Source of the DNA: Dacryopinax spathularia
Lineage: Eukaryota > Basidiomycota > Dacrymycetes > Dacrymycetales > Dacrymycetaceae
Assembly: GCA_037974965.1 (NCBI GenBank)
Contig: JBBPFI010000001.1
Span: 124,001 to 188,000, forward strand
Reading direction: 5' to 3'
Length of the DNA stretch: 64,000 nt
In this document: positions 1 through 64,000 of the stretch, piece after piece
Layout of the letters: every line of letters begins with the position of its first letter
How positions within the stretch are numbered: the first letter of the stretch is position 1
The notes under the pieces: generated by a model
Databases searched by the model: none
What the model was told of the DNA's origin: nothing
Seen by the model: the letters and a program-made list of their open reading frames with translations, nothing else
Program-made: the position numbers and the translations under genes

Positions 1-929
1 CGAGCTCGAAGAGGAGTTTTTGCGTCTCACGGGACTTCTCATCGCGATCCGCAGTCATCCGATGAAGCAGCTCGCACCCCAAGTGTGCCAGTCCGCGGAG
101 TCCTTCGTAACGGCAGCGTTGAATGTCAGGTGAGGCCTGGGCGAATTCGTTGTACGGCATGCTGGTACCGAATTCCGCCCACCTCAGGTAAGTTGGAACA
201 GCTTCGTCAAGATGGTCGGGCTCCACGTCGAAAGCGAAGCTGAGTGATTCTCGGGGCCAAGGACATGCATTGTGTTGTCGAGCAGCGGCGAGGCAGTCTT
301 CGAAGCAGGTGATGCTCTCGAGCGTGTTGGGGGCGTGAACCTAGTTCAGGCTTGTAAGTTGGCTGATCCTTGTCGAAATCAGGTCTTACCGCTTCACCGA
401 TGTCCATACCCGAGGCTTGGGAGCCATGGGAGGGAACGCCCAAGATATCCTACTCGGTTGCCTCAGGATGACGAGGGAGTGCACTTAGAAGGATAGACGC
501 ACCGAGGAGTCTCCTTCTTCAGACATTTCCGATGCGCTCCAACCAAATTGATGTCCTTGATGGCGTGGAAGGATGGGTTCACCTGGGTACATCGAGTCGT
601 CCACTCGGGTAGCACGGGACTCCGCGTAATCGGCAGGAAGATCTGCTGCATCTCTTTTGATAGGTAAACCATCCTGATCGGAGCATCAGACCGAGTTCAG
701 GGAGGGAAAACGTGTGAGCTAGGCGTACCTCGTCATGCAAGATCTGCACCTGATAGCGGGCGGGACGTCCATCCGGCCCAACCGCATGGACGTCCATCCG
801 GTGTTGAAGTAGTGGCATCTGGCCACCGGACAGCGAGCGTTGCAATTCTTCGCTTTCTTCGAGGGGGATAGGATCGGACTGTTAAGTAGTTAGCATAGAT
901 TAACAAAATATATTTGACGGACTTACCAT
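1..929 (-). CDS. Unrecognised protein, 3' end outside window
   Basis: I do not recognise this protein. A spliced reading on the minus strand gives exons 929-927, 878-729, 673-503, 449-390 and 340-1, with four introns of 48, 55, 53 and 49 nt whose donors are GTAAGT, GTACGC, GTGCGT and GTAAGA. All junctions keep frame and give about 241 residues without a stop up to the window edge. In this model the ATG is the last codon before the first intron, so exon 1 carries only the start codon; a longer start at 1115 in the same frame is possible. The N-terminal half is acidic and Ser/Pro-rich. The last exon (TLESITCFEDCL, then LSFAFDVEPDHLDEAVPTY) looks helical and globular. No membrane segment or catalytic motif was seen. 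The C-terminus lies outside the window. Confidence 0.55.
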
Positions 930-1329
930 GATTCTAGGACGCAAGACCGCTGCAGATGGGAAAGGAGAGGCAGAGAGAGGAACGATGAGTCGAGGGTGGG
1001 CGAACGCAGCGGGCGTACAAGTGTGACCCTGACCGGAGGCAATCTCAATGCCGCGTCCGTGGCATCCTTGGACGCAATGAGCACCGCCGTACACTCCGCA
1101 CCCATTTTCATCCATGCAGTTCTCGGCCGCCGTAGTTGACTCACACGAGATGCGATCATGATCGGCTTAGAGCACATTCTCAGGGTCTCAATTCCGATCA
1201 CTGGGAGGGGACGTCATCCCAACTCACTGACTCACCAACTCACCCACACCCTACCACCGTCGATCGCGGTTCTCTTCCCCTCCGTGTCGTTCCATACCCC
1301 CTATAACGGCTAACTAGTAAGGAGGAAGC

Positions 1330-4138
1330 ATGCCGCCCCGCCTCAGCAAAAGACAACAACGCGAGCTGCAAGAACAACAGCTCCTCAAGGACCAATCGGT
1401 CGTAGCCGCCGCGGCAGCCGCCAAGGAGGGAGAGGAAGAGGAAGAGAGCGAGGAAGAACTTGCAGGTCTAGTCGGGAAGGCCGGGGGAGGGAACTTATTT
1501 GGTGCTGTACGCTTGCCCATCTCTCGCATGGGATTTGGAGCTGATGAGGTGTAGCTGAACCTAGGCGGTGACGAGGAAGAGGAAGAACCGGAGGAGGAGG
1601 AAGATCACCCCGCTACGTCGAGTAAGCCGAAGTCTAAGAAGGTTTGCTAAACACCTCTCTGTCTGATATATGCGCTCAAAAGGGTGACAGAAAACAAAGA
1701 AGAAGAAGAAGAAGCCCGTCTCTGAGCAGCCTAGCGGAGTCGCGACACCTACGCCTGCAGCATCTGCAGAGTCAGCAGCTGGAGAGTCAGCCCCGCAGAA
1801 GCAAGTGGAAAGAAGTACGCCAATTGCTGAGGGGTCGTCTGCTACGCCGAAGAAGAAGAAGGAGAAGAAGCCGAAGAAGGACGAGCTTGATGAGGCTCTT
1901 GAGGCTATTGCTAGGAAGTGCGTCTGTGTTCTCACTTTCCTGGAGGGCTGAGGCTGATGAGGTTAGGTATGGCGATGTTGCGCGGCCGGTGTCTGCTTCT
2001 GGGGCAGAACAACCGGCGCATGGGACTTCTGCAGCGTCGCGATTACGGTGCGCCCTTCTGTAGTGTAATCCAACACAAAGCTGACTCCGGAGGGTAGGAC
2101 GCTCCTATCCGTTTCGTTCAAAGACCTCGATCCGTCCGTAGAACTGCGCCGTTTCTTCGGTTCCCGTGTCGTATGTTCATCCCTTCTATCCAACCAACCT
2201 CCCGCTGATTGTTTTCTAGATTCAACAAAACCAACCTGCCCAAAACAGACGTCGAGGCCCCATTCTCCGCTCAAAGCTCACCAAGCCCGGCCCGAATTGG
2301 CCACCGCAGAATACCCGACAAGGGATAGAGATGCGCGAACTTACTCCAGAGGAGGCAGCGGATCTCGCAAGGCGAAGACATTGGTCGAAGGGAGATGCGA
2401 GCGTTAGCGGGAGGTGGTGGACCGCCGTGCATACCAAAGCATATAAGACTGTTCAGTATCAGTTCTTGCAGGCTGTACAGAGCCATGGTGCGCTTATGCA
2501 TCTCTCACAGTTTTAGAATCTCTGCTGAAGCTGTTCTGTACAGATCCGAATTCCATCATGGCTCTTCTACAAGTATACCCCTGGCACATCGACAGCCTCC
2601 TCCAGCTCTCCAACGTCGCCACGCATCAAGGCGACCTCACCCTCGCCTCCGAATTCATCGAGCGCGCCATATTCGGCTTCGAGCGCTCTTTCGTACCCGC
2701 GTTCAACCTCGCCACAGGGACAGCGCGGCTCGACTTTGACAGGATCGAGAACCGGCCTTTCTTCATGGCTGTCTCGAAGTATGTTGCCCACTTACAGCGG
2801 AGAGGCTGTCCAAGAACGGCATTCGAGTTCGCTCGTCTGCTGCTGGCGCTAGATCCGTTAGGAGACCCGCATGGAGCATCATTATGGCTCGACTACCTCG
2901 CTATCAAAGCAGGCCAAGGTCAATGGCTGCTCGACACATGGGATCAATGGGAGTCCGCCACGTCCGCTCACGAGATCCACAAGGAGTCGGATGCGCTGAA
3001 TGTTCGATACTTGCCGGGGTGGGCTTATGCGAGGGCATTGGCGGAGTATGATGCTGAGACTGCGAAGGGGGACGGGAAGCATGAGAGGAGCACGCAGGCG
3101 CTGAGGGAGGCGATATTGACGTTTCCTGCTGTTGTACCTGTTTTGGCGGACAAGGCTGGTGTTACGTTGAGTGGAGAGGTGAGGGCGCATAGGGCGTTCC
3201 AGATACAGGTTGGCTATCAGTGAGTCACGCATGCTTTACTCTGTTCGCATGTGACCAACTCGCTGCAGCAACGACAACTCCTCGACCTTGCACCTATTGG
3301 CTCATCTGTACGCTCACCGCTCCAACTCCCTATGGAAGAACCCACCATACAGCGCCTGGCTAGCCTCGACCGTATCTTCCTGCCTCACAGACCTGGACAA
3401 CACCTATTCACCCCGCAGCCAGATCGAAGCGCAGATGAAGAAACGTCCCACCCCACTCTGGATGAGCAGACACATCATCGTAGCCGACCTGAACGCACTC
3501 ATCACTTTCCTTCCCCCATCCGCAACACGCGATATTGGCATGGGCTACGATCCACTCCCTCCGCCGACAAGTATAAGTGCATATGATGATGCTTATTTCG
3601 AGTTTGGAGAAGGACGGGCGGGGGGAAGGGGATGGCAGAGGATGTATGCGGGCGATGAGGGGCAGGCGGGGTTCATGCAGCGGTTGATGCAGCTTCTTGG
3701 CGGTGAAGGTGGCCCAGATGCGGAGAACCTTGCTGTACGTCTTTTCTTTCCGAAGTTTATGCAGTTGTCTGACAACGCGAGCAGTTACAGCAAGCCCTGA
3801 TGGAGCATATCGCCCAACAACAAGCGCAGGTTGCCGCCGTGCGAGAAGAAGCAGGTATAGCACCAGGAGCATGGGAAGCACCGGACGAAGACGCCGCCGA
3901 TCCAGAACATCCAGAAGGTGAAGATGAAGATGAAGATGAGACCGGACCAGGCGCGCCTGCGACTGCAGGTGCGGGAGAGCAGGGAGGACGTGTCTCCCTA
4001 ACTGGGATGCTTAATGCGCTTATGGGACGATTGTGGGCTGGGGGAGCTGAGGGGCACGAAGGAGAAGAGGAGGGGGAAGAGGAGGATGAGGACGATTCGG
4101 ATGCGGATTTGGTGGTGAGGCGGGACGATGTAGATTGA
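1330..4138 (+). CDS. RQC1: TCF25/Rqc1-like ribosome quality control protein
   Basis: Homolog of TCF25 (Nulp1) and yeast Rqc1. In yeast, Rqc1 works with Ltn1 and Rqc2 on stalled 60S subunits, helping ubiquitylation and Cdc48 recruitment. The spliced protein starts MPPRLSKRQQRELQEQQ, then has an acidic stretch and a Lys-rich stretch (about 1555-1915). The core follows: DLDPSVELRRFFG (about 2126), AVQSHDPNSIMALLQ across the intron ending near 2550, PWHIDSLLQLSN, then GCPRTAFEFARLLL and SLWKNPPYSAWL, all matching the TCF25 domain. The C-terminus is acidic with long Glu/Asp runs. There are about seven short introns, for example 1507-1554, 3220-3268 and one near 3736-3784. The exon between about 1965 and 2060 is the least certain. 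No signal peptide was seen; a cytosolic or nucleolar site is inferred from the family. Confidence 0.9.
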
Positions 4139-4501
4139 GGACTTGGTATTTCTATGCGAATGTACGGATAGAAGACGGACCGTGTACACGCGATGGGGAG
4201 GGAAACCGTAGGCACTGCCACTGGCGTGCAGGCTTGCTTTGCTCTAACGACCACCAGCCCTGCCTACCTGGATGGTCGTCCAGTCGTGGAGACACTAATG
4301 AAGTTCTTTCAGCTGGACCACAGTGCGCTTAAGTACCCTCCTTCGGTTGTGATGGCCTCGTGACGGTGACGTGCGGCGATACCTCGGGCCTCTTCGGCAT
4401 TCCGCGACGTCTCCACCTCGGAATACAAATACTCGGAATACTACTTGCCTCCCATATGCTCTCCCCATCCTCATACCCTGCTATGCTATATCTTAGTTGC
4501 G

Positions 4502-6289
4502 ATGTCTACTCTTGATGCGTCATTGGAACTGCGTCCTCAAGGTGTATTAGCAGCTGAGGGCTCAGAACCATGCTTCGCCCTGAGCTCCAATACAAGCCAA
4601 ATCAGAGATGTCGACCACCTTTCCGAGGTGGACAAGGCCTCTTTGCGAGAGCGCTTGCCTGCTCCAGCATCGTTGCAGGTAGAAGATCCGGTGGAGTGGA
4701 CTCTAAGCACAAAGCAAGAGCGCATATACCTGGCGACATGTCTGGTCGGTGCTGCAATCAGTGCGGTTCCTCTCGCCCATCACTATGCCGCTAAAACCTT
4801 ACTTATACCCAGTTGGGTGGAGTGATGGATCTACAGGACCATTGATTCTGCGTATGGAAGACAATTATCAGGTAGGTGCGAGCTTACGGGATACTTGGGC
4901 ACGGCCTGAAGAGGACTAGATCGGTTACGCGGTAGTCTCGCTTCTCTTCATCGCTGCCTTCGTGGTGAGTATTCTACTCTCCACCTCTGACCGTAGCTCG
5001 ACCAAAGTAGGGATTCGCACTAGCGGCACTCGTCACTGTCCCTCTTACAGACCGTCTCGGGTTCGGCAAAGTTGTCGTCCTCGGTTCTGCACTGCAAGTT
5101 GTGGCGTTCGCAGTCGAAGCAGGTGCCCCGCCCTGGCCGGTGTTCGTGATCGCCTACGCCTTGAACGGGTTCGCTGTCGCGGTGATGGGCGCTCAAGTGA
5201 ACGCTTTTGTTGCTTGCCTGCCCGGTGGGAACTGGAAGCTCCAGCTGCTGCATGCAGGATATGTAAGTCGGCAATGTATGCACAAGTGTCCGAATAGAGG
5301 CTGAACACTCGGCGCAGGGCTTGGGTGCATTCGTCAGCCCACTAGCAGCGACCCAGTTCGCACAAATGCCGCACTGGTCATTCCAGTACCTCATCGCCGG
5401 CTGCCTAGCACTGATAGAGCTCACCCTCTTCTGCTTCATCTTCCGTTTTCGAACGCAATCGGGCAAGTCTCGGTGACGCCCGTCCAGTCCGATGCCTAAC
5501 CCCAAGAGCAGAACTACTTCAAACACCAAGACAGTCCTCAGATACCGGGACAAACAAGTATCGCCAGATTTTGCGCTTGCGGACTGTTCACCTTCTTAGC
5601 CTGTTCATCCTCGTCTACGTCGGACTAGAGGTGTCGATAGGCGGATGGATCGTCACATACCTCGTGCAGATCCGAGGCGCTGGTCCAAGCGCGGGGTATG
5701 TGAGTAGCGGGTTCTGGGGTGGTACGCCCTTGTCTTTCGTCAGCTTCGTCAAAATCGCTGAGCATGAGCAGGTCTGGCACTCGGCAGGTTGGTCCTCATA
5801 TGGGTCAACGAGAAACTCGGAGTGAAGCGCGTGATCTTCCTTTATCTCGCCCTGGCTCTGGCTCTGGAGTTCCTGGTATGGTTCGTCCCTAGCGTTGTAG
5901 GCGACGCGGTAGCCGTTTCGGTGATCGGTCTCCTCCTTGGCCCGTTCTACCCGCTTATCGTAGGAGCATGCCAGAAAATCTTCCCTGCTTGGTATGTCCG
6001 ATCTCTCTCATCTTGCAGACTTTGACTAATATGGCTATTGATAGGCTCCTAACAGGATGCATAGGATGGATGGCATCCGTATGTGATCCATCTTTGAGTT
6101 TTGCTCGGTAGGCCACGGCTGATCAGTAGACAGTTCGGCCAAGCGGGATCAGCCGTCTTCCCTTTCCTCACGGGCGCTCTGGCACAGAAGTATGGCATAA
6201 AGGTGCTCCAGCCAGTGCTAGTGGCGATGATCGTGGCAGAGGCTGCTATTTGGACTGTTGTTCCGCTGGGAGAGGGCAGGCCAGAGTAG
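4502..6289 (+). CDS. Major facilitator superfamily transporter (fungal BSC6/FUS-like group)
   Basis: A multi-span MFS permease. The spliced protein starts MSTLDASLELRPQG and has an N-terminal cytoplasmic tail of about 75 residues. It then gives GWSDGSTGPLILRM (first loop signature), VPLTDRLGFGKVVVLG (the conserved loop between TM2 and TM3), LRLRTVHLLSLFILVYVG, SIGGWIVTYL, LALGRLVLIWVNEKLG and FGQAGSAVFPFLTGALA, the order found in fungal 'bypass of stop codon'-type transporters. About eight short introns are needed; the splice to GWSDGSTG uses a donor near 4759 and an acceptor at CCCAG near 4812. One intron near 5463-5508 appears to be GC-AG (donor GCAAGT), because no GT donor gives a normal-length intron in frame. 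The substrate is unknown. It ends RPE-stop, about 150 bp before a possible upstream exon of the next gene. Confidence 0.85.
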
Positions 6290-6730
6290 GATACCAAAGT
6301 CGAGCAAATAGGAGAGCATATTGCATCATGATCTCACGAGAGATGAGAGGAATCGTAGAGCAAAAGGGAAAGTCTTCATGTGCTGTCTATCGTATGTCCG
6401 AGGTGGCGGCATAAATTGCAAGAGCTGGGTATGTTTTTCAACATGTCGCCGAAGAAGAATGACCTCCAAGTCGTCGACACCGACACGGTTCACGCAGCCC
6501 AGAACGAGCCCGATGATGTTGTCATCATACTCGGCAGTCCTATGAAAAAGTATAGAAGCAGGACAACATTGTCTCTGGAGGCGGAGGAGAGGTTTGCGGC
6601 GAGCAGTTGCTTCTAGCTCCTTCCGTTTATGGAAGGTGCCTCCGCGGAAGCAAACAGGGGTCGGCGCTCGCGCGCAAGCAGGCTGGAGTTAGTGCACCTC
6701 CTGGACCAACGACGACAACGACGACGAGTA

Positions 6731-8299
6731 ATGCCTCAGCCTGGTCAGCTGCAACTCTCCTCGCAAGAACAAGCAGCATGGGACGAATATGTTCGCAAGT
6801 ACTACGAGTACTACGGCGTCATGCCGGGAACGTCGACCCCGGGCATCGCTAACGCCGCGAATGCCGCGACGGCGTACCAACAACAGTCGACCGCGGCTGC
6901 TTACCAGGTGTATCAGCAACGTGTTGCCGCTCAGCAGTCACAGCAGTCGTCCCAACCATCACAGACAAGTCAGCCTGATGCACAGCAGCAGGCGGCCCAA
7001 GCGCAGAGCGCACTACAGCAACCTGCTTATACCCAGTACGCACAGCAGCTCCTGCAGCATCAGCAACAGCAACAACAGCAACAACAGCAACAGCAACAGC
7101 AACAGCCAATGCAGTATGCCTTACCGACCAGTACTGCAAGTAAGAGAGGTCGACCGCCTGCTCAAAAGCCCGAGCATAAGGAGACGATCAATGACGCGCT
7201 CGGCAGCGCTGGAGTGGATTTGCGCGTACGCGGATCCGCGATGTTGACTTCTTCGTCTGGTGTTTACGCTTATACAGGCTGAAGAGGACGCGATACATCG
7301 GACGTATGAGGCTGTACCGGGCTCCTATCCTGCTGTCCTACATCCTCGGGATGATCGATCACGAAAGCAAACATTCATGGCACCAAACGCATTGATGAAG
7401 CGCGTCACAGGCATCGGTGGGTACACTTATCGCATCACTCTGAAGCGCACGCTGATTATCGCGCAGCATCAGGATACAGCATCAAGACCGTGTCTAACGA
7501 CGCAGCATCGTATATCGCGCTCGCAGCTCAAGTACATATCACAACATTATTACGCGGCGCACTCGCAGCGAGCAAAAACAGACAACCAGCCGCGAACGGC
7601 GTCGTCCGACCACCAGGGCTCTACCCACAACCAGCAGACGACCCATCTGCGCCTCCCCTCCCAATGTGGTCCCAAGAAATCACGCGCGATATCAACAAGC
7701 AGCTCGCTGCTATTGAGCGCGTTCAACGAGATAACGAGATCCAATCTCGATTGAAGAAGCGAGAACGGGAGGAGGCTACGAACACTGGGAACGGGGAGGC
7801 TGGTGGGGAGGGTGACCAACCGAAGAAGAAGAAAAAGAAGGAGGGACCTGGGGTTGCTGCTCGCAATATGAGCGAGGATGTGAGGAAACGGCTTTCGGAC
7901 GCGGTTGCGATGCGTGCTGCTGGCAATGCGAGCAGCAAGTACTCGTGGTTACAAGCCGGTGCTGCGGCAGCGGCGGCACCAATACAGCCGTTGAAGAAGC
8001 TGAACAAGAACAAGCCGACGGATGGGGAAGCCGCGACACCAGCACCAGCTGCCGCAGCTACGGCCCCTACAACAAGCACAAAGAAGGGCGCAAGTAGCGG
8101 TTGGGGTCGGGCGTTCCAGAACCTCAAAGAGGAGGCGAAGGACAACCGACGCAAGGTGGAGGTGCGGGACGTGATATGGGCCATGGAAGGTCGAGCCGGA
8201 AGTGGCATACCCAGCGGAGGTGATAGAGGAGTAGGAAAGGGAGGCAGAGGCGGGACACGCTGGAGAGGGTGGGAAGCATGGGGTCGGATGCGGGAATAA
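6731..8299 (+). CDS. TAF4: Transcription initiation factor TFIID subunit 4 (TAF4)
   Basis: TAF4 pairs with TAF12 through a histone-fold and helps form the TFIID core at RNA polymerase II promoters. The protein opens MPQPGQLQLSSQEQAAWDEY. A low-complexity Gln/Ala/Ser region follows, with an uninterrupted CAG/CAA tract near 7060-7105 encoding about 17 Gln. After introns near 7221-7278 and 7417-7465 comes the conserved C-terminal domain: SNDAASYIALAAQVHITTLL (histone-fold part), EITRDINKQLAAIERVQRDN, Lys/Glu-rich helices, and VEVRDVIWAMEG close to the end, as in TAF4 C-termini. The start is uncertain. An upstream reading from 6444 (MSPKKNDLQVVDTD, with PDDVVIILGSP) could join through an intron near 6592 and a 40-nt intron ending at 6769, skipping the 6731 ATG. 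Confidence 0.85.
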
Positions 8300-8818
8300 T
8301 CCCTACATCCGTCTGCATGTCCTGTCGCCCTTTCAACTTGGATCGATTTCTTCATTCTACCCTCGTATTTTCGGTCATGAATCTTTGGTGTTGTATTAAT
8401 GGTTCTGTAACACTAGCCTCATGGTCAATGGTCGGAATACAGCCGATAGTTTGCACCACAACCCTTTCCTGTCTGTGGCCAGAACACACTCCCGCCTCTT
8501 TGATGAGCCATTGTCAAGGTCTGGGATATTGATCCAAAGAATCCGGGGCATGTTACTAAAACAAGAAACACGGGATCAATTGGTTACGCGCTGCCCGCCG
8601 CCACGGGGAAGTGACGGCCGACGGCGGTGAGCGCGATGTCCCAAAGCACCGCTTCCTCATCGTCAGACGCATCATACACACATACATACCCGCACGTCGT
8701 CTACGGACGCGCATACACTTACCCGCTCTGCCTAAATGCTGCTTGCTCTCCACTTTGGCTGAGGGACTGAACTCGCGCCGTCCACTTCTTGACCTGAACT
8801 GCTAGACAGCGACCAACA

Positions 8819-11800
8819 ATGTCGGACCCTTTCGACAGCCAGGAGTACCATGCTGCGCCGGTGTCGAGCCTGAGGAGCAAGTTCGAGCAGCTTGCTGCGC
8901 AGTCATCGTCATCAGCTTCGCCTACCCCAACGCCATCCTCATCAACACGTGGTCGCCCGCTCGCTCAGTACGGCGGGTTAGCAGCGACGAGCTCGCAGTC
9001 GCTCGAGGTGTCCGAGTTCGGCGAGGGCATCCCCCGCGTCCGAGCGAAGAGCAACCCCTCTGCGCCGAAACCTATTCCTGGACCGAAGCCGCATGTCGAA
9101 GCAGGGGATATTTTGGGAAATGGGAATGGGAATGGGACGGGAAACGGAGGTCTCGTCGCTCCTACGCCTCGGAAACCGAGCGAAGTGCGAGGTTCGCCTT
9201 CCTCGCCGGATCTGGGCGTGGCGTACCGGAGGGATGGGTACCTCGAGGCGACCGCGACCGCCGGCGGTAGTGCGTCATCGGACGGAGGGACGCCGAGCAT
9301 CGTCCCCCCTCTTCGACCTGTGTCGAGACGAGGTACAGACTCGGCAAGCGATCCATCAACGCCTGTATCGCGATATCACACGCCGGCGCCTAGTCCGCCT
9401 CGAGCTCGCACACCAGCACCAGCACCTCCTCCTCCTCGCGCGCGCACGCCAGCACCTCCAACGACCACCACTACGCAGTCGACGTCAGTCCCTCCAACCT
9501 CCGGGTCAGCAAGTACGACTGTTGTGCCGACTGTGGTCGTGGATAGTGCGGCGCTTGCCAGAAAGCCGCCCCCTCCTCCTCCTGTTCGCCCTCGTATATC
9601 TGGAGAGGCTGTCCTTCAAGTAACAGCACCAGAGCAGCAGTCATCCAAGTACATCGGCCTTCCCCCTCGATCACCGTCTGGCCGCTCCTTATCGCCTATT
9701 CCTCGCTCATCCTCAGCTCCTAGCATCACTGCTCCTCGACCGATCCCCATATCAAACGGCGGTGCACCCGCGGAGGGAGCCATCCTCGAACACGGCCAAT
9801 ATACCGAGTCGCCTCCTCCACTACCCGTCCGACCTGGCGGTGCTACGCCCGTAGACGAGCTGGGTCGACGACCGCCGCCTACCCCCTCATCCAGTGCGGC
9901 AACACTACCCCTTCGACATCGACCGACCGTCTCTACCAGTGCCCTACCCACCCGAGGGCCTCCGCCATCGGTACCTCCACGACCGACAACCGGTGTCAAG
10001 CTCTCACCCGTCCTGCGGCCTGACGCGTCGTCGTCCGACGCTCCTCCCCTACCTTCCCGACCCCGGTTATCCCCGGCATCATCATCAGAGGACGCCAATG
10101 CTGTGTACGCATCCGGATCGGGCTCATCATCTGTAACATCCTTATCACCGACTCACACCGCAACTCCCGTCCCAGGCACAGCGCCACCTTTACCGTTGCG
10201 CAAGATCGCTGCTCCTCTTCCTCTGTCGAACGCGACGTACGCAATTGAGGCCGCAAGTGGCCCAACAAAACTACCACGCTCAGCACCTCCTGTGCATCCC
10301 GCTGTTGAGAAACGTCAACCTGCGTTTGATCACGCAACCAGCCCTCCTCAGGTTTCCGCTTCTTTGCCCACACATCCGGCATTACCAAGCCGTGGACTCG
10401 ATAGTCAAGGCAGCACCATCCCCTCCTCCCCCCTCCCTCCACATCTCCCACCTCCAACCCGAAACGTCACCGTATCCAGCCAGCCACCTCGAAGGGAAAA
10501 GAGCGGGGACGACGACAGCGAAAGCGAGGAGGAATACGAGAACGGGAGCGCCGTTTCTCCCCCTGGACTATCTATGCAGAGCGGCCAGCCCTTACTAGCC
10601 GGCTCAGCACCTCGAAAAGGGTACGAAGACTTGCCAGACGCGACGAACTCTAATCGTCGACCGCCACATTTGTTCATGGATAGCCGGGCTGTTCCTGCCA
10701 GGAGCCATCTGAACCAGTATCCGGTCGTGGCGATGGCCGGCTCGTTCGTCGTTATCGGGAACTGGGGCCTGACGGTCTACGATGTGGACAAAGGCGAGTC
10801 CGAGCCCGTATCGACCTTACATATCGGACTGGAAGATATCAACCTCGAATGGCGTATCAAAGACCCCCGAGTGACAGCTATGGAGTTCCGACCGGGCGTC
10901 ATCCCGGAGGAAGACGGACGCTACCTCTGGTGCGGGACGAAAGACGGCCACTTGTGGGAGCTGGACGTCTGGACTGGTATTATAACCGAGACTCGGGCAC
11001 AGGCGCACTCGTCAGCTGTGACGCATATCTTCCGGTATCAAAGGAGTATGGTCACTATGGAGGAAAGTGGGAAGATGTTTGTCTTCGACTCGGACGAGGC
11101 GAGCGGGATGGCGCCTCGGATGAGCTCGAACCCTCGGTTCTACCGGATTGGAGAGAAACAAGCGTTCGCCCGAGTGTTGGGCAAGCACGGACAAGTTTGG
11201 ACAAGCGAAGGCTCGGGACTTGGGACGGTAGGAGGGGCGAAAAGTCTGGCTAGCACTCCCACACGAGGCCCAGCGATACGAGTCTACGACATCCGAGCGC
11301 CGGAGAATGGTGGCGGGCCGTATCGTACCATTGTCTGTCCCGAGCCGCTGGGTGCCGTCACTGCAGGTTGTGTCTTACCGACCCGCGCGGACTTCATCTA
11401 CCTCGGGCATGAGGGCGGTTGCTTGTCCATCTGGACCCGAACAGACGAAGAGCCAAGATTCGTCAAGAGCGTCAAGATCGGACCTTCTGATATTCTCGCA
11501 CTTGAAGGGGTTCTGAACCGCCTTTGGATCGGGAATCGGCAGGGCATGATCGCTGCTTACGACGTCGAACCGTGGCCGTGGAGGGTCACGAACGTCTGGA
11601 AGGCTCACGGCGAGAGTCCTGTGACCAAGCTTGCTGTTGATGTCATCGGGATTGCGAGGAATCAAAGGTTGGCGGTGTTGAGCATGGGCAAGGACGAGAA
11701 AGTGAGGCTTTGGGACGGCCTGCTGAGCTATCATTGGATTAGTGAGTCACGCCGCTGCCCTTCATTTGCGCTGTTACTGAATAGACATCAGACGACGAGC

Positions 11801-13157
11801 TCCTCAAGCGAGAAGACCAATTCAGCACTTTCAGGCCTATCAACGTCCTCCTCTGTACATGGAACATCGATGCCGCGAAGCCGGACATGCTTACGGGCAC
11901 ACCGGAGAATGCGACGTTCTTCGAGCAGGTGCTCCATTCCGTAGATGCGCCTGACATCATAGTGTTCTCATTCCAGGAGGTCGTCGATCTCGAGAGCCGG
12001 AAGCTGACAGCCAGTAAGTCCGTTCATCTAGTGGGATGGATTGTTGCTCACGTCTGCGCCAGAAACGGTCCTGCTTGGTGGTAGCAAAAAGACAGACGGA
12101 GGTCTATCTGACAAGATCTCAGGACGTTACAGGCTTTGGTATGATAAGCTTATCTCGGCCGTCCGGATAGCCATGCCGCCCGAACAACCCTATGTTCCAA
12201 TTTTGACCGAAAACCTTGTTGGCTTGTTCACGTGCATCTTTGTTCGAGCGTCTGAGAAGACGCAGTTCAAGGATGTCCACATCACGACGGTGAAACGTGG
12301 CATTGCGGGCATGTATGGCAATAAGGTGCGTTCGAGCCAAGAGATGCCGTCGCTGTACTGACATTCGTATCAGGGTGCTATCGTTGCTCGCTTCACCGTT
12401 GACGATTCCTCCCTCTGTTTCATCAATTGTCACTTGGCTGCTGGTCAGCGCCATGTGCGGGAGCGCAATACGGATGTCGCTGCTGTCATGGAGGACAAGT
12501 ACCTACTGCCGGAGAGTGAGATTGAGGATGAGGATAACTTGGCATATGGCGGTGGTGGAGATGGCACAATGGCTCTGGATCACGAGATCTGCTTTGTGCG
12601 TGCCTTTTTCGCATGTTGTCATTGCAAGCGTACTGACGATGCTATAGTTGAGTGGAGACTTGAATTATCGTATTGATCAGCGACGGGATGCGGTCCTGGC
12701 CAATATCAGGAACGACAATTACGTCGACCTCCTGCCGTATGACCAACTTCAGAAGGAACTGAAGAACAATCCTGGATTCCGACTGCGCGGCTTCTCTGAG
12801 GCTCCAATAACATTCCCACCCACGTACAAGTATGACAGGAAGAGCAATGACTACGACTCGTCTGGTAAGCAACGCACACCAGCCTGGTGCGACCGCATCC
12901 TCTTCCGCTGCCGGGATCCGCGGCGTATTGTTCCGCTTCAATACAAACGCTTAGAACCAAACATCTCGGATCACCGGCCCGTCGTTGGCGTCTTCAGAGT
13001 GACTGTCAAGTCCTTGACACCTGAATTGCGCCAGAAGGTCAAGCAGCAGCTGGAGGCCGAGTGGAAGGTCGAGGAAGCGAAGAACCTTTCGTTTGCCTTG
13101 GACGCGTACAGGCGGATGGGCCTGCTAATCAATGTTCCTCCTGCTGGGTCTCACTGA
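8819..13157 (+). CDS. Inositol polyphosphate 5-phosphatase with N-terminal WD40-like region
   Basis: Removes the 5-phosphate from phosphoinositides or inositol phosphates. Exon 1 (8819-11741) encodes about 600 residues of Ser/Pro-rich, probably disordered sequence with many PPxPxRP stretches (possible SH3 ligands), acidic runs near 10500, then a beta-propeller-like region (VVIGNWGLTVYDVDKG, YLWCGTKDGHLWELDVWTG, VLSMGKDEKVRLWDG). The catalytic domain starts after an intron (11742-11791): LLCTWNID, FSFQEVVDL, NCHLAAG, GDLNYRI, PAWCDRIL and SDHRPVVGVF, the standard 5-phosphatase motifs with the catalytic Asn/Asp/His residues present. Four further short introns lie near 12014, 12327, 12597 and between. 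The uninterrupted reading past 11741 to 11944 is intron read-through, not coding. The WD40 plus 5-phosphatase order resembles plant 5PTase12-14. No signal peptide or CAAX end is visible. Confidence 0.9.
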
Positions 13158-13916
13158 TAGCTATTTACCTGATTCTGGTATTCCCCGCGGCTTGGACTCG
13201 ATAGTCGCATTAATATGTGTATGCTGTTCTTGGACATTGTATTCTAAAATTCTAGCGCAATAATCTTATAGATAGATCATATGAAAAAGGGACTAAGTAG
13301 CGGGGAGTCTTTCTCTATAGACGTGGCAAGGGCAGCTTACCGGGTCTCATGATAGGCTGTGTAGTCGACTAGTATCCGAATTGGAAGACTTGGAGGCTTG
13401 CAGCTTGCAGGCCTTACCAGTTCTTCCAGAATGCAACATAAACTTCTGACTTGCGCCAGATTACCAGTGACGCGCTGCACATTACCCACAAAAGCCACAC
13501 GCGCCTCGCGTCCTTATCAGCGGGCCGAGTCACCCCGCGTCCCAGAGGGGCAAAGCCTTCTCCAAACTTGCATCATCACGCTCCCCCACCATCCATCAAC
13601 ATCATCGCCATCTATCGCCGCTCCTCGGCAACGGACACATCCCTTTCCTCAACACCTCGTGTCCCGGAAAAAGCAGTTTTCAAGATAGGAGCAATGCGCA
13701 CAAGCACGGGCTGATGGGCTGACTTGGCCGCCCGTCCTTCATTTGGCTTTTTGTCTGTCCCTGCAGACCTGTGCACATTTGTTGCTACCGAGCTATAACT
13801 TCCTCTTCACCACCAGTCACTAGCAAACCAGCTGCATCGCCATTGTTTTCCTCTAAGGCCGCCTATCCCCGCCGTATAGTCAACGCTCAGGCCCCCGGTC
13901 CCCCCCCATTGCAGAC
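13158..13916. other. Intergenic spacer
   Basis: About 760 bp between the 5-phosphatase gene and the small gene at 13917. The first ~150 bp is AT-rich and is probably 3' UTR and terminator. The second half is C-rich and pyrimidine-rich (13600-13920), as expected for a fungal promoter, and includes a CCCCCCC run just before the downstream ATG. I found no coding exon. Confidence 0.6.
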
Positions 13917-14235
13917 ATGTCAACCCAACAGCAACAGCAACAGCAGCAAACGCCGGGCCGGCGCGTCGTGGTCTTCAAGTGGGAGTGGGGGAAAGGCTAT
14001 ATGCCCGGAGACAAGATAGGACATAGAGACAAGAAGTGGGAGTGTCGCAAAGGCCGTGCGTCCCTTTCAAGTTGTCTTTGTCCTTCCAATGCTGACCAGA
14101 CTGCTTTCAGATCTGGGTGATAGGATAACAGAGGTACGCGCATTGTTCGCGAGAGCTGGACAGGAGGGCCTGAGCAACCAACAGCCTGAAGTTGGTCTAT
14201 ATTGGGACAGTTATTGGAAGCAGATACTGGAATGA
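13917..14235 (+). CDS. Small Gln-rich-start hypothetical protein
   Basis: I do not recognise this gene. Exons 13917-14055 and 14111-14235 with a 55-nt intron (donor GTGCGT, acceptor TTTCAG, internal GCTGAC branch site) give 87 residues. It opens MSTQQQQQQQQTPGRR, then VVVFKWEWGKGYMPGDKIG and HRDKKWECRKG, and ends in Trp/Tyr-rich sequence (GLYWDSYWKQILE). The protein is basic and aromatic-rich with no signal peptide or membrane segment. Other splicing choices downstream (a possible last exon at about 14317-14363, reading DGIRFTFGDDLVVEIL) cannot be excluded. The upstream promoter-like C-tract and clean intron support a real gene; cDNA would settle the 3' end. Confidence 0.45.
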
Positions 14236-14493
14236 ACGATCACATTCCAATGTCAACAGGTGCGCCCCCTTTTTTCTTCCTCTGACAGGTTAAATAGCTG
14301 AACAAACGCAAGGACGGTATTAGGTTCACGTTTGGCGACGATCTGGTGGTGGAGATTCTGTAATGTTCTGTTAGGTGTTATGATGCGGGGAAGGAGCAAT
14401 CGTATACCCAATAATGAATCGGTTCTGATGTTGTATCCTTTGTAGGTGTCTGGAAGCGGACCATATTGTGCTGCGAGGAGGACTCTGTGATTG

Positions 14494-14596
14494 TCCCGGC
14501 TAGCGCAATTGGTCAGAGCGTCAGACTTTTAAGAATTGGGGTCTCGCACCCATTTCGGGAATCTGAAGGTTACGAGTTCGACCCTCGTGTCGGGAG
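14494..14596 (+). tRNA. tRNA-Lys(UUU) with a 29-nt intron
   Basis: Acceptor strands TCCCGGC (14494-14500) and GTCGGGA (14589-14595) pair over 7 bp with one G-T. The D-arm TAGCGCAATTGGTCAGAGC holds a good A box. The anticodon stem TCAGA/TCTGA encloses loop C-T-TTT-A-A, giving anticodon UUU for lysine. The loop is interrupted after position 37 by an intron at 14532-14560, the standard site for eukaryotic tRNA introns. The T-arm is ACGAG-TTCGACC-CTCGT and contains the B box. A TTTTAG stretch at 14604 may end transcription. No CCA is encoded. Confidence 0.9.
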
Positions 14597-14960
14597 AAAG
14601 ATCTTTTAGTCTCATATAGTCTGTACTCGTGTATTCTACGTTTCACAGCTGATTTTGTGTCATCTTTTGCAATAGAATATGAACACTTCTGGGAGGCTCG
14701 ACACGAATGTGAGGCCCCAGCAATGGGAAAGTGGTCTTCGGCCGGCGAAATCTGAAATGTCAACAATCGTGACTCACGAGAATGACCCTTTCCACCGCAA
14801 CACCTTGCTGGGAGCGCTGCCAGTGGTGCCGGACTCTGCCCGGGCGATCGAACACGTCAATTCTTCACTCCTTTCCAGTCCCAAGCTCTCAGCCCGCGAG
14901 AGGATGGAGGAAAGGTTGATCATAAACTCTGTTCGGGAGACTTGACGTGAGGGTCGAACT

Positions 14961-15092
14961 CGTAACCTCCTGACCCAGACAATCGAGCGTATCACTGTAT
15001 GATCCACCTCAGGTGAGCGCAAGTATCGTAACCTCCTGACCCAGACAATCGAGCGTATCACTGTATGATCCACCTCAGGTGAGCGCAAGTAC
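14961..15092. repeat. 66-bp perfect tandem duplication (two units)
   Basis: Unit 1 is 14961-15026 and unit 2 is 15027-15092. They are identical except for the last base (T versus C). Each begins CGTAACCTCCTGACCCAGAC and ends AGGTGAGCGCAAGTA. The sequence just left of unit 1, read on the minus strand, matches 19 nt of the T-arm region of the tRNA-Lys gene 370 bp upstream (GGTTACGAGTTCGACCCTC). The duplicated stretch may therefore belong to a decayed tRNA-like sequence on the minus strand, but I could not fold a complete cloverleaf. It does not lie in a gene. Confidence 0.85.
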
Positions 15093-15263
15093 AAAAATCA
15101 ATAAATACAGAGTCGCGAGAATACGGTATCGCAGACCCTCCGCACAATCATAACTCCAGCCGAATCCGAAGGTGACAATATACGAGCTAACAACACTACA
15201 GCATGGTCCAACGAAGTCCAGGTATCCGAATAGGTTTTATCTCTCCCATCAAGCCAACACCCC

Positions 15264-17255
15264 TCAGCCCGGTTTCAGCCCACCTCCGTTCCTTGATGGC
15301 GAAACGTTCAGCCCTAGCCCTTGTGTTGCGCCTGTGCCGTGCGCGGTCGTGTCGTCTGTGCCTGATGCTGATGTCGATCCACCTGGCGCAGCAGCGCCTG
15401 TCCTCTGCTGCTCGCCGGACGAGCGTGGGGTTGGGATGACGTTGATGAGCGGCGAGCCGAAGGCTTGCGGGACTGGTCCACTCTCGTCCGAGTAGCTCTT
15501 GAATGTGCTTATTACGCCACATAGTGCTAGACCGCCTAGGCAGACGACGAAGGAGACGAAGGCGCGCGAGATCCAGGAGCGCGGCGAGGAGAGGTATTCT
15601 GGTGGGACGATTGGGTCGGATGTCCATGTGTAGGAGAGGATGGTCGCGATGAAGAATATCAAAGCCCAGGCGAGGAAGACAGAAGGGAGAGCGAGGAAAA
15701 TCCAAACGTTCCAGACAGGGTTGGTCTGTGTTGACTGCGCCGCCTTGTTGAAGTCAGCAAGGCTGCCACATGTCAGCCAGAGGTGAACATACCTGTGCCC
15801 AACGCGCGGCTTTCGACATGGTACGCATAGTAGAGAACCGAATAATGTACATGCATCCGAATATAAGGCTGAGGAGAGCGCAAACCAGGCTGAGTAGACC
15901 GCAAGTATGGGTCACCGGCTCGTTCGACACCTCAATCTGGAACAATGTCAGAATAGCTCTGTAAACACGAAGGAATGTTAGCCGCTGCTGTACTGACGGG
16001 AACAGGCATGAACACGGACGTGAGAAGTAGGGCGCTGACGAGGTTCAGCGTCTTCCATTCCTTGATGACATGATCCACGAACTCCTCCCAGCTCTGCTTG
16101 AACTCGCGCAGCGCTGAGCCGCCCTCTCCTGAGCTGTCGATGTCGAACTCCCATTCAGGCGAGTGCATGCAGCGGATGATGCGCTCCATTTCCTTTTTCG
16201 TTAGGTCGGCTTCTTCGAACAGCCTGCCGACGCGAGAGAAGTACAACGCAGGAAGACGAAGCATGAGCCATATGTACGCTTGCTTGAACAGGAGGCCGAT
16301 GTAGGCGCGGGCCATGGGCACCGTGTTCGGCGGTATCTCGACGTGCGGGTGGGGGATGTGGGCTGCGCGCTCGAGCGCGCTTGGACCGTTGTGATGGGTA
16401 TGATGAAACCTCCGCCAGAGGAAAGGGTCATGCTCCCTTGGATTGTACAGATCTTTTGGATCTCGGCGAGCACGGAGAAAACGTCGTAGAGGAGAGCCGC
16501 CGCGAGGAGGCGAGGTGCTTCTGCCTTCTGGAGACAGCGGAGAACGCAGGCGAGCTGCTTGTGCGCTGCTAAGCGGTAGTGGGTCCGAACGGTCTGAGCC
16601 TTTTGAGGCATTGGAGTAGAATCCTGCGCATATATGTTAATTTCTCCTGACCCAAAACACAACGCATATATGACGTACTGGCAAGGAACCCGGCTCGTGC
16701 GTTCTCATCTCCCTCAAAGCTGACCTTCTTTCCCTCTCTCTGCAGACCATCCCCGCTTGCCAGCCTATCCCCAATGCTTGGATACGCAGCACCCGTCCCC
16801 TGGCTTCTTGGACTAGCAGGACCAGCCAATCCCCTCGCCCTCTCTGCGCTTTCCGTACGCTCCCGCAGCTCGTGCTCCTCAACAGGCGATCGAAGACGTG
16901 TGCCAGGCTCGGAGCGCCGCCTTGCTCGCCGCTGAAGGGAGATGACGGTGCGAACGACAGTGCTGAACCGGTCCTGGTGTTCCACCGAAGTGCGGACATC
17001 GTACGCTTCCCGCGAGTCGGCCGAGTCGGAGCGCGCTACAGAGCAGAGAGAGCGCATATATGAGTTTTTCTCCGCAACACGGCAAGGAAAGGCCATACCT
17101 CGTACATGTCCGCTCAGCCCAGCAACGTCGTTCTCGCTAGGCGAGCGAGGAAAGGGTATCGTCCCATGCGAGCTCTGCGTAGCTGCCGGCGAGCTTGAAC
17201 CAGCGTCCGTTCGCTGCGTATCCTCCATCTCGTCCTCAGCTTGCCGTCGAGACAT
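15264..17255 (-). CDS. Agaricomycete-type multi-span membrane protein of unknown function
   Basis: Resembles a membrane protein family that I associate with agaricomycete genomes; its function is not known. The protein begins MSRRQAEDEMEDTQ with a hydrophilic Ser/Arg-rich N-terminus. After an intron at 16624-16678 the frame gives a Pro/Arg region and then the conserved core: PMARAYIGLLFKQAYIW, FSRVGRLFEEADLTKKEMER, SWEEFVDHVIKEWKTLNLVS. Four hydrophobic segments follow: SALLLTSVAILTLFQ, TCGLLSLVCALLSLIFGCMY, WNVWIFLALPSVFLAWALIF and AFVSFVVCLGGLALCGVIS. The intron near 15960-16014 (donor GTTCAT, branch GCTAAC) and one near 15744-15794 are required to keep the frame. The C-terminal tail is Gly/Ser/Thr-rich. 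The conserved (K/R)EWKTLN motif directly before the first TM is typical of the family. Confidence 0.75.
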
Positions 17256-18344
17256 TCAGGGGTATGTAAGGGTCGAGGAGTGTTATGCCAGCTTCTTGGC
17301 TCGGCGTATAGACGCAAGAGGTATCGAATACTGACGCCGCAGAGGATGAGAAGGTATTTATAGGCGCCTCAACCACGTATAGGAGCGCGAACGAGCGTGA
17401 CCTCTGCTCACGGAGCTCAGATCCAGTGTCTCGTCGCGCTCAGCAAAGCAGCAGAACGACAAGCAGCGCTTGGCGAGGACACGTAGGGTATACAGACAGG
17501 GGATATGCGGGCGGGAATGGAGAAGAGTGGGATAAATGCGCGTTATATGCAGGAGACGGGTATGGGCAGGAGGGCGGTTACCCCTCGCGCTAGATGCAGC
17601 GCGCCAAGAGAACAGATCAGAGCGGGGTGCTCCTTCTTTGTCGTGTGTCAACCCGCGGGTACGTCACCACCCGAACATGCGAACCATACAGTAGTCTCAC
17701 TAATGCTATCCTACGGACAGAGTGCATTGGCCTCGTCAGACAGAAACTGGCCGTTTCGCCTCGGGATTTGTCTTCGTTGAATAGGAGACAACCCCTGATC
17801 ATCAATCGGCTTACGCGCCAGAAAGGAGCTCGGTCGGAAATGAATGACCTCACGTGCCGATCTCCTCTGGATTGTCAGACCCTAAGACAAACGAGTAGGG
17901 GTCGTCTTCTCCAAAGGGAGAGACTCTTGACCGTTCACTCCCAATGGCGCTTCACAAACGACGCACAAGGTTATTGATGAGGTGCAGCAGCCAGTCAGAG
18001 TACAATTAACTTCGCCGCGAACGCGAACTCTACAATGCGGATATGAACAGGAACAGGGAAACAACACAAATGTCTCTATGACCTTGCCCAGCCAGTAGGC
18101 GGGCAGAGGGTCGCAGAGCAACAGGGGGTGCGCGCAGGGATTACTCGTACAACCAACCAAGTACCGAAAGGAAAAGGGAAAGGAACAAAACCAGATGATC
18201 ACGACTGTCCTTGTCGATGTTGCCTTGAACGGCATTGTAAACTCCCAAACAACCTCGACCCCCTCATGGGTCATGCAAACCCCCACCGACATGTGAATAT
18301 CACAACTCCTCTCCGGAAGATGCCCAGGATGCAGATCCGCGCCC
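17256..18344. other. Intergenic spacer between two minus-strand genes
   Basis: About 1.1 kb holding the promoter of the membrane-protein gene and the 3' flank of the Yta7/ATAD2 gene. Short open frames exist on both strands but none has intron signals or recognisable motifs. A TATTTATAG-like element lies near 17354 on the plus strand. I see nothing else. Confidence 0.5.
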
Positions 18345-23291
<4,947 letters not shown>

Positions 23292-24956
23292 CAAGCGCTT
23301 GTTGGTCTAACTCCGCTTTCGGTCGTCTTCCTCGAGCGGCGCGTCAGTCAGGTCCAACTGGGCGGCACAAACAAGGAGGAGGAAGAGGATGAAGGTGGTG
23401 GTAAGAACGAGGAAGTTGCCGCTATCAAACAAGGACGTTGTATGCAGCAGTCGGTGGGATTTTGTTATCCTCTGAGGAAGGTGTATGCCGCTTTGATGGA
23501 TGGTGCGGCGGTGTGTGGTGAGCGGCGAGCAGCGGTGACCGACTGACGAACTGAGAGGAACAGACAATAAGCGGAGGCAAACCGCGTTGGCGTATGCTCC
23601 CTGGCCAATCACATCAGCTTCCGTCGCCGTTGCCAGCGCGGTGTGTCATCGCCTCCCGTCCCGCCCCGCTGACTCCGTTTCGAAGGCTTCCAAACCTCGA
23701 AGGGTGGACATTCAACGTTGTAACCCCCAAGGCCCAAGCAATAATGTCGATGAAATAACGCCTTAGCTTCGTATACTTGCTGAACTTCATGGCGATATGG
23801 CTCTAGGCGGTGATGGGGTCGAAGCTGGCCGTCTCCAGGCCCGAAAAGGGCTGACGAGACGGCCAGCTAGGACGAATTTCAAAACATCGTAAACTGTCGT
23901 ATCTTTGCTCATCCGGGCTTTATCATGGTTTGATCAGGCTGGAAGAGGTGTTGAAGATGGTTGGCGGAACATGAAGTGTGTCGCGAGTCTGCAGGGTGCG
24001 ACTGAGGTGGCCAAAAGCTCGTATCTTGCGCGGAAAACGGTCGAAAACTGCTTGAATACATGCTGGAAAGTGAAAGAGAGATGTACGCAAGAGAGAATGC
24101 GAAACGAGCACGTAAGGCACGTTTCTAACGAGCGTATTTCAGCGCGCACGGACCACCTTCGCACCACCACCCCACAACAGCTCAAAATCGATTCCTTCCT
24201 ACCACAACCTCACTCAATATCTCCCTGCAAGTACTTTCCGAGATTATGACAATCTTTCGAAAATGAAATCCGGAAAATCGACTCGAAACATGCAGGGCAA
24301 GTTTATCCGCACCTCCGACCCGCTCGCCACAACCCAAATCCGGCCCCAGGCCAGATCCTCTGATGCCTCCGCGCCGCGCGTCAAACAACAAAACAAAGCC
24401 CGTAACATTCCAGTCCTGTCCCAACTGCTGTCCCTCCCTCTCTGTCTCTCTCGCTATGTATCTCTCTCGGTACGACGGTACTGTACATAGGGGCAATGGA
24501 CAGACACGAAGACGCTCTGGAATAAGGCTGGGTTATGTAGCCCCTGGTGCCTAAGAATATCTTGGTCTCTCTGGGTGGGCGGCGGGTTTTGGCAGAGCGC
24601 GGTAGGCATACCTGAGCTAGCCCATACTGCGCGATACGCCGAGGAATGCTCTTGCGATGCATAACAAACTGGATCGTCCTGGCTCATGTCTTGGATGGCC
24701 GCAATCTTTGCCTGCTATATAGGCTGAGGCGGAGACGCGGTGCTAGATCTCTTGTTGTCCCGCTCTCCTCCTTTCTCTTGACGACCTCCTCCTCCTTGTC
24801 TTCGTCGGCTGTTGGTAATTTATCCCCGCCTGTCAAGGCCTAATTCTTACGCTCGTTTGACACCACGCTCTTTCGACATACTTTCCTCTCACTTATCAGA
24901 TACTGTCAACACCCACCCACCCATCAACTCATCACCCATCGCAAAACAACCCAACA
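23292..24956. other. Long intergenic spacer between divergent genes
   Basis: About 1.66 kb separating the minus-strand Yta7/ATAD2 gene from the plus-strand protease gene. It must carry both promoters. The 250 bp next to the Yta7 ATG is purine-rich on the plus strand (GGAGGAGGAAGAGGATG near 23370). Just upstream of the protease ATG is a C-rich leader (24860-24955). Open frames in the middle (for example 23905-24249 plus) lack splice signals and recognisable motifs. I see no RNA gene or repeat. Confidence 0.5.
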
Positions 24957-26788
24957 ATGCAACCCCTCTCCCTCCTCCTCCTCGCCCTACCCGCCTTCTC
25001 ACTCCCCTCGCCGCGAGACGACAGCACGACTCTCACCCTCCCTCTCATCCGCGCCAACCTCACCTCCTCCCTCTCCCTCAACGCCACCGCACCTTTGCTC
25101 GGCCTAGTCCCCTACGAACAATCCCGCATCCAAGCCAAACGTTCCTTCTCCCCCTCCACGGGCGAACAAAGGTTCTCCGACGCCAACCCAACGGCGAAGA
25201 CGATCCCGGCTGTGAACTATAAGTATGTTCAGTATACCGCTGTTATTGGGGTGGGGAGCCCGGCGGTGACGTATAATGTTGTGATTGATACGGGGAGTAG
25301 TAATACGTTCGTTGGGTGCGTCCTTTCTCCTCTTTTCCTCCTTTCCTCCTTTCCTGTCCTCTTCCCACTTTTCCTGCCCGTCCTGCTCCTCCTTCGACAT
25401 CGCGATCTGGAGAAGGAAGTAACTGACTGTTGTGTGCGTGGGATAGGACGGGCAAGACGTACAAGAGCAGTAAGACGACCTACCAGACCGGGCAGAAAGT
25501 GTATGTCTCGTACGGCACGGGCTATTTCAGCGGTAACGAAGGTCCGTCCCCTCCCCCCTTCCTCCTTCTTTCCCCCCAGCCCAGGAGACAAAAGCTGATG
25601 CGCAAGAACAGTGCTCGACCAAGTAACGCTCGGTGCCGGCCTCGTCCTCAAAAACCAATCCCTCGGCAACGCGACCTCCTTCGCCCAATTCCCCGGCGTA
25701 GACGGCATGCTCGGCCTCGGCCCCTCTCTCCTCTCCCAGGGCACGCTCTCCCCCTCCTCCTCCTCCATCATCCCGACCGTGGTCGACACCGCCTACACGC
25801 AAAAACTCATCCCCGACCGAGTCCTCGGGGTCGCATTCGCGCCCACTACGAGCAGCAATAGCGTTAATGGCGCGCTTACGTTCGGGGGGGTGGAGCAGAG
25901 GTATGCTGGGGGTATCACGTGGGTGCCGGTGACGAAGACGCTCCCGGCGGGGTATTATTGGGGCGTTAATGTGAGCAGTCTGGATTACGGGAGTGTGAAT
26001 CTGTTCAAGAACGACGCTGGGATTGTTGATACGTACGTCCTCCCCCCTCCCTCCCTCGTCCCAGTCCCTCCCTGCGTCGATGCTAACCCCCGCTCCGCAC
26101 GGCAGCGGCACGACCCTCATCTACATAGCGGACGACTATTTCGCCCTCTACGCCGCGTCGATCCCCGGCTCAGCCGTCGACCCGCTCACAGGCCTGCTCG
26201 AAATCCCAGCCACATCAATAAACGCCCTCCAATCACTCAACTTCTCCCTCGGCGGGAAAACGTTCACGCTCTCGGCGGGAGCGCAGCTGATCCCGCAGAG
26301 CGAGGTGGCTGCGTATGGGGGGAGGAAGGGGAGGTTTTATTCGTATGTCGGGCCGATGGGGAGTGCGAGTGGAGGGGGGTTTGATTTTGTGTTGGGGCAG
26401 AAGTTCCTGTATGTTCTCTTTCATTTCTGTCGTGCTTTCTATATCCTCCTCTCCTTCTCTCTCCTTCTCTCGCTCCTCCTCTCCTCTCTTCCCTTCTCCG
26501 TTCCTCTCTTCCCTTCTCCGTCTCTCTCTTCCCTTCTCCGTCTCTCTCTTCTCTTGCGGTTCCTCCTACACCTGCTTTCTTATTACGTTTCACCCATTTG
26601 GTCGGGGCGTGATGTGACCGCCTTGGAACTGGAGTTGACAAATGCGCAGGGAGAGGTTCTACAGCGTGTACGATACGACGAGGAATCGGGTGGGGTTGGC
26701 ATACACGTATGTTCATTCTCCTCACTCTTTCTCCTTTCTGCGATGCTGATAGTGATGTAGGGAATATACGTTCGCCACGTCGACATAG
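24957..26788 (+). CDS. Secreted pepsin-like aspartic protease (family A1)
   Basis: An extracellular acid protease. It opens with a signal peptide (MQPLSLLLLALPAFSLPSP) and a propeptide to about residue 75. Mature domain: YTAVIGVGSPAVTYNVVIDTGSSNTFVG holds the first catalytic DTGS. After introns come VSYGTGYFSGNE, PGVDGMLGLGPS, and AGIVDTGTTLIYI with the second catalytic DTGT; the C-terminus is ERFYSVYDTTRNRVGLAYT. Both active-site aspartates are present, so activity is expected. There are five introns: about 25316-25446, 25541-25612, 26033-26104, 26409-26649 and 26709-26760. The fourth is much longer than the rest and is filled by a CT-rich repeat. The final exon encodes only GluTyrThrPheAlaThrSerThr before the TAG. 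The fold resembles polyporopepsin-type enzymes. Confidence 0.92.
26440..26570 (+). repeat. Pyrimidine-rich imperfect tandem repeat inside an intron
   Basis: Within the fourth protease intron, the block CTCTTCCCTTCTCCGT recurs three to four times between about 26475 and 26560, flanked by further CT-rich sequence. On the coding strand it is almost purely C and T. It explains why this intron is about 240 nt while its neighbours are 50-130 nt. Confidence 0.75.
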
Positions 26789-27233
26789 AGCTGTAGAACA
26801 AAACTCGGCAAACAACAGACAGGCGAACGAGAGAGGCTGTGTAGCGGGAAGATGTAGCATAGATGCATGTATGTACAGTAATGTACGTTACAGTACGGGA
26901 CGGGACGAGGTAATACACAGGCAGCCATGGAGCGCCGATACAATCAGACACACTTTGCCCAACTCCGAGCCGGTTCAGTCTGAAAGTCGCACATATATCC
27001 AGCCCCCGCAAAAAGCGCATACATCCCCTTTTCCGCCCCAAACTGGCTCACCCGATATCAAATATGTGTACCTACCCGTCCGACCGGGGCCATCCGACGC
27101 ATACACCCGACCCCCTTCTCCAGAGAGGTAAGCGCCCGAAACATCACATGCCAGTGGCGGTGCCCCCTTTCCCATCTTTTAGCTAAGCGCCCGCCAGCAC
27201 AGAATTAATCGTCCGATCCCCACGCTCGATCCC

Positions 27234-27241
27234 TGACGTCA
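27234..27241 (+). promoter_or_regulatory. CRE/ATF-type palindrome TGACGTCA upstream of UVE1
   Basis: A perfect TGACGTCA lies 176 bp before the first UVE1 ATG. This is the canonical site for ATF/CREB-type bZIP factors (Atf1 in fission yeast stress signalling). Its function here is inferred; one 8-mer can occur by chance. Confidence 0.4.
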
Positions 27242-27350
27242 ACCGAGCATGTCTCGCCTCCTCCCAAAGTCGTGCAGATCGGAAAACTGGACGCCAGACC
27301 GCACTAGCAGGCGAGTCACCGCTCGGTCGCGCCTGTCCTCCTTCTCAGGC

Positions 27351-27358
27351 TAATATAA
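27351..27358 (+). promoter_or_regulatory. TATA-like element of UVE1
   Basis: TAATATAAG lies about 60 bp before the UVE1 ATG in an otherwise GC-rich stretch. The spacing fits a fungal core promoter. Confidence 0.4.
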
Positions 27359-27416
27359 GCCGAGCGAGGATGGAGTGGGGAGACGATATTGAAGTCTGCA
27401 AGCAGGGGCAGGGCGG

Positions 27417-30027
27417 ATGATCCCCCTCGTATTGACTGGTCGATCGGTTGCTCGGACTCTCAGACTCTCCTCCACTACTCGTCTCGCTCTCGCCCTTACA
27501 CCGTCGCTCTCTACACCGTCCAGAGGAGCAACAGCACTAGCTTACGCACCTATGCCTAAACGCAAGCCCGCCCCTATCGTACCCATCCTCCCTCCGCTGG
27601 AGCCGCTCTCTTCTGCCCCGCTCGGCATGGGATTGGAAGAGGACGGGCCGCCACTGAAGAGGTCAAGAGTTAAGAGGGCGACAGGGGGGATCGAGCAACT
27701 TTCTGCGAGGGAAGTGGGCGAGATTGGCAGGTCGCCGGTGCCGATGAGGGCTATGTCGGCGGAGGCGGTCGCTGCTGTGCTTGAGAGCCAGAAGGAAGAT
27801 GAGAGGGGGAGGGAGAGGGAAAGGGAGAGCGAGAGGGAGAGCGAGCGTAGTGGGACGCTGGTTGAGGAGAAGGAGGTTGAGGCTGTTGTTGGGACGCCGA
27901 AGAAAGGGAACGGGAGGGGGAAGAAAGCTCTCGCTAGTGCGAAGAAGGATGAGGAGGCGGAGCTAGGGGGGGACGAGGCGACGCCTGTGAAGGGGAAGAG
28001 GAAACGCCAGGCCCCCGTTCCACCGACCACTACCACCGATGCCGACCACTCAACGCCGGCGAAGACACCGCGCCGCTCCACCCGCCCACGCAAGCCCCCA
28101 ACCCCCGCTACACCCCTCGACGCCGACTCCCCCACCGCCGAAGAAGACGGCGAAACCCCCAAGAAACGGCGAAGGCGAAAGAAGACCGATGAGCCCATAA
28201 CCTACATAATCCCGCCTGTCGAGCGGCGTGAAACCACTTTCCGCGGGAGGCTGGGCTATGCGTGTTTGAATACGGTGCTGAGGGCTCTGAAACCCGAGCC
28301 TGTCTTCTGTAGTCGGACGTGCAGGCTTGAAACGATCGCGCAGAAGGGAATTGGGTTCGCGAAGGAATTGGGGCTGCGGAACGTCGAGGATCTGGAGCGG
28401 ATGATCGAGTGGAACGAGCAGAACAAGTGCGTCACCCCCTGCTCCGCTCTGCGCTGCGTGAGTCCGAAGTGGAGTGCTAACGTACGCGCGCCTCAGGATC
28501 CGATTCATGCGCGTCTCCTCCGACCTTTTCCCCTTCGCTTCCCATTCCGTGCATGGGTATTCCGTCTCCTACGCCTCTGACGCGCTCGCCCGTGCTGGTG
28601 CCCTGGCGAGGAAATACGGCCATAGGCTGACGATGCACCCCGGGCAATTCACCCAACTTGGGTCTCCCAAGCCGGCCGTCGTCACCGCCTCTATCCGCGA
28701 ACTCGAGCACCAATGCTCCGTGCTCGACGCCCTGGGCGTAGGCGCAGACGGAGTGCTCGTAATACACATGGGCGGAGTGTACAACGACAAGTCCTCAACG
28801 ATTGAGAGGTTCAAAGATGTGTGGAGGACGAGACTGGGGGAAAGGGTGAGGGAGAGACTGGTGTTGGAGAATGACGAGCTGTGTTATTCTGTTGAGGAGC
28901 TGTTGCCGGTGAGCGAGGAGCTGGGGGTGCCGGTGGTGCTGGATTGGCATCATGATTGGATTTATGTGCGTTTTTCTTTCTCTTTCTCCCTCCTAGTCCC
29001 CACCACCGCCTCCTTCTCTCTGTCCCTTGCTCCTCTGCCCCTTCTCTCGCTGTCTCTCTCTCCCTCTCTCAGTCTGCCCTATCCCTCACCTCATCCTCAT
29101 CCTCCTCCCTGCCCCCAGTGCTAACCCCCCTCCCCGCAGCCCTCCTCCCAACCAGCCACAGAACTCCTCCCCAGAATCCTGGACGTCTGGAGAAAAAAAG
29201 GTATCAAGCCAAAGCAACACCTCTCTGAGCCTCGCCCTGGCGCCGTTTCTGCCATTGAAAAGAGGGCGCATGCGGATCGGTGTGAGCGCTTACCTGAGGG
29301 ATTGGAGGGTTTGGGGGGGGAGGTGGATTTGATGATTGAGGTGCGTTCTTTCTTCTTCTTTCTTATGTTCATACCAGCACGTCCTACTCGTGATCCCTTC
29401 TCCTTCTCCTTCTCCTATCTGCCATATCATCCGACTCTACGCGGAGTCAGCGCACGATGGCGCACCTGGGATCTTTGGGACTTGTGGTCTTGCAATGTGG
29501 GAAGGGAGATGGAGAGCTGACGACTTCGGCAGGCGAAGGATAAGGAACAAGCTGTGTTTCATCTCTGGAGGATATATGGGCTTGAAGAGCCGATATGGGA
29601 GAACCTTAGGCCGCCGGCGGAGGTGCAGGAGTTGGCGACGAGGGGGAGGAAGAGTGGGAAGGTTAAGAAGTGCGTCCGCTCTCCCCGTCTCTTCCCTTCC
29701 CTCACCCTTTGCCCACTCTTACTATTCCTATTCCTAACCTTATCTCCTTTCCCTTGTCTTGACTTGCCTTCCGGACTTCTGTGCTCGCGAGCGGTATGGC
29801 AATGTTCGTATGGTGATGCTGACTCGAATGATAGGAAGAAGATGGGCGCACCGGCGAGCGATGCGGAGGGAGGGGCGGAGGAGGTGGTCTTGACGGAGCC
29901 GGATAAGGAGGGGGACGAGCGGGCGCTCGTGGATGGTGCTGAGCGGGAGGGGGAGGAGAGTGAGCTGACTGAGTTGGAGGAGGAGGTCGAGGAGGAGGAG
30001 GAGGTCGAGGAGGAGGAGGAGCAGTGA
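27417..30027 (+). CDS. UVE1: UV-damage endonuclease UvdE/Uve1
   Basis: ATP-independent endonuclease that nicks 5' of UV photoproducts and other distortions, starting alternative excision repair. The first ATG opens MIPLVLTGRSVARTLRLSST, a basic, Ser/Leu-rich sequence typical of a mitochondrial presequence. A second in-frame ATG at 27555 (MPKRKPAPIVP) precedes a Lys/Arg-rich region (TPKKRRRRKKTDE) that looks like a nuclear signal. The catalytic TIM barrel starts RGRLGYACLNTVLRA and continues RMIEWNEQNKIRFMRVSSDL, HRLTMHPGQFTQLGSP, VIHMGGVYNDKSSTIERF, LVLENDELCYSVEELLP, VVLDWHHDWIY, HADRCERLP and DLMIEAKDKEQAVFHLWRIYGL, so the metal-binding His/Glu/Asp residues are present. Introns lie near 28427-28495, 28966-29139, 29342-29532 and 29670-29834. 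The C-terminus is a run of Glu. Confidence 0.93.
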
Positions 30028-30620
30028 GTTATCTTTTGTATGAGCGTCGATATGCTTTGCCGCCATACTTGTGGAATCGAAATTGCATCCATTATTTTCT
30101 GCCAACATCATTGACAGAGAGCATCATCGCACAAAATGCGATATTATTTGCAAATGGCCACAAACCCATCGCCGCAAGCCAATCAACTCCCTCTCCAATC
30201 GCCGCAACTCAGTCCCATCAGAAGCCTCCACCCCGGAATTGCCTCTCATTAATAGACCGAGCGGAGCACAGCCTCTAACCCGGCAGCCCGACCCGAAGCG
30301 GGGAAGTTGACCCGGCGACATGAACTCCGGTCCCCGTTCCAAAGCCGTCCCACACGTCGAGAGAGGTGTCGCCATCGAGACCTCGTCGACGTGGTCTAAT
30401 GTTCGTGAGAGTGTGAGCAGTGTTCGACCACGACGACGACCACGAGCTGCTTGCTGCCTCTCGCGGGTGTGTGCGTGGGCGGATATTGGTAGCGAGCCTG
30501 CGTGTGCTGGACGGGTTGATAGGTCCTTATCGCCCGCGTCACTCCACACGACCATCCCATCTCCTCATCTTACACTCTTCCTGCCTACCTTTCTCTACTA
30601 TTGAGTAGGCTGGGATAGCA
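30028..30620 (+). other. Intergenic spacer
   Basis: About 590 bp with UVE1 3' flank (AT-rich to about 30160) and the promoter of the following MFS gene. No exon, TATA box or repeat is convincing. Confidence 0.45.
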
Positions 30621-32878
30621 ATGGCCGAGCCGTATTCGCGCCGATATCGACGCTGGGCGAGCTTTGTCGGGTCGGTGTTGAGTGCGACTGGGGCGGGGAC
30701 GAACTACGTACGTCTACCTTTCTCATTCGAGCCTAAATATAGCTAACCAGCTCGCTAGGCGTACTCTGGTAAGACTGCTTGCTCGCAGGAGAGGGGGATA
30801 TAGCTGATAGGTGCGGGTGGTAGCGTACGCACCACAGCTGGGCAACCGCCTGGGCTTGAGTTCTACGAACCTCAACATCATCGGCGCCGCTGGGAACCGT
30901 ATGTGCTTCCTCTCTACTCCTCCCGGACAGTCGACTAATTGAGAGAGGACAGTGGGCGTCTACCTCTCCGGCCCCTTCTGGGGTTTCCTCGTCGACAAAC
31001 GCGGCCCCTCCCTCCCCCTCCTGCTCGCCTCTTTCCTCCTCGTCGGAGGATACCTCGGCATCCGACTAGCGTACGATGGGGTGCTAGTTATGTCCGGCGG
31101 GTGGGAACTGGGGATGTTGGCGCTGTTTGGGTTCTGTACGGGGAGCGGGGGGAACGCGGGGCTGACTAGTGCGGTTAATGCGACCGCTAAGAGCTTTCAT
31201 GATAAGATGGTGCGTTCTCGTCTCATACCTCACCCTCGCCCTGCTGCTCCTGTTGCACCGTGACAAGCAATCAATGCTGATACGGCGTTTGCGTGCAGAG
31301 AGCATCAGCGACCGCTGTCGTCCTGTCGGGCTTCGGACTGTCAGCATTCGTATTCTCCACCTTGGCGGCCACCCTTTTCCCGGGTCAGACGAGCTCGTTC
31401 CTCCTAACTCTTGCGCTGGGGACATCAACAGCGATGCTCATCGGCTGGCTTACGGTCGCTCCAGTCCCACCGCCACACGAGGCCATCTCCGATACCGCCG
31501 GGCCATACCACGCGCATGCTCACGCGCATGAGACGGGGCACGAAGAAGCCGCCGCCTTTGACCCTATGCTGGAAGACGACGAAGGCACCGAAGAAGAGCC
31601 TCTCGAAGACCTGAGCGACGCAGGGTACGAAGACGACTCCCCTCCCCCTCTCCTCCAAGCAGAGCAGGAAGAGCCCACGTCCGCCTCTGGCCTCCTTGCT
31701 CCGAGGGGGATAGTGGAACGGAACCCGAGCTTCGAGCTCTCTCCGCCCAGGTCGGCGAGTCCGAATTTGGGAGAGGCGCATCGTCGGCTCCGCTCTGGTG
31801 GGATTGGGGCCGCTTCGGCTGGAGGGGGGAGCAGGTCAAGGGGGAGGAGAAGCAGGAGCGGGAGGAGGGTCAGTGCGCAAGGAGGAGGGGCGAAGGACGC
31901 GGTCGATATCCACGGGAGGGAGCTGTTGGGGAATGCGGATTTCTGGATGTTATTTGTTATCCTTTCCTGCTGTATGTCCCTTCCCTCCTCCTTCCGCGGG
32001 TGAAATGAGTGCTGATGTGTTCGGTGGGGCTAGTGAGCGGCACGGGCCTGATGTGGATCAATAATGTTGGGAGTGTTGCCCAGGCTCTGTGGAGGTATAA
32101 TCATCCTGAGGACCCGGACGGGTTTGCGAAGCTTCAGGCGGCGCAGGTGTCCATTGTTAGTATCTTCAACTGTCTTGGTCGGATCCTCATCGGTGCGTCC
32201 TTCCCCCCGTCCCTCTCTCAGAAGGGTGTGATGCTGATCAGGGGATCTGCAGGCGTCTCCTCCGACGTATCGCAACATCACCTCGGAGCCAAACGTTCCT
32301 ACCTCCTCTCCTTCGTCTCCCTCGCATTCATCGTCTCCCAACTCGTCGCCGCCCGGATCTCATACGCGACCCATCTCTGGATCGCCTCTATGCTCCTGGG
32401 CCTCGCGTACGGCTCAGTGTTCGGGATAATGCCCATGGTGTCTCTTGAATGGTTTGGCATGGGCCATTTCAGTCAGAACTGGGGGTTTTTGAGCTTGAGT
32501 CCGTTGATTGGGGGGAATCTGTTTAATCTTTTTTTTGGGAGGAACTATGATGCCCACTCGAGGCCCGTCGCGGTCGGTTCATCATCATCCTCTTCCTCTT
32601 CTTCCTTCTCCTCTTCTTCCTCCTTCGCCTCAGCCTCAGCCTCAGCCTCAGCACTCGAAACAGCTGCCAAACTCGTCCGAAGAGCAGGAGGAGCCATGAC
32701 CGACCCGCACAAACAATGCTTCGATGGAAGACTGTGCTATGTCGATTCCCTCACGCTCACCACGCTCGCGTGCTGCTTGGCGTTCGTGTTGAGCTTTTGG
32801 GCCGCGTGGAGGGACAGGCGGAGGAGCGCGAGGAGGGGGGAGGGGTGGGTGAGTATTGGGGATGGGGCGGGGAAGTAG
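30621..32878 (+). CDS. Major facilitator superfamily transporter, nodulin-like/NFD4 type
   Basis: A 12-span permease with a long central cytoplasmic loop. The protein begins MAEPYSRRYRRWASFVGSVL and continues ATGAGTNY, then VVAYAPQLGNRLGLSSTNLN and GVYLSGPFWGFLVDKRG, followed by GFCTGSGGNAGLTSAVNATA and FGLSAFVFSTLAATLFPG. This order matches nodulin-like/NFD4 transporters (yeast YMR155W relatives). The central loop (about 31480-31915) is His-, Asp/Glu- and then Arg/Ser-rich. The second half has FWMLFVILSC, GLMWINNVGSVAQALW, GAKRSYLLSFVSLAFIVSQL and YGSVFGIMPMVSLEWFGMGH. Late in the gene there is a long Ser run and a CFDGRLCYVD loop. Introns lie near 30709-30758, 30772-30823, 30900-30952, 31210-31298, 31973-32033 and 32192-32253. 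The substrate is unknown. Confidence 0.83.
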
Positions 32879-34806
32879 GCTGGCACTCTCACTCTCGCTG
32901 TCACTCTCATTGCCGGGGGATGACGGACGCCGGACGTTTGGGCAGAGCTGGGCTGGATCAGGTGGGGGGGGGGGGGGAGGCTTGTGTTGGGGGAATGGTC
33001 GAGGGAAGAATGAGGTGCTGGGATGGAGGGTGGTGGTGGCTATGTGTATCCTATAGTGAGCCGTTACGTTCAGTGATGGACCGATATTTAGAGGCTTCGT
33101 TTCTTATTATTCTTGCAAGCAGTATTTAGAAACATGCAATGCGCGTTGTTATTTGCGGCTCTCAAACTGTGTGTTAGGCTCTCGGGAGCTTGTTGCAAGA
33201 TCATGAACTCGGAGCGTATGTACCAACTTGTGGTCAGCTCAATCTGCGAGAGTGTGCTGCAACCCCATTGAAAGTGTCTACCCGTCCGAATGCCGCTGTC
33301 CTGTGCATAGTGGTATTGGCCTTCTCCAACTTCCAGCGCCTCTCTGTCTACAAGTCTTCGATCATGTGCCTTTGGGCAAGCTCAGGAAACTCGTTGAAAT
33401 TGGGTGCAGTGCGTCGCTAGAGATACATTAATATTCATCCGGCAGTTGGGCTCATAAGTCAGTTTGGCGTAAGCGGGCACCTTTGGAGCAGAGTTTACTA
33501 TTTCTAGACTGCACCGAGCTTGCGGGATGATCTAAGACCTCCGTCTGCCTGAACATTACAGAAAGTTCAGACATATGTTCGCCTCTTCAGTCGATCTTAA
33601 GCGCCGGCTTTTGGACGTGTCATCACCTATGACGTGAACGCTGGTAAGACATCACTCTTCTTTAGGACACGGCCTGCGCTTACGGCTCAAGAGCGTTGTC
33701 TGAGACTTGTCTCGCTGTGTCCTTGCTCGCGTTCGCTCGCTCGACGCGGGCCCCGCTCAGGCTCGCGATGTCGTCCTCGACTGTGATTGTCGGTTCGTCT
33801 TCACCATCATCCTCCTTCTATATGTGCTTCTTTCGCCGGCGGATCTCGTCAAGGAGCTGACGGTCACTGGCTTCGCGCACCCCTCTACCGTGCGTGGAAC
33901 ATCTCGCGCAGCGCAGACCTCTCGTACATTCCGCCTGCTTCCTTGCGATCACTCCCTGGCCAGCAAGGAGAAGGCGACGCAATCGCCCTTGACGAGCGCG
34001 ACAAATGGAGCCAAGGACTTATTTCGACCTCAAGTGAACTGCCCCACAGTGCTGTCCTTGCCATAGAACATATATGCGACTGAACTGCATGAGCATTTGG
34101 TTCAACCGAGTTCGACCGAGCGACCGGACAAAAACACGGGATTACGGAAATCAAGGAACGCGACGCGCTTCTTCAACAACATTCAAATTGCTTCATAAGC
34201 AGACCCTGGAGCGTGCGAGCGTGATTGTGAAAAAAAGTACGTCCATCTTTGGTTCAGTTCGCAACCGTGCACCTGCTCAACATGCGAGATGGCTTCCTTC
34301 CCCGCGGGATGCAGGCCGTACGAGATGCATGCTTGGGGTGAAGCTTTTGTCGGTGCCGCTCGAGCTGAGCCCACGAACACCTCCACCAATATAATCCAGT
34401 CAAAGCGATGCGAATTGGCAAGAAAGTTGTGTCGTGCTTAGCAGCCGCGATATTCCCAGTTGCCGCAGAAGGCTACCAACAGATATCAATACTCGACTCC
34501 GTCTTGATGTCCTCTATTTTCTACTCAGTCAGGTTCCTCCTTTGGGAGCTGTTGATGCTCTTCTCCTCCACGGTCCGTCAAATGGCCCATTGGGTCCTCG
34601 CCTACAACGGCGACCGTACACGTACTCTGGAGCGCTACCTCGTGCCGCAGCTATTCCGCGCACGCCGGAGAAGGTCGATTGCGTACGCGTTTCAGCAATT
34701 ATGACAACCTTTGACCGACCTAAGCGGACTCGTCGACCCCGTACGAAAAGGCTATAAAAGACCTCGTCTTTCCTTCAAGTCGAGCTCAACACGCCATACC
34801 GACAAG
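32879..34806. other. 1.9-kb spacer at the edge of the accessory region
   Basis: No gene can be supported. It contains a G13 run at about 32964-32976 and several frames with codon-like composition but no start, splice or motif support. Two examples are plus 33870-34083 (AHPLYRAWNISRSADLSYIP, then ELPHSAVLAIEH) and plus 33340-33410 (LQVFDHVPLGKLRKLVEIG). These may be decayed gene pieces. The last 60 bp hold the TATA box of the first P450 gene. Confidence 0.45.
34753..34759 (+). promoter_or_regulatory. TATA box of first P450
   Basis: TATAAAA lies 54 bp before the ATG at 34807. The second P450 has a TATATAA at almost the same spacing (56 bp), and both are preceded by a CTAAGCGG block, which supports a duplicated core promoter. 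Confidence 0.6.
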
Positions 34807-37160
34807 ATGTCTGCTCTTCTCCTACCCACCTCTGACAAGCTTTTGCCTGTCCTTGCTGTCTCTCTGTCCACCATACTCGTTTTCGGCCTGGTTCGATCCT
34901 ATCTCAATCGGTCTAAGACTACTGAGCTCGCTGGTCCCAAGCGCCCTAACTGGCTCTGGGGCTACACTCGGCACCTCATTGAGGGCCACAGTGGTGATTA
35001 CTTCGAAGAATGGCAGAAGAAATACGGCGACATATACAAGATCCCCTCCGCAGGCGGAGTACGCTGCATCACTCCCTCAACCTCCCTTGGTGCTGTATCT
35101 AATGGTGGTCGAAGGGAGAACGCATTGTGCTGATGGATGCGCGGGCTATCTCTTATGTGCTCACAACCCAGCCACTGAACTTCATACGCCATACGGGTGA
35201 CCGCGAGTCCGTCAAGCGCCTGGTACGCAACTACGTTGACCAAAAACGGCGATGACATGAATCATTGTTCTAGGTGGGCGATGGCATATTGTCTCAAGAA
35301 GGTGCGCATACATCCCATCATTCTGGGTATCCCACTCAACTTTTCTGACAGGCCAGCATCATCGGAGGTATGCTTGGGTTTGCTCACTTCACGCAGTGAG
35401 CTTATCTGATCTTTTCAAAGGCACAGGAAGACGATGTCTCCCGGCTTCACCCTTGCTTCCATTCGGTACTTCACTTCCATATTTCTGGATGCGACGAACA
35501 AGGTTGAACTTGCTGCTTCGGAGGGGCTCGAGATATGCTGACAGAGGCCAAGGTGAAAGATCTGTGGTTGGCCAAAATAGCCGCCCAGGGCGCAGACAAG
35601 GCCGTCATCCTCAACGTTGAACACTGGTACGTCCCCGATCCGTCGCGTGCTCTACCCTGCTGAGTCCTATTAGGATGAATGCTATCTCATTTGTCAGATG
35701 ATTTCGTCACCCCTTGTGCAAGTTCTCAAACTTTCTTCTAGGAATCTATCGGAGAGGCTGGCTTTGCCTACGATTTCGACTGCCTGAAGGGAGAACTACC
35801 CCCCATCGCACGGTATTTCACCGCCCTTGGCGATACGAGCAAGAACCTCGCAAGCATGATCGTGTTAGCCCTCGTGCAGGCGTTTCCGATAATCGCCTCC
35901 CTCCCGCTGCCCCGCAACAAAATGTTTGATGGGCTCAGGTCGGAAGCGGGAGGCGTGGCTACGGAGGTGCTTAAGAACAAGAAGGCTCTTGAGGAGATGT
36001 CGGAAGATCGCAGGGCGCTCGTCGCTTCCATTAGTGGGCCGTTCGTTCTGTCGACTGGAAAGCATGGCTAAGCAGGCTGCAGTCAAAGCTGAGAACCGGA
36101 ATCTCTCCGTTGAGGAGGTCGTTGCCACGGTAAACTGGTTTTGCTGTGACGATGATGGCCAAGGCTGAGACTCTACAGATCAATACACTCGTACTTGCCG
36201 GATTCGAAACTACCTCCTGTGAGTGTTTCCCAATCAGCTAAGAGCATCTGACCGATCGAGGTACAGCCACCATGAGTGTTAGTCCTTGCTCTGGATCCTA
36301 CGAGAGAGGCTGATTTAGACTGCGCACAGTGGTGCCTGCATGAACTTTCTCTCCATCCTGAGGTCCAGAACAAACTCCGCGAGGAATTGCGCAAGTACCC
36401 GGAGCCGACTCACGAAGAATTGGCCAAGATGCCGTACCTCAATGCGGTGACCCAAGAGGCTCTCCGTACCCATCCGGTCGTGCCGGAGAATCACCGTCGG
36501 GTGCGTTGGTTCCAAATGCTTATCTGGGTTTGGTACTGATGACCTCCTTTGTATAGACGGTTAATGACGCCTCGATCCCTCTTCAACACCCCATCACGCT
36601 GCCATCCGGCAAAGTGGTGGACCACATCGAGGTTCCAGCAGGCAGCGGCTTGATCATCCCTATCGAAGCGATGAACCGGTCGAGCGTGATCTGGGGCCCC
36701 GACAGCCACGAGTTCAAGCCCGAACGGTGGCTGGAGGGGGAACTCCCAAAGAGGGCTGCCGAGATTCAGGGGTTCCACCATCTGCTGACGTTTATCGACG
36801 GGCCGAAGTACGTCTACGTCATTGATTTTCAAGCCCGCTGGTGCTGATCTGCCGATAGAAACTGTATTGGACGAAACTTTGGTAAGCTGGAATTTGAAAT
36901 AGTGCCCATTCTACTTTTGCTGACCTTGTTATCAAGCTGTTGCCGAGTTCAAGGTACGCTGCTAAACTGACCCAGTGTACATTGAATTGGCGATTGATCT
37001 CAATGGACAGGCCGTAATGTCGGTCCTCATCCGGAATTTCTCCTTCGCCCCACTTACGGACGGTTCCGACATCGAGCGTATCCGCACTGTGGTGCAGCGT
37101 GGGAGGAACAAGGGCAAGGATGGGCTCTACCTACGTGTGAGCAAAGTGGATGCCCAGTAG
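34807..37160 (+). CDS. Cytochrome P450 monooxygenase, tandem copy 1
   Basis: Haem-thiolate monooxygenase of about 525 residues, anchored in the ER by one N-terminal helix (LLPVLAVSLSTILVFGLV). The spliced protein reads TTELAGPKRPNWLWGYTRHL, GERIVLMDARAISYVLT, then HHRRHRKTMSPGFTLASIRY (C-helix; recovered only by splicing a 16-nt micro-exon near 35352-35367). The I-helix is INTLVLAGFETTS (oxygen-binding AGFETT), the K-helix ETLR-type motif is EALRTHPVVPENHR (ExxR), then FKPERW, and the haem loop is GPKNCIGRNFAVAEFK with the Cys ligand. About 14 introns are needed and all keep frame, so the gene looks intact. It shares exon-intron positions with the copy at 39134. The haem loop has Lys where the paralog has the more usual Arg (GPKN versus GPRN). 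CYP family not assigned. Confidence 0.9.
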
Positions 37161-39133
37161 AGCTATCTGGTATGAGCTACGAGCTGCGTATACGCACCAC
37201 CCATGCACAACTGGAGAGCGGAGAGAAATCGTCAGAATGAAATGGATTGTCGTGTTTGCGATATTTGCCATCCGGTGCTCACCTAGCCGACCGGCTGGCG
37301 TCCCATCCACCCCTATCAACGGCCGAAGGATCGGTTTTCCAGCCCATGGATTGGAGCGTCTGCACACGCTCCGGTACCCGAAGCAGTATCCAATCTGCAG
37401 ACGATTCTACCATGGCTGGACTATGTGGAGGGAGACGTGTGTCTCGGGCCCCTGACACGAGGGCGACGACCGATGATTTCATAAGTCAACATTGCGTAAG
37501 CGCCCAGGCTCTCGGTTCGCAATTCCCCTTTTCGTCATCCGTTCAATCTAGAAGAATGGCGCAGGGTTGGGACCTGCTATTCCGCGAACTATGTGGAAGC
37601 TTGCCAATGTTGGATTTTCGGATGCTCCCCGTATGAGGCTTTTGAGATGAGATAAGCCTCGTCTTGCAAAGGACTATACCCGGCATTTCAGTTGTAAGCT
37701 ACATGCGCCCCTACCCGGTAAACACCGTCCCTATGGGATACTAGGGTTCCTATGGCAGAGACATGATGTTTCAGATCTGTTTCTCCCCAATCAAACGCAT
37801 AACATGATAACCTCCGGTCGCCCAACACTGAGATCTGAGTCGATGGAGCTACCGATTGGCACGACCGGGGACAACACGAGCTCATGCGTTAGAGAAGTAG
37901 ATGGATAGAGAATGAAACGATCGACCAGGCCGTGGGGGAAGCCAAGACAGGCTCACTCAGCGCCGTTCCACCTCCGTGCATGAGGCCGCCGATGGTGATG
38001 ACAAAGCATGTTCTCACCCTTCACCGTGTACCGCACTGCTCCATACAGCCGAGTTGCTACCTCTTCCCTTGAACTGGCCTTGGAGGCTGTATTTCGCCGA
38101 CAGTCAATTCTGCTCCTGGTCTTCAATCCCGGAGACGGGCTAGGACTCGGCATAGGCTGGGGACGCGAGCGGATCATTCGGCGAGTGGTACGAGTCGCGC
38201 GTTCGGGACTCTTCGCCGTAATCGTTATCCGTCGCATTTGACACTCGACACCTGGGATAGTATGGATAACTATAGCAAGCAGCATTGTCCAAACCAAGTT
38301 TGGTAGAGCGAAGTAGGGGGGTTGGTATTATGAGAGATCACAGGAACGTGGTGCTCGAAATCCCGTGCGTCTTACAGAAGATTTGTATCGATTTGATAAG
38401 CTGATATTGCGTAAGTGGTCTAGTTCGGGTAGGAAGGACAGTTCCTCCGGTGCTCCTTTTATCATGCGGATTCGAAGCGAAGTTGCTATATAGGCCCATT
38501 CATGTCTTCCTTCCGGTGGGACTAGGGGTCGTACCACGCTGCTCACCGCTAAATCGGCCTAAACTCTACGGACGTCTTCCCCGATTTGACCCACGGATTG
38601 GCCCATCAAATGAGACCCACGCCACAACCTGCTTCTACGACGAACTCACCTTGCCTATGACATGAAAATCAGCTCGTCATGTTGCTGCGGTTGAACATCG
38701 ATCAATATGAACGCGAATGTCTTACAATACGACGCGGTTGTCAGACCCCTATCCCAGTCGTCGTTTTCTTACCGGCTCATGTGCGAGGCCCATTCAAGCA
38801 TCGAAATGTCCTTGACGGTGACATCAACGCCGCTTGTTCCGTGCTGGCAATATCGACGAAGGTCATGTCGTCCAGGTTCTTCCGCCTTGGAAGAGCCTCA
38901 CATGCCACTTCGGGAAGTTGCCGACGCCTCACATGGACGATATGGCTGCGTTACGCGAAGTTTCGGTGGTCGCCAGCTGGCTATTCACAATGCCGGGAAG
39001 CGCAGGCTGTCGCCTTCTCATTAATCTATGACAAGGCTGAACCCGTCTAAGCGGCGGCGACAGCCGGCGGACAGGTGTATATAACCGGGCGCTCGTTCGT
39101 CTCAAGCAGATACACCTGGCTTTACGGAGCAAG
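37161..39133. other. Spacer between tandem P450 genes
   Basis: Nearly 2 kb with no supported gene. A minus-strand frame at 37953-38285 (MLLAIVIHTIPGVECQMRR) has a weakly signal-like start followed by a very basic Arg/Ser-rich sequence, but shows no splice or family support. The 120 bp before the second P450 shares the CTAAGCGG block and TATA spacing with the region before the first. The rest shows no clear similarity between copies by eye. Confidence 0.45.
39078..39084 (+). promoter_or_regulatory. TATA box of second P450
   Basis: TATATAA lies 56 bp before the ATG at 39134, mirroring the first P450. Confidence 0.6.
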
Positions 39134-41472
39134 ATGTCCACCATATTGCTGTCCCTGCCTGACAAACTCCCCTCGTTGCTCGCGCTTTCAGTTTGTGCCA
39201 GCCTCGTCCTTGGGCTGCTACGTGCGCTCTTCCGCCGCTCGAAGACGACAGAACTCGCGGGTCCCAAACGTCCCAGCTGGCTTTGGGGCTACAGCCGCGC
39301 CCTTGTCTCTGGGACCAGTGGTGACTATTTCGAAGAATGGCAGAAGCAGTATGGTGATGTTTATCGGATCCCCACGGCCGGAGGAGTACGTCCTCCACGT
39401 CTCCGCTGTACGATGTGCTGAAACTCGTACAGGGCGAACGTACTGTACTCATGGATGCCCGCGCGATTTCATACGTTCTGAACACGAACGCCTACAATTT
39501 CGTTCGCCATCGCGGACCTAGGGAGACGATCAAGCGGATGGTGCGTTGGCGCTTGATAATGGTGGAGCCGCGTGACTGATTGGCCCAGGTGGGTGGAGGC
39601 ATTCTTTCGGTCGAAGGTCAGTAGTTCCAGGCACCAGACTGGTTCTTTCTGATTCGCGTTATCAGGGGAACATCATCGAAGGTACTGGATCCTCCTGTAG
39701 TTCATTGCACCGCCGTCTCTGATGCTATACAGGCACCGCAAGTCGATGTCGCCTGGATTCACGATCGCCTCCATTCGGTACTTCACCAGCATTTTCTTGG
39801 ATGCCACAAACAAGGTCAGCAGAAGCGATGCCTGCAGGGCTCTCAAGTTGATTAACTGGTCACAGGTCAAAGACAGATGGCTGGCCAAGATGGCAGCTGA
39901 AGGCAAAGACAAGGATCTGATCATAAATGCTGAGCATTGGTACGTTTCATGCTAATTCGCAAAGGATGTCGGGCTGATTCGGATAGGATGAACGCGATCT
40001 CCTTCGTACGTGCTGCGCCCCACCCCGTTCGCACGTAATCTCATATCCGTTGATAGGAATCCATTGGCGAAGCAGGGTTCGCCCACGACTTCAACTGCAT
40101 TTCCGAAGAACTGCCCCTAATCGGAAAGCTCTTCACCTCGCTCGGGAAGACAAGCAAGAGCTTGGGAACCATGGTTGTTCTCGCCCTGAACCAGGCATTC
40201 CCAATCATCGCGAAGCTTCCATTGTCCCGCAACAAGATTTTTGATCAACTGAATTCGGCAATGCGGAGTGTGGCGACCGACGTGCTGAAGGACCGGAAAG
40301 CGCTTACAGAGGTCTCCGACGACCGGCGCTCCCTCGTGGCTTCGATCAGTATGTAACTTCGGTGCTTGTTCGTCATCAAAACTCACATGTCCATAGTCAA
40401 AGCCGAGAACCGCAACCTTTCGGTGGAAGAAGTTATTGCTGAGGTTCGTACTCCGCTGGATTGCGGCTGGTCGCTCGCTGACCTAGCCACTGCCTCCAAG
40501 ATCAATACTCTCCTGCTGGCTGGCTTTGAAACGACCTCCAGTATGCAACATGTTATTGATCTCTACTGCTCTTTACTGACCATATTACAGCGACAATGGC
40601 TGTCCGTATCTTCGCCTGTCGTCGCAATGACCGTTCTAATGTGTCTATAGTGGTGCCTGCATGAGCTTTCGGTCAACCCTCGTGTCCAAGAGAAGCTCCG
40701 GGAAGAACTCCGACAGTTCCCCGAGCCGACTTATGAAGACCTCGCTAACAAGATGCCATACCTGAACGCTGTCATCCAGGAGTCGCTTCGCACCCATCCC
40801 GCCGTGCCGGAGAATCACCGACTTGTACGTCCTATTGCTCCTCGTATGCTCGCTCGATCAACGTTTCGTATAGACCGTGAACGACGCCTCGGTCCCGCTG
40901 CAATACCCTATCACTCTGCCGACCGGTAAGGTAGTCGACCATATCGAACTCCCAGCCGGCACTGGCGTCATCATCCCCATCGAAGCGATGAATCGCTCGA
41001 GCGTGTTCTGGGGACCAGACAGCCACGAGTTCAAGCCTGAGCGTTGGCTTGATGAGGAGCTGCCGAAGAAGGTCACGGAGATCCAGGGATTCCACCATTT
41101 GCTGACATTCATTGATGGACCGAGGTACGCGGACACTCATACTAGACATTATCCACGGATGCTGAACTTGATGCAGGAACTGCATTGGAAGGAACTTTGG
41201 TAAGCGCCGACCTGACCCATCCTGTGAATCACGCTGACCGTCTCCTGCAGCCGTTGCTGAATTCAAGGTATGCTCGCGTTACATCGTTAAGTCAACTTGC
41301 ATGCTAATATTCTACCCACAAGGCCGCCATCTCCGTGCTCGTTCGCAACTTCTCGTTCGCTCCTCTCACGGATGGATCCGATGTCGAACGCGTTCGGACC
41401 CTCGTCCAGCGCGCCAGGAACGCCGGTAAAGAAGGCCTGTTCCTGCGTGTCAGCAAAGTCGATGCTGAGTGA
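39134..41472 (+). CDS. Cytochrome P450 monooxygenase, tandem copy 2
   Basis: Close paralog of the P450 at 34807, about 527 residues after splicing. N-terminal anchor LLALSVCASLVLGLLRAL, then TTELAGPKRPSWLWGYSRAL, GERTVLMDARAISYVLN, VEGEHHRRHRKSMSPGFTI (across a 16-nt micro-exon near 39664-39679), NAEHWMNAISF, ESIGEAGFAHDFNC, INTLLLAGFETTSTTMA (I-helix), ESLRTHPAVPENHRL (ExxR), FKPERW and GPRNCIGRNFAVAEFK (haem Cys). It ends RVSKVDAE-stop. Introns sit at the same codons as in copy 1, so the pair arose by tandem duplication that kept the exon structure. No P450 reductase is in the window. Substrate and CYP family are unknown. Confidence 0.92.
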
Positions 41473-41725
41473 TCCAGCATTGTTTGGAAAGCAAGTCGAA
41501 CACACAACAATTTAACGGACGAATGAGTTTCTTGAATATCCTGCGGAGAAAACTACGAGGAGGAAAGGAAAATTGGCTGTTCCGGACGATGTATACATAG
41601 CTCTTGTCCAACGCTTGATCACTTAGTCGTTATCTACCTCTTTTCTCTTACATAAACCGTTGACCGTCAACGAGCATCGGGCAGGTAGGTCCCGTACATC
41701 ACGTCCCGTATTTGCTCGCATCCCT

Positions 41726-41896
41726 TCAAAGCTCATACACCTTATCTCTGGGGCTGTAACACTCATCTCCGACGCAAAGACGCCTCTCAGCCTGTGCCTC
41801 ACGTGCTGCGACCGACGCAAGGAAGGGAGGCGGCAAAGCGCTGCTTGAACTTGCCAGAAGGACGAGTAGCGCACAAGAAAGTAGTTTGAAATGCAT
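41726..41896 (-). CDS. Small secreted Cys peptide, family member A
   Basis: A 56-residue predicted secreted peptide. Signal peptide MHFKLLSCALLVLLASSSSA (20 aa), then LPPPFLASVAAREAQAERR and the core LCVGDECYSPRDK. The two cysteines are in C-x4-C spacing and are preceded directly by a dibasic Arg-Arg, a possible Kex2-type site. A likely intron in the 5' leader (41924-41966, 43 nt, donor GTACGT) ends 27 nt before the ATG. It shares the A-R-E-A segment before the core with member B, 520 bp away on the same strand. Too short for routine gene callers. Function unknown. Confidence 0.6.
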   Translation of the reverse strand: MHFKLLSCALLVLLASSSSALPPPFLASVAAREAQAERRLCVGDECYSPRDKVYEL

Positions 41897-42417
41897 TATA
41901 GCACCGTTGTTCGTGCTGGCAAACTGTCAGAGCTCAGACTACAGGAGCACTGAAGGACACACGTACTTGGCGGTGTTGGTGGAGGAGTAGGCAGCTATCA
42001 TCCTCGCACTCCCTGTCTTATGGGCTTGTGTGAGTGTCATCATTGAGGGAGCAGTGGAGTACTGCGTCTGTACGAAACCGATCGATCTGGTCGAATAGGG
42101 GGGTGCTATTGCCTTTTGCAGAAGTGAATCATCCGCAGTTCGACAACTTGAGTTCGCACGCGGAGCACAGATTGACCTGTTCGGAAGTGGATCTGCTTCC
42201 CGTATTTCCTTTTCGATACCAGCGTTGTACGAGGACATCACATCGAAGGATTGCCCTCGAGAACATACGCGATCATATATTTCTTCCGACATCAATACAC
42301 TATAGCGCTTCACGTCTTCATGACGAGATTCCTGCTTAGAATGCCCTTGTTAGGTACAAATATAGCCATCGCAGAACTGGACAAATGCTTACCATTTCCC
42401 GTCACATCTCCGGGAGA

Positions 42418-42600
42418 TCACAGCGTCTCCGTCTCGGCCCGAGTGCAAATGCCGTGCCAGCAGACGCACACCTTCTCCACACACTCGCTTTCCGGGATCG
42501 CCTCACGGGCATCAATCGCGGCAGCCACGGCGGCCGGCATGGCACTCACGCGAAGAGCGAAGAGCGCGGCGATGAGAAGAGAGGCGAACTTGACCTGCAT
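42418..42600 (-). CDS. Small secreted Cys peptide, family member B
   Basis: A 60-residue predicted secreted peptide. Signal peptide MQVKFASLLIAALFALRVSA (20 aa), pro-segment MPAAVAAAIDAREAIPES, core ECVEKVCVCWHGIC (C-x4-C-x-C-x4-C), then TRAETETL. An intron in the 5' leader at 42634-42682 (49 nt, donor GTACGT, branch CTGAC, acceptor CACAG) ends 33 nt before the ATG. The start is chosen because it opens the signal peptide; upstream in-frame codons belong to the leader. The four-cysteine pattern is shared with member F (C-x4-C-x-C) and, with a shorter first gap, members C and D. No clear TATA box was seen. Confidence 0.62.
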   Translation of the reverse strand: MQVKFASLLIAALFALRVSAMPAAVAAAIDAREAIPESECVEKVCVCWHGICTRAETETL

Positions 42601-42683
42601 GCTGGCCTGGCTACGTGCGAATTGGGGAGAAATCTGTGATAGGGTCAGTCGAGGAGAGGGGTCACCAGCGCACTGTACGTACA

Positions 42684-43464
42684 AGAGCCGACTTGAGACG
42701 TAAACGCAGACTGAGCTCGTACTTGCCCATTTCCCGACGCGTTAAGTACGATTCCCGTTCTGTCCTGCCGCGTATCGTCCGTTCCCACTCCATCGGCCAA
42801 GCACCTCCGAATGACAAGCCGCACACCAGATTGTCGGAAGCGAGTCGCACGAACTATAGTAACCACTTCCAGCTCCACATGTATCGCTCCTCTGGCACCA
42901 TGTGCGGCTCAAGCTCCTGAGATAGTTTCGCACATAGTGTTTGCCAGGGAAAGGAGGATAACCACGCAGAGTGGCAGGACGGTCGTACCTCGCCGCTCAT
43001 CAGAATCGAGCTTCGGATAACGAGATCAATACTTACAATTCCTTCATCCATACCGAAATCGTGGGGATCGAGACGGTTTCGCATGGTTGAATGTAGATGC
43101 CCATTATCGCTTAGATGCCGAGGCCGGCAGACTCGAGGACGACGTGTCTCGTGACACAAGCATCCATGCGTCGCGAAAGCCGCATTAGCTCGACCTTCCC
43201 AACGAGTCTCGGAATGTCAAGTACAATGTGAGCACCATCCTTGTCTTTTGTCGGGGAGGACAATGGCCGACAATAACGAGCCATGATGTGTTGTGCACAC
43301 TGTGACGTACGAGGCACTGATAGAGCCAAAAGAAGCGCCGGCAATAAGCGCCCATCGGATGCAACAAGAAGAAATTTGCTTCCGCCCGGCACCGCGGAAA
43401 ACCTTTTGTGTTGTTGCACTTTGTTCCTTTTCTACCGCATCGCCGTACATACGCTCGCGTTAGG
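42684..43464. other. Spacer between peptide B and RSA3
   Basis: About 780 bp between the minus-strand peptide B and the plus-strand RSA3 gene. It must hold both promoters. Minus-strand frames at 43120-43410 (GAHIVLDIPRLVGKVELM) have coding-like composition but end without splice support or recognisable motifs, so no gene is called. Confidence 0.4.
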
Positions 43465-44144
43465 ATGGCTAAAGCTGATTCTGCAGCCAAGAAAAAGCGG
43501 ACAAGGCGAAGAAAGAGGAGAGAGGTTTCGGAATCTTCCTCTTCGGACGATTCTGGTACGGAATCGGAAGGCGCTGTGAAGATTACGGTCGAGCGAACGG
43601 CACCAGTGACGACAGCATCTACAGCACCAAAAGTGGCAGAAGAATCATCGGTCGATACAGACTCAGACGAGAGCGAGTCCTCTGATGAGGATGAACCTAC
43701 AACAAATACGAAACCGGCCCATGCAGAAGCGGCAGATGTAGAAATGGCTCCTGCCGAGCCGGTAGAAGCGCCTCAGCCCCGCAGACGACTGCCTTCCCGT
43801 TCACCTTCGCCTCCTTCTCCTACTCTACCGCCTTTCCTGCCAAAAGAAACGGATCCAAGAGAAGAGAAAGAAAAGCTGTTGAGAGAACGATTTCGCAAAT
43901 ATTGGATGGCGAGCCTCGCGGATGGTTTCGCGGATGATCTGGACGAGATTCGCAAGGTCTGCTGTCTATTTCTTCGCGTCGCTACAATACTCATATTACG
44001 TAGGAACCGAGCATGACCAAGTCTCGATTGGAAATGCTTATCGACTCCCTGGCTTCTGGTGCCGACGTGTTCAGCTCCTCGGTGGACGAGAACAGTCGAA
44101 AACGTACGATGGAGGAGATGGAACTGGTCCTTGGTGAACGCTAG
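43465..44144 (+). CDS. RSA3: Ribosome assembly protein 3 (Rsa3)
   Basis: Nucleolar factor of early 60S pre-ribosome assembly. The N-terminal two thirds is disordered: a basic start (MAKADSAAKKKRTRRRKRR, a likely nucleolar signal), Ser/Asp/Glu runs, then a Pro/Ser segment. The C-terminal Rsa3 domain reads RFRKYWMASLADGFADDLDE IRK, then after one intron EPSMTKSRLEMLIDSLASGA DVFSS, matching the family's 'F..FGDDLD.LR.EPDF..S.L..LI..L..G...F' pattern. The intron (43956-44003, acceptor CGTAG) is phase 0. It sits in the middle of the secreted-peptide cluster, with minus-strand members on its left and plus-strand members on its right. Confidence 0.85.
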
Positions 44145-44382
44145 CATTTCTTATTCTCCTTTCCTGTAAGATTAACCTATCTTTGCATTGTAATACTAAT
44201 CTGGCTCATACTGCAAGCCGGGTTGCGTATGTGCGTGAGGTTGACGGTCAGGAGGTAGTCCTCGAACAGGTACATACAACAAAATCTGCTATGCTGTCCT
44301 CGACAGCTGTCAGTCTGTTCAGCACTGTAATCGTAAGACTTGGTTCCCACATCAGAGGCTTGGTGGCTCGATCCCACCGACT

Positions 44383-44389
44383 ATGATAA
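44383..44389 (+). promoter_or_regulatory. GATA-factor-type site TGATAAG
   Basis: TGATAAG lies 181 bp before the peptide C ATG, with a second GATAAC 6 bp further on. AGATAAG is in the equivalent place in the peptide D promoter (45392-45398). GATA factors in fungi mediate nitrogen, iron or light responses; which one would act here is not known. Confidence 0.35.
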
Positions 44390-44430
44390 GCGAAGATAAC
44401 CGCGGCCTATTTTTCACTGCAACTGCGGCA

Positions 44431-44437
44431 TATAAAG
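44431..44437 (+). promoter_or_regulatory. TATA box of peptide C
   Basis: TATAAAG, 133 bp before the ATG at 44564 and about 59 bp before the leader intron. Members D, E and F have a TATAAA at similar distance (145, 131 and 127 bp). Confidence 0.65.
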
Positions 44438-44563
44438 CCTGCAGGATTGGAGCGTCTCAAGCTCAGCAGAGAGTAAAGGCATACAGACGGTAAGCATCGT
44501 TCGACTCTCTAATGGCTTTGCTCACTCGAGCTCAAGCCAGCTATTGAACCTACAAGCGGCAAC

Positions 44564-44728
44564 ATGAACGTCCGTCTCTTCGTCGCCTTTGTCACTATCA
44601 CCCTCCTCGGGTACGCCGTGGCCAACCCCATTCCGATCCCAGTGGCCGAAGCCCAACCGGAGGAAGAATGCAACCCTTGCTTTTGCGTGTATCTGGGGGA
44701 CGAGGGTAACCCGCCTTGCGTAGCATGA
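44564..44728 (+). CDS. Small secreted Cys peptide, family member C
   Basis: A 54-residue predicted secreted peptide. Signal peptide MNVRLFVAFVTITLLGYAVA, pro-segment NPIPIPVAEAQPEE, core ECNPCFCVYLGDEGNPPC (C-x2-C-x-C-x10-C), ending VA-stop. The leader intron is 44490-44556 (67 nt, donor GTAAGC) and ends 7 nt before the ATG. Closest relative is member D 1 kb downstream: same MNV start, same NP-x-P-x-P pro-segment, same C-x2-C-x-C, and a recognisably duplicated promoter. The C-terminal Cys-Val-Ala is not a CaaX box, and the signal peptide argues against a lipopeptide pheromone. Confidence 0.68.
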   Translation: MNVRLFVAFVTITLLGYAVANPIPIPVAEAQPEEECNPCFCVYLGDEGNPPCVA

Positions 44729-45339
44729 TAGTCTCGGAGCGATGTGACTTGAAGGGTGGGCTGGAAGAAGGGTGGTGCTTTGTAGTCAGTATACTGTCTG
44801 ACCCCATATCAGATGTATTCGGTTGCTGTTATATTTGTGTGTACGGTAATGGATGTGATCTGGGTGGTCATCGTTCCGTCGACCCTGGCTGAGTCCAGAG
44901 CGGCGGAAAGCCCAAAAGTACCTAGAAGACAGAACACGTATGTGGAGTGATATTGTGATAGTAGTTCCTACTACATGTTTCCTGGTAGGTACATGAACAT
45001 CTTCCCCATCGAGACGCTCATGTGCCTCAGTCCATGAGTCGAAAGCACATCTCCGACGCGCTCTTAGGTTGATTTGCTCCAGCTCTTCGAATGATGCAAG
45101 ATTGGAGCTCGTGCTCGGGGAACTACAGCATTTTCACTGGCATTGCCTCTTCTATTAGGATTGATGTGTACATCATGCTACCCGTCTGCATCAGACGGAA
45201 AGCCTGAGGCATACGTATGGACGCGGCGTTGACCATGGAGCCTCCCCTAAAATAAGCCGGCTGCGGCGCCTCGGCAAGCTCTGTCCTCGCGATGCTCTTG
45301 CTAGCCGATGTTATCGCTCCAGGTCTATGCTTGCATGAC
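44729..45339. other. Spacer between peptides C and D
   Basis: About 600 bp. AT-richer 3' flank of peptide C to about 45000, then a stretch with no supported exon. I see nothing else. Confidence 0.4.
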
Positions 45340-45494
45340 GTGGCTCCCATCAGAGGTTCGGTGGTTCAGTCGCATCGAGCACGCTTGTCCAAGATAAGTG
45401 TGTCCTGTTCTGGAGCTCAGCTGCAGCCTATAAAGCCCACGAGACCGAGCCGTTGCAAGCTCAAAGCGCGCGCGACACACTACTGACGGTAAGC
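45340..45494 (+). repeat. Duplicated promoter block, copy 2 (upstream of peptide D)
   Basis: Matches 44338-44496: GTGGCTCCCATCAGAGG, CGGTGG, AGATAAG, TATAAAGCCC, GCAAGCTCAAAG and the leader donor ACGGTAAGC, in the same order but clearly diverged. This shows that peptides C and D arose by duplication including their promoters. Confidence 0.6.
45429..45435 (+). promoter_or_regulatory. TATA box of peptide D
   Basis: TATAAAG, 145 bp before the ATG at 45574 and 60 bp before the leader intron donor, matching member C. Confidence 0.65.
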
Positions 45495-45573
45495 ACGGTT
45501 TACCCCCCGCTATTATTGCTGCTGTAACTTGGAACTTAAAATCAGGGATCGAACCGACTACAACAGCAATAAC

Positions 45574-45720
45574 ATGAACGTCCATTTCTTCATCAGCTTC
45601 CTCGCTATCGCCCTCTTCGGCTCCGCCATGGCCAATCCCGTCCCGGTCCCAGAGGCCGAGGCCGAAGCTTGGAACTGCGGAGCTTGCGGATGCGCTCCTC
45701 CCCCGGGCTGCATACCATGA
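45574..45720 (+). CDS. Small secreted Cys peptide, family member D
   Basis: A 48-residue predicted secreted peptide. Signal peptide MNVHFFISFLAIALFGSAMA, pro-segment NPVPVPEAEAEA, core WNCGACGCAPPPGC (C-x2-C-x-C-x5-C), ending IP-stop. The Glu-Ala repeat directly before the core resembles the spacer that the dipeptidyl aminopeptidase Ste13 trims from yeast alpha-factor; whether such trimming happens here is inference. Leader intron 45489-45545 (57 nt, donor GTAAGC) ends 28 nt before the ATG. The predicted mature end is very small (about 16 residues if fully trimmed) and rich in Cys, Gly and Pro. Confidence 0.68.
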   Translation: MNVHFFISFLAIALFGSAMANPVPVPEAEAEAWNCGACGCAPPPGCIP

Positions 45721-46601
45721 TCGTGTCAGAACGATGTAGGCAACGCGTTAGAAGAAGGATGCTACTGTTCAAACAGCGACGCCTTATTTCACATAGCGAA
45801 GGAATGTGACTGTGATTTTGTCTTGCTTCGAGTGTCCTGACGGCCGTGGTTTGCACTGAACTTGCGTATCGAAAGAGAGGGAGAAGGGGAGAAGTTCGTG
45901 TGAGTGAGAGCCTTCTCAAACAGTGCAAAAATACCGCAAGTCCGATTTGCCGATAAACGTTCGACACGAATTATGGATTAGTCTGGTGGAAGCTGTTGCC
46001 AACCTCATCGCGCTGCTAATCCAGCCTTCGACTTCCAGGGGAGCGGGGAAAGTATGAACCAGGCTGTGCTCCGGCAAGATCGTCATGGACTGAAGATCCT
46101 CCCACAATAGAAGGTCCGCGGGAGTGAACAAGAATAATGTACTGCATCCAATCATCGGTCCTACATGAAAGCTGTGGTCATGGGCACTGCCACATCAACC
46201 GGACCTCGTGATATCAAGAAAGGTTGCTCTGAGAGGAAAACTAGGCTTGGCCAGATTTCACGTCGGTGCTGCAAATTTCATGCAGAGCGAGTGACAAAGG
46301 CATCGATAGATTTGGATCCCAGATCTTGTTCCTTGGGCGATCAATGTCTTGCACGCCAGGATGCGACCACGTCGTCGGCAAAGGGGAAATCCGTCGCAGT
46401 GCAGGCCTCGAAGATCTGCTGATGGGCGCTGCAGCGCTGATGCTTGCTGTCACTATCTCCGATGGGCCGCTGGGCCGCCGGCCTTTCCTTGGTCGCCTTG
46501 ACAGTCCGACGTTTCGCATAGCCCAGGTGATAGAGCTAAGGCCTCAACCAGATCTACATGGCTTCACAATTGATATCGCCGAAACGCAGGGCCTTGCGAG
46601 C
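45721..46601. other. Spacer between peptides D and E
   Basis: About 880 bp with no supported gene. A 208-codon plus frame begins at 46266 but overlaps the peptide E promoter and leader in another frame and has no family motif, so it is not called. Confidence 0.4.
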
Positions 46602-46608
46602 TATAAAG
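46602..46608 (+). promoter_or_regulatory. TATA box of peptide E
   Basis: TATAAAG, 131 bp before the ATG at 46733, in the same place as in members C, D and F. Confidence 0.6.
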
Positions 46609-46732
46609 GTAGGCACAGTTGGCCCTTCGCTTGTAAGTCGTGTCACCGGCCAGCCAAACCACGTATGTCTCGGTCGCTCCTCCTCTGGCTCGCAGCTGAC
46701 GGTGACTATATAGCGCCCACGACATCAGAACG

Positions 46733-46873
46733 ATGCAGTTCGGCTCCGTTCTTCTCGTTATTTTTGCTCTGCTGGCGCCAGCCATCGCTTCGCCGTTGGG
46801 AGACTTGCAAGGCGGGAATTATCCACGTGGAGAATGCGAGGGAGCGTATTGTGCGGATAGAACTTCCTCGTAG
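46733..46873 (+). CDS. Small secreted Cys peptide, family member E
   Basis: A 46-residue predicted secreted peptide, below most gene-calling limits. Signal peptide MQFGSVLLVIFALLAPAIA (19 aa), then SPLGDLQGGNYPRGECEGAYCADRTSS. The two cysteines are spaced C-x4-C, as in member A and the first half of members B and F. Leader intron about 46633-46713 (donor GTAAGT, acceptor ATATAG), ending 19 nt before the ATG. The pro-segment lacks the Glu-Ala motif. It could be a shortened member that has lost the second half of the core, or a distinct subtype with member A. Confidence 0.55.
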   Translation: MQFGSVLLVIFALLAPAIASPLGDLQGGNYPRGECEGAYCADRTSS

Positions 46874-48343
46874 ACTGGGTGCCTCTTGTTGACTGGCTGC
46901 GCTGGACGGGGAAGCTCACAAGCTCGCCACAGTTCGGGCACACATCGACGTCGCTACTGGAGCGATGGAGTTCAATGCGCGGATTGCATACCACAATGTA
47001 AACTGATGTTGCCTCCACTACATCGCGTGGTACGGCCGCTCTAGGCCTTTTGTCGGAAGAAGGACGTAGTGAGTATCTTGCGGGACCATCAGCCTTTACG
47101 TAGTCGAGTACAGCCCGAGAGAGCAGCGCATTGCGGTTTTGGGCTAGGGGTCCACAGACCGCAACGACGTATTGCATACTCATCGCCACGAATCGTGGGT
47201 GACAATACGATGGCAGGAGGGCGGACATGCTGTACGGGACAGTTCCCTGCCACATTGACCCGGACAATCCCTCCTCGTTTTCATCAGAATACAAGAGAGG
47301 CGATTTGAAGCCGGAAGGATTTAGCGGCTTGTGACGCGCGGCGCAGTAAGCCTGTAATCAAATGCGGACGGAAGGAAGGTTTAGCATCCAATGATTCGCT
47401 GATGACTGGACAGCATACGACTCCTGCCGCCCAACGGAAGTACCGGCAGAACATCTAGTCGATGTCCGTTCGCGAGAATCCAGTCACTGTGGCTCATTCA
47501 GAGGGAGGAGACAGCGCAGTAGACTCCGTCGAGGACGATAATGGGAAAAGGCCCATGCGGAGACTTGACCAAGAACCTTCGCTAACCCTCAGAGTGGTGC
47601 TCTGCTTGCCATTGCCAGGGACGCGTCTGCTTGGAAGCGGAGTATGTTGCGTCGTTCAAAGCCGAACTCAGTGCCACACGGGGCAACTCGAGCTGTTCCA
47701 CCCCTATCCAAATATGGCGTTTGCTCCCAAAATCGTATGGTGCGCTCGGAGTAGTCGGTGATCGTAGTCCGCTTCTTCGCTTGTGTCCAGGTTCCGGCCA
47801 CATCCAAAGCCCAGAAGAACACTGACGATTCTCAAACGTCCTTTCCTTGTCATATTCCTCCATCATGAGATTGGCAATGTCTCGGCGAAACAAATCGGGA
47901 TAGAAACGATACTTGGAGGGTCGTGATCTTGCCCTCTTGCAGCAGGCGGGAACGATGCAAGACTTCTGGATCCGCTATGCCGGCGAATTACGATCCCCTG
48001 CCTGCCACGCAGTGGAACAGCCGTGCAATCGCATTGATAGACGTGACAGCACGTGCCGTCGACGCGCGACTCCCACAGTGGGGTTGGAGCCGCCGTCCAC
48101 ATGTTGCCCAGTCATAAGAGCGTATTGCCGAATAACGGCGGACTGATGACTGGTCGTCCGCACGCTGTACAGGTAGGCGCGGACCACACGGCTGCCAAGA
48201 CGCACGAATGCCGGATTACGGATTGGGTGGTTGCTGAGTCGATGTGGCGTGGTGAGCTGATGCTGTCCGAGGTGGTTTCGTGTAGCGGAGAGGTGCGGGG
48301 AGGAGAGGTGAAGACAACCGAGAATAATGCTGAGGCTGAAGCG
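46874..48343. other. 1.5-kb spacer between peptides E and F
   Basis: No gene supported. Frames at 47461-47761 (+) and 46758-47294 (-) lack splice signals, motifs and signal peptides. One short stretch (EAEYVASF near 47640) recalls a phrase common in retroelement RNase H domains, but nothing around it supports that. Confidence 0.4.
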
Positions 48344-48350
48344 TATAAAA
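48344..48350 (+). promoter_or_regulatory. TATA box of peptide F
   Basis: TATAAAA, 127 bp before the ATG at 48471 and 63 bp before the leader intron. Confidence 0.65.
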
Positions 48351-48470
48351 CACGGCCGTATTGAGCTACAGTCTCTTCAGTAGTCTGCCTATTGTCACTT
48401 GCCCAGGTGAGCGGGCTGAGCCTGCGACGGTGCGGGATGTCCCTAACGTGTCGCAGAAATCTCGCTCGCC

Positions 48471-48620
48471 ATGAACTTCAAGGTCTTCCTCATCGCTGTT
48501 GTTGCGACGTTTGTCGGATCGACTATGGCCTTCCCGGCTGCTGACCCCGAGCTCGTCGTTCGCGAAGAGGAATGCCTGGTGGGTATGTGTGGGTGCGGCG
48601 CGGCGCCTCCGTGCCAGTAG
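48471..48620 (+). CDS. Small secreted Cys peptide, family member F
   Basis: A 49-residue predicted secreted peptide. Signal peptide MNFKVFLIAVVATFVGSTMA, pro-segment FPAADPELVVREE, core ECLVGMCGCGAAPPC (C-x4-C-x-C-x5-C), ending Gln-stop. Leader intron 48407-48456 (50 nt, donor GTGAGC, branch CCTAAC, acceptor CGCAG) ends 14 nt before the ATG. It combines the C-x4-C first half of member B with the Gly-Cys-Gly/Ala-Pro-Pro second half of member D, so it links the two subgroups. A possible 3' UTR intron lies at about 48643-48705. Confidence 0.67.
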   Translation: MNFKVFLIAVVATFVGSTMAFPAADPELVVREEECLVGMCGCGAAPPCQ

Positions 48621-48976
48621 TTTGACATGTCGAACTCTTGTTGGGTGAGTCGTTCGGGCATCATGTGACATGGCGATGACTGCTAACTTTTCTTGTCGAT
48701 CCAGAAGGAAGATGACCAACCGGAGGAGATGACGGGGAATATGGAGAGCCGGAATCTGTGAATTAAATGTTGAAGATGTTGTAAAGGTGTGAAGAATGAT
48801 TAAGATGTCGTGCACGTTACGTCACTGCAAAGAAAACGACCACCCTCGATTTTTGCTCTTGGCGCTACTCCTTCAGCTTGCGATGGCTGACCAAGGGCGG
48901 TTGCGCGTCGGTTGACTATTGCTCCGAGATCCCGTACACAGCACAATGAGCCAAAGCTCTCCGCGACGAACGAATC
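48621..48976. other. Spacer with converging 3' ends of peptide F and GRC3
   Basis: About 355 bp between a plus-strand stop and a minus-strand stop. Probably terminators and 3' UTRs of both genes. AT-rich near 48760-48800. No gene. Confidence 0.5.
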
Positions 48977-51354
48977 TCAAATGTGCCTCCGCATCAAATT
49001 CCTCCTCACCCTCCCCCTCTCACCCCCAACCCCCCTGGCACCAGCCCAATCCAAATACGGCACCTCCGCCTCTCTCACACCCGCAACTCCTCCTCCACTT
49101 GCTCTGCCTGTCCCTCCTCCTGGGGAGCCATCCTCAGAGGGTTGACGATGGTCCAGGAAACCCCATATGGGGAGCTCGAGTTCGCCTTTTATTAGAACTT
49201 TGCATTTTGCGAGCTGGGAGAGAGGGAGGGGTGTGAGGATGTGTAGTTTGCCTTCTTTTGGTAGGAAGGACCTCACTACCCCTAGGCCAAGGCAGGAGGA
49301 GGTGAAAGGCGATGGTGGGGGAGCACGTTGTTCGTACGGTATTGCTCCCCGAGAATGGTGAGGAGGAGGCGCTTCGACAGACTCGTCGAGCGCGACGAAC
49401 GCTACGAGAGCGGCGTTTAAGACCGTTCCTATTTCGCTCGGGACCACGTCTTCCGCCCCTGGGCCAATGAGGACCACCTGGGTGAATGCAGTAAGAGGGT
49501 CGACTTCCCACGGCCTGATCGCGCATAGCGGGAGAGTAGTGCTCCACTTCACTTCGTTGGCCAGATCGGAAGCGGGGAGGGAATGGAGGTATGACATCGT
49601 CGACAATGCCCGAAGGAGGGGAGCACTGTACTGCGCCAGCCTGGGTGAAGGCGGGACCGGCTCGAGCGCATACACTTTCCTCTCCCCCTGGCCTTGACCA
49701 GGACGAGGCAGGAGAGAAGCAGAAGGCTGGAACGTATCGACCGGATGACCCGCCGCGTCCACGTCGCAGAACTCGAACAGATGTGTAGGCTGGATGAGGG
49801 CTTCAATTTGTTCCATCAACCGTGCGCCTAAGCCCTTGGTCCAGCCCATGCTGTTCACGACGAGGGGCACGACGTCTGAAATCCGTTTGTCTTCCGTTGT
49901 GGGCGCGGAGGAGTCGATGTCGGCAGGGATGAACTGGATGTCGAGCTTGAATGACTGGAGGAGGGCGTCGATGCATGCTAGGTAATATGCCGGATCTGCG
50001 CGTGGGGAGGAAGAGCCAATATAATGCGACTTGTATGCCGGATGAGGATGCGTGAAGGCTGGTCCCAGCACGGGACCAGAGAGAATGTGTAGCGAGACTA
50101 GGCCGGGCGGTGTGAATTCTGATTGACCTATGTCGAGTTCCAGGAAGGCGACGCGTTGATAATGCGTAGTGAGCCGGTTTAGGAGTGTACGGGCGAAGGT
50201 ACTTTTGCCGGAGTTTTTGACCCCTCTTATGAGGGCTATCCGAGATTTTAGGGTTTCCTCGAGTGGGTCGCGAGGACCAGGGAGGAAGGCGTCCATCGCT
50301 CTGTCCCATGAGTTGGGCAGCGCGAAAGGTTGTAGCATGTCGGTGTCGTGCGTGATAGGATGAAAGCCTGGCATGCCCCAGTCTTCTGTCATGGATGGAG
50401 AGGGGGAGAAGATGCTTTCAAAGGGGCTCACGATGTTGCTCAGTCCTTCGACTCCAGATTGAAAAGACTGGAGGACAATGAGAGCGTCTGCGTCTTTTGC
50501 TGAGATGCGCTCGGCAAGGCTGGAAGGAAGGGAGGTCGACGAGGAAGCCGAGCTGGTTGAGGGTGGGAGTGCTGCGAGAACGGGGACAGCATGACTTTTC
50601 GGCGCATATATCGGGTAATTCCGCGGTCCAGCGTGTACGGCAGTGCCGAGGATCTCCACCGCTCCTTGACAGACGAGGAGACGGCACGTGCCGGTGAAAG
50701 CGATCGTCTCTCCAGCACGAAGAGCGAGTAAGGCTGCCGGTGCGTCCGACAGGCCCAGCTCCGCTTTCTCTGACGTGGAGAGGGAAAAGAGGATAGTGGA
50801 AGACGGGACGAAGGTCGATGCCGAGACATGGGGGATTATCCGCTGAGGTAGCCTAATATATGCGTCATCAGCGGTATACTAGTCGGAGTAATGAAGGGAC
50901 GTACGGCGCAGGCTCAGGCAACTCATCAACATCGCTCACCACCTCGTCTTCTTCACCCTCGATCCTCAGGTCCGTCTCATCTTCCATCCCAACAGGAACA
51001 CCAGGCGAGTACGCCCTCTCCGCGTTCGCGCCGGTAGCGGTGAAGACAGGTCGGTTCTCGTCGTCCACGCCTCCGACAGGTGAGGGCTTGCGTTTCTTCC
51101 GAGGTTTTTGTTCGGGTATCACGGGCTTTCGTTTCCTCTTCTTGGGTGCGACAGGAGTTGAGTCGGGCGTATCTTCCTCCGAGCTGGAGGCCGGGGTGAG
51201 GGGAGTCCCATCTTGTCCTGCGCCCTTCCCTTCCGGTGCAGGAGGGGAAGCAGCGGAGAGCGAGGAGGCGACAGCGTCAACAACAGGAAGTGCGACGGTA
51301 GCAGCAGCGACAGCCGCAGCCTTAGCAGCCTTCCTGGCCGCAACAGCGCTCAAC
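48977..51354 (-). CDS. GRC3: Polynucleotide 5'-hydroxyl kinase Grc3/NOL9
   Basis: Grc3 phosphorylates the 5'-OH end made by Las1 during ITS2 removal from pre-rRNA, in the nucleolus. The start MLSAVAARKAAKAAAVAAAT leads into a basic, Ser/Pro/Glu-rich N-terminus (KKRKRKPVIPEQKPRKKRK, nuclear/nucleolar signal). One intron (about 50851-50904) joins ELPEPAP to LPQRIIPHVSASTF. Then FTGTCRLLVCQGAVEILG, the Walker A IRGVKNSGKSTFARTLLN, VAFLELDIGQSEFTPPGLVS (Walker B-like plus the clasp region), YYLACIDALLQSF, NSMGWTKGLGARLMEQI, and the C-terminus VPYLDWAGARGVGG with a basic tail MRRHI. Domain order and length (about 770 aa) fit the family. Shares a 228-bp divergent promoter with TSR2. Confidence 0.93.
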
Positions 51355-51582
51355 ATCGCCTTCCCACGCGTTCGTGCACAGACCACCTTTTGAAGAGAGA
51401 TCGATCGAGGTGCGTCGAAGACATCGCACATCGTAAAACATACCAACACCCAAAAACGGTAGGACCCCTGCACAGCCACACAAAGCGAATTTTGGGCGCT
51501 TCTTTTACTGCCAAGCGCCAACAGCCTTCTCTGCATCTCATCCAGTCCTCCTGAGCAGAAACAAGTAATCAATCAGACAAAG
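51355..51582. promoter_or_regulatory. Divergent promoter GRC3 / TSR2
   Basis: 228 bp separates the GRC3 and TSR2 start codons, so the two pre-rRNA/40S maturation genes must share this region. No TATA box is evident, which is usual for ribosome-biogenesis genes. Coordinated expression is inferred. Confidence 0.6.
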
Positions 51583-52290
51583 ATGGCCTCTACATCTACT
51601 GCCTCGAGTGGACCAACACCAGCCCAACTCACTCTCTTCGCTCGTACGATCCTAGCCACCCTCCGACTCTGGCCTGCACTCCGTCTGGCACTCCAAACGC
51701 CCGACCATGCCCCATCCTCCGCTTCCTCATCCGCGGGAGGCGGGGCGGGAGGACAGAACCTGCAGCTTTTTGCGAGCGAGATATTGGAGTTGTTTGAGGG
51801 TGGGAAGGCGCCGGGGGAGGATGATCTGGAGGGGCTTTTATTGCAGGTGCGTTGACTTCCTCTTTCCTCTCCTGGAATGGAAGGAAAGGAAGATGGAGGA
51901 TGGATGACTGATGTTCGGGCGTAGGTGATGGACGAAGAGTTCGATACGCTTGTGGAGGATGACTCCGCTCTCCCCATCGCCAAGGCTCTGATACTGGCAT
52001 GGCAAAACCTAGCCTCGCCAGAAGCAGAAGAAAGCGTGAGATTATTAGAAGAGAAGGCGGATAAGGCTTCAAAGACGAGGTTGAAAGTCGAGCGGAGGGA
52101 GGAAGTGGAGGAGGTTGATGAGGATGGGAATGGGGAGTGGGAGGATGAGGAGGACGATGAGGGTGAGGATGAGGACGGCGATGTGAAGATGGATGACGAG
52201 GCGCCCACATTGGTCGAGCGGGCACCGAAGCCTGAGCCGGTGGTGGATGACGAGGGATTCACGCTGGTGCAGAAGAAGGGGAGACGTTAG
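51583..52290 (+). CDS. TSR2: Pre-rRNA-processing protein TSR2
   Basis: Tsr2 is the escortin for ribosomal protein eS26 and is needed for 20S to 18S rRNA maturation. The spliced protein begins MASTSTASSGPTPAQLTLFA; the domain reads LFARTILATLRLWPALRLAL, a helical segment ending GLLLQ, and after one phase-0 intron (51847-51924) VMDEEFDTLVEDDSALPIAK, the WGG-type Tsr2 core. A long acidic region follows (GEWEDEEDDEGEDEDGD), which in yeast binds the basic eS26, then APTLVERA and the conserved end VVDDEGFTLVQKKGRR. Length is about 209 residues, normal for the family. Confidence 0.92.
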
Positions 52291-52517
52291 ACCATTCTTC
52301 CTTCTTTGCGAGTATACTATCTTCAAGGGTTGGCGATCTTCTGGTGTATATCATGCGGGCGCTGTGTAACAGCTCCATTACGATCAAAAGTCACGAATGC
52401 AAACATGATACATTGCACAAGAATCGTCCCCCCAGTCTAATCATCTCTCCCCTTTCTCCCCACCTCAACTCCCCATCGTCATCAGGATGGCAGCCCGCTG
52501 CCTTTTTGGTCCTCGAG

Positions 52518-55500
52518 CTAATCCAGCGTCGACGCATCCCCATCCGGACTCGAATTCTCCGGCTCATTAGCCGGCAAAGGCGGCGGAGCCTCCGTCTTCC
52601 TCTCCTCAACCGTAACAGCCGCCGCACTCGTCTCCGGCCTTTCCTGCGGCCCCGCTTCCTGTACTACAGGCGACGAAGACGCGCTCAACGGTTGGATAAC
52701 GTCCGGATGATCTTGGAATACGTCCCGGCCTGGTTGGGGGACGTTCCCGGCCGCTTCGGCTGTTGCGGCTGTTGCGAGTGTTTCGACGAGAGGAGCGTCG
52801 TCGGCCATGTGTTGTTTGGGGATGTGACCGGGGAGGTTGGGGTCTGCAACGGCTGTGATGCGCGGTGCGGTCGGTTTGGCGCTTGGGCCGCTGGAGTAGT
52901 CGTCGTACTGCGTGCGTATCAGTAACTGCAGTGTATAGCGAAAATGGAGCGGGACTCACACTCGGATAGAAATCCCCGCAGGCAAAATCCCACGTCTTGA
53001 GCCACTTCGAGCTTTCGCACTTGCCCCTCGTCCACACACCGCCATAAGCCAGCGGGTTAAACTTCGCATACACCCACACGGCCAACAACACCAATACCAG
53101 CGCCGCCTGCACCCTATACCTCGGCTTCAACCTCGCCGTCGCGAGGTCATACACCGCACAGCACAGCAAGACCGCATACCAGAGCGCGGGGAAATAATGA
53201 TGCAGGAAGAGCTGGCGGGCCATGAGGAAGAACGGGAAGTAGTGCAGTGCCCAGCCGAGGAAGAGGAAGCCGCAGAGGTTGTCGTAGAATACGAGGCCGG
53301 AGTTGTTGAAGTCTTTGTAGCCCCGTTTGGCGCGGAGGATGAGCAGACCGCGGGCGGCGAGGTAGAGGAGGACGGCGAGAGTGGAGAGGTACCAGACGAC
53401 CGGGTTGCCGAGCAGGTAGATCTGGCGATGGTCTTTGACCCAGAAGTTCTGCGTTCTCATCAGCCGCTATGCAGCCATGAAAATATCTCCAGCAACTCAC
53501 GATGCCTCGGCGCAGGACAGGCCACGACTCTGGACGGGAATCGAACGCGTGCCGCTCGGTCAGCCCAGCGTTAGTGGTCCACATGACCCTCTGCAGCTCG
53601 AAGAACTTTGCGAAGAAGCCTGGTTTGCGGTAGTTAACCTTTGGTGCATCGGGAGGCACTACGCGAACAGCATCAGCCATTGCTCTAGCGCTTCCGAGGT
53701 AAGAAGAAGACGGAGAGGGGGATAGAACGAGTAAGGGGAACAGAGGAGAACAGATGAGAAGAAAGTCAGGAGAGATGGAGAGGAGGTGTTGGTAGTAGGG
53801 GAAAGGCAGACTCACATTTCTCATGCTCGTTCCACTCCACAAACCAAAGACTATTCGCCCTCACCGCATTCTTGTTACACGTCACCTCCTGCTGCTCATA
53901 CCCCCAATCGGGCAACTTGACCTTATGCGAAAACAAATAACACCCCGTGAGCGCATGTCTGAGCTTAAAGAGCGTCCTCAACGTCCGGACGCGCTTAAAG
54001 CTCTCTCGGTCCCGCTTGTCCCCTTCGGCAATCTCGACGATCCAGTAGTCGTTTGCGTCCCCGTTGAACCCGGGGAAGCCGTACCCGGAGACTTCGTTCT
54101 GGAAGTCGACTTCCGAGACGGGGGGGCGGATGTCGTGCGAGTGAAGCTTTTTGGAGGTGACGATGTGCTCGAGCTTGATCATGTCGCCGTCGTAGAGCGG
54201 GCGGAAGGGCTCCGTTTCCCAGTTGTACCCTTCGACGGTCGCGTCCCATGTGGCATTGAGGATGCGCCAGTCGTTGTTGTTGTCCATGTGTGGGTAGAGC
54301 GTGATTTGTTGTTCTGCAGCGCATGCATCAGTCCTCTGTACAACCTGACCCGAGAGGGAGGGAGGGAAGAAGGATGGGGAAAGACTCACGCTTCGAACCC
54401 CCTGGGTAGGAATGATCATGCGAATGTAAATACCCCCCATTAGTATTCCAATGCCTGATGACGACCTTACTCCCCACGCCCACATCCGCAAACGTATCCT
54501 GCATCTTCTTCCCATTCAGCGTATGCTGAAACTCGGCGCTCATGAACCCGTCCCCGTCTCCCGAGTTGCTCAGGATGAGAAAATGGAGCTCAAACATGAA
54601 CATGTAGAACATGATTGGCACAGCTATTAAGCAGAGCGCGCGGGCGAGGAAGTGCCGCAGCCAGAGTCGGATGGGGATGCGTTGGTCGCCGAGGAGGACC
54701 CAGAGTTGGCGGATTGTGGAGAGGCCGATGGTGGCTATGGTGAACAGGCCGACCCATTTGCAGGAGACTACTGCGCCTAGGGACAGGCCGGTGCAGAGGA
54801 GCCAAGCCCACCACGAGTCGGTGAATGGCATAGCCCGGTTCTCGTTACAGAACCCGACCCAGAAGAACGTCGTCAGGGCGGTGAAGAAGATCAGGGGGCT
54901 GTCGAGCAGGATATGCCGGGATTGGGTGATGAGCCCATTTTCGAAGGTTATGAAGAGCGAGCCGAGGAGGGCGGTGTCGGTCCTGCAGTCCAGGGCGCGG
55001 AGGGTAAGGTAAGTGATGGGGACGAGCAGTACGCCGAGTGTGGCGGGGAGGGAACGCATAGCGACGTATGGGACGTTCTCGTATACTCTGCATGCGGGGC
55101 GTCAATCTCCTGCCGATGGTAGCAGCATATAGGAGGAAAAGAGCGCACTTTCCGATATCCTTAAAGTCGAAATTCCCGTCATACCCGCTGACCCAAGCCG
55201 CGAGCGTAATGAGCAGCTTTGCGAGCGGAGGGTGCACGTCGACATAGTACTGGCTCTTGATGTACTTGCTCGCAAACTTGCCAAAGTGGACTTCGTCGAA
55301 CCTGTTTGCGGCGTCAGCGTCACTGCTCTCCTCCTCATTCTCCTCTTCTCCCTTCCTCCGTGTGTGACAGAGGAGAAGGAACGGGGTGGTTGGGGTTGAG
55401 AACTTACACAACGCTATCCGGCCACCCAAGCTTCCAGAACCTCACCCCTACCGCAACCGCACAAACCGCCATCAACAACTTCCATTCCCCCTTATGCAGC

Positions 55501-55691
55501 TTAATCCCTCCCAACGGATGGGGTTTGCCTCGGCTCTGGCTCATCCGTGGCCCGACGGGGCGGGGCTTGTACGTCGCATGTGCTACGGGGGTGAGGGGGT
55601 CGTACGGTGGTTGCTGCGGGGGTGGTGAGATTGGGTCGGAGTGATAGGCTTGACGGGGTCGAAATTGGGAGGGACCATGGAGGGAGGCCAT
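52518..55691 (-). CDS. Dolichyl-phosphate-mannose protein O-mannosyltransferase (PMT family, GT39)
   Basis: ER membrane enzyme that adds mannose from Dol-P-Man to Ser/Thr of secretory proteins. The start MASLHGPSQFRPRQAYHSDP gives a cytoplasmic tail, then WKLLMAVCAVAVGVRFWKLG (TM1). Loop 1 holds FDEVHFGKFASKYI (catalytic Asp-Glu) and YYVDVHPPLAKLLITLAAW. YENVPYVAMRSLPATLG and ITQSRHILLDSPLIFF follow. The central loop has MIR repeats: GYLHSHDHSYPGGS, KLHSHDIRPPVSEVDFQNEV and LTGCYLFSHKVKLPDWGYEQ. After FFELQRVMWTTNAGLTERHA and DHRQIYLLGNPVVWYLS come four or five further TM spans. The C-terminus is a long Pro/Ala/Glu tail. Introns lie near 52918-52960, 53458-53500, 53700-53815, 54313-54389, 55085-55150 and 55301-55408. 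LHSH and QQ-x-T spacing favours PMT1/PMT2 over PMT4; the subfamily is not settled. Confidence 0.92.
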
Positions 55692-56110
55692 CGTCGCGCC
55701 GCCCTCAAGCGAGAGATAGAAAGGAGAGAGTGGTCGCCGCTCTGGGCGGAGACTGGATAGAGTACGTAGACTAGTAGAGAGAGCGAAGTAGAGTTGGTTG
55801 GGTATGAATGTATGCACGTTGCTTTGTCGCAGAGGTCGAGGAGTTGTTTCCTGATCGCATCTCCGACTCTGTCGCGCTTTACGCTGCGCGTCTGAATACG
55901 ATCGAGTTCGCGCGGAAGCTTATGAACGTGTCATTTCGATCTACTTTTAGACCGACCATGAATTCATGTACCAGTCAAGACATCTTCGATCTTTAATTAC
56001 GCTACAAAGGATACCAGTCCAAGACACCGTTGATGTCCACTGTAAATGCAGGATGGAAATGACGTTGCATTAGACTCTCCGTAAGTAAAGTACCCCGTGC
56101 AAGACTAGCA
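55692..56110. other. Spacer between two minus-strand genes
   Basis: About 420 bp that holds the PMT promoter and the CCT2 3' flank. A short plus-strand frame at 55811-55996 has no support. Nothing else seen. Confidence 0.5.
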
Positions 56111-57967
56111 CTAGTGCGCCTCCCGTCTCCTCGGCGCACTCCTCAAAATCGTATCCACCCGCAAAATCATCTCCGCCGCCTCACTCGCAGAGCTCACAAC
56201 CTGTCTCTTAAGCTTATAACTCTCCGTCACGCCCAGTCTCCTCATATCCGCCACTTCGCCCTTATCCAGGTCCAAGCCCGAGGTAGGGCGGGGCGGGTCG
56301 GCGAAATGGGCCGCTCGGAGCTGGGCGACGAGTTCCGAAGAGTCCAGGCCGGCGTTATCGGCCAGGATAGTCGGGATTTGTCGAAGGGCGCGCGCGAAGG
56401 CCTCTACTGCGAGGGCGCGTTTGCCGGACGTTTGGGCGGCGAGTTTCTCGACGGCGACGGCCATACGCATCTCGCTGCACCCTCCGCCTAGGACGGTCCG
56501 GGTTTCGAGCACGGTCTGGGAGAGGACGGAGAGTGCGTCGTGTAGCGATCTCTCGGCTTCGTCCACCATTTGGGTTGTGGAGCCGCGGAGGACGACGGTG
56601 CATGCGGAGCCTGCTGCGACGCCGGAGAATTTTATTAGCTGTGGAAGGAAGGTAGTTAGCATATACTTCGCTTCATACGAATGGAAAATGGAGAAGAGAT
56701 ACAGAGAGAGAAAAGAAAGAGACGCACCTTATCCTCGCCAATCATGATCTCCTCCACCAGCTCACACCTCCCCAACCTCACCTTCCCCGCCTCAGCGCCC
56801 TCAAACGTACTAACCACATCCCCCCCCGTGACCAGCGCCAACCGCTCAACACCCTCAAAATCCGCATGCTCAATACTCATGATCCCCTGCTCGGCCAAAA
56901 GGTTCTCAGGGTAGTTGTAGATCAGCTGTCGGTTCACGAATACGTTTATGCCCAGCTTGGCGATCGCGGCTACTTTGGCCTTCATCTTTTCGCGCTCGGC
57001 ACGCTCGAGCTCGGCGAGCTTGCCCGTGCTGTCGACTTTTACGCGCGCGCCGAAGATCTTGATTTTGTCCGTGTCCATTGCTAGCGACGTCTGCGTCAGC
57101 ATATCCTGCCACAAGAAGGGAGGGGGTGGAGAGGGAGAGAGGGGCTCACAGGTGTTGGCGATGAGGATCTTGGCGTTCTCCATCCTCTTCGGGCAGTTCA
57201 CGCCGATCGACTTGTCGAGGATGAAGCCTGTCAAAACTCTCAACTCGGGTCCTCCAGCATTAGCAGAAAGGAAGAGCGAGCTCACCCTCATCAAGATAAC
57301 TGTCCGTCAACTTCCCTCCAACCTTCTTGATAATCTGCACATGGTCCAGGTCCGTGCTGCCCTTCAGCCGCAGCACCGCATCCACAGCGAGGTTGGCAAA
57401 GTATTCCTTGTCGGCGCTGAGGACCTTTGAGCTGATAGTAGTGCGGGCGATATTGAACAGGTCTTCGCGGAACTGTTCCGGGTCGGAGGCGTGATCTACT
57501 GCACTCTCTTCCAGGGCGCGGAGGGCCTCGGCGCTGGCTAGACGGTAGCCCTCGACGATCGTTTGTGGGTGCACGCGCTGCCCCACTAGGCGCTCGGCCT
57601 CGCGTAGGAGCTCACTGGCCAGGACACAGACGCTGGTAGTGCCGTCGCCGACCTCGTCATCCTGCACTTTACTGATGTTCACCAGGATCTTAGCGGCGGG
57701 GTTGTCCAGCTGGATAGACTTCAAGATCGTCGCCCCGTCGTTCGTGACGTTGACTGTGCCGGTCGAAGCGGACTGGAGGATCTTGTTCATCCCTTTTGGC
57801 CCTAGGGTGGACTTGACGAGGTCGCCCAGGGCGGTAGCGCCAACGAAGGAGGACAGACGGGCGGATTCGGCGCGTTCTTCTGTTGCCTGCACGAGTACGT
57901 TAGTACATTGTCCTCGGGAAGATGGATGAGAGGGGTGCACCTCATCGGCGAAAATGTTCATCGACAT
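56111..57967 (-). CDS. CCT2: T-complex protein 1 subunit beta (CCT2)
   Basis: Subunit beta of the cytosolic chaperonin TRiC/CCT, which folds actin, tubulin and WD40 proteins. The protein opens MSMNIFADE; after an intron (about 57895-57941) it continues [20 protein letters not shown]. Group II chaperonin signatures follow: [55 protein letters not shown] (ATPase GDGTT), [20 protein letters not shown], then [74 protein letters not shown] and [39 protein letters not shown] and a basic RRREAH end close it. Four introns. [10 protein letters not shown] is the usual beta-subunit pattern. Confidence 0.95.
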
Positions 57968-59203
57968 GATCGCTGTTCACCGACCGCAATCAACGGAGAA
58001 GAGATTCGAGGTAGGGAAAGTAAAGGGGGAGGATGACGAAAGTAGGAATGTGCGCTGCGTCTGTGGTGTATGCAGTCGATGAATGAGCGCTCTCCGGAAT
58101 GCACTCTCTGCTCTTCACACACACCACCAATAATTTCGCGCCTTACGCGTCCTGCGCGCACACCGTTCATCCCTCTTCGAGTGGAAGCATCTTTGCTCCG
58201 TCGGCCCCCCCGCGCCCAATTTGCTAAACCGGACCCTCAAGGACCCTTACGCGTCGCGGAGCCAGTGGATATGTGAGCATAGTAGCCCATAGATGGTTTT
58301 TGAAAAGTCTGCTTTACGCCCATGAGGAGCTTTTTGTGTTAGTATAAATCCGCTTATTAATTACATATCTGATCCCGCCTTAACTTAAGGCCAATCTTGC
58401 ACACAGAATTTGATCAATAATGACGCCATTTTCTGTCACTACAAAGATTCAATAGGCAGAAGTGCTTTAAAGTGAAAGTAACTAATCTATTCTGAGCGCC
58501 TTTGCTCAAAAACATTGGCGAGTATTACTTATTTAGATTTGTATTGAGACTTAATCTCCAATTTGGTGCTTCCCAGAGGCGCGCGGAACGCACTTAGGAG
58601 TCCGTTTTAGCAAAGTGTGCCAGGGGGGACCGACAGAGCAAAGATGCTTCCACGGATAGTCCGACGGAGCAATTTACTCTCCCTCTTCGCACTAGTTTCC
58701 TTCCGCTCCACAGCCCCTCGGACTCTAACCTTCCCTCTCATGCCCGACCGAGGAAGGGGTTATCTCCGCCCCCATGAAACAAGCTTTTGACTCCGCTGTG
58801 ATTGTCGCGTGTTGAGCGCGTGGGCGGTTGACGACGAAAAGCGGTGCCGTCGGTGCTGCTTGTATGGGCAAAGGGGAGGGAGTGCATTGAAGCTTGCTTG
58901 ACGACAACACGTAAACGAAACCTGAAGGGTGTGACGGAGAAGGACACAGAGACAGGGGACGGGCGCTCGAAGGGCCGCTGTCACACACCGACTTCCTCAT
59001 TGTTGCTTTTCTTACTCTTTGCTCTTGCTCTTCTCTGTCCGTGGGAGGGCAAAACTGCGGGCGCCTGAGTTCGCCGTCCCGAGTTGTTGGGGAAGAGTGG
59101 TGATCGACATCTGCGATCTATCGCCCGTTGTGACTTCGACATCACGACCAACTCTCACATACCAAACCCATTCGACACCTCGTGGTAGTACCGGTTCTGC
59201 GAC
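57968..59203. promoter_or_regulatory. Divergent promoter region CCT2 / Tea4-Bud14 homolog
   Basis: 1.24 kb between two start codons. It contains the inverted-repeat element at 58181-58653. The DNA outside the element is GC-rich; inside it is distinctly AT-rich. The final 250 bp before the plus-strand ATG contains a pyrimidine-rich leader (59000-59045). Confidence 0.5.
58181..58653. mobile_element. MITE-like non-coding element with ~53-bp inverted repeats
   Basis: Left arm 58181-58234 and right arm 58601-58653 are inverted copies with about 80% identity. The outermost 20 bases (GTGGAAGCATCTTTGCTCCG) match the reverse complement of the right end with one difference; then a C-run/G-run and TTTGCTAAA also pair. 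The 365-bp interior is AT-rich and has no open frame of note, unlike the surrounding GC-rich DNA. This is the layout of a miniature inverted-repeat transposable element. I could not identify a target-site duplication. A further partial copy of the end motif (TCCGACGGAGCAA) lies just outside the right end at 58661. Confidence 0.6.
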
Positions 59204-62200
59204 ATGGCCAATCCCCAAACCCGCCGCGCAGGCGCATCCCACTCCCCGCTCGACCCCGCCTTCTCAACTTCCGCCTCACCCGCCCGCTCCCACTCGACCG
59301 GCTCCCCCTCTGCATCCGACTACGCCAGCGCACACGCCTCCGTCCTCTCCCCCACCGACGACGGCGAGACCTCCTCTATCGACTCACACGACCCCACCCT
59401 CAACAATTCCGGGGGCATGGACGGTTCTGGCGAAGCCGGCTCAGGGGGAGAAGAAGACGAAGAGCTCTATTCTGACGGCTCCTCGTCCTTGGAAATACCG
59501 AACGAATCCATCGACTTTGATGTCGTTTACAGTCTACGACATTTCGTGGCTACGATCGAGGGCCAGGCGAGTGTGAGCAAGGGGGACGCGATGTGTTTGA
59601 TGGATGACAGTAATAGCTATTGGTGGTTGGTCAAGGTGCTCAGGAGCGAGGATATTGGCTATATTCCCGCAGAGAATATCGAGACGCCTATTGAGCGGTT
59701 GGCGAGGTTGAACAAACACAGAAACGTCGATGTATGCGCCTTCCCTCTTTCCTGGTTGTAGTCAGTACTGATGGTGTATGCGTATAGCTGGCAGCAGCGA
59801 CACAACAAGAACGAGATGCCTATCCCGCCCTCTCAGCACGTCGTGCACTCCAAAACTCGGCCAACCCTCCCCGCCGCGGCACTCCTACAAACTCCTCCAC
59901 CGCCTCCAAGCCCCGCGTAATCTTCTCCACAAATTTCGTCATCCATAACTACCCCCCAGCAGTCTGGGACACCCCTTTAGGAGAAGAGCACGAAGAGATG
60001 GACGTCTCCTCCGGGGACGAAGAGGACTGGGAAGCCGAAGGCGTGGTCGACTCGCCCAATGCAGGCGAAGGAGGCGCCGTGGCTAGGGAGCAGGAAATGG
60101 AAGTCGATACGGAGGGGATGGATAGACATGCGAATGGCGTGGGGGCGTTCGACGAGGGAATGGACATGGATATGGAGCCGGATGATGGGATCCCGTGGTC
60201 GGGGGAAGCGCTTGCAGGCACTGTTGGCCCACTGCACCAGCAGCACCAGCAGCAGCAACATGCTCAGCACGCCCCGCAAACTGCCGCAGGGATCGCCCGT
60301 GGGCCAACACCCCCAGGAGCGGTGCACCATCTTGCACCCTCCGCCTCATCATCTGTCAACCCGAGCCCTCACCCATCACCGCAACAACAAAAGGCCCTCC
60401 GGCAAGCTCAGCTCGGGAACGGACTGGCCTCAACCTTCCGTGGCCATACGCCTCCAGCTCCTGACGCGGCCGATCCTGCCCAGGCTGGGACAGGCAGACT
60501 GGGTGATCCGAGCCCGGCAGCGAGCGTGTATAGTGTTCATAGTGCCGAGAGCGGCGTGGTGGACCCTGCGTATGCGGGGCAACAGATGCCGGTGCAGTCT
60601 CTGCCATACCAACAACCTCAGCAAGGGCAGCAAGGAGGGACGTTCCAACCCGGCTCCACCGCTTCCCGCGTTGCAGCAGCCACCCGCCAGATCCCGGGCT
60701 CTACCCCGGGGTTGGGGATCACTTCCCCCCAACAACCCGCTGCCGGCCAAGTCGGTGGTGCGAACGGGCCAGCAAAACCGAGCCAGATCCTCCAGGCTCA
60801 ACAGGCGAGGGAAGAGGCTAGGGAGAGGCAGCGTCAAGCGTCCGCTGCGTCCGCATCGTCAGCCGCGAGCGCTTCTGCATCAGCAGCGAGCCTGGGCTCG
60901 ACCGAACCAAGGCAGCGACAGGGAAGCGCCGCTAGTTCTCTTACAAGAACAGGCTCAGACGGAAGCGGGACGATCAGCGCCGCCCCTTCCCCTGGCAGTA
61001 GGACGAGCGGACTGCCTGTTTCTGCTAGTGGAGGAGGAGGGGCAGCGAGTGACTCCGAGGGTGCTTCGCCCAATTTGGGCGGTGGGAAGAGAGGTAGAGC
61101 GGGGGAGCAAGGGCCGAGGAAATTGAGGAAGCAGACGAGTGAGGATTTCCGTGAGCGCGCTGAGCGCGATCGGGATTCTATGTCTCAGGACGCCTCCTCA
61201 GCGGGGAAGAAGAAATCCGGCGGTCTGTTGAGCGGCCTGTTTGGGCGGAAGAACAAAGAGAGTAAAGAGCGGGAAAAGGCTGAGAGGGAGAGACTGGAGA
61301 GAGAGGAGAGGGAGAGGCAGAAGATGCAGATCGCTGAGCGGGACGCGGCGAGGGAGAGGGAGAAGGCGAGGAGGGATACGCATCAGCAGGAGATGATGAG
61401 ACGGCAGAGTGCTGCCCAGCCACAAGAAAAGGAGAAGGAGAAGCAGCAGCAGCAGCATGCGAGGGAAGCGAGCGACGAGAGTCAGGCGTCGTTCGTCTCG
61501 CCGCCGCCGGCTTCACTTCAGCCTCCTGTCCAGCAACAACAGCAGCAGCAAGCAGAGCAGAAGAGGACGAACGGCCCGCAGAGGCAGCACGAGACTTCGC
61601 CTGCTACACCCTCGCTCGTCTCACTCTCGAGCGCTGCGACCTCACCGGCACCCAGCACTCAAGCTAGCTCGCGTGTGCAGCAGCTGGACAAGGAGCAACA
61701 AGAGCGGTATGCGCAGTACCTCGCTACGAAGTCCCAGAGCGCCCAGTCAAATCTGAGCACCCTATCGGACTTTGCGACCCAGTCAGCAGCAGCAGTCGCG
61801 CAGAACGGCGCTGCCGCCCGCTTGCAGCACGCACAAGCACTAGCTGCCAATCCTGGCCAACAGCAGCAGCAGAAGCCCAGCCGACCTGGAAGTTTGATCC
61901 TCATGAGTAGCATGCTCCCTCCCGATTCTCTCCCGCAGGAACTTTCGGTGCTTCGTGTTTTTGCTGGGGAGGAGATTGCGAACCTTACGGAGGCGACATT
62001 CAAGACTGTTCTCCTTGGTCCCAATACCACTTCCCGCGAGCTGATCCGCCAGGCTGTACAGCGCTTCCGATTGCCGGAGGACGATACCGACCCTTCGCCT
62101 ATGGATCATCCAGGCGCCGAAGGCGAGCTGCACGGCGAGTACTTCCTTACTGTCAAGCAAGCCGACGGAGGGCAAGAAGCCGTCCTGATGCCCGATGAGA

Positions 62201-64000
62201 AACCGCTCCAGGTGTTCGAAGAGCTCTCAGCTGCTGGACCTGCTCCGCCGAGCGTGAGCAAGCGCGCGAGCTTTGGGAGTATCAACAGTATGATGAGCAA
62301 CCTTAGTACTTTGCCTGCTATTGCCAGGCTGCCGATGAGCGACTTCACGGACGACTCGAGGGTCAAGTTCTATCTCCAGAGGAGGAAACGACAAGCTGAG
62401 AACTCCTCGGGGGTGCCGACCCTCAGCGGGAAGGGCCTGACAATGGACGGCAGTATGATCCGCGACGAGAGCGGGATCATGAGCGCTTCCTCCTCCGGCC
62501 TGGTCTCAGAAGACCTGATGCACAACAATTCGCTCGAGACGAGCTTCTCGTTCTCGTCCAACTCAACCGTGGGCCAAAAACGACTTTCGGCGGACAGGTT
62601 CTCGGGCAGCTCGGCGAGGTTCGCGTTGCAGACTGTTATCCATCCGTCGGATTTGCCGGATGGGATGGTGTTCGATCCTCATACGGAGGCGATCGTTCCT
62701 CGGTCTGCGCTCCTACACAGGTCCGGGACGGCCAGTGCGAGTGCAAGCCCCGGCGTCAGCCAAACGGAGCGGAAGAAGGTCTTCATCTTCGCCCGGAACG
62801 CTACCGTCGCCGAAGTTATCGAGACCAGCCTGGATCGGTTCGGCATCGCTGAAGGTGTCGTGGACGGCGGTGATGATGTCGAAGACCGCATCGTCAAACG
62901 TCGATCTATGACCCGAGTACGCTATGGCCTTTCAGTGGAGATTGACGGGCAGGAGCATATGCTGTCTCCGAGCAGCAAGATCATCGACGCTTTCCCGCGC
63001 CAGCCGGCGTTCAAGGTGCTCGATTTCCGACGGTCGATCGACTCGAAGCGCCGGTCGACGGATGAGCCGTCTGTGTTGGGCTCGATGGAGGATATCCAAC
63101 CGGACGATCCGGTGTTTATCCTCCGCCGTGCGCCTGGGAATAGCTCGATGCGCAATTCTGGCTCGTCTAGGCATTCCCGCCATTCTGTACCGCTGGATGA
63201 TGTTGCGCTGGCCAAGCTGCATGCGGAACGCCGTGCGAGCGCGAGCATGCTTAGCATGTCTTCCGACAGGGCGAGCAATATCACCGATTCGGATACGGCC
63301 ACGCTTTCGAGGCAAGAGATCATCCGCGAGCAACGGGCTCAGTCTCGTGCTAGGCAGCACGGTCTGCTCAGCGCGCAAACGAGCGATCAGGGCACAAACC
63401 TCGTCCTTCCTGATCGTTCTCAGCTGCGGAGTACGAAGAGCACAAGCTCATCGAAAGTGCGGTACTCGTACATCCATCCAGACGGCGAGACGTACGACAT
63501 TAGCGACATCATCGAGGACGAGCTTGGCGTGTCTACGTCGGAGAACGACACGATCCGCTTTTCGGCTGCAATGGATATTGGCAACCTGAGCGGAACGGAA
63601 GACCTGCTCGGAGAAGTACTTGCGAAAGCCAGTCAAGGCCGTGATCCTCAGAGCGGGGTTGAAACACGTCTCGAGCGTGTTCTTAATCGCGTTCAGGAGA
63701 AGCGCATGTCTTCGACCCTGGCCCTACCTAATGCCGGTATCACGAAGCGCCTGTCCGGCAGCTCTGCCCATTCTGGCTCGTTCTATTCCGAAGACACGCA
63801 GCGAAGTCCGCGCTTGGACACCTCGTTCGCCGACGCGCAGGAATCCCACTATAGGCAGCAGCCTCAAGCGCAGGCTTCCCCGCCTTCAACTCCACCATCA
63901 CCGACTGTGCCCAGCTCGCCCATAAGCGGTCGATCCTCCACTCCTTCACCCAAGCCTCATGGACCCCGCAATCCTCATCAGGTACATGCACGCCAGCAAC
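59204..64000 (+). CDS. Tea4/Bud14-type SH3 polarity protein with RA-like domain, 3' end outside window
   Basis: Homolog of fission-yeast Tea4/Wsh3 and budding-yeast Bud14, which recruit protein phosphatase 1 and formins at growing cell ends. After a disordered start (MANPQTRRAGASHSPLD) comes the characteristic SH3: VYSLRHFVATIEGQASVSKG, DDSNSYWWLVKVLRSEDIGY, IPAENIETPIERLARLNKHR. One phase-0 intron (59731-59788) follows. KPRVIFSTNF then gives an RVxF-type PP1 docking motif (RVIF). A long low-complexity region with Gln, Ser and charged coiled-coil-like stretches (SKEREKAERERLEREERERQ near 61270) leads to KVFIFARNATVAEVIETSLD and RYGLSVEIDGQEHMLSPSSK, which look like a Ras-association/ubiquitin-like fold absent from the yeast proteins. 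More than 1,570 residues are in the window and the frame is still open at the edge. Confidence 0.88.

Follow-up and report, generated by a model that had tools for sequence, protein, structure and literature searches.

In the window, a 64,000-nucleotide stretch from Dacryopinax spathularia, six small frames, here called A to F, lie close together, each with 46-60 codons, a secretion leader and a short Cys core. They probably represent a locally duplicated family of prepropeptides, from which a signal peptidase and a dipeptidyl aminopeptidase would produce extracellular cystine peptides. The members are unequal in quality: B, C, D, and F are firm, E is likely, and A is possible and the weakest. 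At least four of the six seem to belong to a single diverged family.

The frame listing and the translations bear out the coordinates, strands, lengths, and cores given by the first-pass annotation, and also its motif C-x(2,4)-C, which fits all six cores with a spacing of 2 (C, D) or 4 (A, B, E, F), never 3. The continuation that it described for four of the cores, i.e., C-x(2,4)-C-x-C-x(n)-C, is that of B, C, D, and F. Each of the six precursors contains a single core, and repeated cores within one precursor are absent.

How unusual is such a group of frames? Within 264 kb of the contig there are 947 ATG frames of 40-75 aa. Nine of them pass a simple signal-peptide rule combined with C-x(2,4)-C, our own and written after reading the six, and A-F make up six of the nine. 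The 7.5-kb region holds six such frames, whereas 400 dinucleotide shuffles gave 0.06 on average and never more than 2. Synonymous codon use is gene-like in B, C, D, and F, and the score of B is reached by 4.2% of the 947 frames; in A and E it is like the background, with 48% and 77% of these frames, respectively, scoring as high.

Table 1. Features of the peptide cluster, in window positions (SP, signal peptide; SP+Cys rule, the signal-peptide rule plus C-x(2,4)-C)
Feature	Position	Strand	Description	Basis
Peptide gene A	41726..41896	-	56 aa; SP, RR one residue before core CVGDEC	frame; SP+Cys rule
A 5'-leader intron-like stretch	41916..41966	-	51 nt, GTACGT...CTGAC...CAG	consensus scan
B candidate 3'UTR intron	42332..42392	-	61 nt, GTAAGC...CTAAC...CAG, 26 nt after stop	strict rule
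Peptide gene B	42418..42600	-	60 aa; core C-x4-C-x-C-x4-C	frame; SP+Cys rule; codon score
B 5'-leader intron-like stretch	42634..42682	-	49 nt	consensus scan
Rsa3-like ribosome-assembly gene	43465..44144	+	two exons (limits by reading), between B and C	Pfam
C TATAAA	44431..44436	+	133 nt before ATG	C-D alignment; consensus scan
C candidate 5'UTR intron	44490..44540	+	51 nt; donor ACG/GTAAGCA (cut at the slash) conserved in D	C-D alignment; consensus scan
Peptide gene C	44564..44728	+	54 aa; SP, ladder NP-IP-IP-VA-EA-QP, core C-x2-C-x-C-x10-C	frame; SP+Cys rule; codon score
D TATAAA	45429..45434	+	145 nt before ATG	C-D alignment; consensus scan
D candidate 5'UTR intron	45489..45545	+	57 nt; donor homologous to that of C	alignment, limits by reading
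Peptide gene D	45574..45720	+	48 aa; SP, ladder NP-VP-VP-EA-EA-EA, core C-x2-C-x-C-x5-C	frame; SP+Cys rule; tblastn; codon score
E TATAAA	46602..46607	+	131 nt before ATG	consensus scan
E intron-like stretch before ATG	46663..46713	+	51 nt (or to 46728, 66 nt)	consensus scan
Peptide gene E	46733..46873	+	46 aa; core C-x4-C	frame; SP+Cys rule
F TATAAAA	48344..48350	+	127 nt before ATG	consensus scan
F candidate 5'UTR intron	48407..48456	+	50 nt, GTGAGC...CTAAC...CAG	consensus scan
Peptide gene F	48471..48620	+	49 aa; core C-x4-C-x-C-x5-C	frame; SP+Cys rule; codon score
F candidate 3'UTR intron	48645..48704	+	60 nt, GTGAGT...CTAAC...CAG, 25 nt after stop	strict rule

As for the N-terminal part, secretion, also predicted earlier, is supported by the composition of the leader: all six frames pass our signal-peptide rule, and all six have, by reading, Ala where cleavage is likely and Pro two positions further on. 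In C and D the signal peptide is followed at once by six in-register X-Pro/X-Ala dipeptides, the kind of ladder that Ste13 trims in precursors of alpha pheromone such as that of yeast. Among 20000 permutations of the same residues, a run this long arises in 0.045% for C and 0.03% for D. The in-register dipeptides number four in B, three in F, two in A, and one in E; the ladder is thus complete only in C and D, which, as one paralogous pair, count as one observation and not as two. Dibasic KR, RR, and KK are absent from B, C, D, E, and F, and RR occurs only in A, just before the core (by reading). The ladder, the RR site of A, and the common UTR elements are all missing from the first-pass annotation.

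A whole-genome scan with a DNA pattern for the ladder gave 17 matches versus 6 for the reversed control, and by reading only C and D among the 17 have the ladder between a signal peptide and a Cys core. A third match lies in L041, a 171-aa canonical KR-EAEA repeat precursor of the Kex2/Ste13 type. The corresponding scan for the TGY core gave 23 matches, which are mostly chance because the reversed control gives 17.

The regions around the frames contain common consensus elements, found with scanning rules for introns and TATA boxes that were likewise framed once the sequences were already known. TATAAA lies 127-145 nt before the ATG in C, D, E, and F, and the consensus scan found no TATA box in A or B. 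An intron-like stretch precedes the ATG in five of the six cluster frames (all but D), compared with 53 of 945 frames overall, A-F included; the combination with TATA is present in three of the 945, namely C, E, and F. The candidate intron of D fails the consensus rule, its branch site being outside the consensus used. Past the stop, a strict rule for a 3'UTR intron at +20 to +32 selects two of 946 frames, B and F, while under a loose rule C also passes and A, D, and E fail.

Are the six of common origin, as first proposed? For C and D the answer is firm: they are tandem paralogues (tblastn E 1.9e-7 and alignment), with the TATA box, splice donor, leader, and all four Cys codons conserved, and with a similarity that, apart from short patches, fades about 20 nt past the stops. 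By sequence, the link between D and F is weak (E 0.09). The 3'UTR intron common to B and F supports a common origin of these two, and the TATA box and the 5'UTR intron-like stretch support that of E; A, which shares only the leader and the intron-like stretch, is a possible member. The diversifying selection also claimed is suggestive in C and D: dN is 0.71 and dS 0.43 in the core (14 codons, four Cys codons identical, without a significance test), against 0.26 for both in the leader, values from one diverging pair, which cannot prove it. The mark of hypervariable Cys-peptide families with conotoxin-like evolution would be a core dN/dS above 1 next to a conserved leader and conserved Cys codons.

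The first-pass annotation had proposed agaricomycete genomes for a search for relatives; the host is a dacrymycete, with Calocera and Dacryopinax as nearest relatives, and the database searched includes proteins of both. Against its 5.8 billion proteins, the alignment of the six frames gave 129 candidates and that of C and D gave one, none at E <= 10, which is weak evidence of absence because the tool, which uses up to 100 words, needs common 5-residue words and because annotation often lacks short genes. In protein searches of the own genome, each of the six found only cluster members, plus one match of D on contig C12 (E 2.06), antisense to a 726-aa frame and dropped as chance; A, B, and E matched only themselves. 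No Pfam or NCBIfam match was above cut-off for any of the six, and matches to Moricin (for F, sub-threshold, E 0.4) and PilM were far from significance. The PDB search gave nothing better than E 0.75. An RNA gene was likewise discarded, as the single Rfam match was far below the gathering score and no tRNA was found. A basidiomycete a-type mating pheromone was rejected as well: signal peptides are predicted, and the C-terminal CaaX is absent from all six C-termini, which read CVA (C), CIP (D), CQ (F), TETL (B), RTSS/DRTSS (E), and VYEL (A).

If these genes are expressed as their layout suggests, a short mRNA with a spliced 5' leader would yield a precursor bound for the secretory pathway, where signal peptidase would cut behind Ala-20 (Ala-19 in E) and expose an X-Pro N-terminus. 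In C and D, a dipeptidyl aminopeptidase of the Ste13/DPP IV type could then strip the six dipeptides stepwise and stop at EE (C) or WN (D). B and F have only four and three such dipeptides, and A has a Kex2-type RR before the core, so trimming of these three would be incomplete or done by kexin. The cores of C, D, and F, 16-23 residues with two putative disulfides, would be released outside the cell; ladder trimming and two disulfides lead to the predicted peptides WNCGACGCAPPPGCIP and EEECNPCFCVYLGDEGNPPCVA, with masses reduced by 4 H. As for the enzymes, the genome has one kexin P-domain match and one candidate with DPPIV_N plus S9, which passes the cut-off narrowly (24.5 vs 22 bits); a whole-genome search for DPPIV_N gave nothing at E <= 1e-5, and the propeller frame of the candidate matched no solved structure at E <= 0.001.

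What might such peptides do? Our guess is a role outside the cell in signalling or interaction, not that of a cationic membrane-active antibiotic, since the mature forms predicted for C, D, and F are, by reading, acidic or neutral. The same charge, together with four Cys at most and the lack of family and structure matches in the searches above, makes it rather unlikely that these are secreted antibacterial or antifungal peptides, of the general kind of copsin or cylindracin though smaller, that evolve under diversifying selection, even though they are small, Cys-containing, probably secreted, and in tandem, the C-D core is more variable than the leader, and the parts of the literature consulted describe Cys-rich secreted antimicrobial proteins in mushrooms. 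Very improbable is a chelation of copper or zinc outside the cell by the C-x-C of B, C, D, and F, which in B, C, and F has, by reading, acidic neighbours: there are only four Cys and no metallothionein match, and in the oxidising secretory pathway disulfides are usual for four Cys.

The neighbourhood raises another point, given that two P450 genes lie just upstream, at about 36.3 kb and 40.6-41.1 kb. Like dikaritin precursors, the frames would be secretory precursors with P450 genes nearby, and the genome has UstYa (PF11807) matches, so the cores could be RiPPs tailored by the adjoining enzymes. This we hold to be quite improbable, as repeated cores are lacking, C and D are without Kex2 dibasic sites, all five UstYa exon matches are on contigs C6 and C2 and none on C1, the contig of the cluster, and P450 genes are common in fungi; between 33.0 and 48.5 kb, with the forward frames around each peptide left out, the P450s are the sole tailoring enzymes matched. 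The Rsa3-like gene between B and C, outside the peptide family, gave two Pfam part-matches (23 and 21 bits), both under the curated cut-off of 27. Also very unlikely is that each frame is just the first exon of a longer, spliced gene for a secreted protein. This has a precedent in the same genome, since three short signal-peptide frames 82-85 kb from the cluster (C1:80.9-83.3 kb), of which two are clear paralogues, turned out to extend into larger secreted proteins and were rejected as a second cluster. Unlike them, C and D soon lose their clear similarity past the stops; no Pfam match was found downstream of any of the six on its own strand, and the downstream intron of B and F begins just past the stop. 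That some or all of the frames are chance, as the codon use of A and E might suggest, is hardly credible in view of the shuffle and background controls, the C-D conservation, and the common promoter and intron layout, and it is plausible mainly for A and less for E.

A bolder reading, which we hold to be less likely than not, is that basidiomycetes can make secreted cystine peptides by a route without kexin, in which signal peptidase itself exposes the Ste13-type ladder of single-core precursors, the family expands locally, and the cores vary between fixed Cys codons. If true, a new peptide signal or weapon could arise by duplication alone. Genes so small are easily missed in gene prediction, and no similar protein records were found; secreted peptides of such kind may thus be under-counted. 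If the trimming is real, further fungi could be scanned with the simple rule "signal peptide, X-Pro/X-Ala run, Cys core", and it would become possible to test what Ste13 does in basidiomycetes, given that their mating pheromones can do without it.

Being short, with at least two Cys and predicted secretion, the six belong to the broad class of fungal small secreted Cys-rich proteins, and they also resemble it in being clustered and without a homologue found; at 46-60 aa before processing, they look smaller than usual. Melittin-type propeptides have an X-Pro/X-Ala ladder after the signal peptide and a single core, with stepwise trimming by dipeptidyl peptidase IV. Melittin is an animal venom peptide without Cys, and the likeness, limited to ladder and single core, implies no relationship.

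Closer to fungi, precursors of ascomycete alpha pheromones, some of which have two Cys according to the part of the source consulted (PMC6339444), have a Ste13-type dipeptide spacer like C and D; in contrast, the cluster precursors are not repeated and have up to four Cys, and C and D are without a Kex2 cut before the ladder. Basidiomycete precursors with STE13 motifs and the peptides derived from them are in print, as far as the consulted portions go (PMC9769878, PMC6339444). These Kex2-processed repeat proteins (KEPs), of which L041 is a true example in the same genome, share with the cluster the signal peptide and the X-Ala/X-Pro runs before a short secreted core, whereas the cluster precursors are single-core and without repeats, their cores contain Cys, and C and D have no Kex2 dibasic site and carry the ladder directly behind the signal peptide. 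In the portions consulted, two surveys of fungal peptides processed by Kex2 (PMC6339444, PMC9769878) looked for repeats that have dibasic sites, a search that misses precursors with one core and a ladder immediately after the signal peptide.

The six tiny peptide frames A-F (A and B on the minus strand, C to F on the plus strand) were re-read from the window, and their positions and sequences match the account in the first-pass annotation. That observation is real, and for B, C, D, and F the support exceeds what its author could know. The assembly comprises 29.2 Mb in 24 contigs, and the window is C1:124001-188000. As background, 264 kb of C1 (the window plus 100 kb on either side) was scanned for ATG frames of 40-75 aa that satisfy a simple signal-peptide criterion and carry C-x(2,4)-C in the remainder. 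This rule was devised after A-F had been read, and its application to the background and to shuffled sequences is the control for that. Signal-peptide-like frames number 35 out of 947, and nine have the Cys motif too, six of them being A-F. The cluster region has six such frames, whereas 400 dinucleotide shuffles averaged 0.06 and never exceeded 2. Of the three rule-passing frames outside the cluster, one continues into a larger secreted protein, and two were judged spurious by reading.

Do these frames behave as genes? With a codon model trained on 3857 codons from 13 long window ORFs, some of them without a Pfam match, the synonymous codon score is equalled by 4.2% (B), 5.8% (C), 0.8% (D), and 3.9% (F) of the 947 frames; A and E do not stand out, at 48% and 77%, respectively. 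C and D lie ∼1 kb apart as tandem copies, with conservation of TATAAAGCC, the splice donor ACG|GTAAGCA, the ATG context, the leader, and each of the four Cys codons. By TATA and intron rules likewise devised after the sequences had been inspected, a TATA-like hexamer occurs within 260 nt upstream in 45 of 945 frames, counting C, D, E, and F, where TATAAA lies 133, 145, 131, and 127 nt from the ATG, respectively. An intron-like stretch of ∼50 nt, its 3' end 4-33 nt upstream of the ATG, precedes 53 of the 945, including A, B, C, E, and F; D has a donor homologous to that of C, but its branch site falls outside the consensus used, and D does not pass the rule. Only C, E, and F (3/945) have both elements in the correct order. 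A second candidate intron with a CTAAC branch site is common to B (61 nt) and F (60 nt), the only two of 946 frames to pass the strict 3' intron rule; under a loose rule (∼1% of 946 frames), C passes as well, and A, D, and E still fail. Because of the codon use, the C-D conservation, and the TATA and intron results, the placing of B, C, D, and F in one family has good support; E probably belongs with them, and A possibly does.

Could A-F be the first exons of longer genes? This does happen in the same genome: at C1:80.9-83.3 kb, each of three short frames with a signal peptide continues into a longer secreted protein. Two of these proteins are clear paralogues that share a conserved second exon; the third is more distant. 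For A-F, however, the C-D similarity fades ∼20 nt past the stops, short patches excepted, Pfam gives no match downstream of any frame on its own strand, and the next intron of B and F starts only past the stop (26 and 25 nt, respectively). There is no support for a tailoring RiPP cluster: two P450 genes lie upstream, but UstYa has no match on C1, and the minus-strand frames of window 42601-48470 are all without a match. Pfam was run on 10 of the 68 long window ORFs; seven are above the cut-off (TCF25, AAA ATPase, aspartyl protease, UvdE, GRC3/NOL9, PMT, and TCP-1 chaperonin), one is below it only (WD40-like), and two have no match. Elsewhere in the genome, a group of four UstYa (PF11807) exon matches inside 17.6 kb is possibly a dikaritin-type RiPP cluster in a basidiomycete.

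Features in and around the cluster and elsewhere in the genome
Feature	Location	Strand	Remarks
Two cytochrome P450 genes, upstream of cluster	window about 36330-36500 and 40630-41080	+	
Rsa3-like gene	between B and C		two Pfam part-matches below cut-off; sole match within cluster
Block upstream of C, common to D	window 44350-44400 and 45345-45385		tRNA T-arm likeness by eye (GGTGG CTCGATC CCACC in C); no tRNA reported by Rfam or ARAGORN
Tandem secreted proteins, two clear paralogues and one more distant	L011:6300-9400, ∼C1:80.3-83.4 kb	minus	intron soon after signal peptide in each; first exons mimic tiny peptide genes
UstYa group	C6:1456385-1473948		
171-aa repeat precursor	L041 1054-1569 (C5, near 1717912)		

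Among the 120 listed database matches of the GRC3/NOL9 gene adjoining the cluster, the top ones come from Calocera viscosa (67%), C. cornea (66%), and Dacryopinax (60%), and the rest stand at 46% or lower. This places the host among the dacrymycetes, the sister group of agaricomycetes. For A-F, searches of 5.8 billion proteins found no homologue, Pfam gave no family above the cut-off and NCBIfam none at all, and PDB matches reach E 0.75 at best. Searches of their own genome with B, A, and E each return the query only; therefore, divergent members elsewhere would escape too.

How might the peptides mature? By reading, Ala occupies the likely cleavage position in all six frames (residue 20, or 19 in E), and Pro is the second residue past it in 6/6; the scan rule gives the first permissible site, 15-20. 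Behind the likely cleavage site come NP-IP-IP-VA-EA-QP-EEEC in C and NP-VP-VP-EA-EA-EA-WNC in D, each with a ladder of six in-register X-Pro/X-Ala dipeptides, the signature of Ste13-type trimming; cleavage after Ala-18 instead would add VA or MA and leave the register unchanged. The first dipeptide residue differs between C and D at 4/6 places and the second at one, from Pro to Ala, both of which are acceptable to a Ste13-type enzyme. With segment limits of our choosing, six-dipeptide runs are reached in 0.045% (C) and 0.03% (D) of 20000 permutations of the same residues; because C and D are paralogous, their ladders count as one observation. Shorter ladders are seen in F (three dipeptides, 1.2%), B (four, 3.2%), A (two), and E (one), the last two at about 14-15%. 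Genome-wide, the ladder DNA pattern has 17 matches vs 6 for a reversed control, and on reading all 17, a signal peptide before and a Cys core after are found only in C and D. The interpretation given in the annotation is partly supported, and a putative maturation by dipeptide trimming sharpens it.

The annotation had also proposed diversifying selection on the cores. In the C-D comparison, the leader (30 codons) has a dN and a dS of 0.26 each, and the core (14 alignable codons) has a dN of 0.71 and a dS of 0.43; in the core the Cys codons are identical and the length is changed by indels. A diversifying Cys-peptide family would be expected to look like this, but a single pair with few sites does not distinguish it from relaxed constraint. 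Our first guess at the role is an extracellular signal or interaction peptide, with a defence peptide ranked second.

Turning to candidate processing enzymes, a single kexin P-domain match (on C4) and 11 S9 peptidase exon matches were obtained from the genome, and a whole-genome DPPIV_N search gave no match at E <= 1e-5. Four S9 loci (L049-L052) were opened. L050, on C12, combines an S9 domain with a DPPIV_N match barely above the cut-off (24.5 vs 22 bits); its S9 frame matches solved S9 and DPP IV chains, and its propeller frame matched no solved structure at E <= 0.001. L052 is prolyl oligopeptidase-like, L049 is nearest to solved prolyl oligopeptidase and aminopeptidases, and L051 received no assignment. 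The genome may therefore contain a Ste13 orthologue.

STE13 motifs and derived peptides of basidiomycete Kex2-processed repeat proteins (KEPs) are described in two papers (PMC9769878; PMC6339444). Another of the ladder matches sits in a precursor of 171 aa that contains KR-EAEA repeats, the final one of which has two Cys (DECLYGPCWTGGY). With its signal peptide, repeated GLYGPSWAGGY-like cores, KR sites, and EAEA ladders, this precursor is a textbook alpha-pheromone-like KEP in a dacrymycete.
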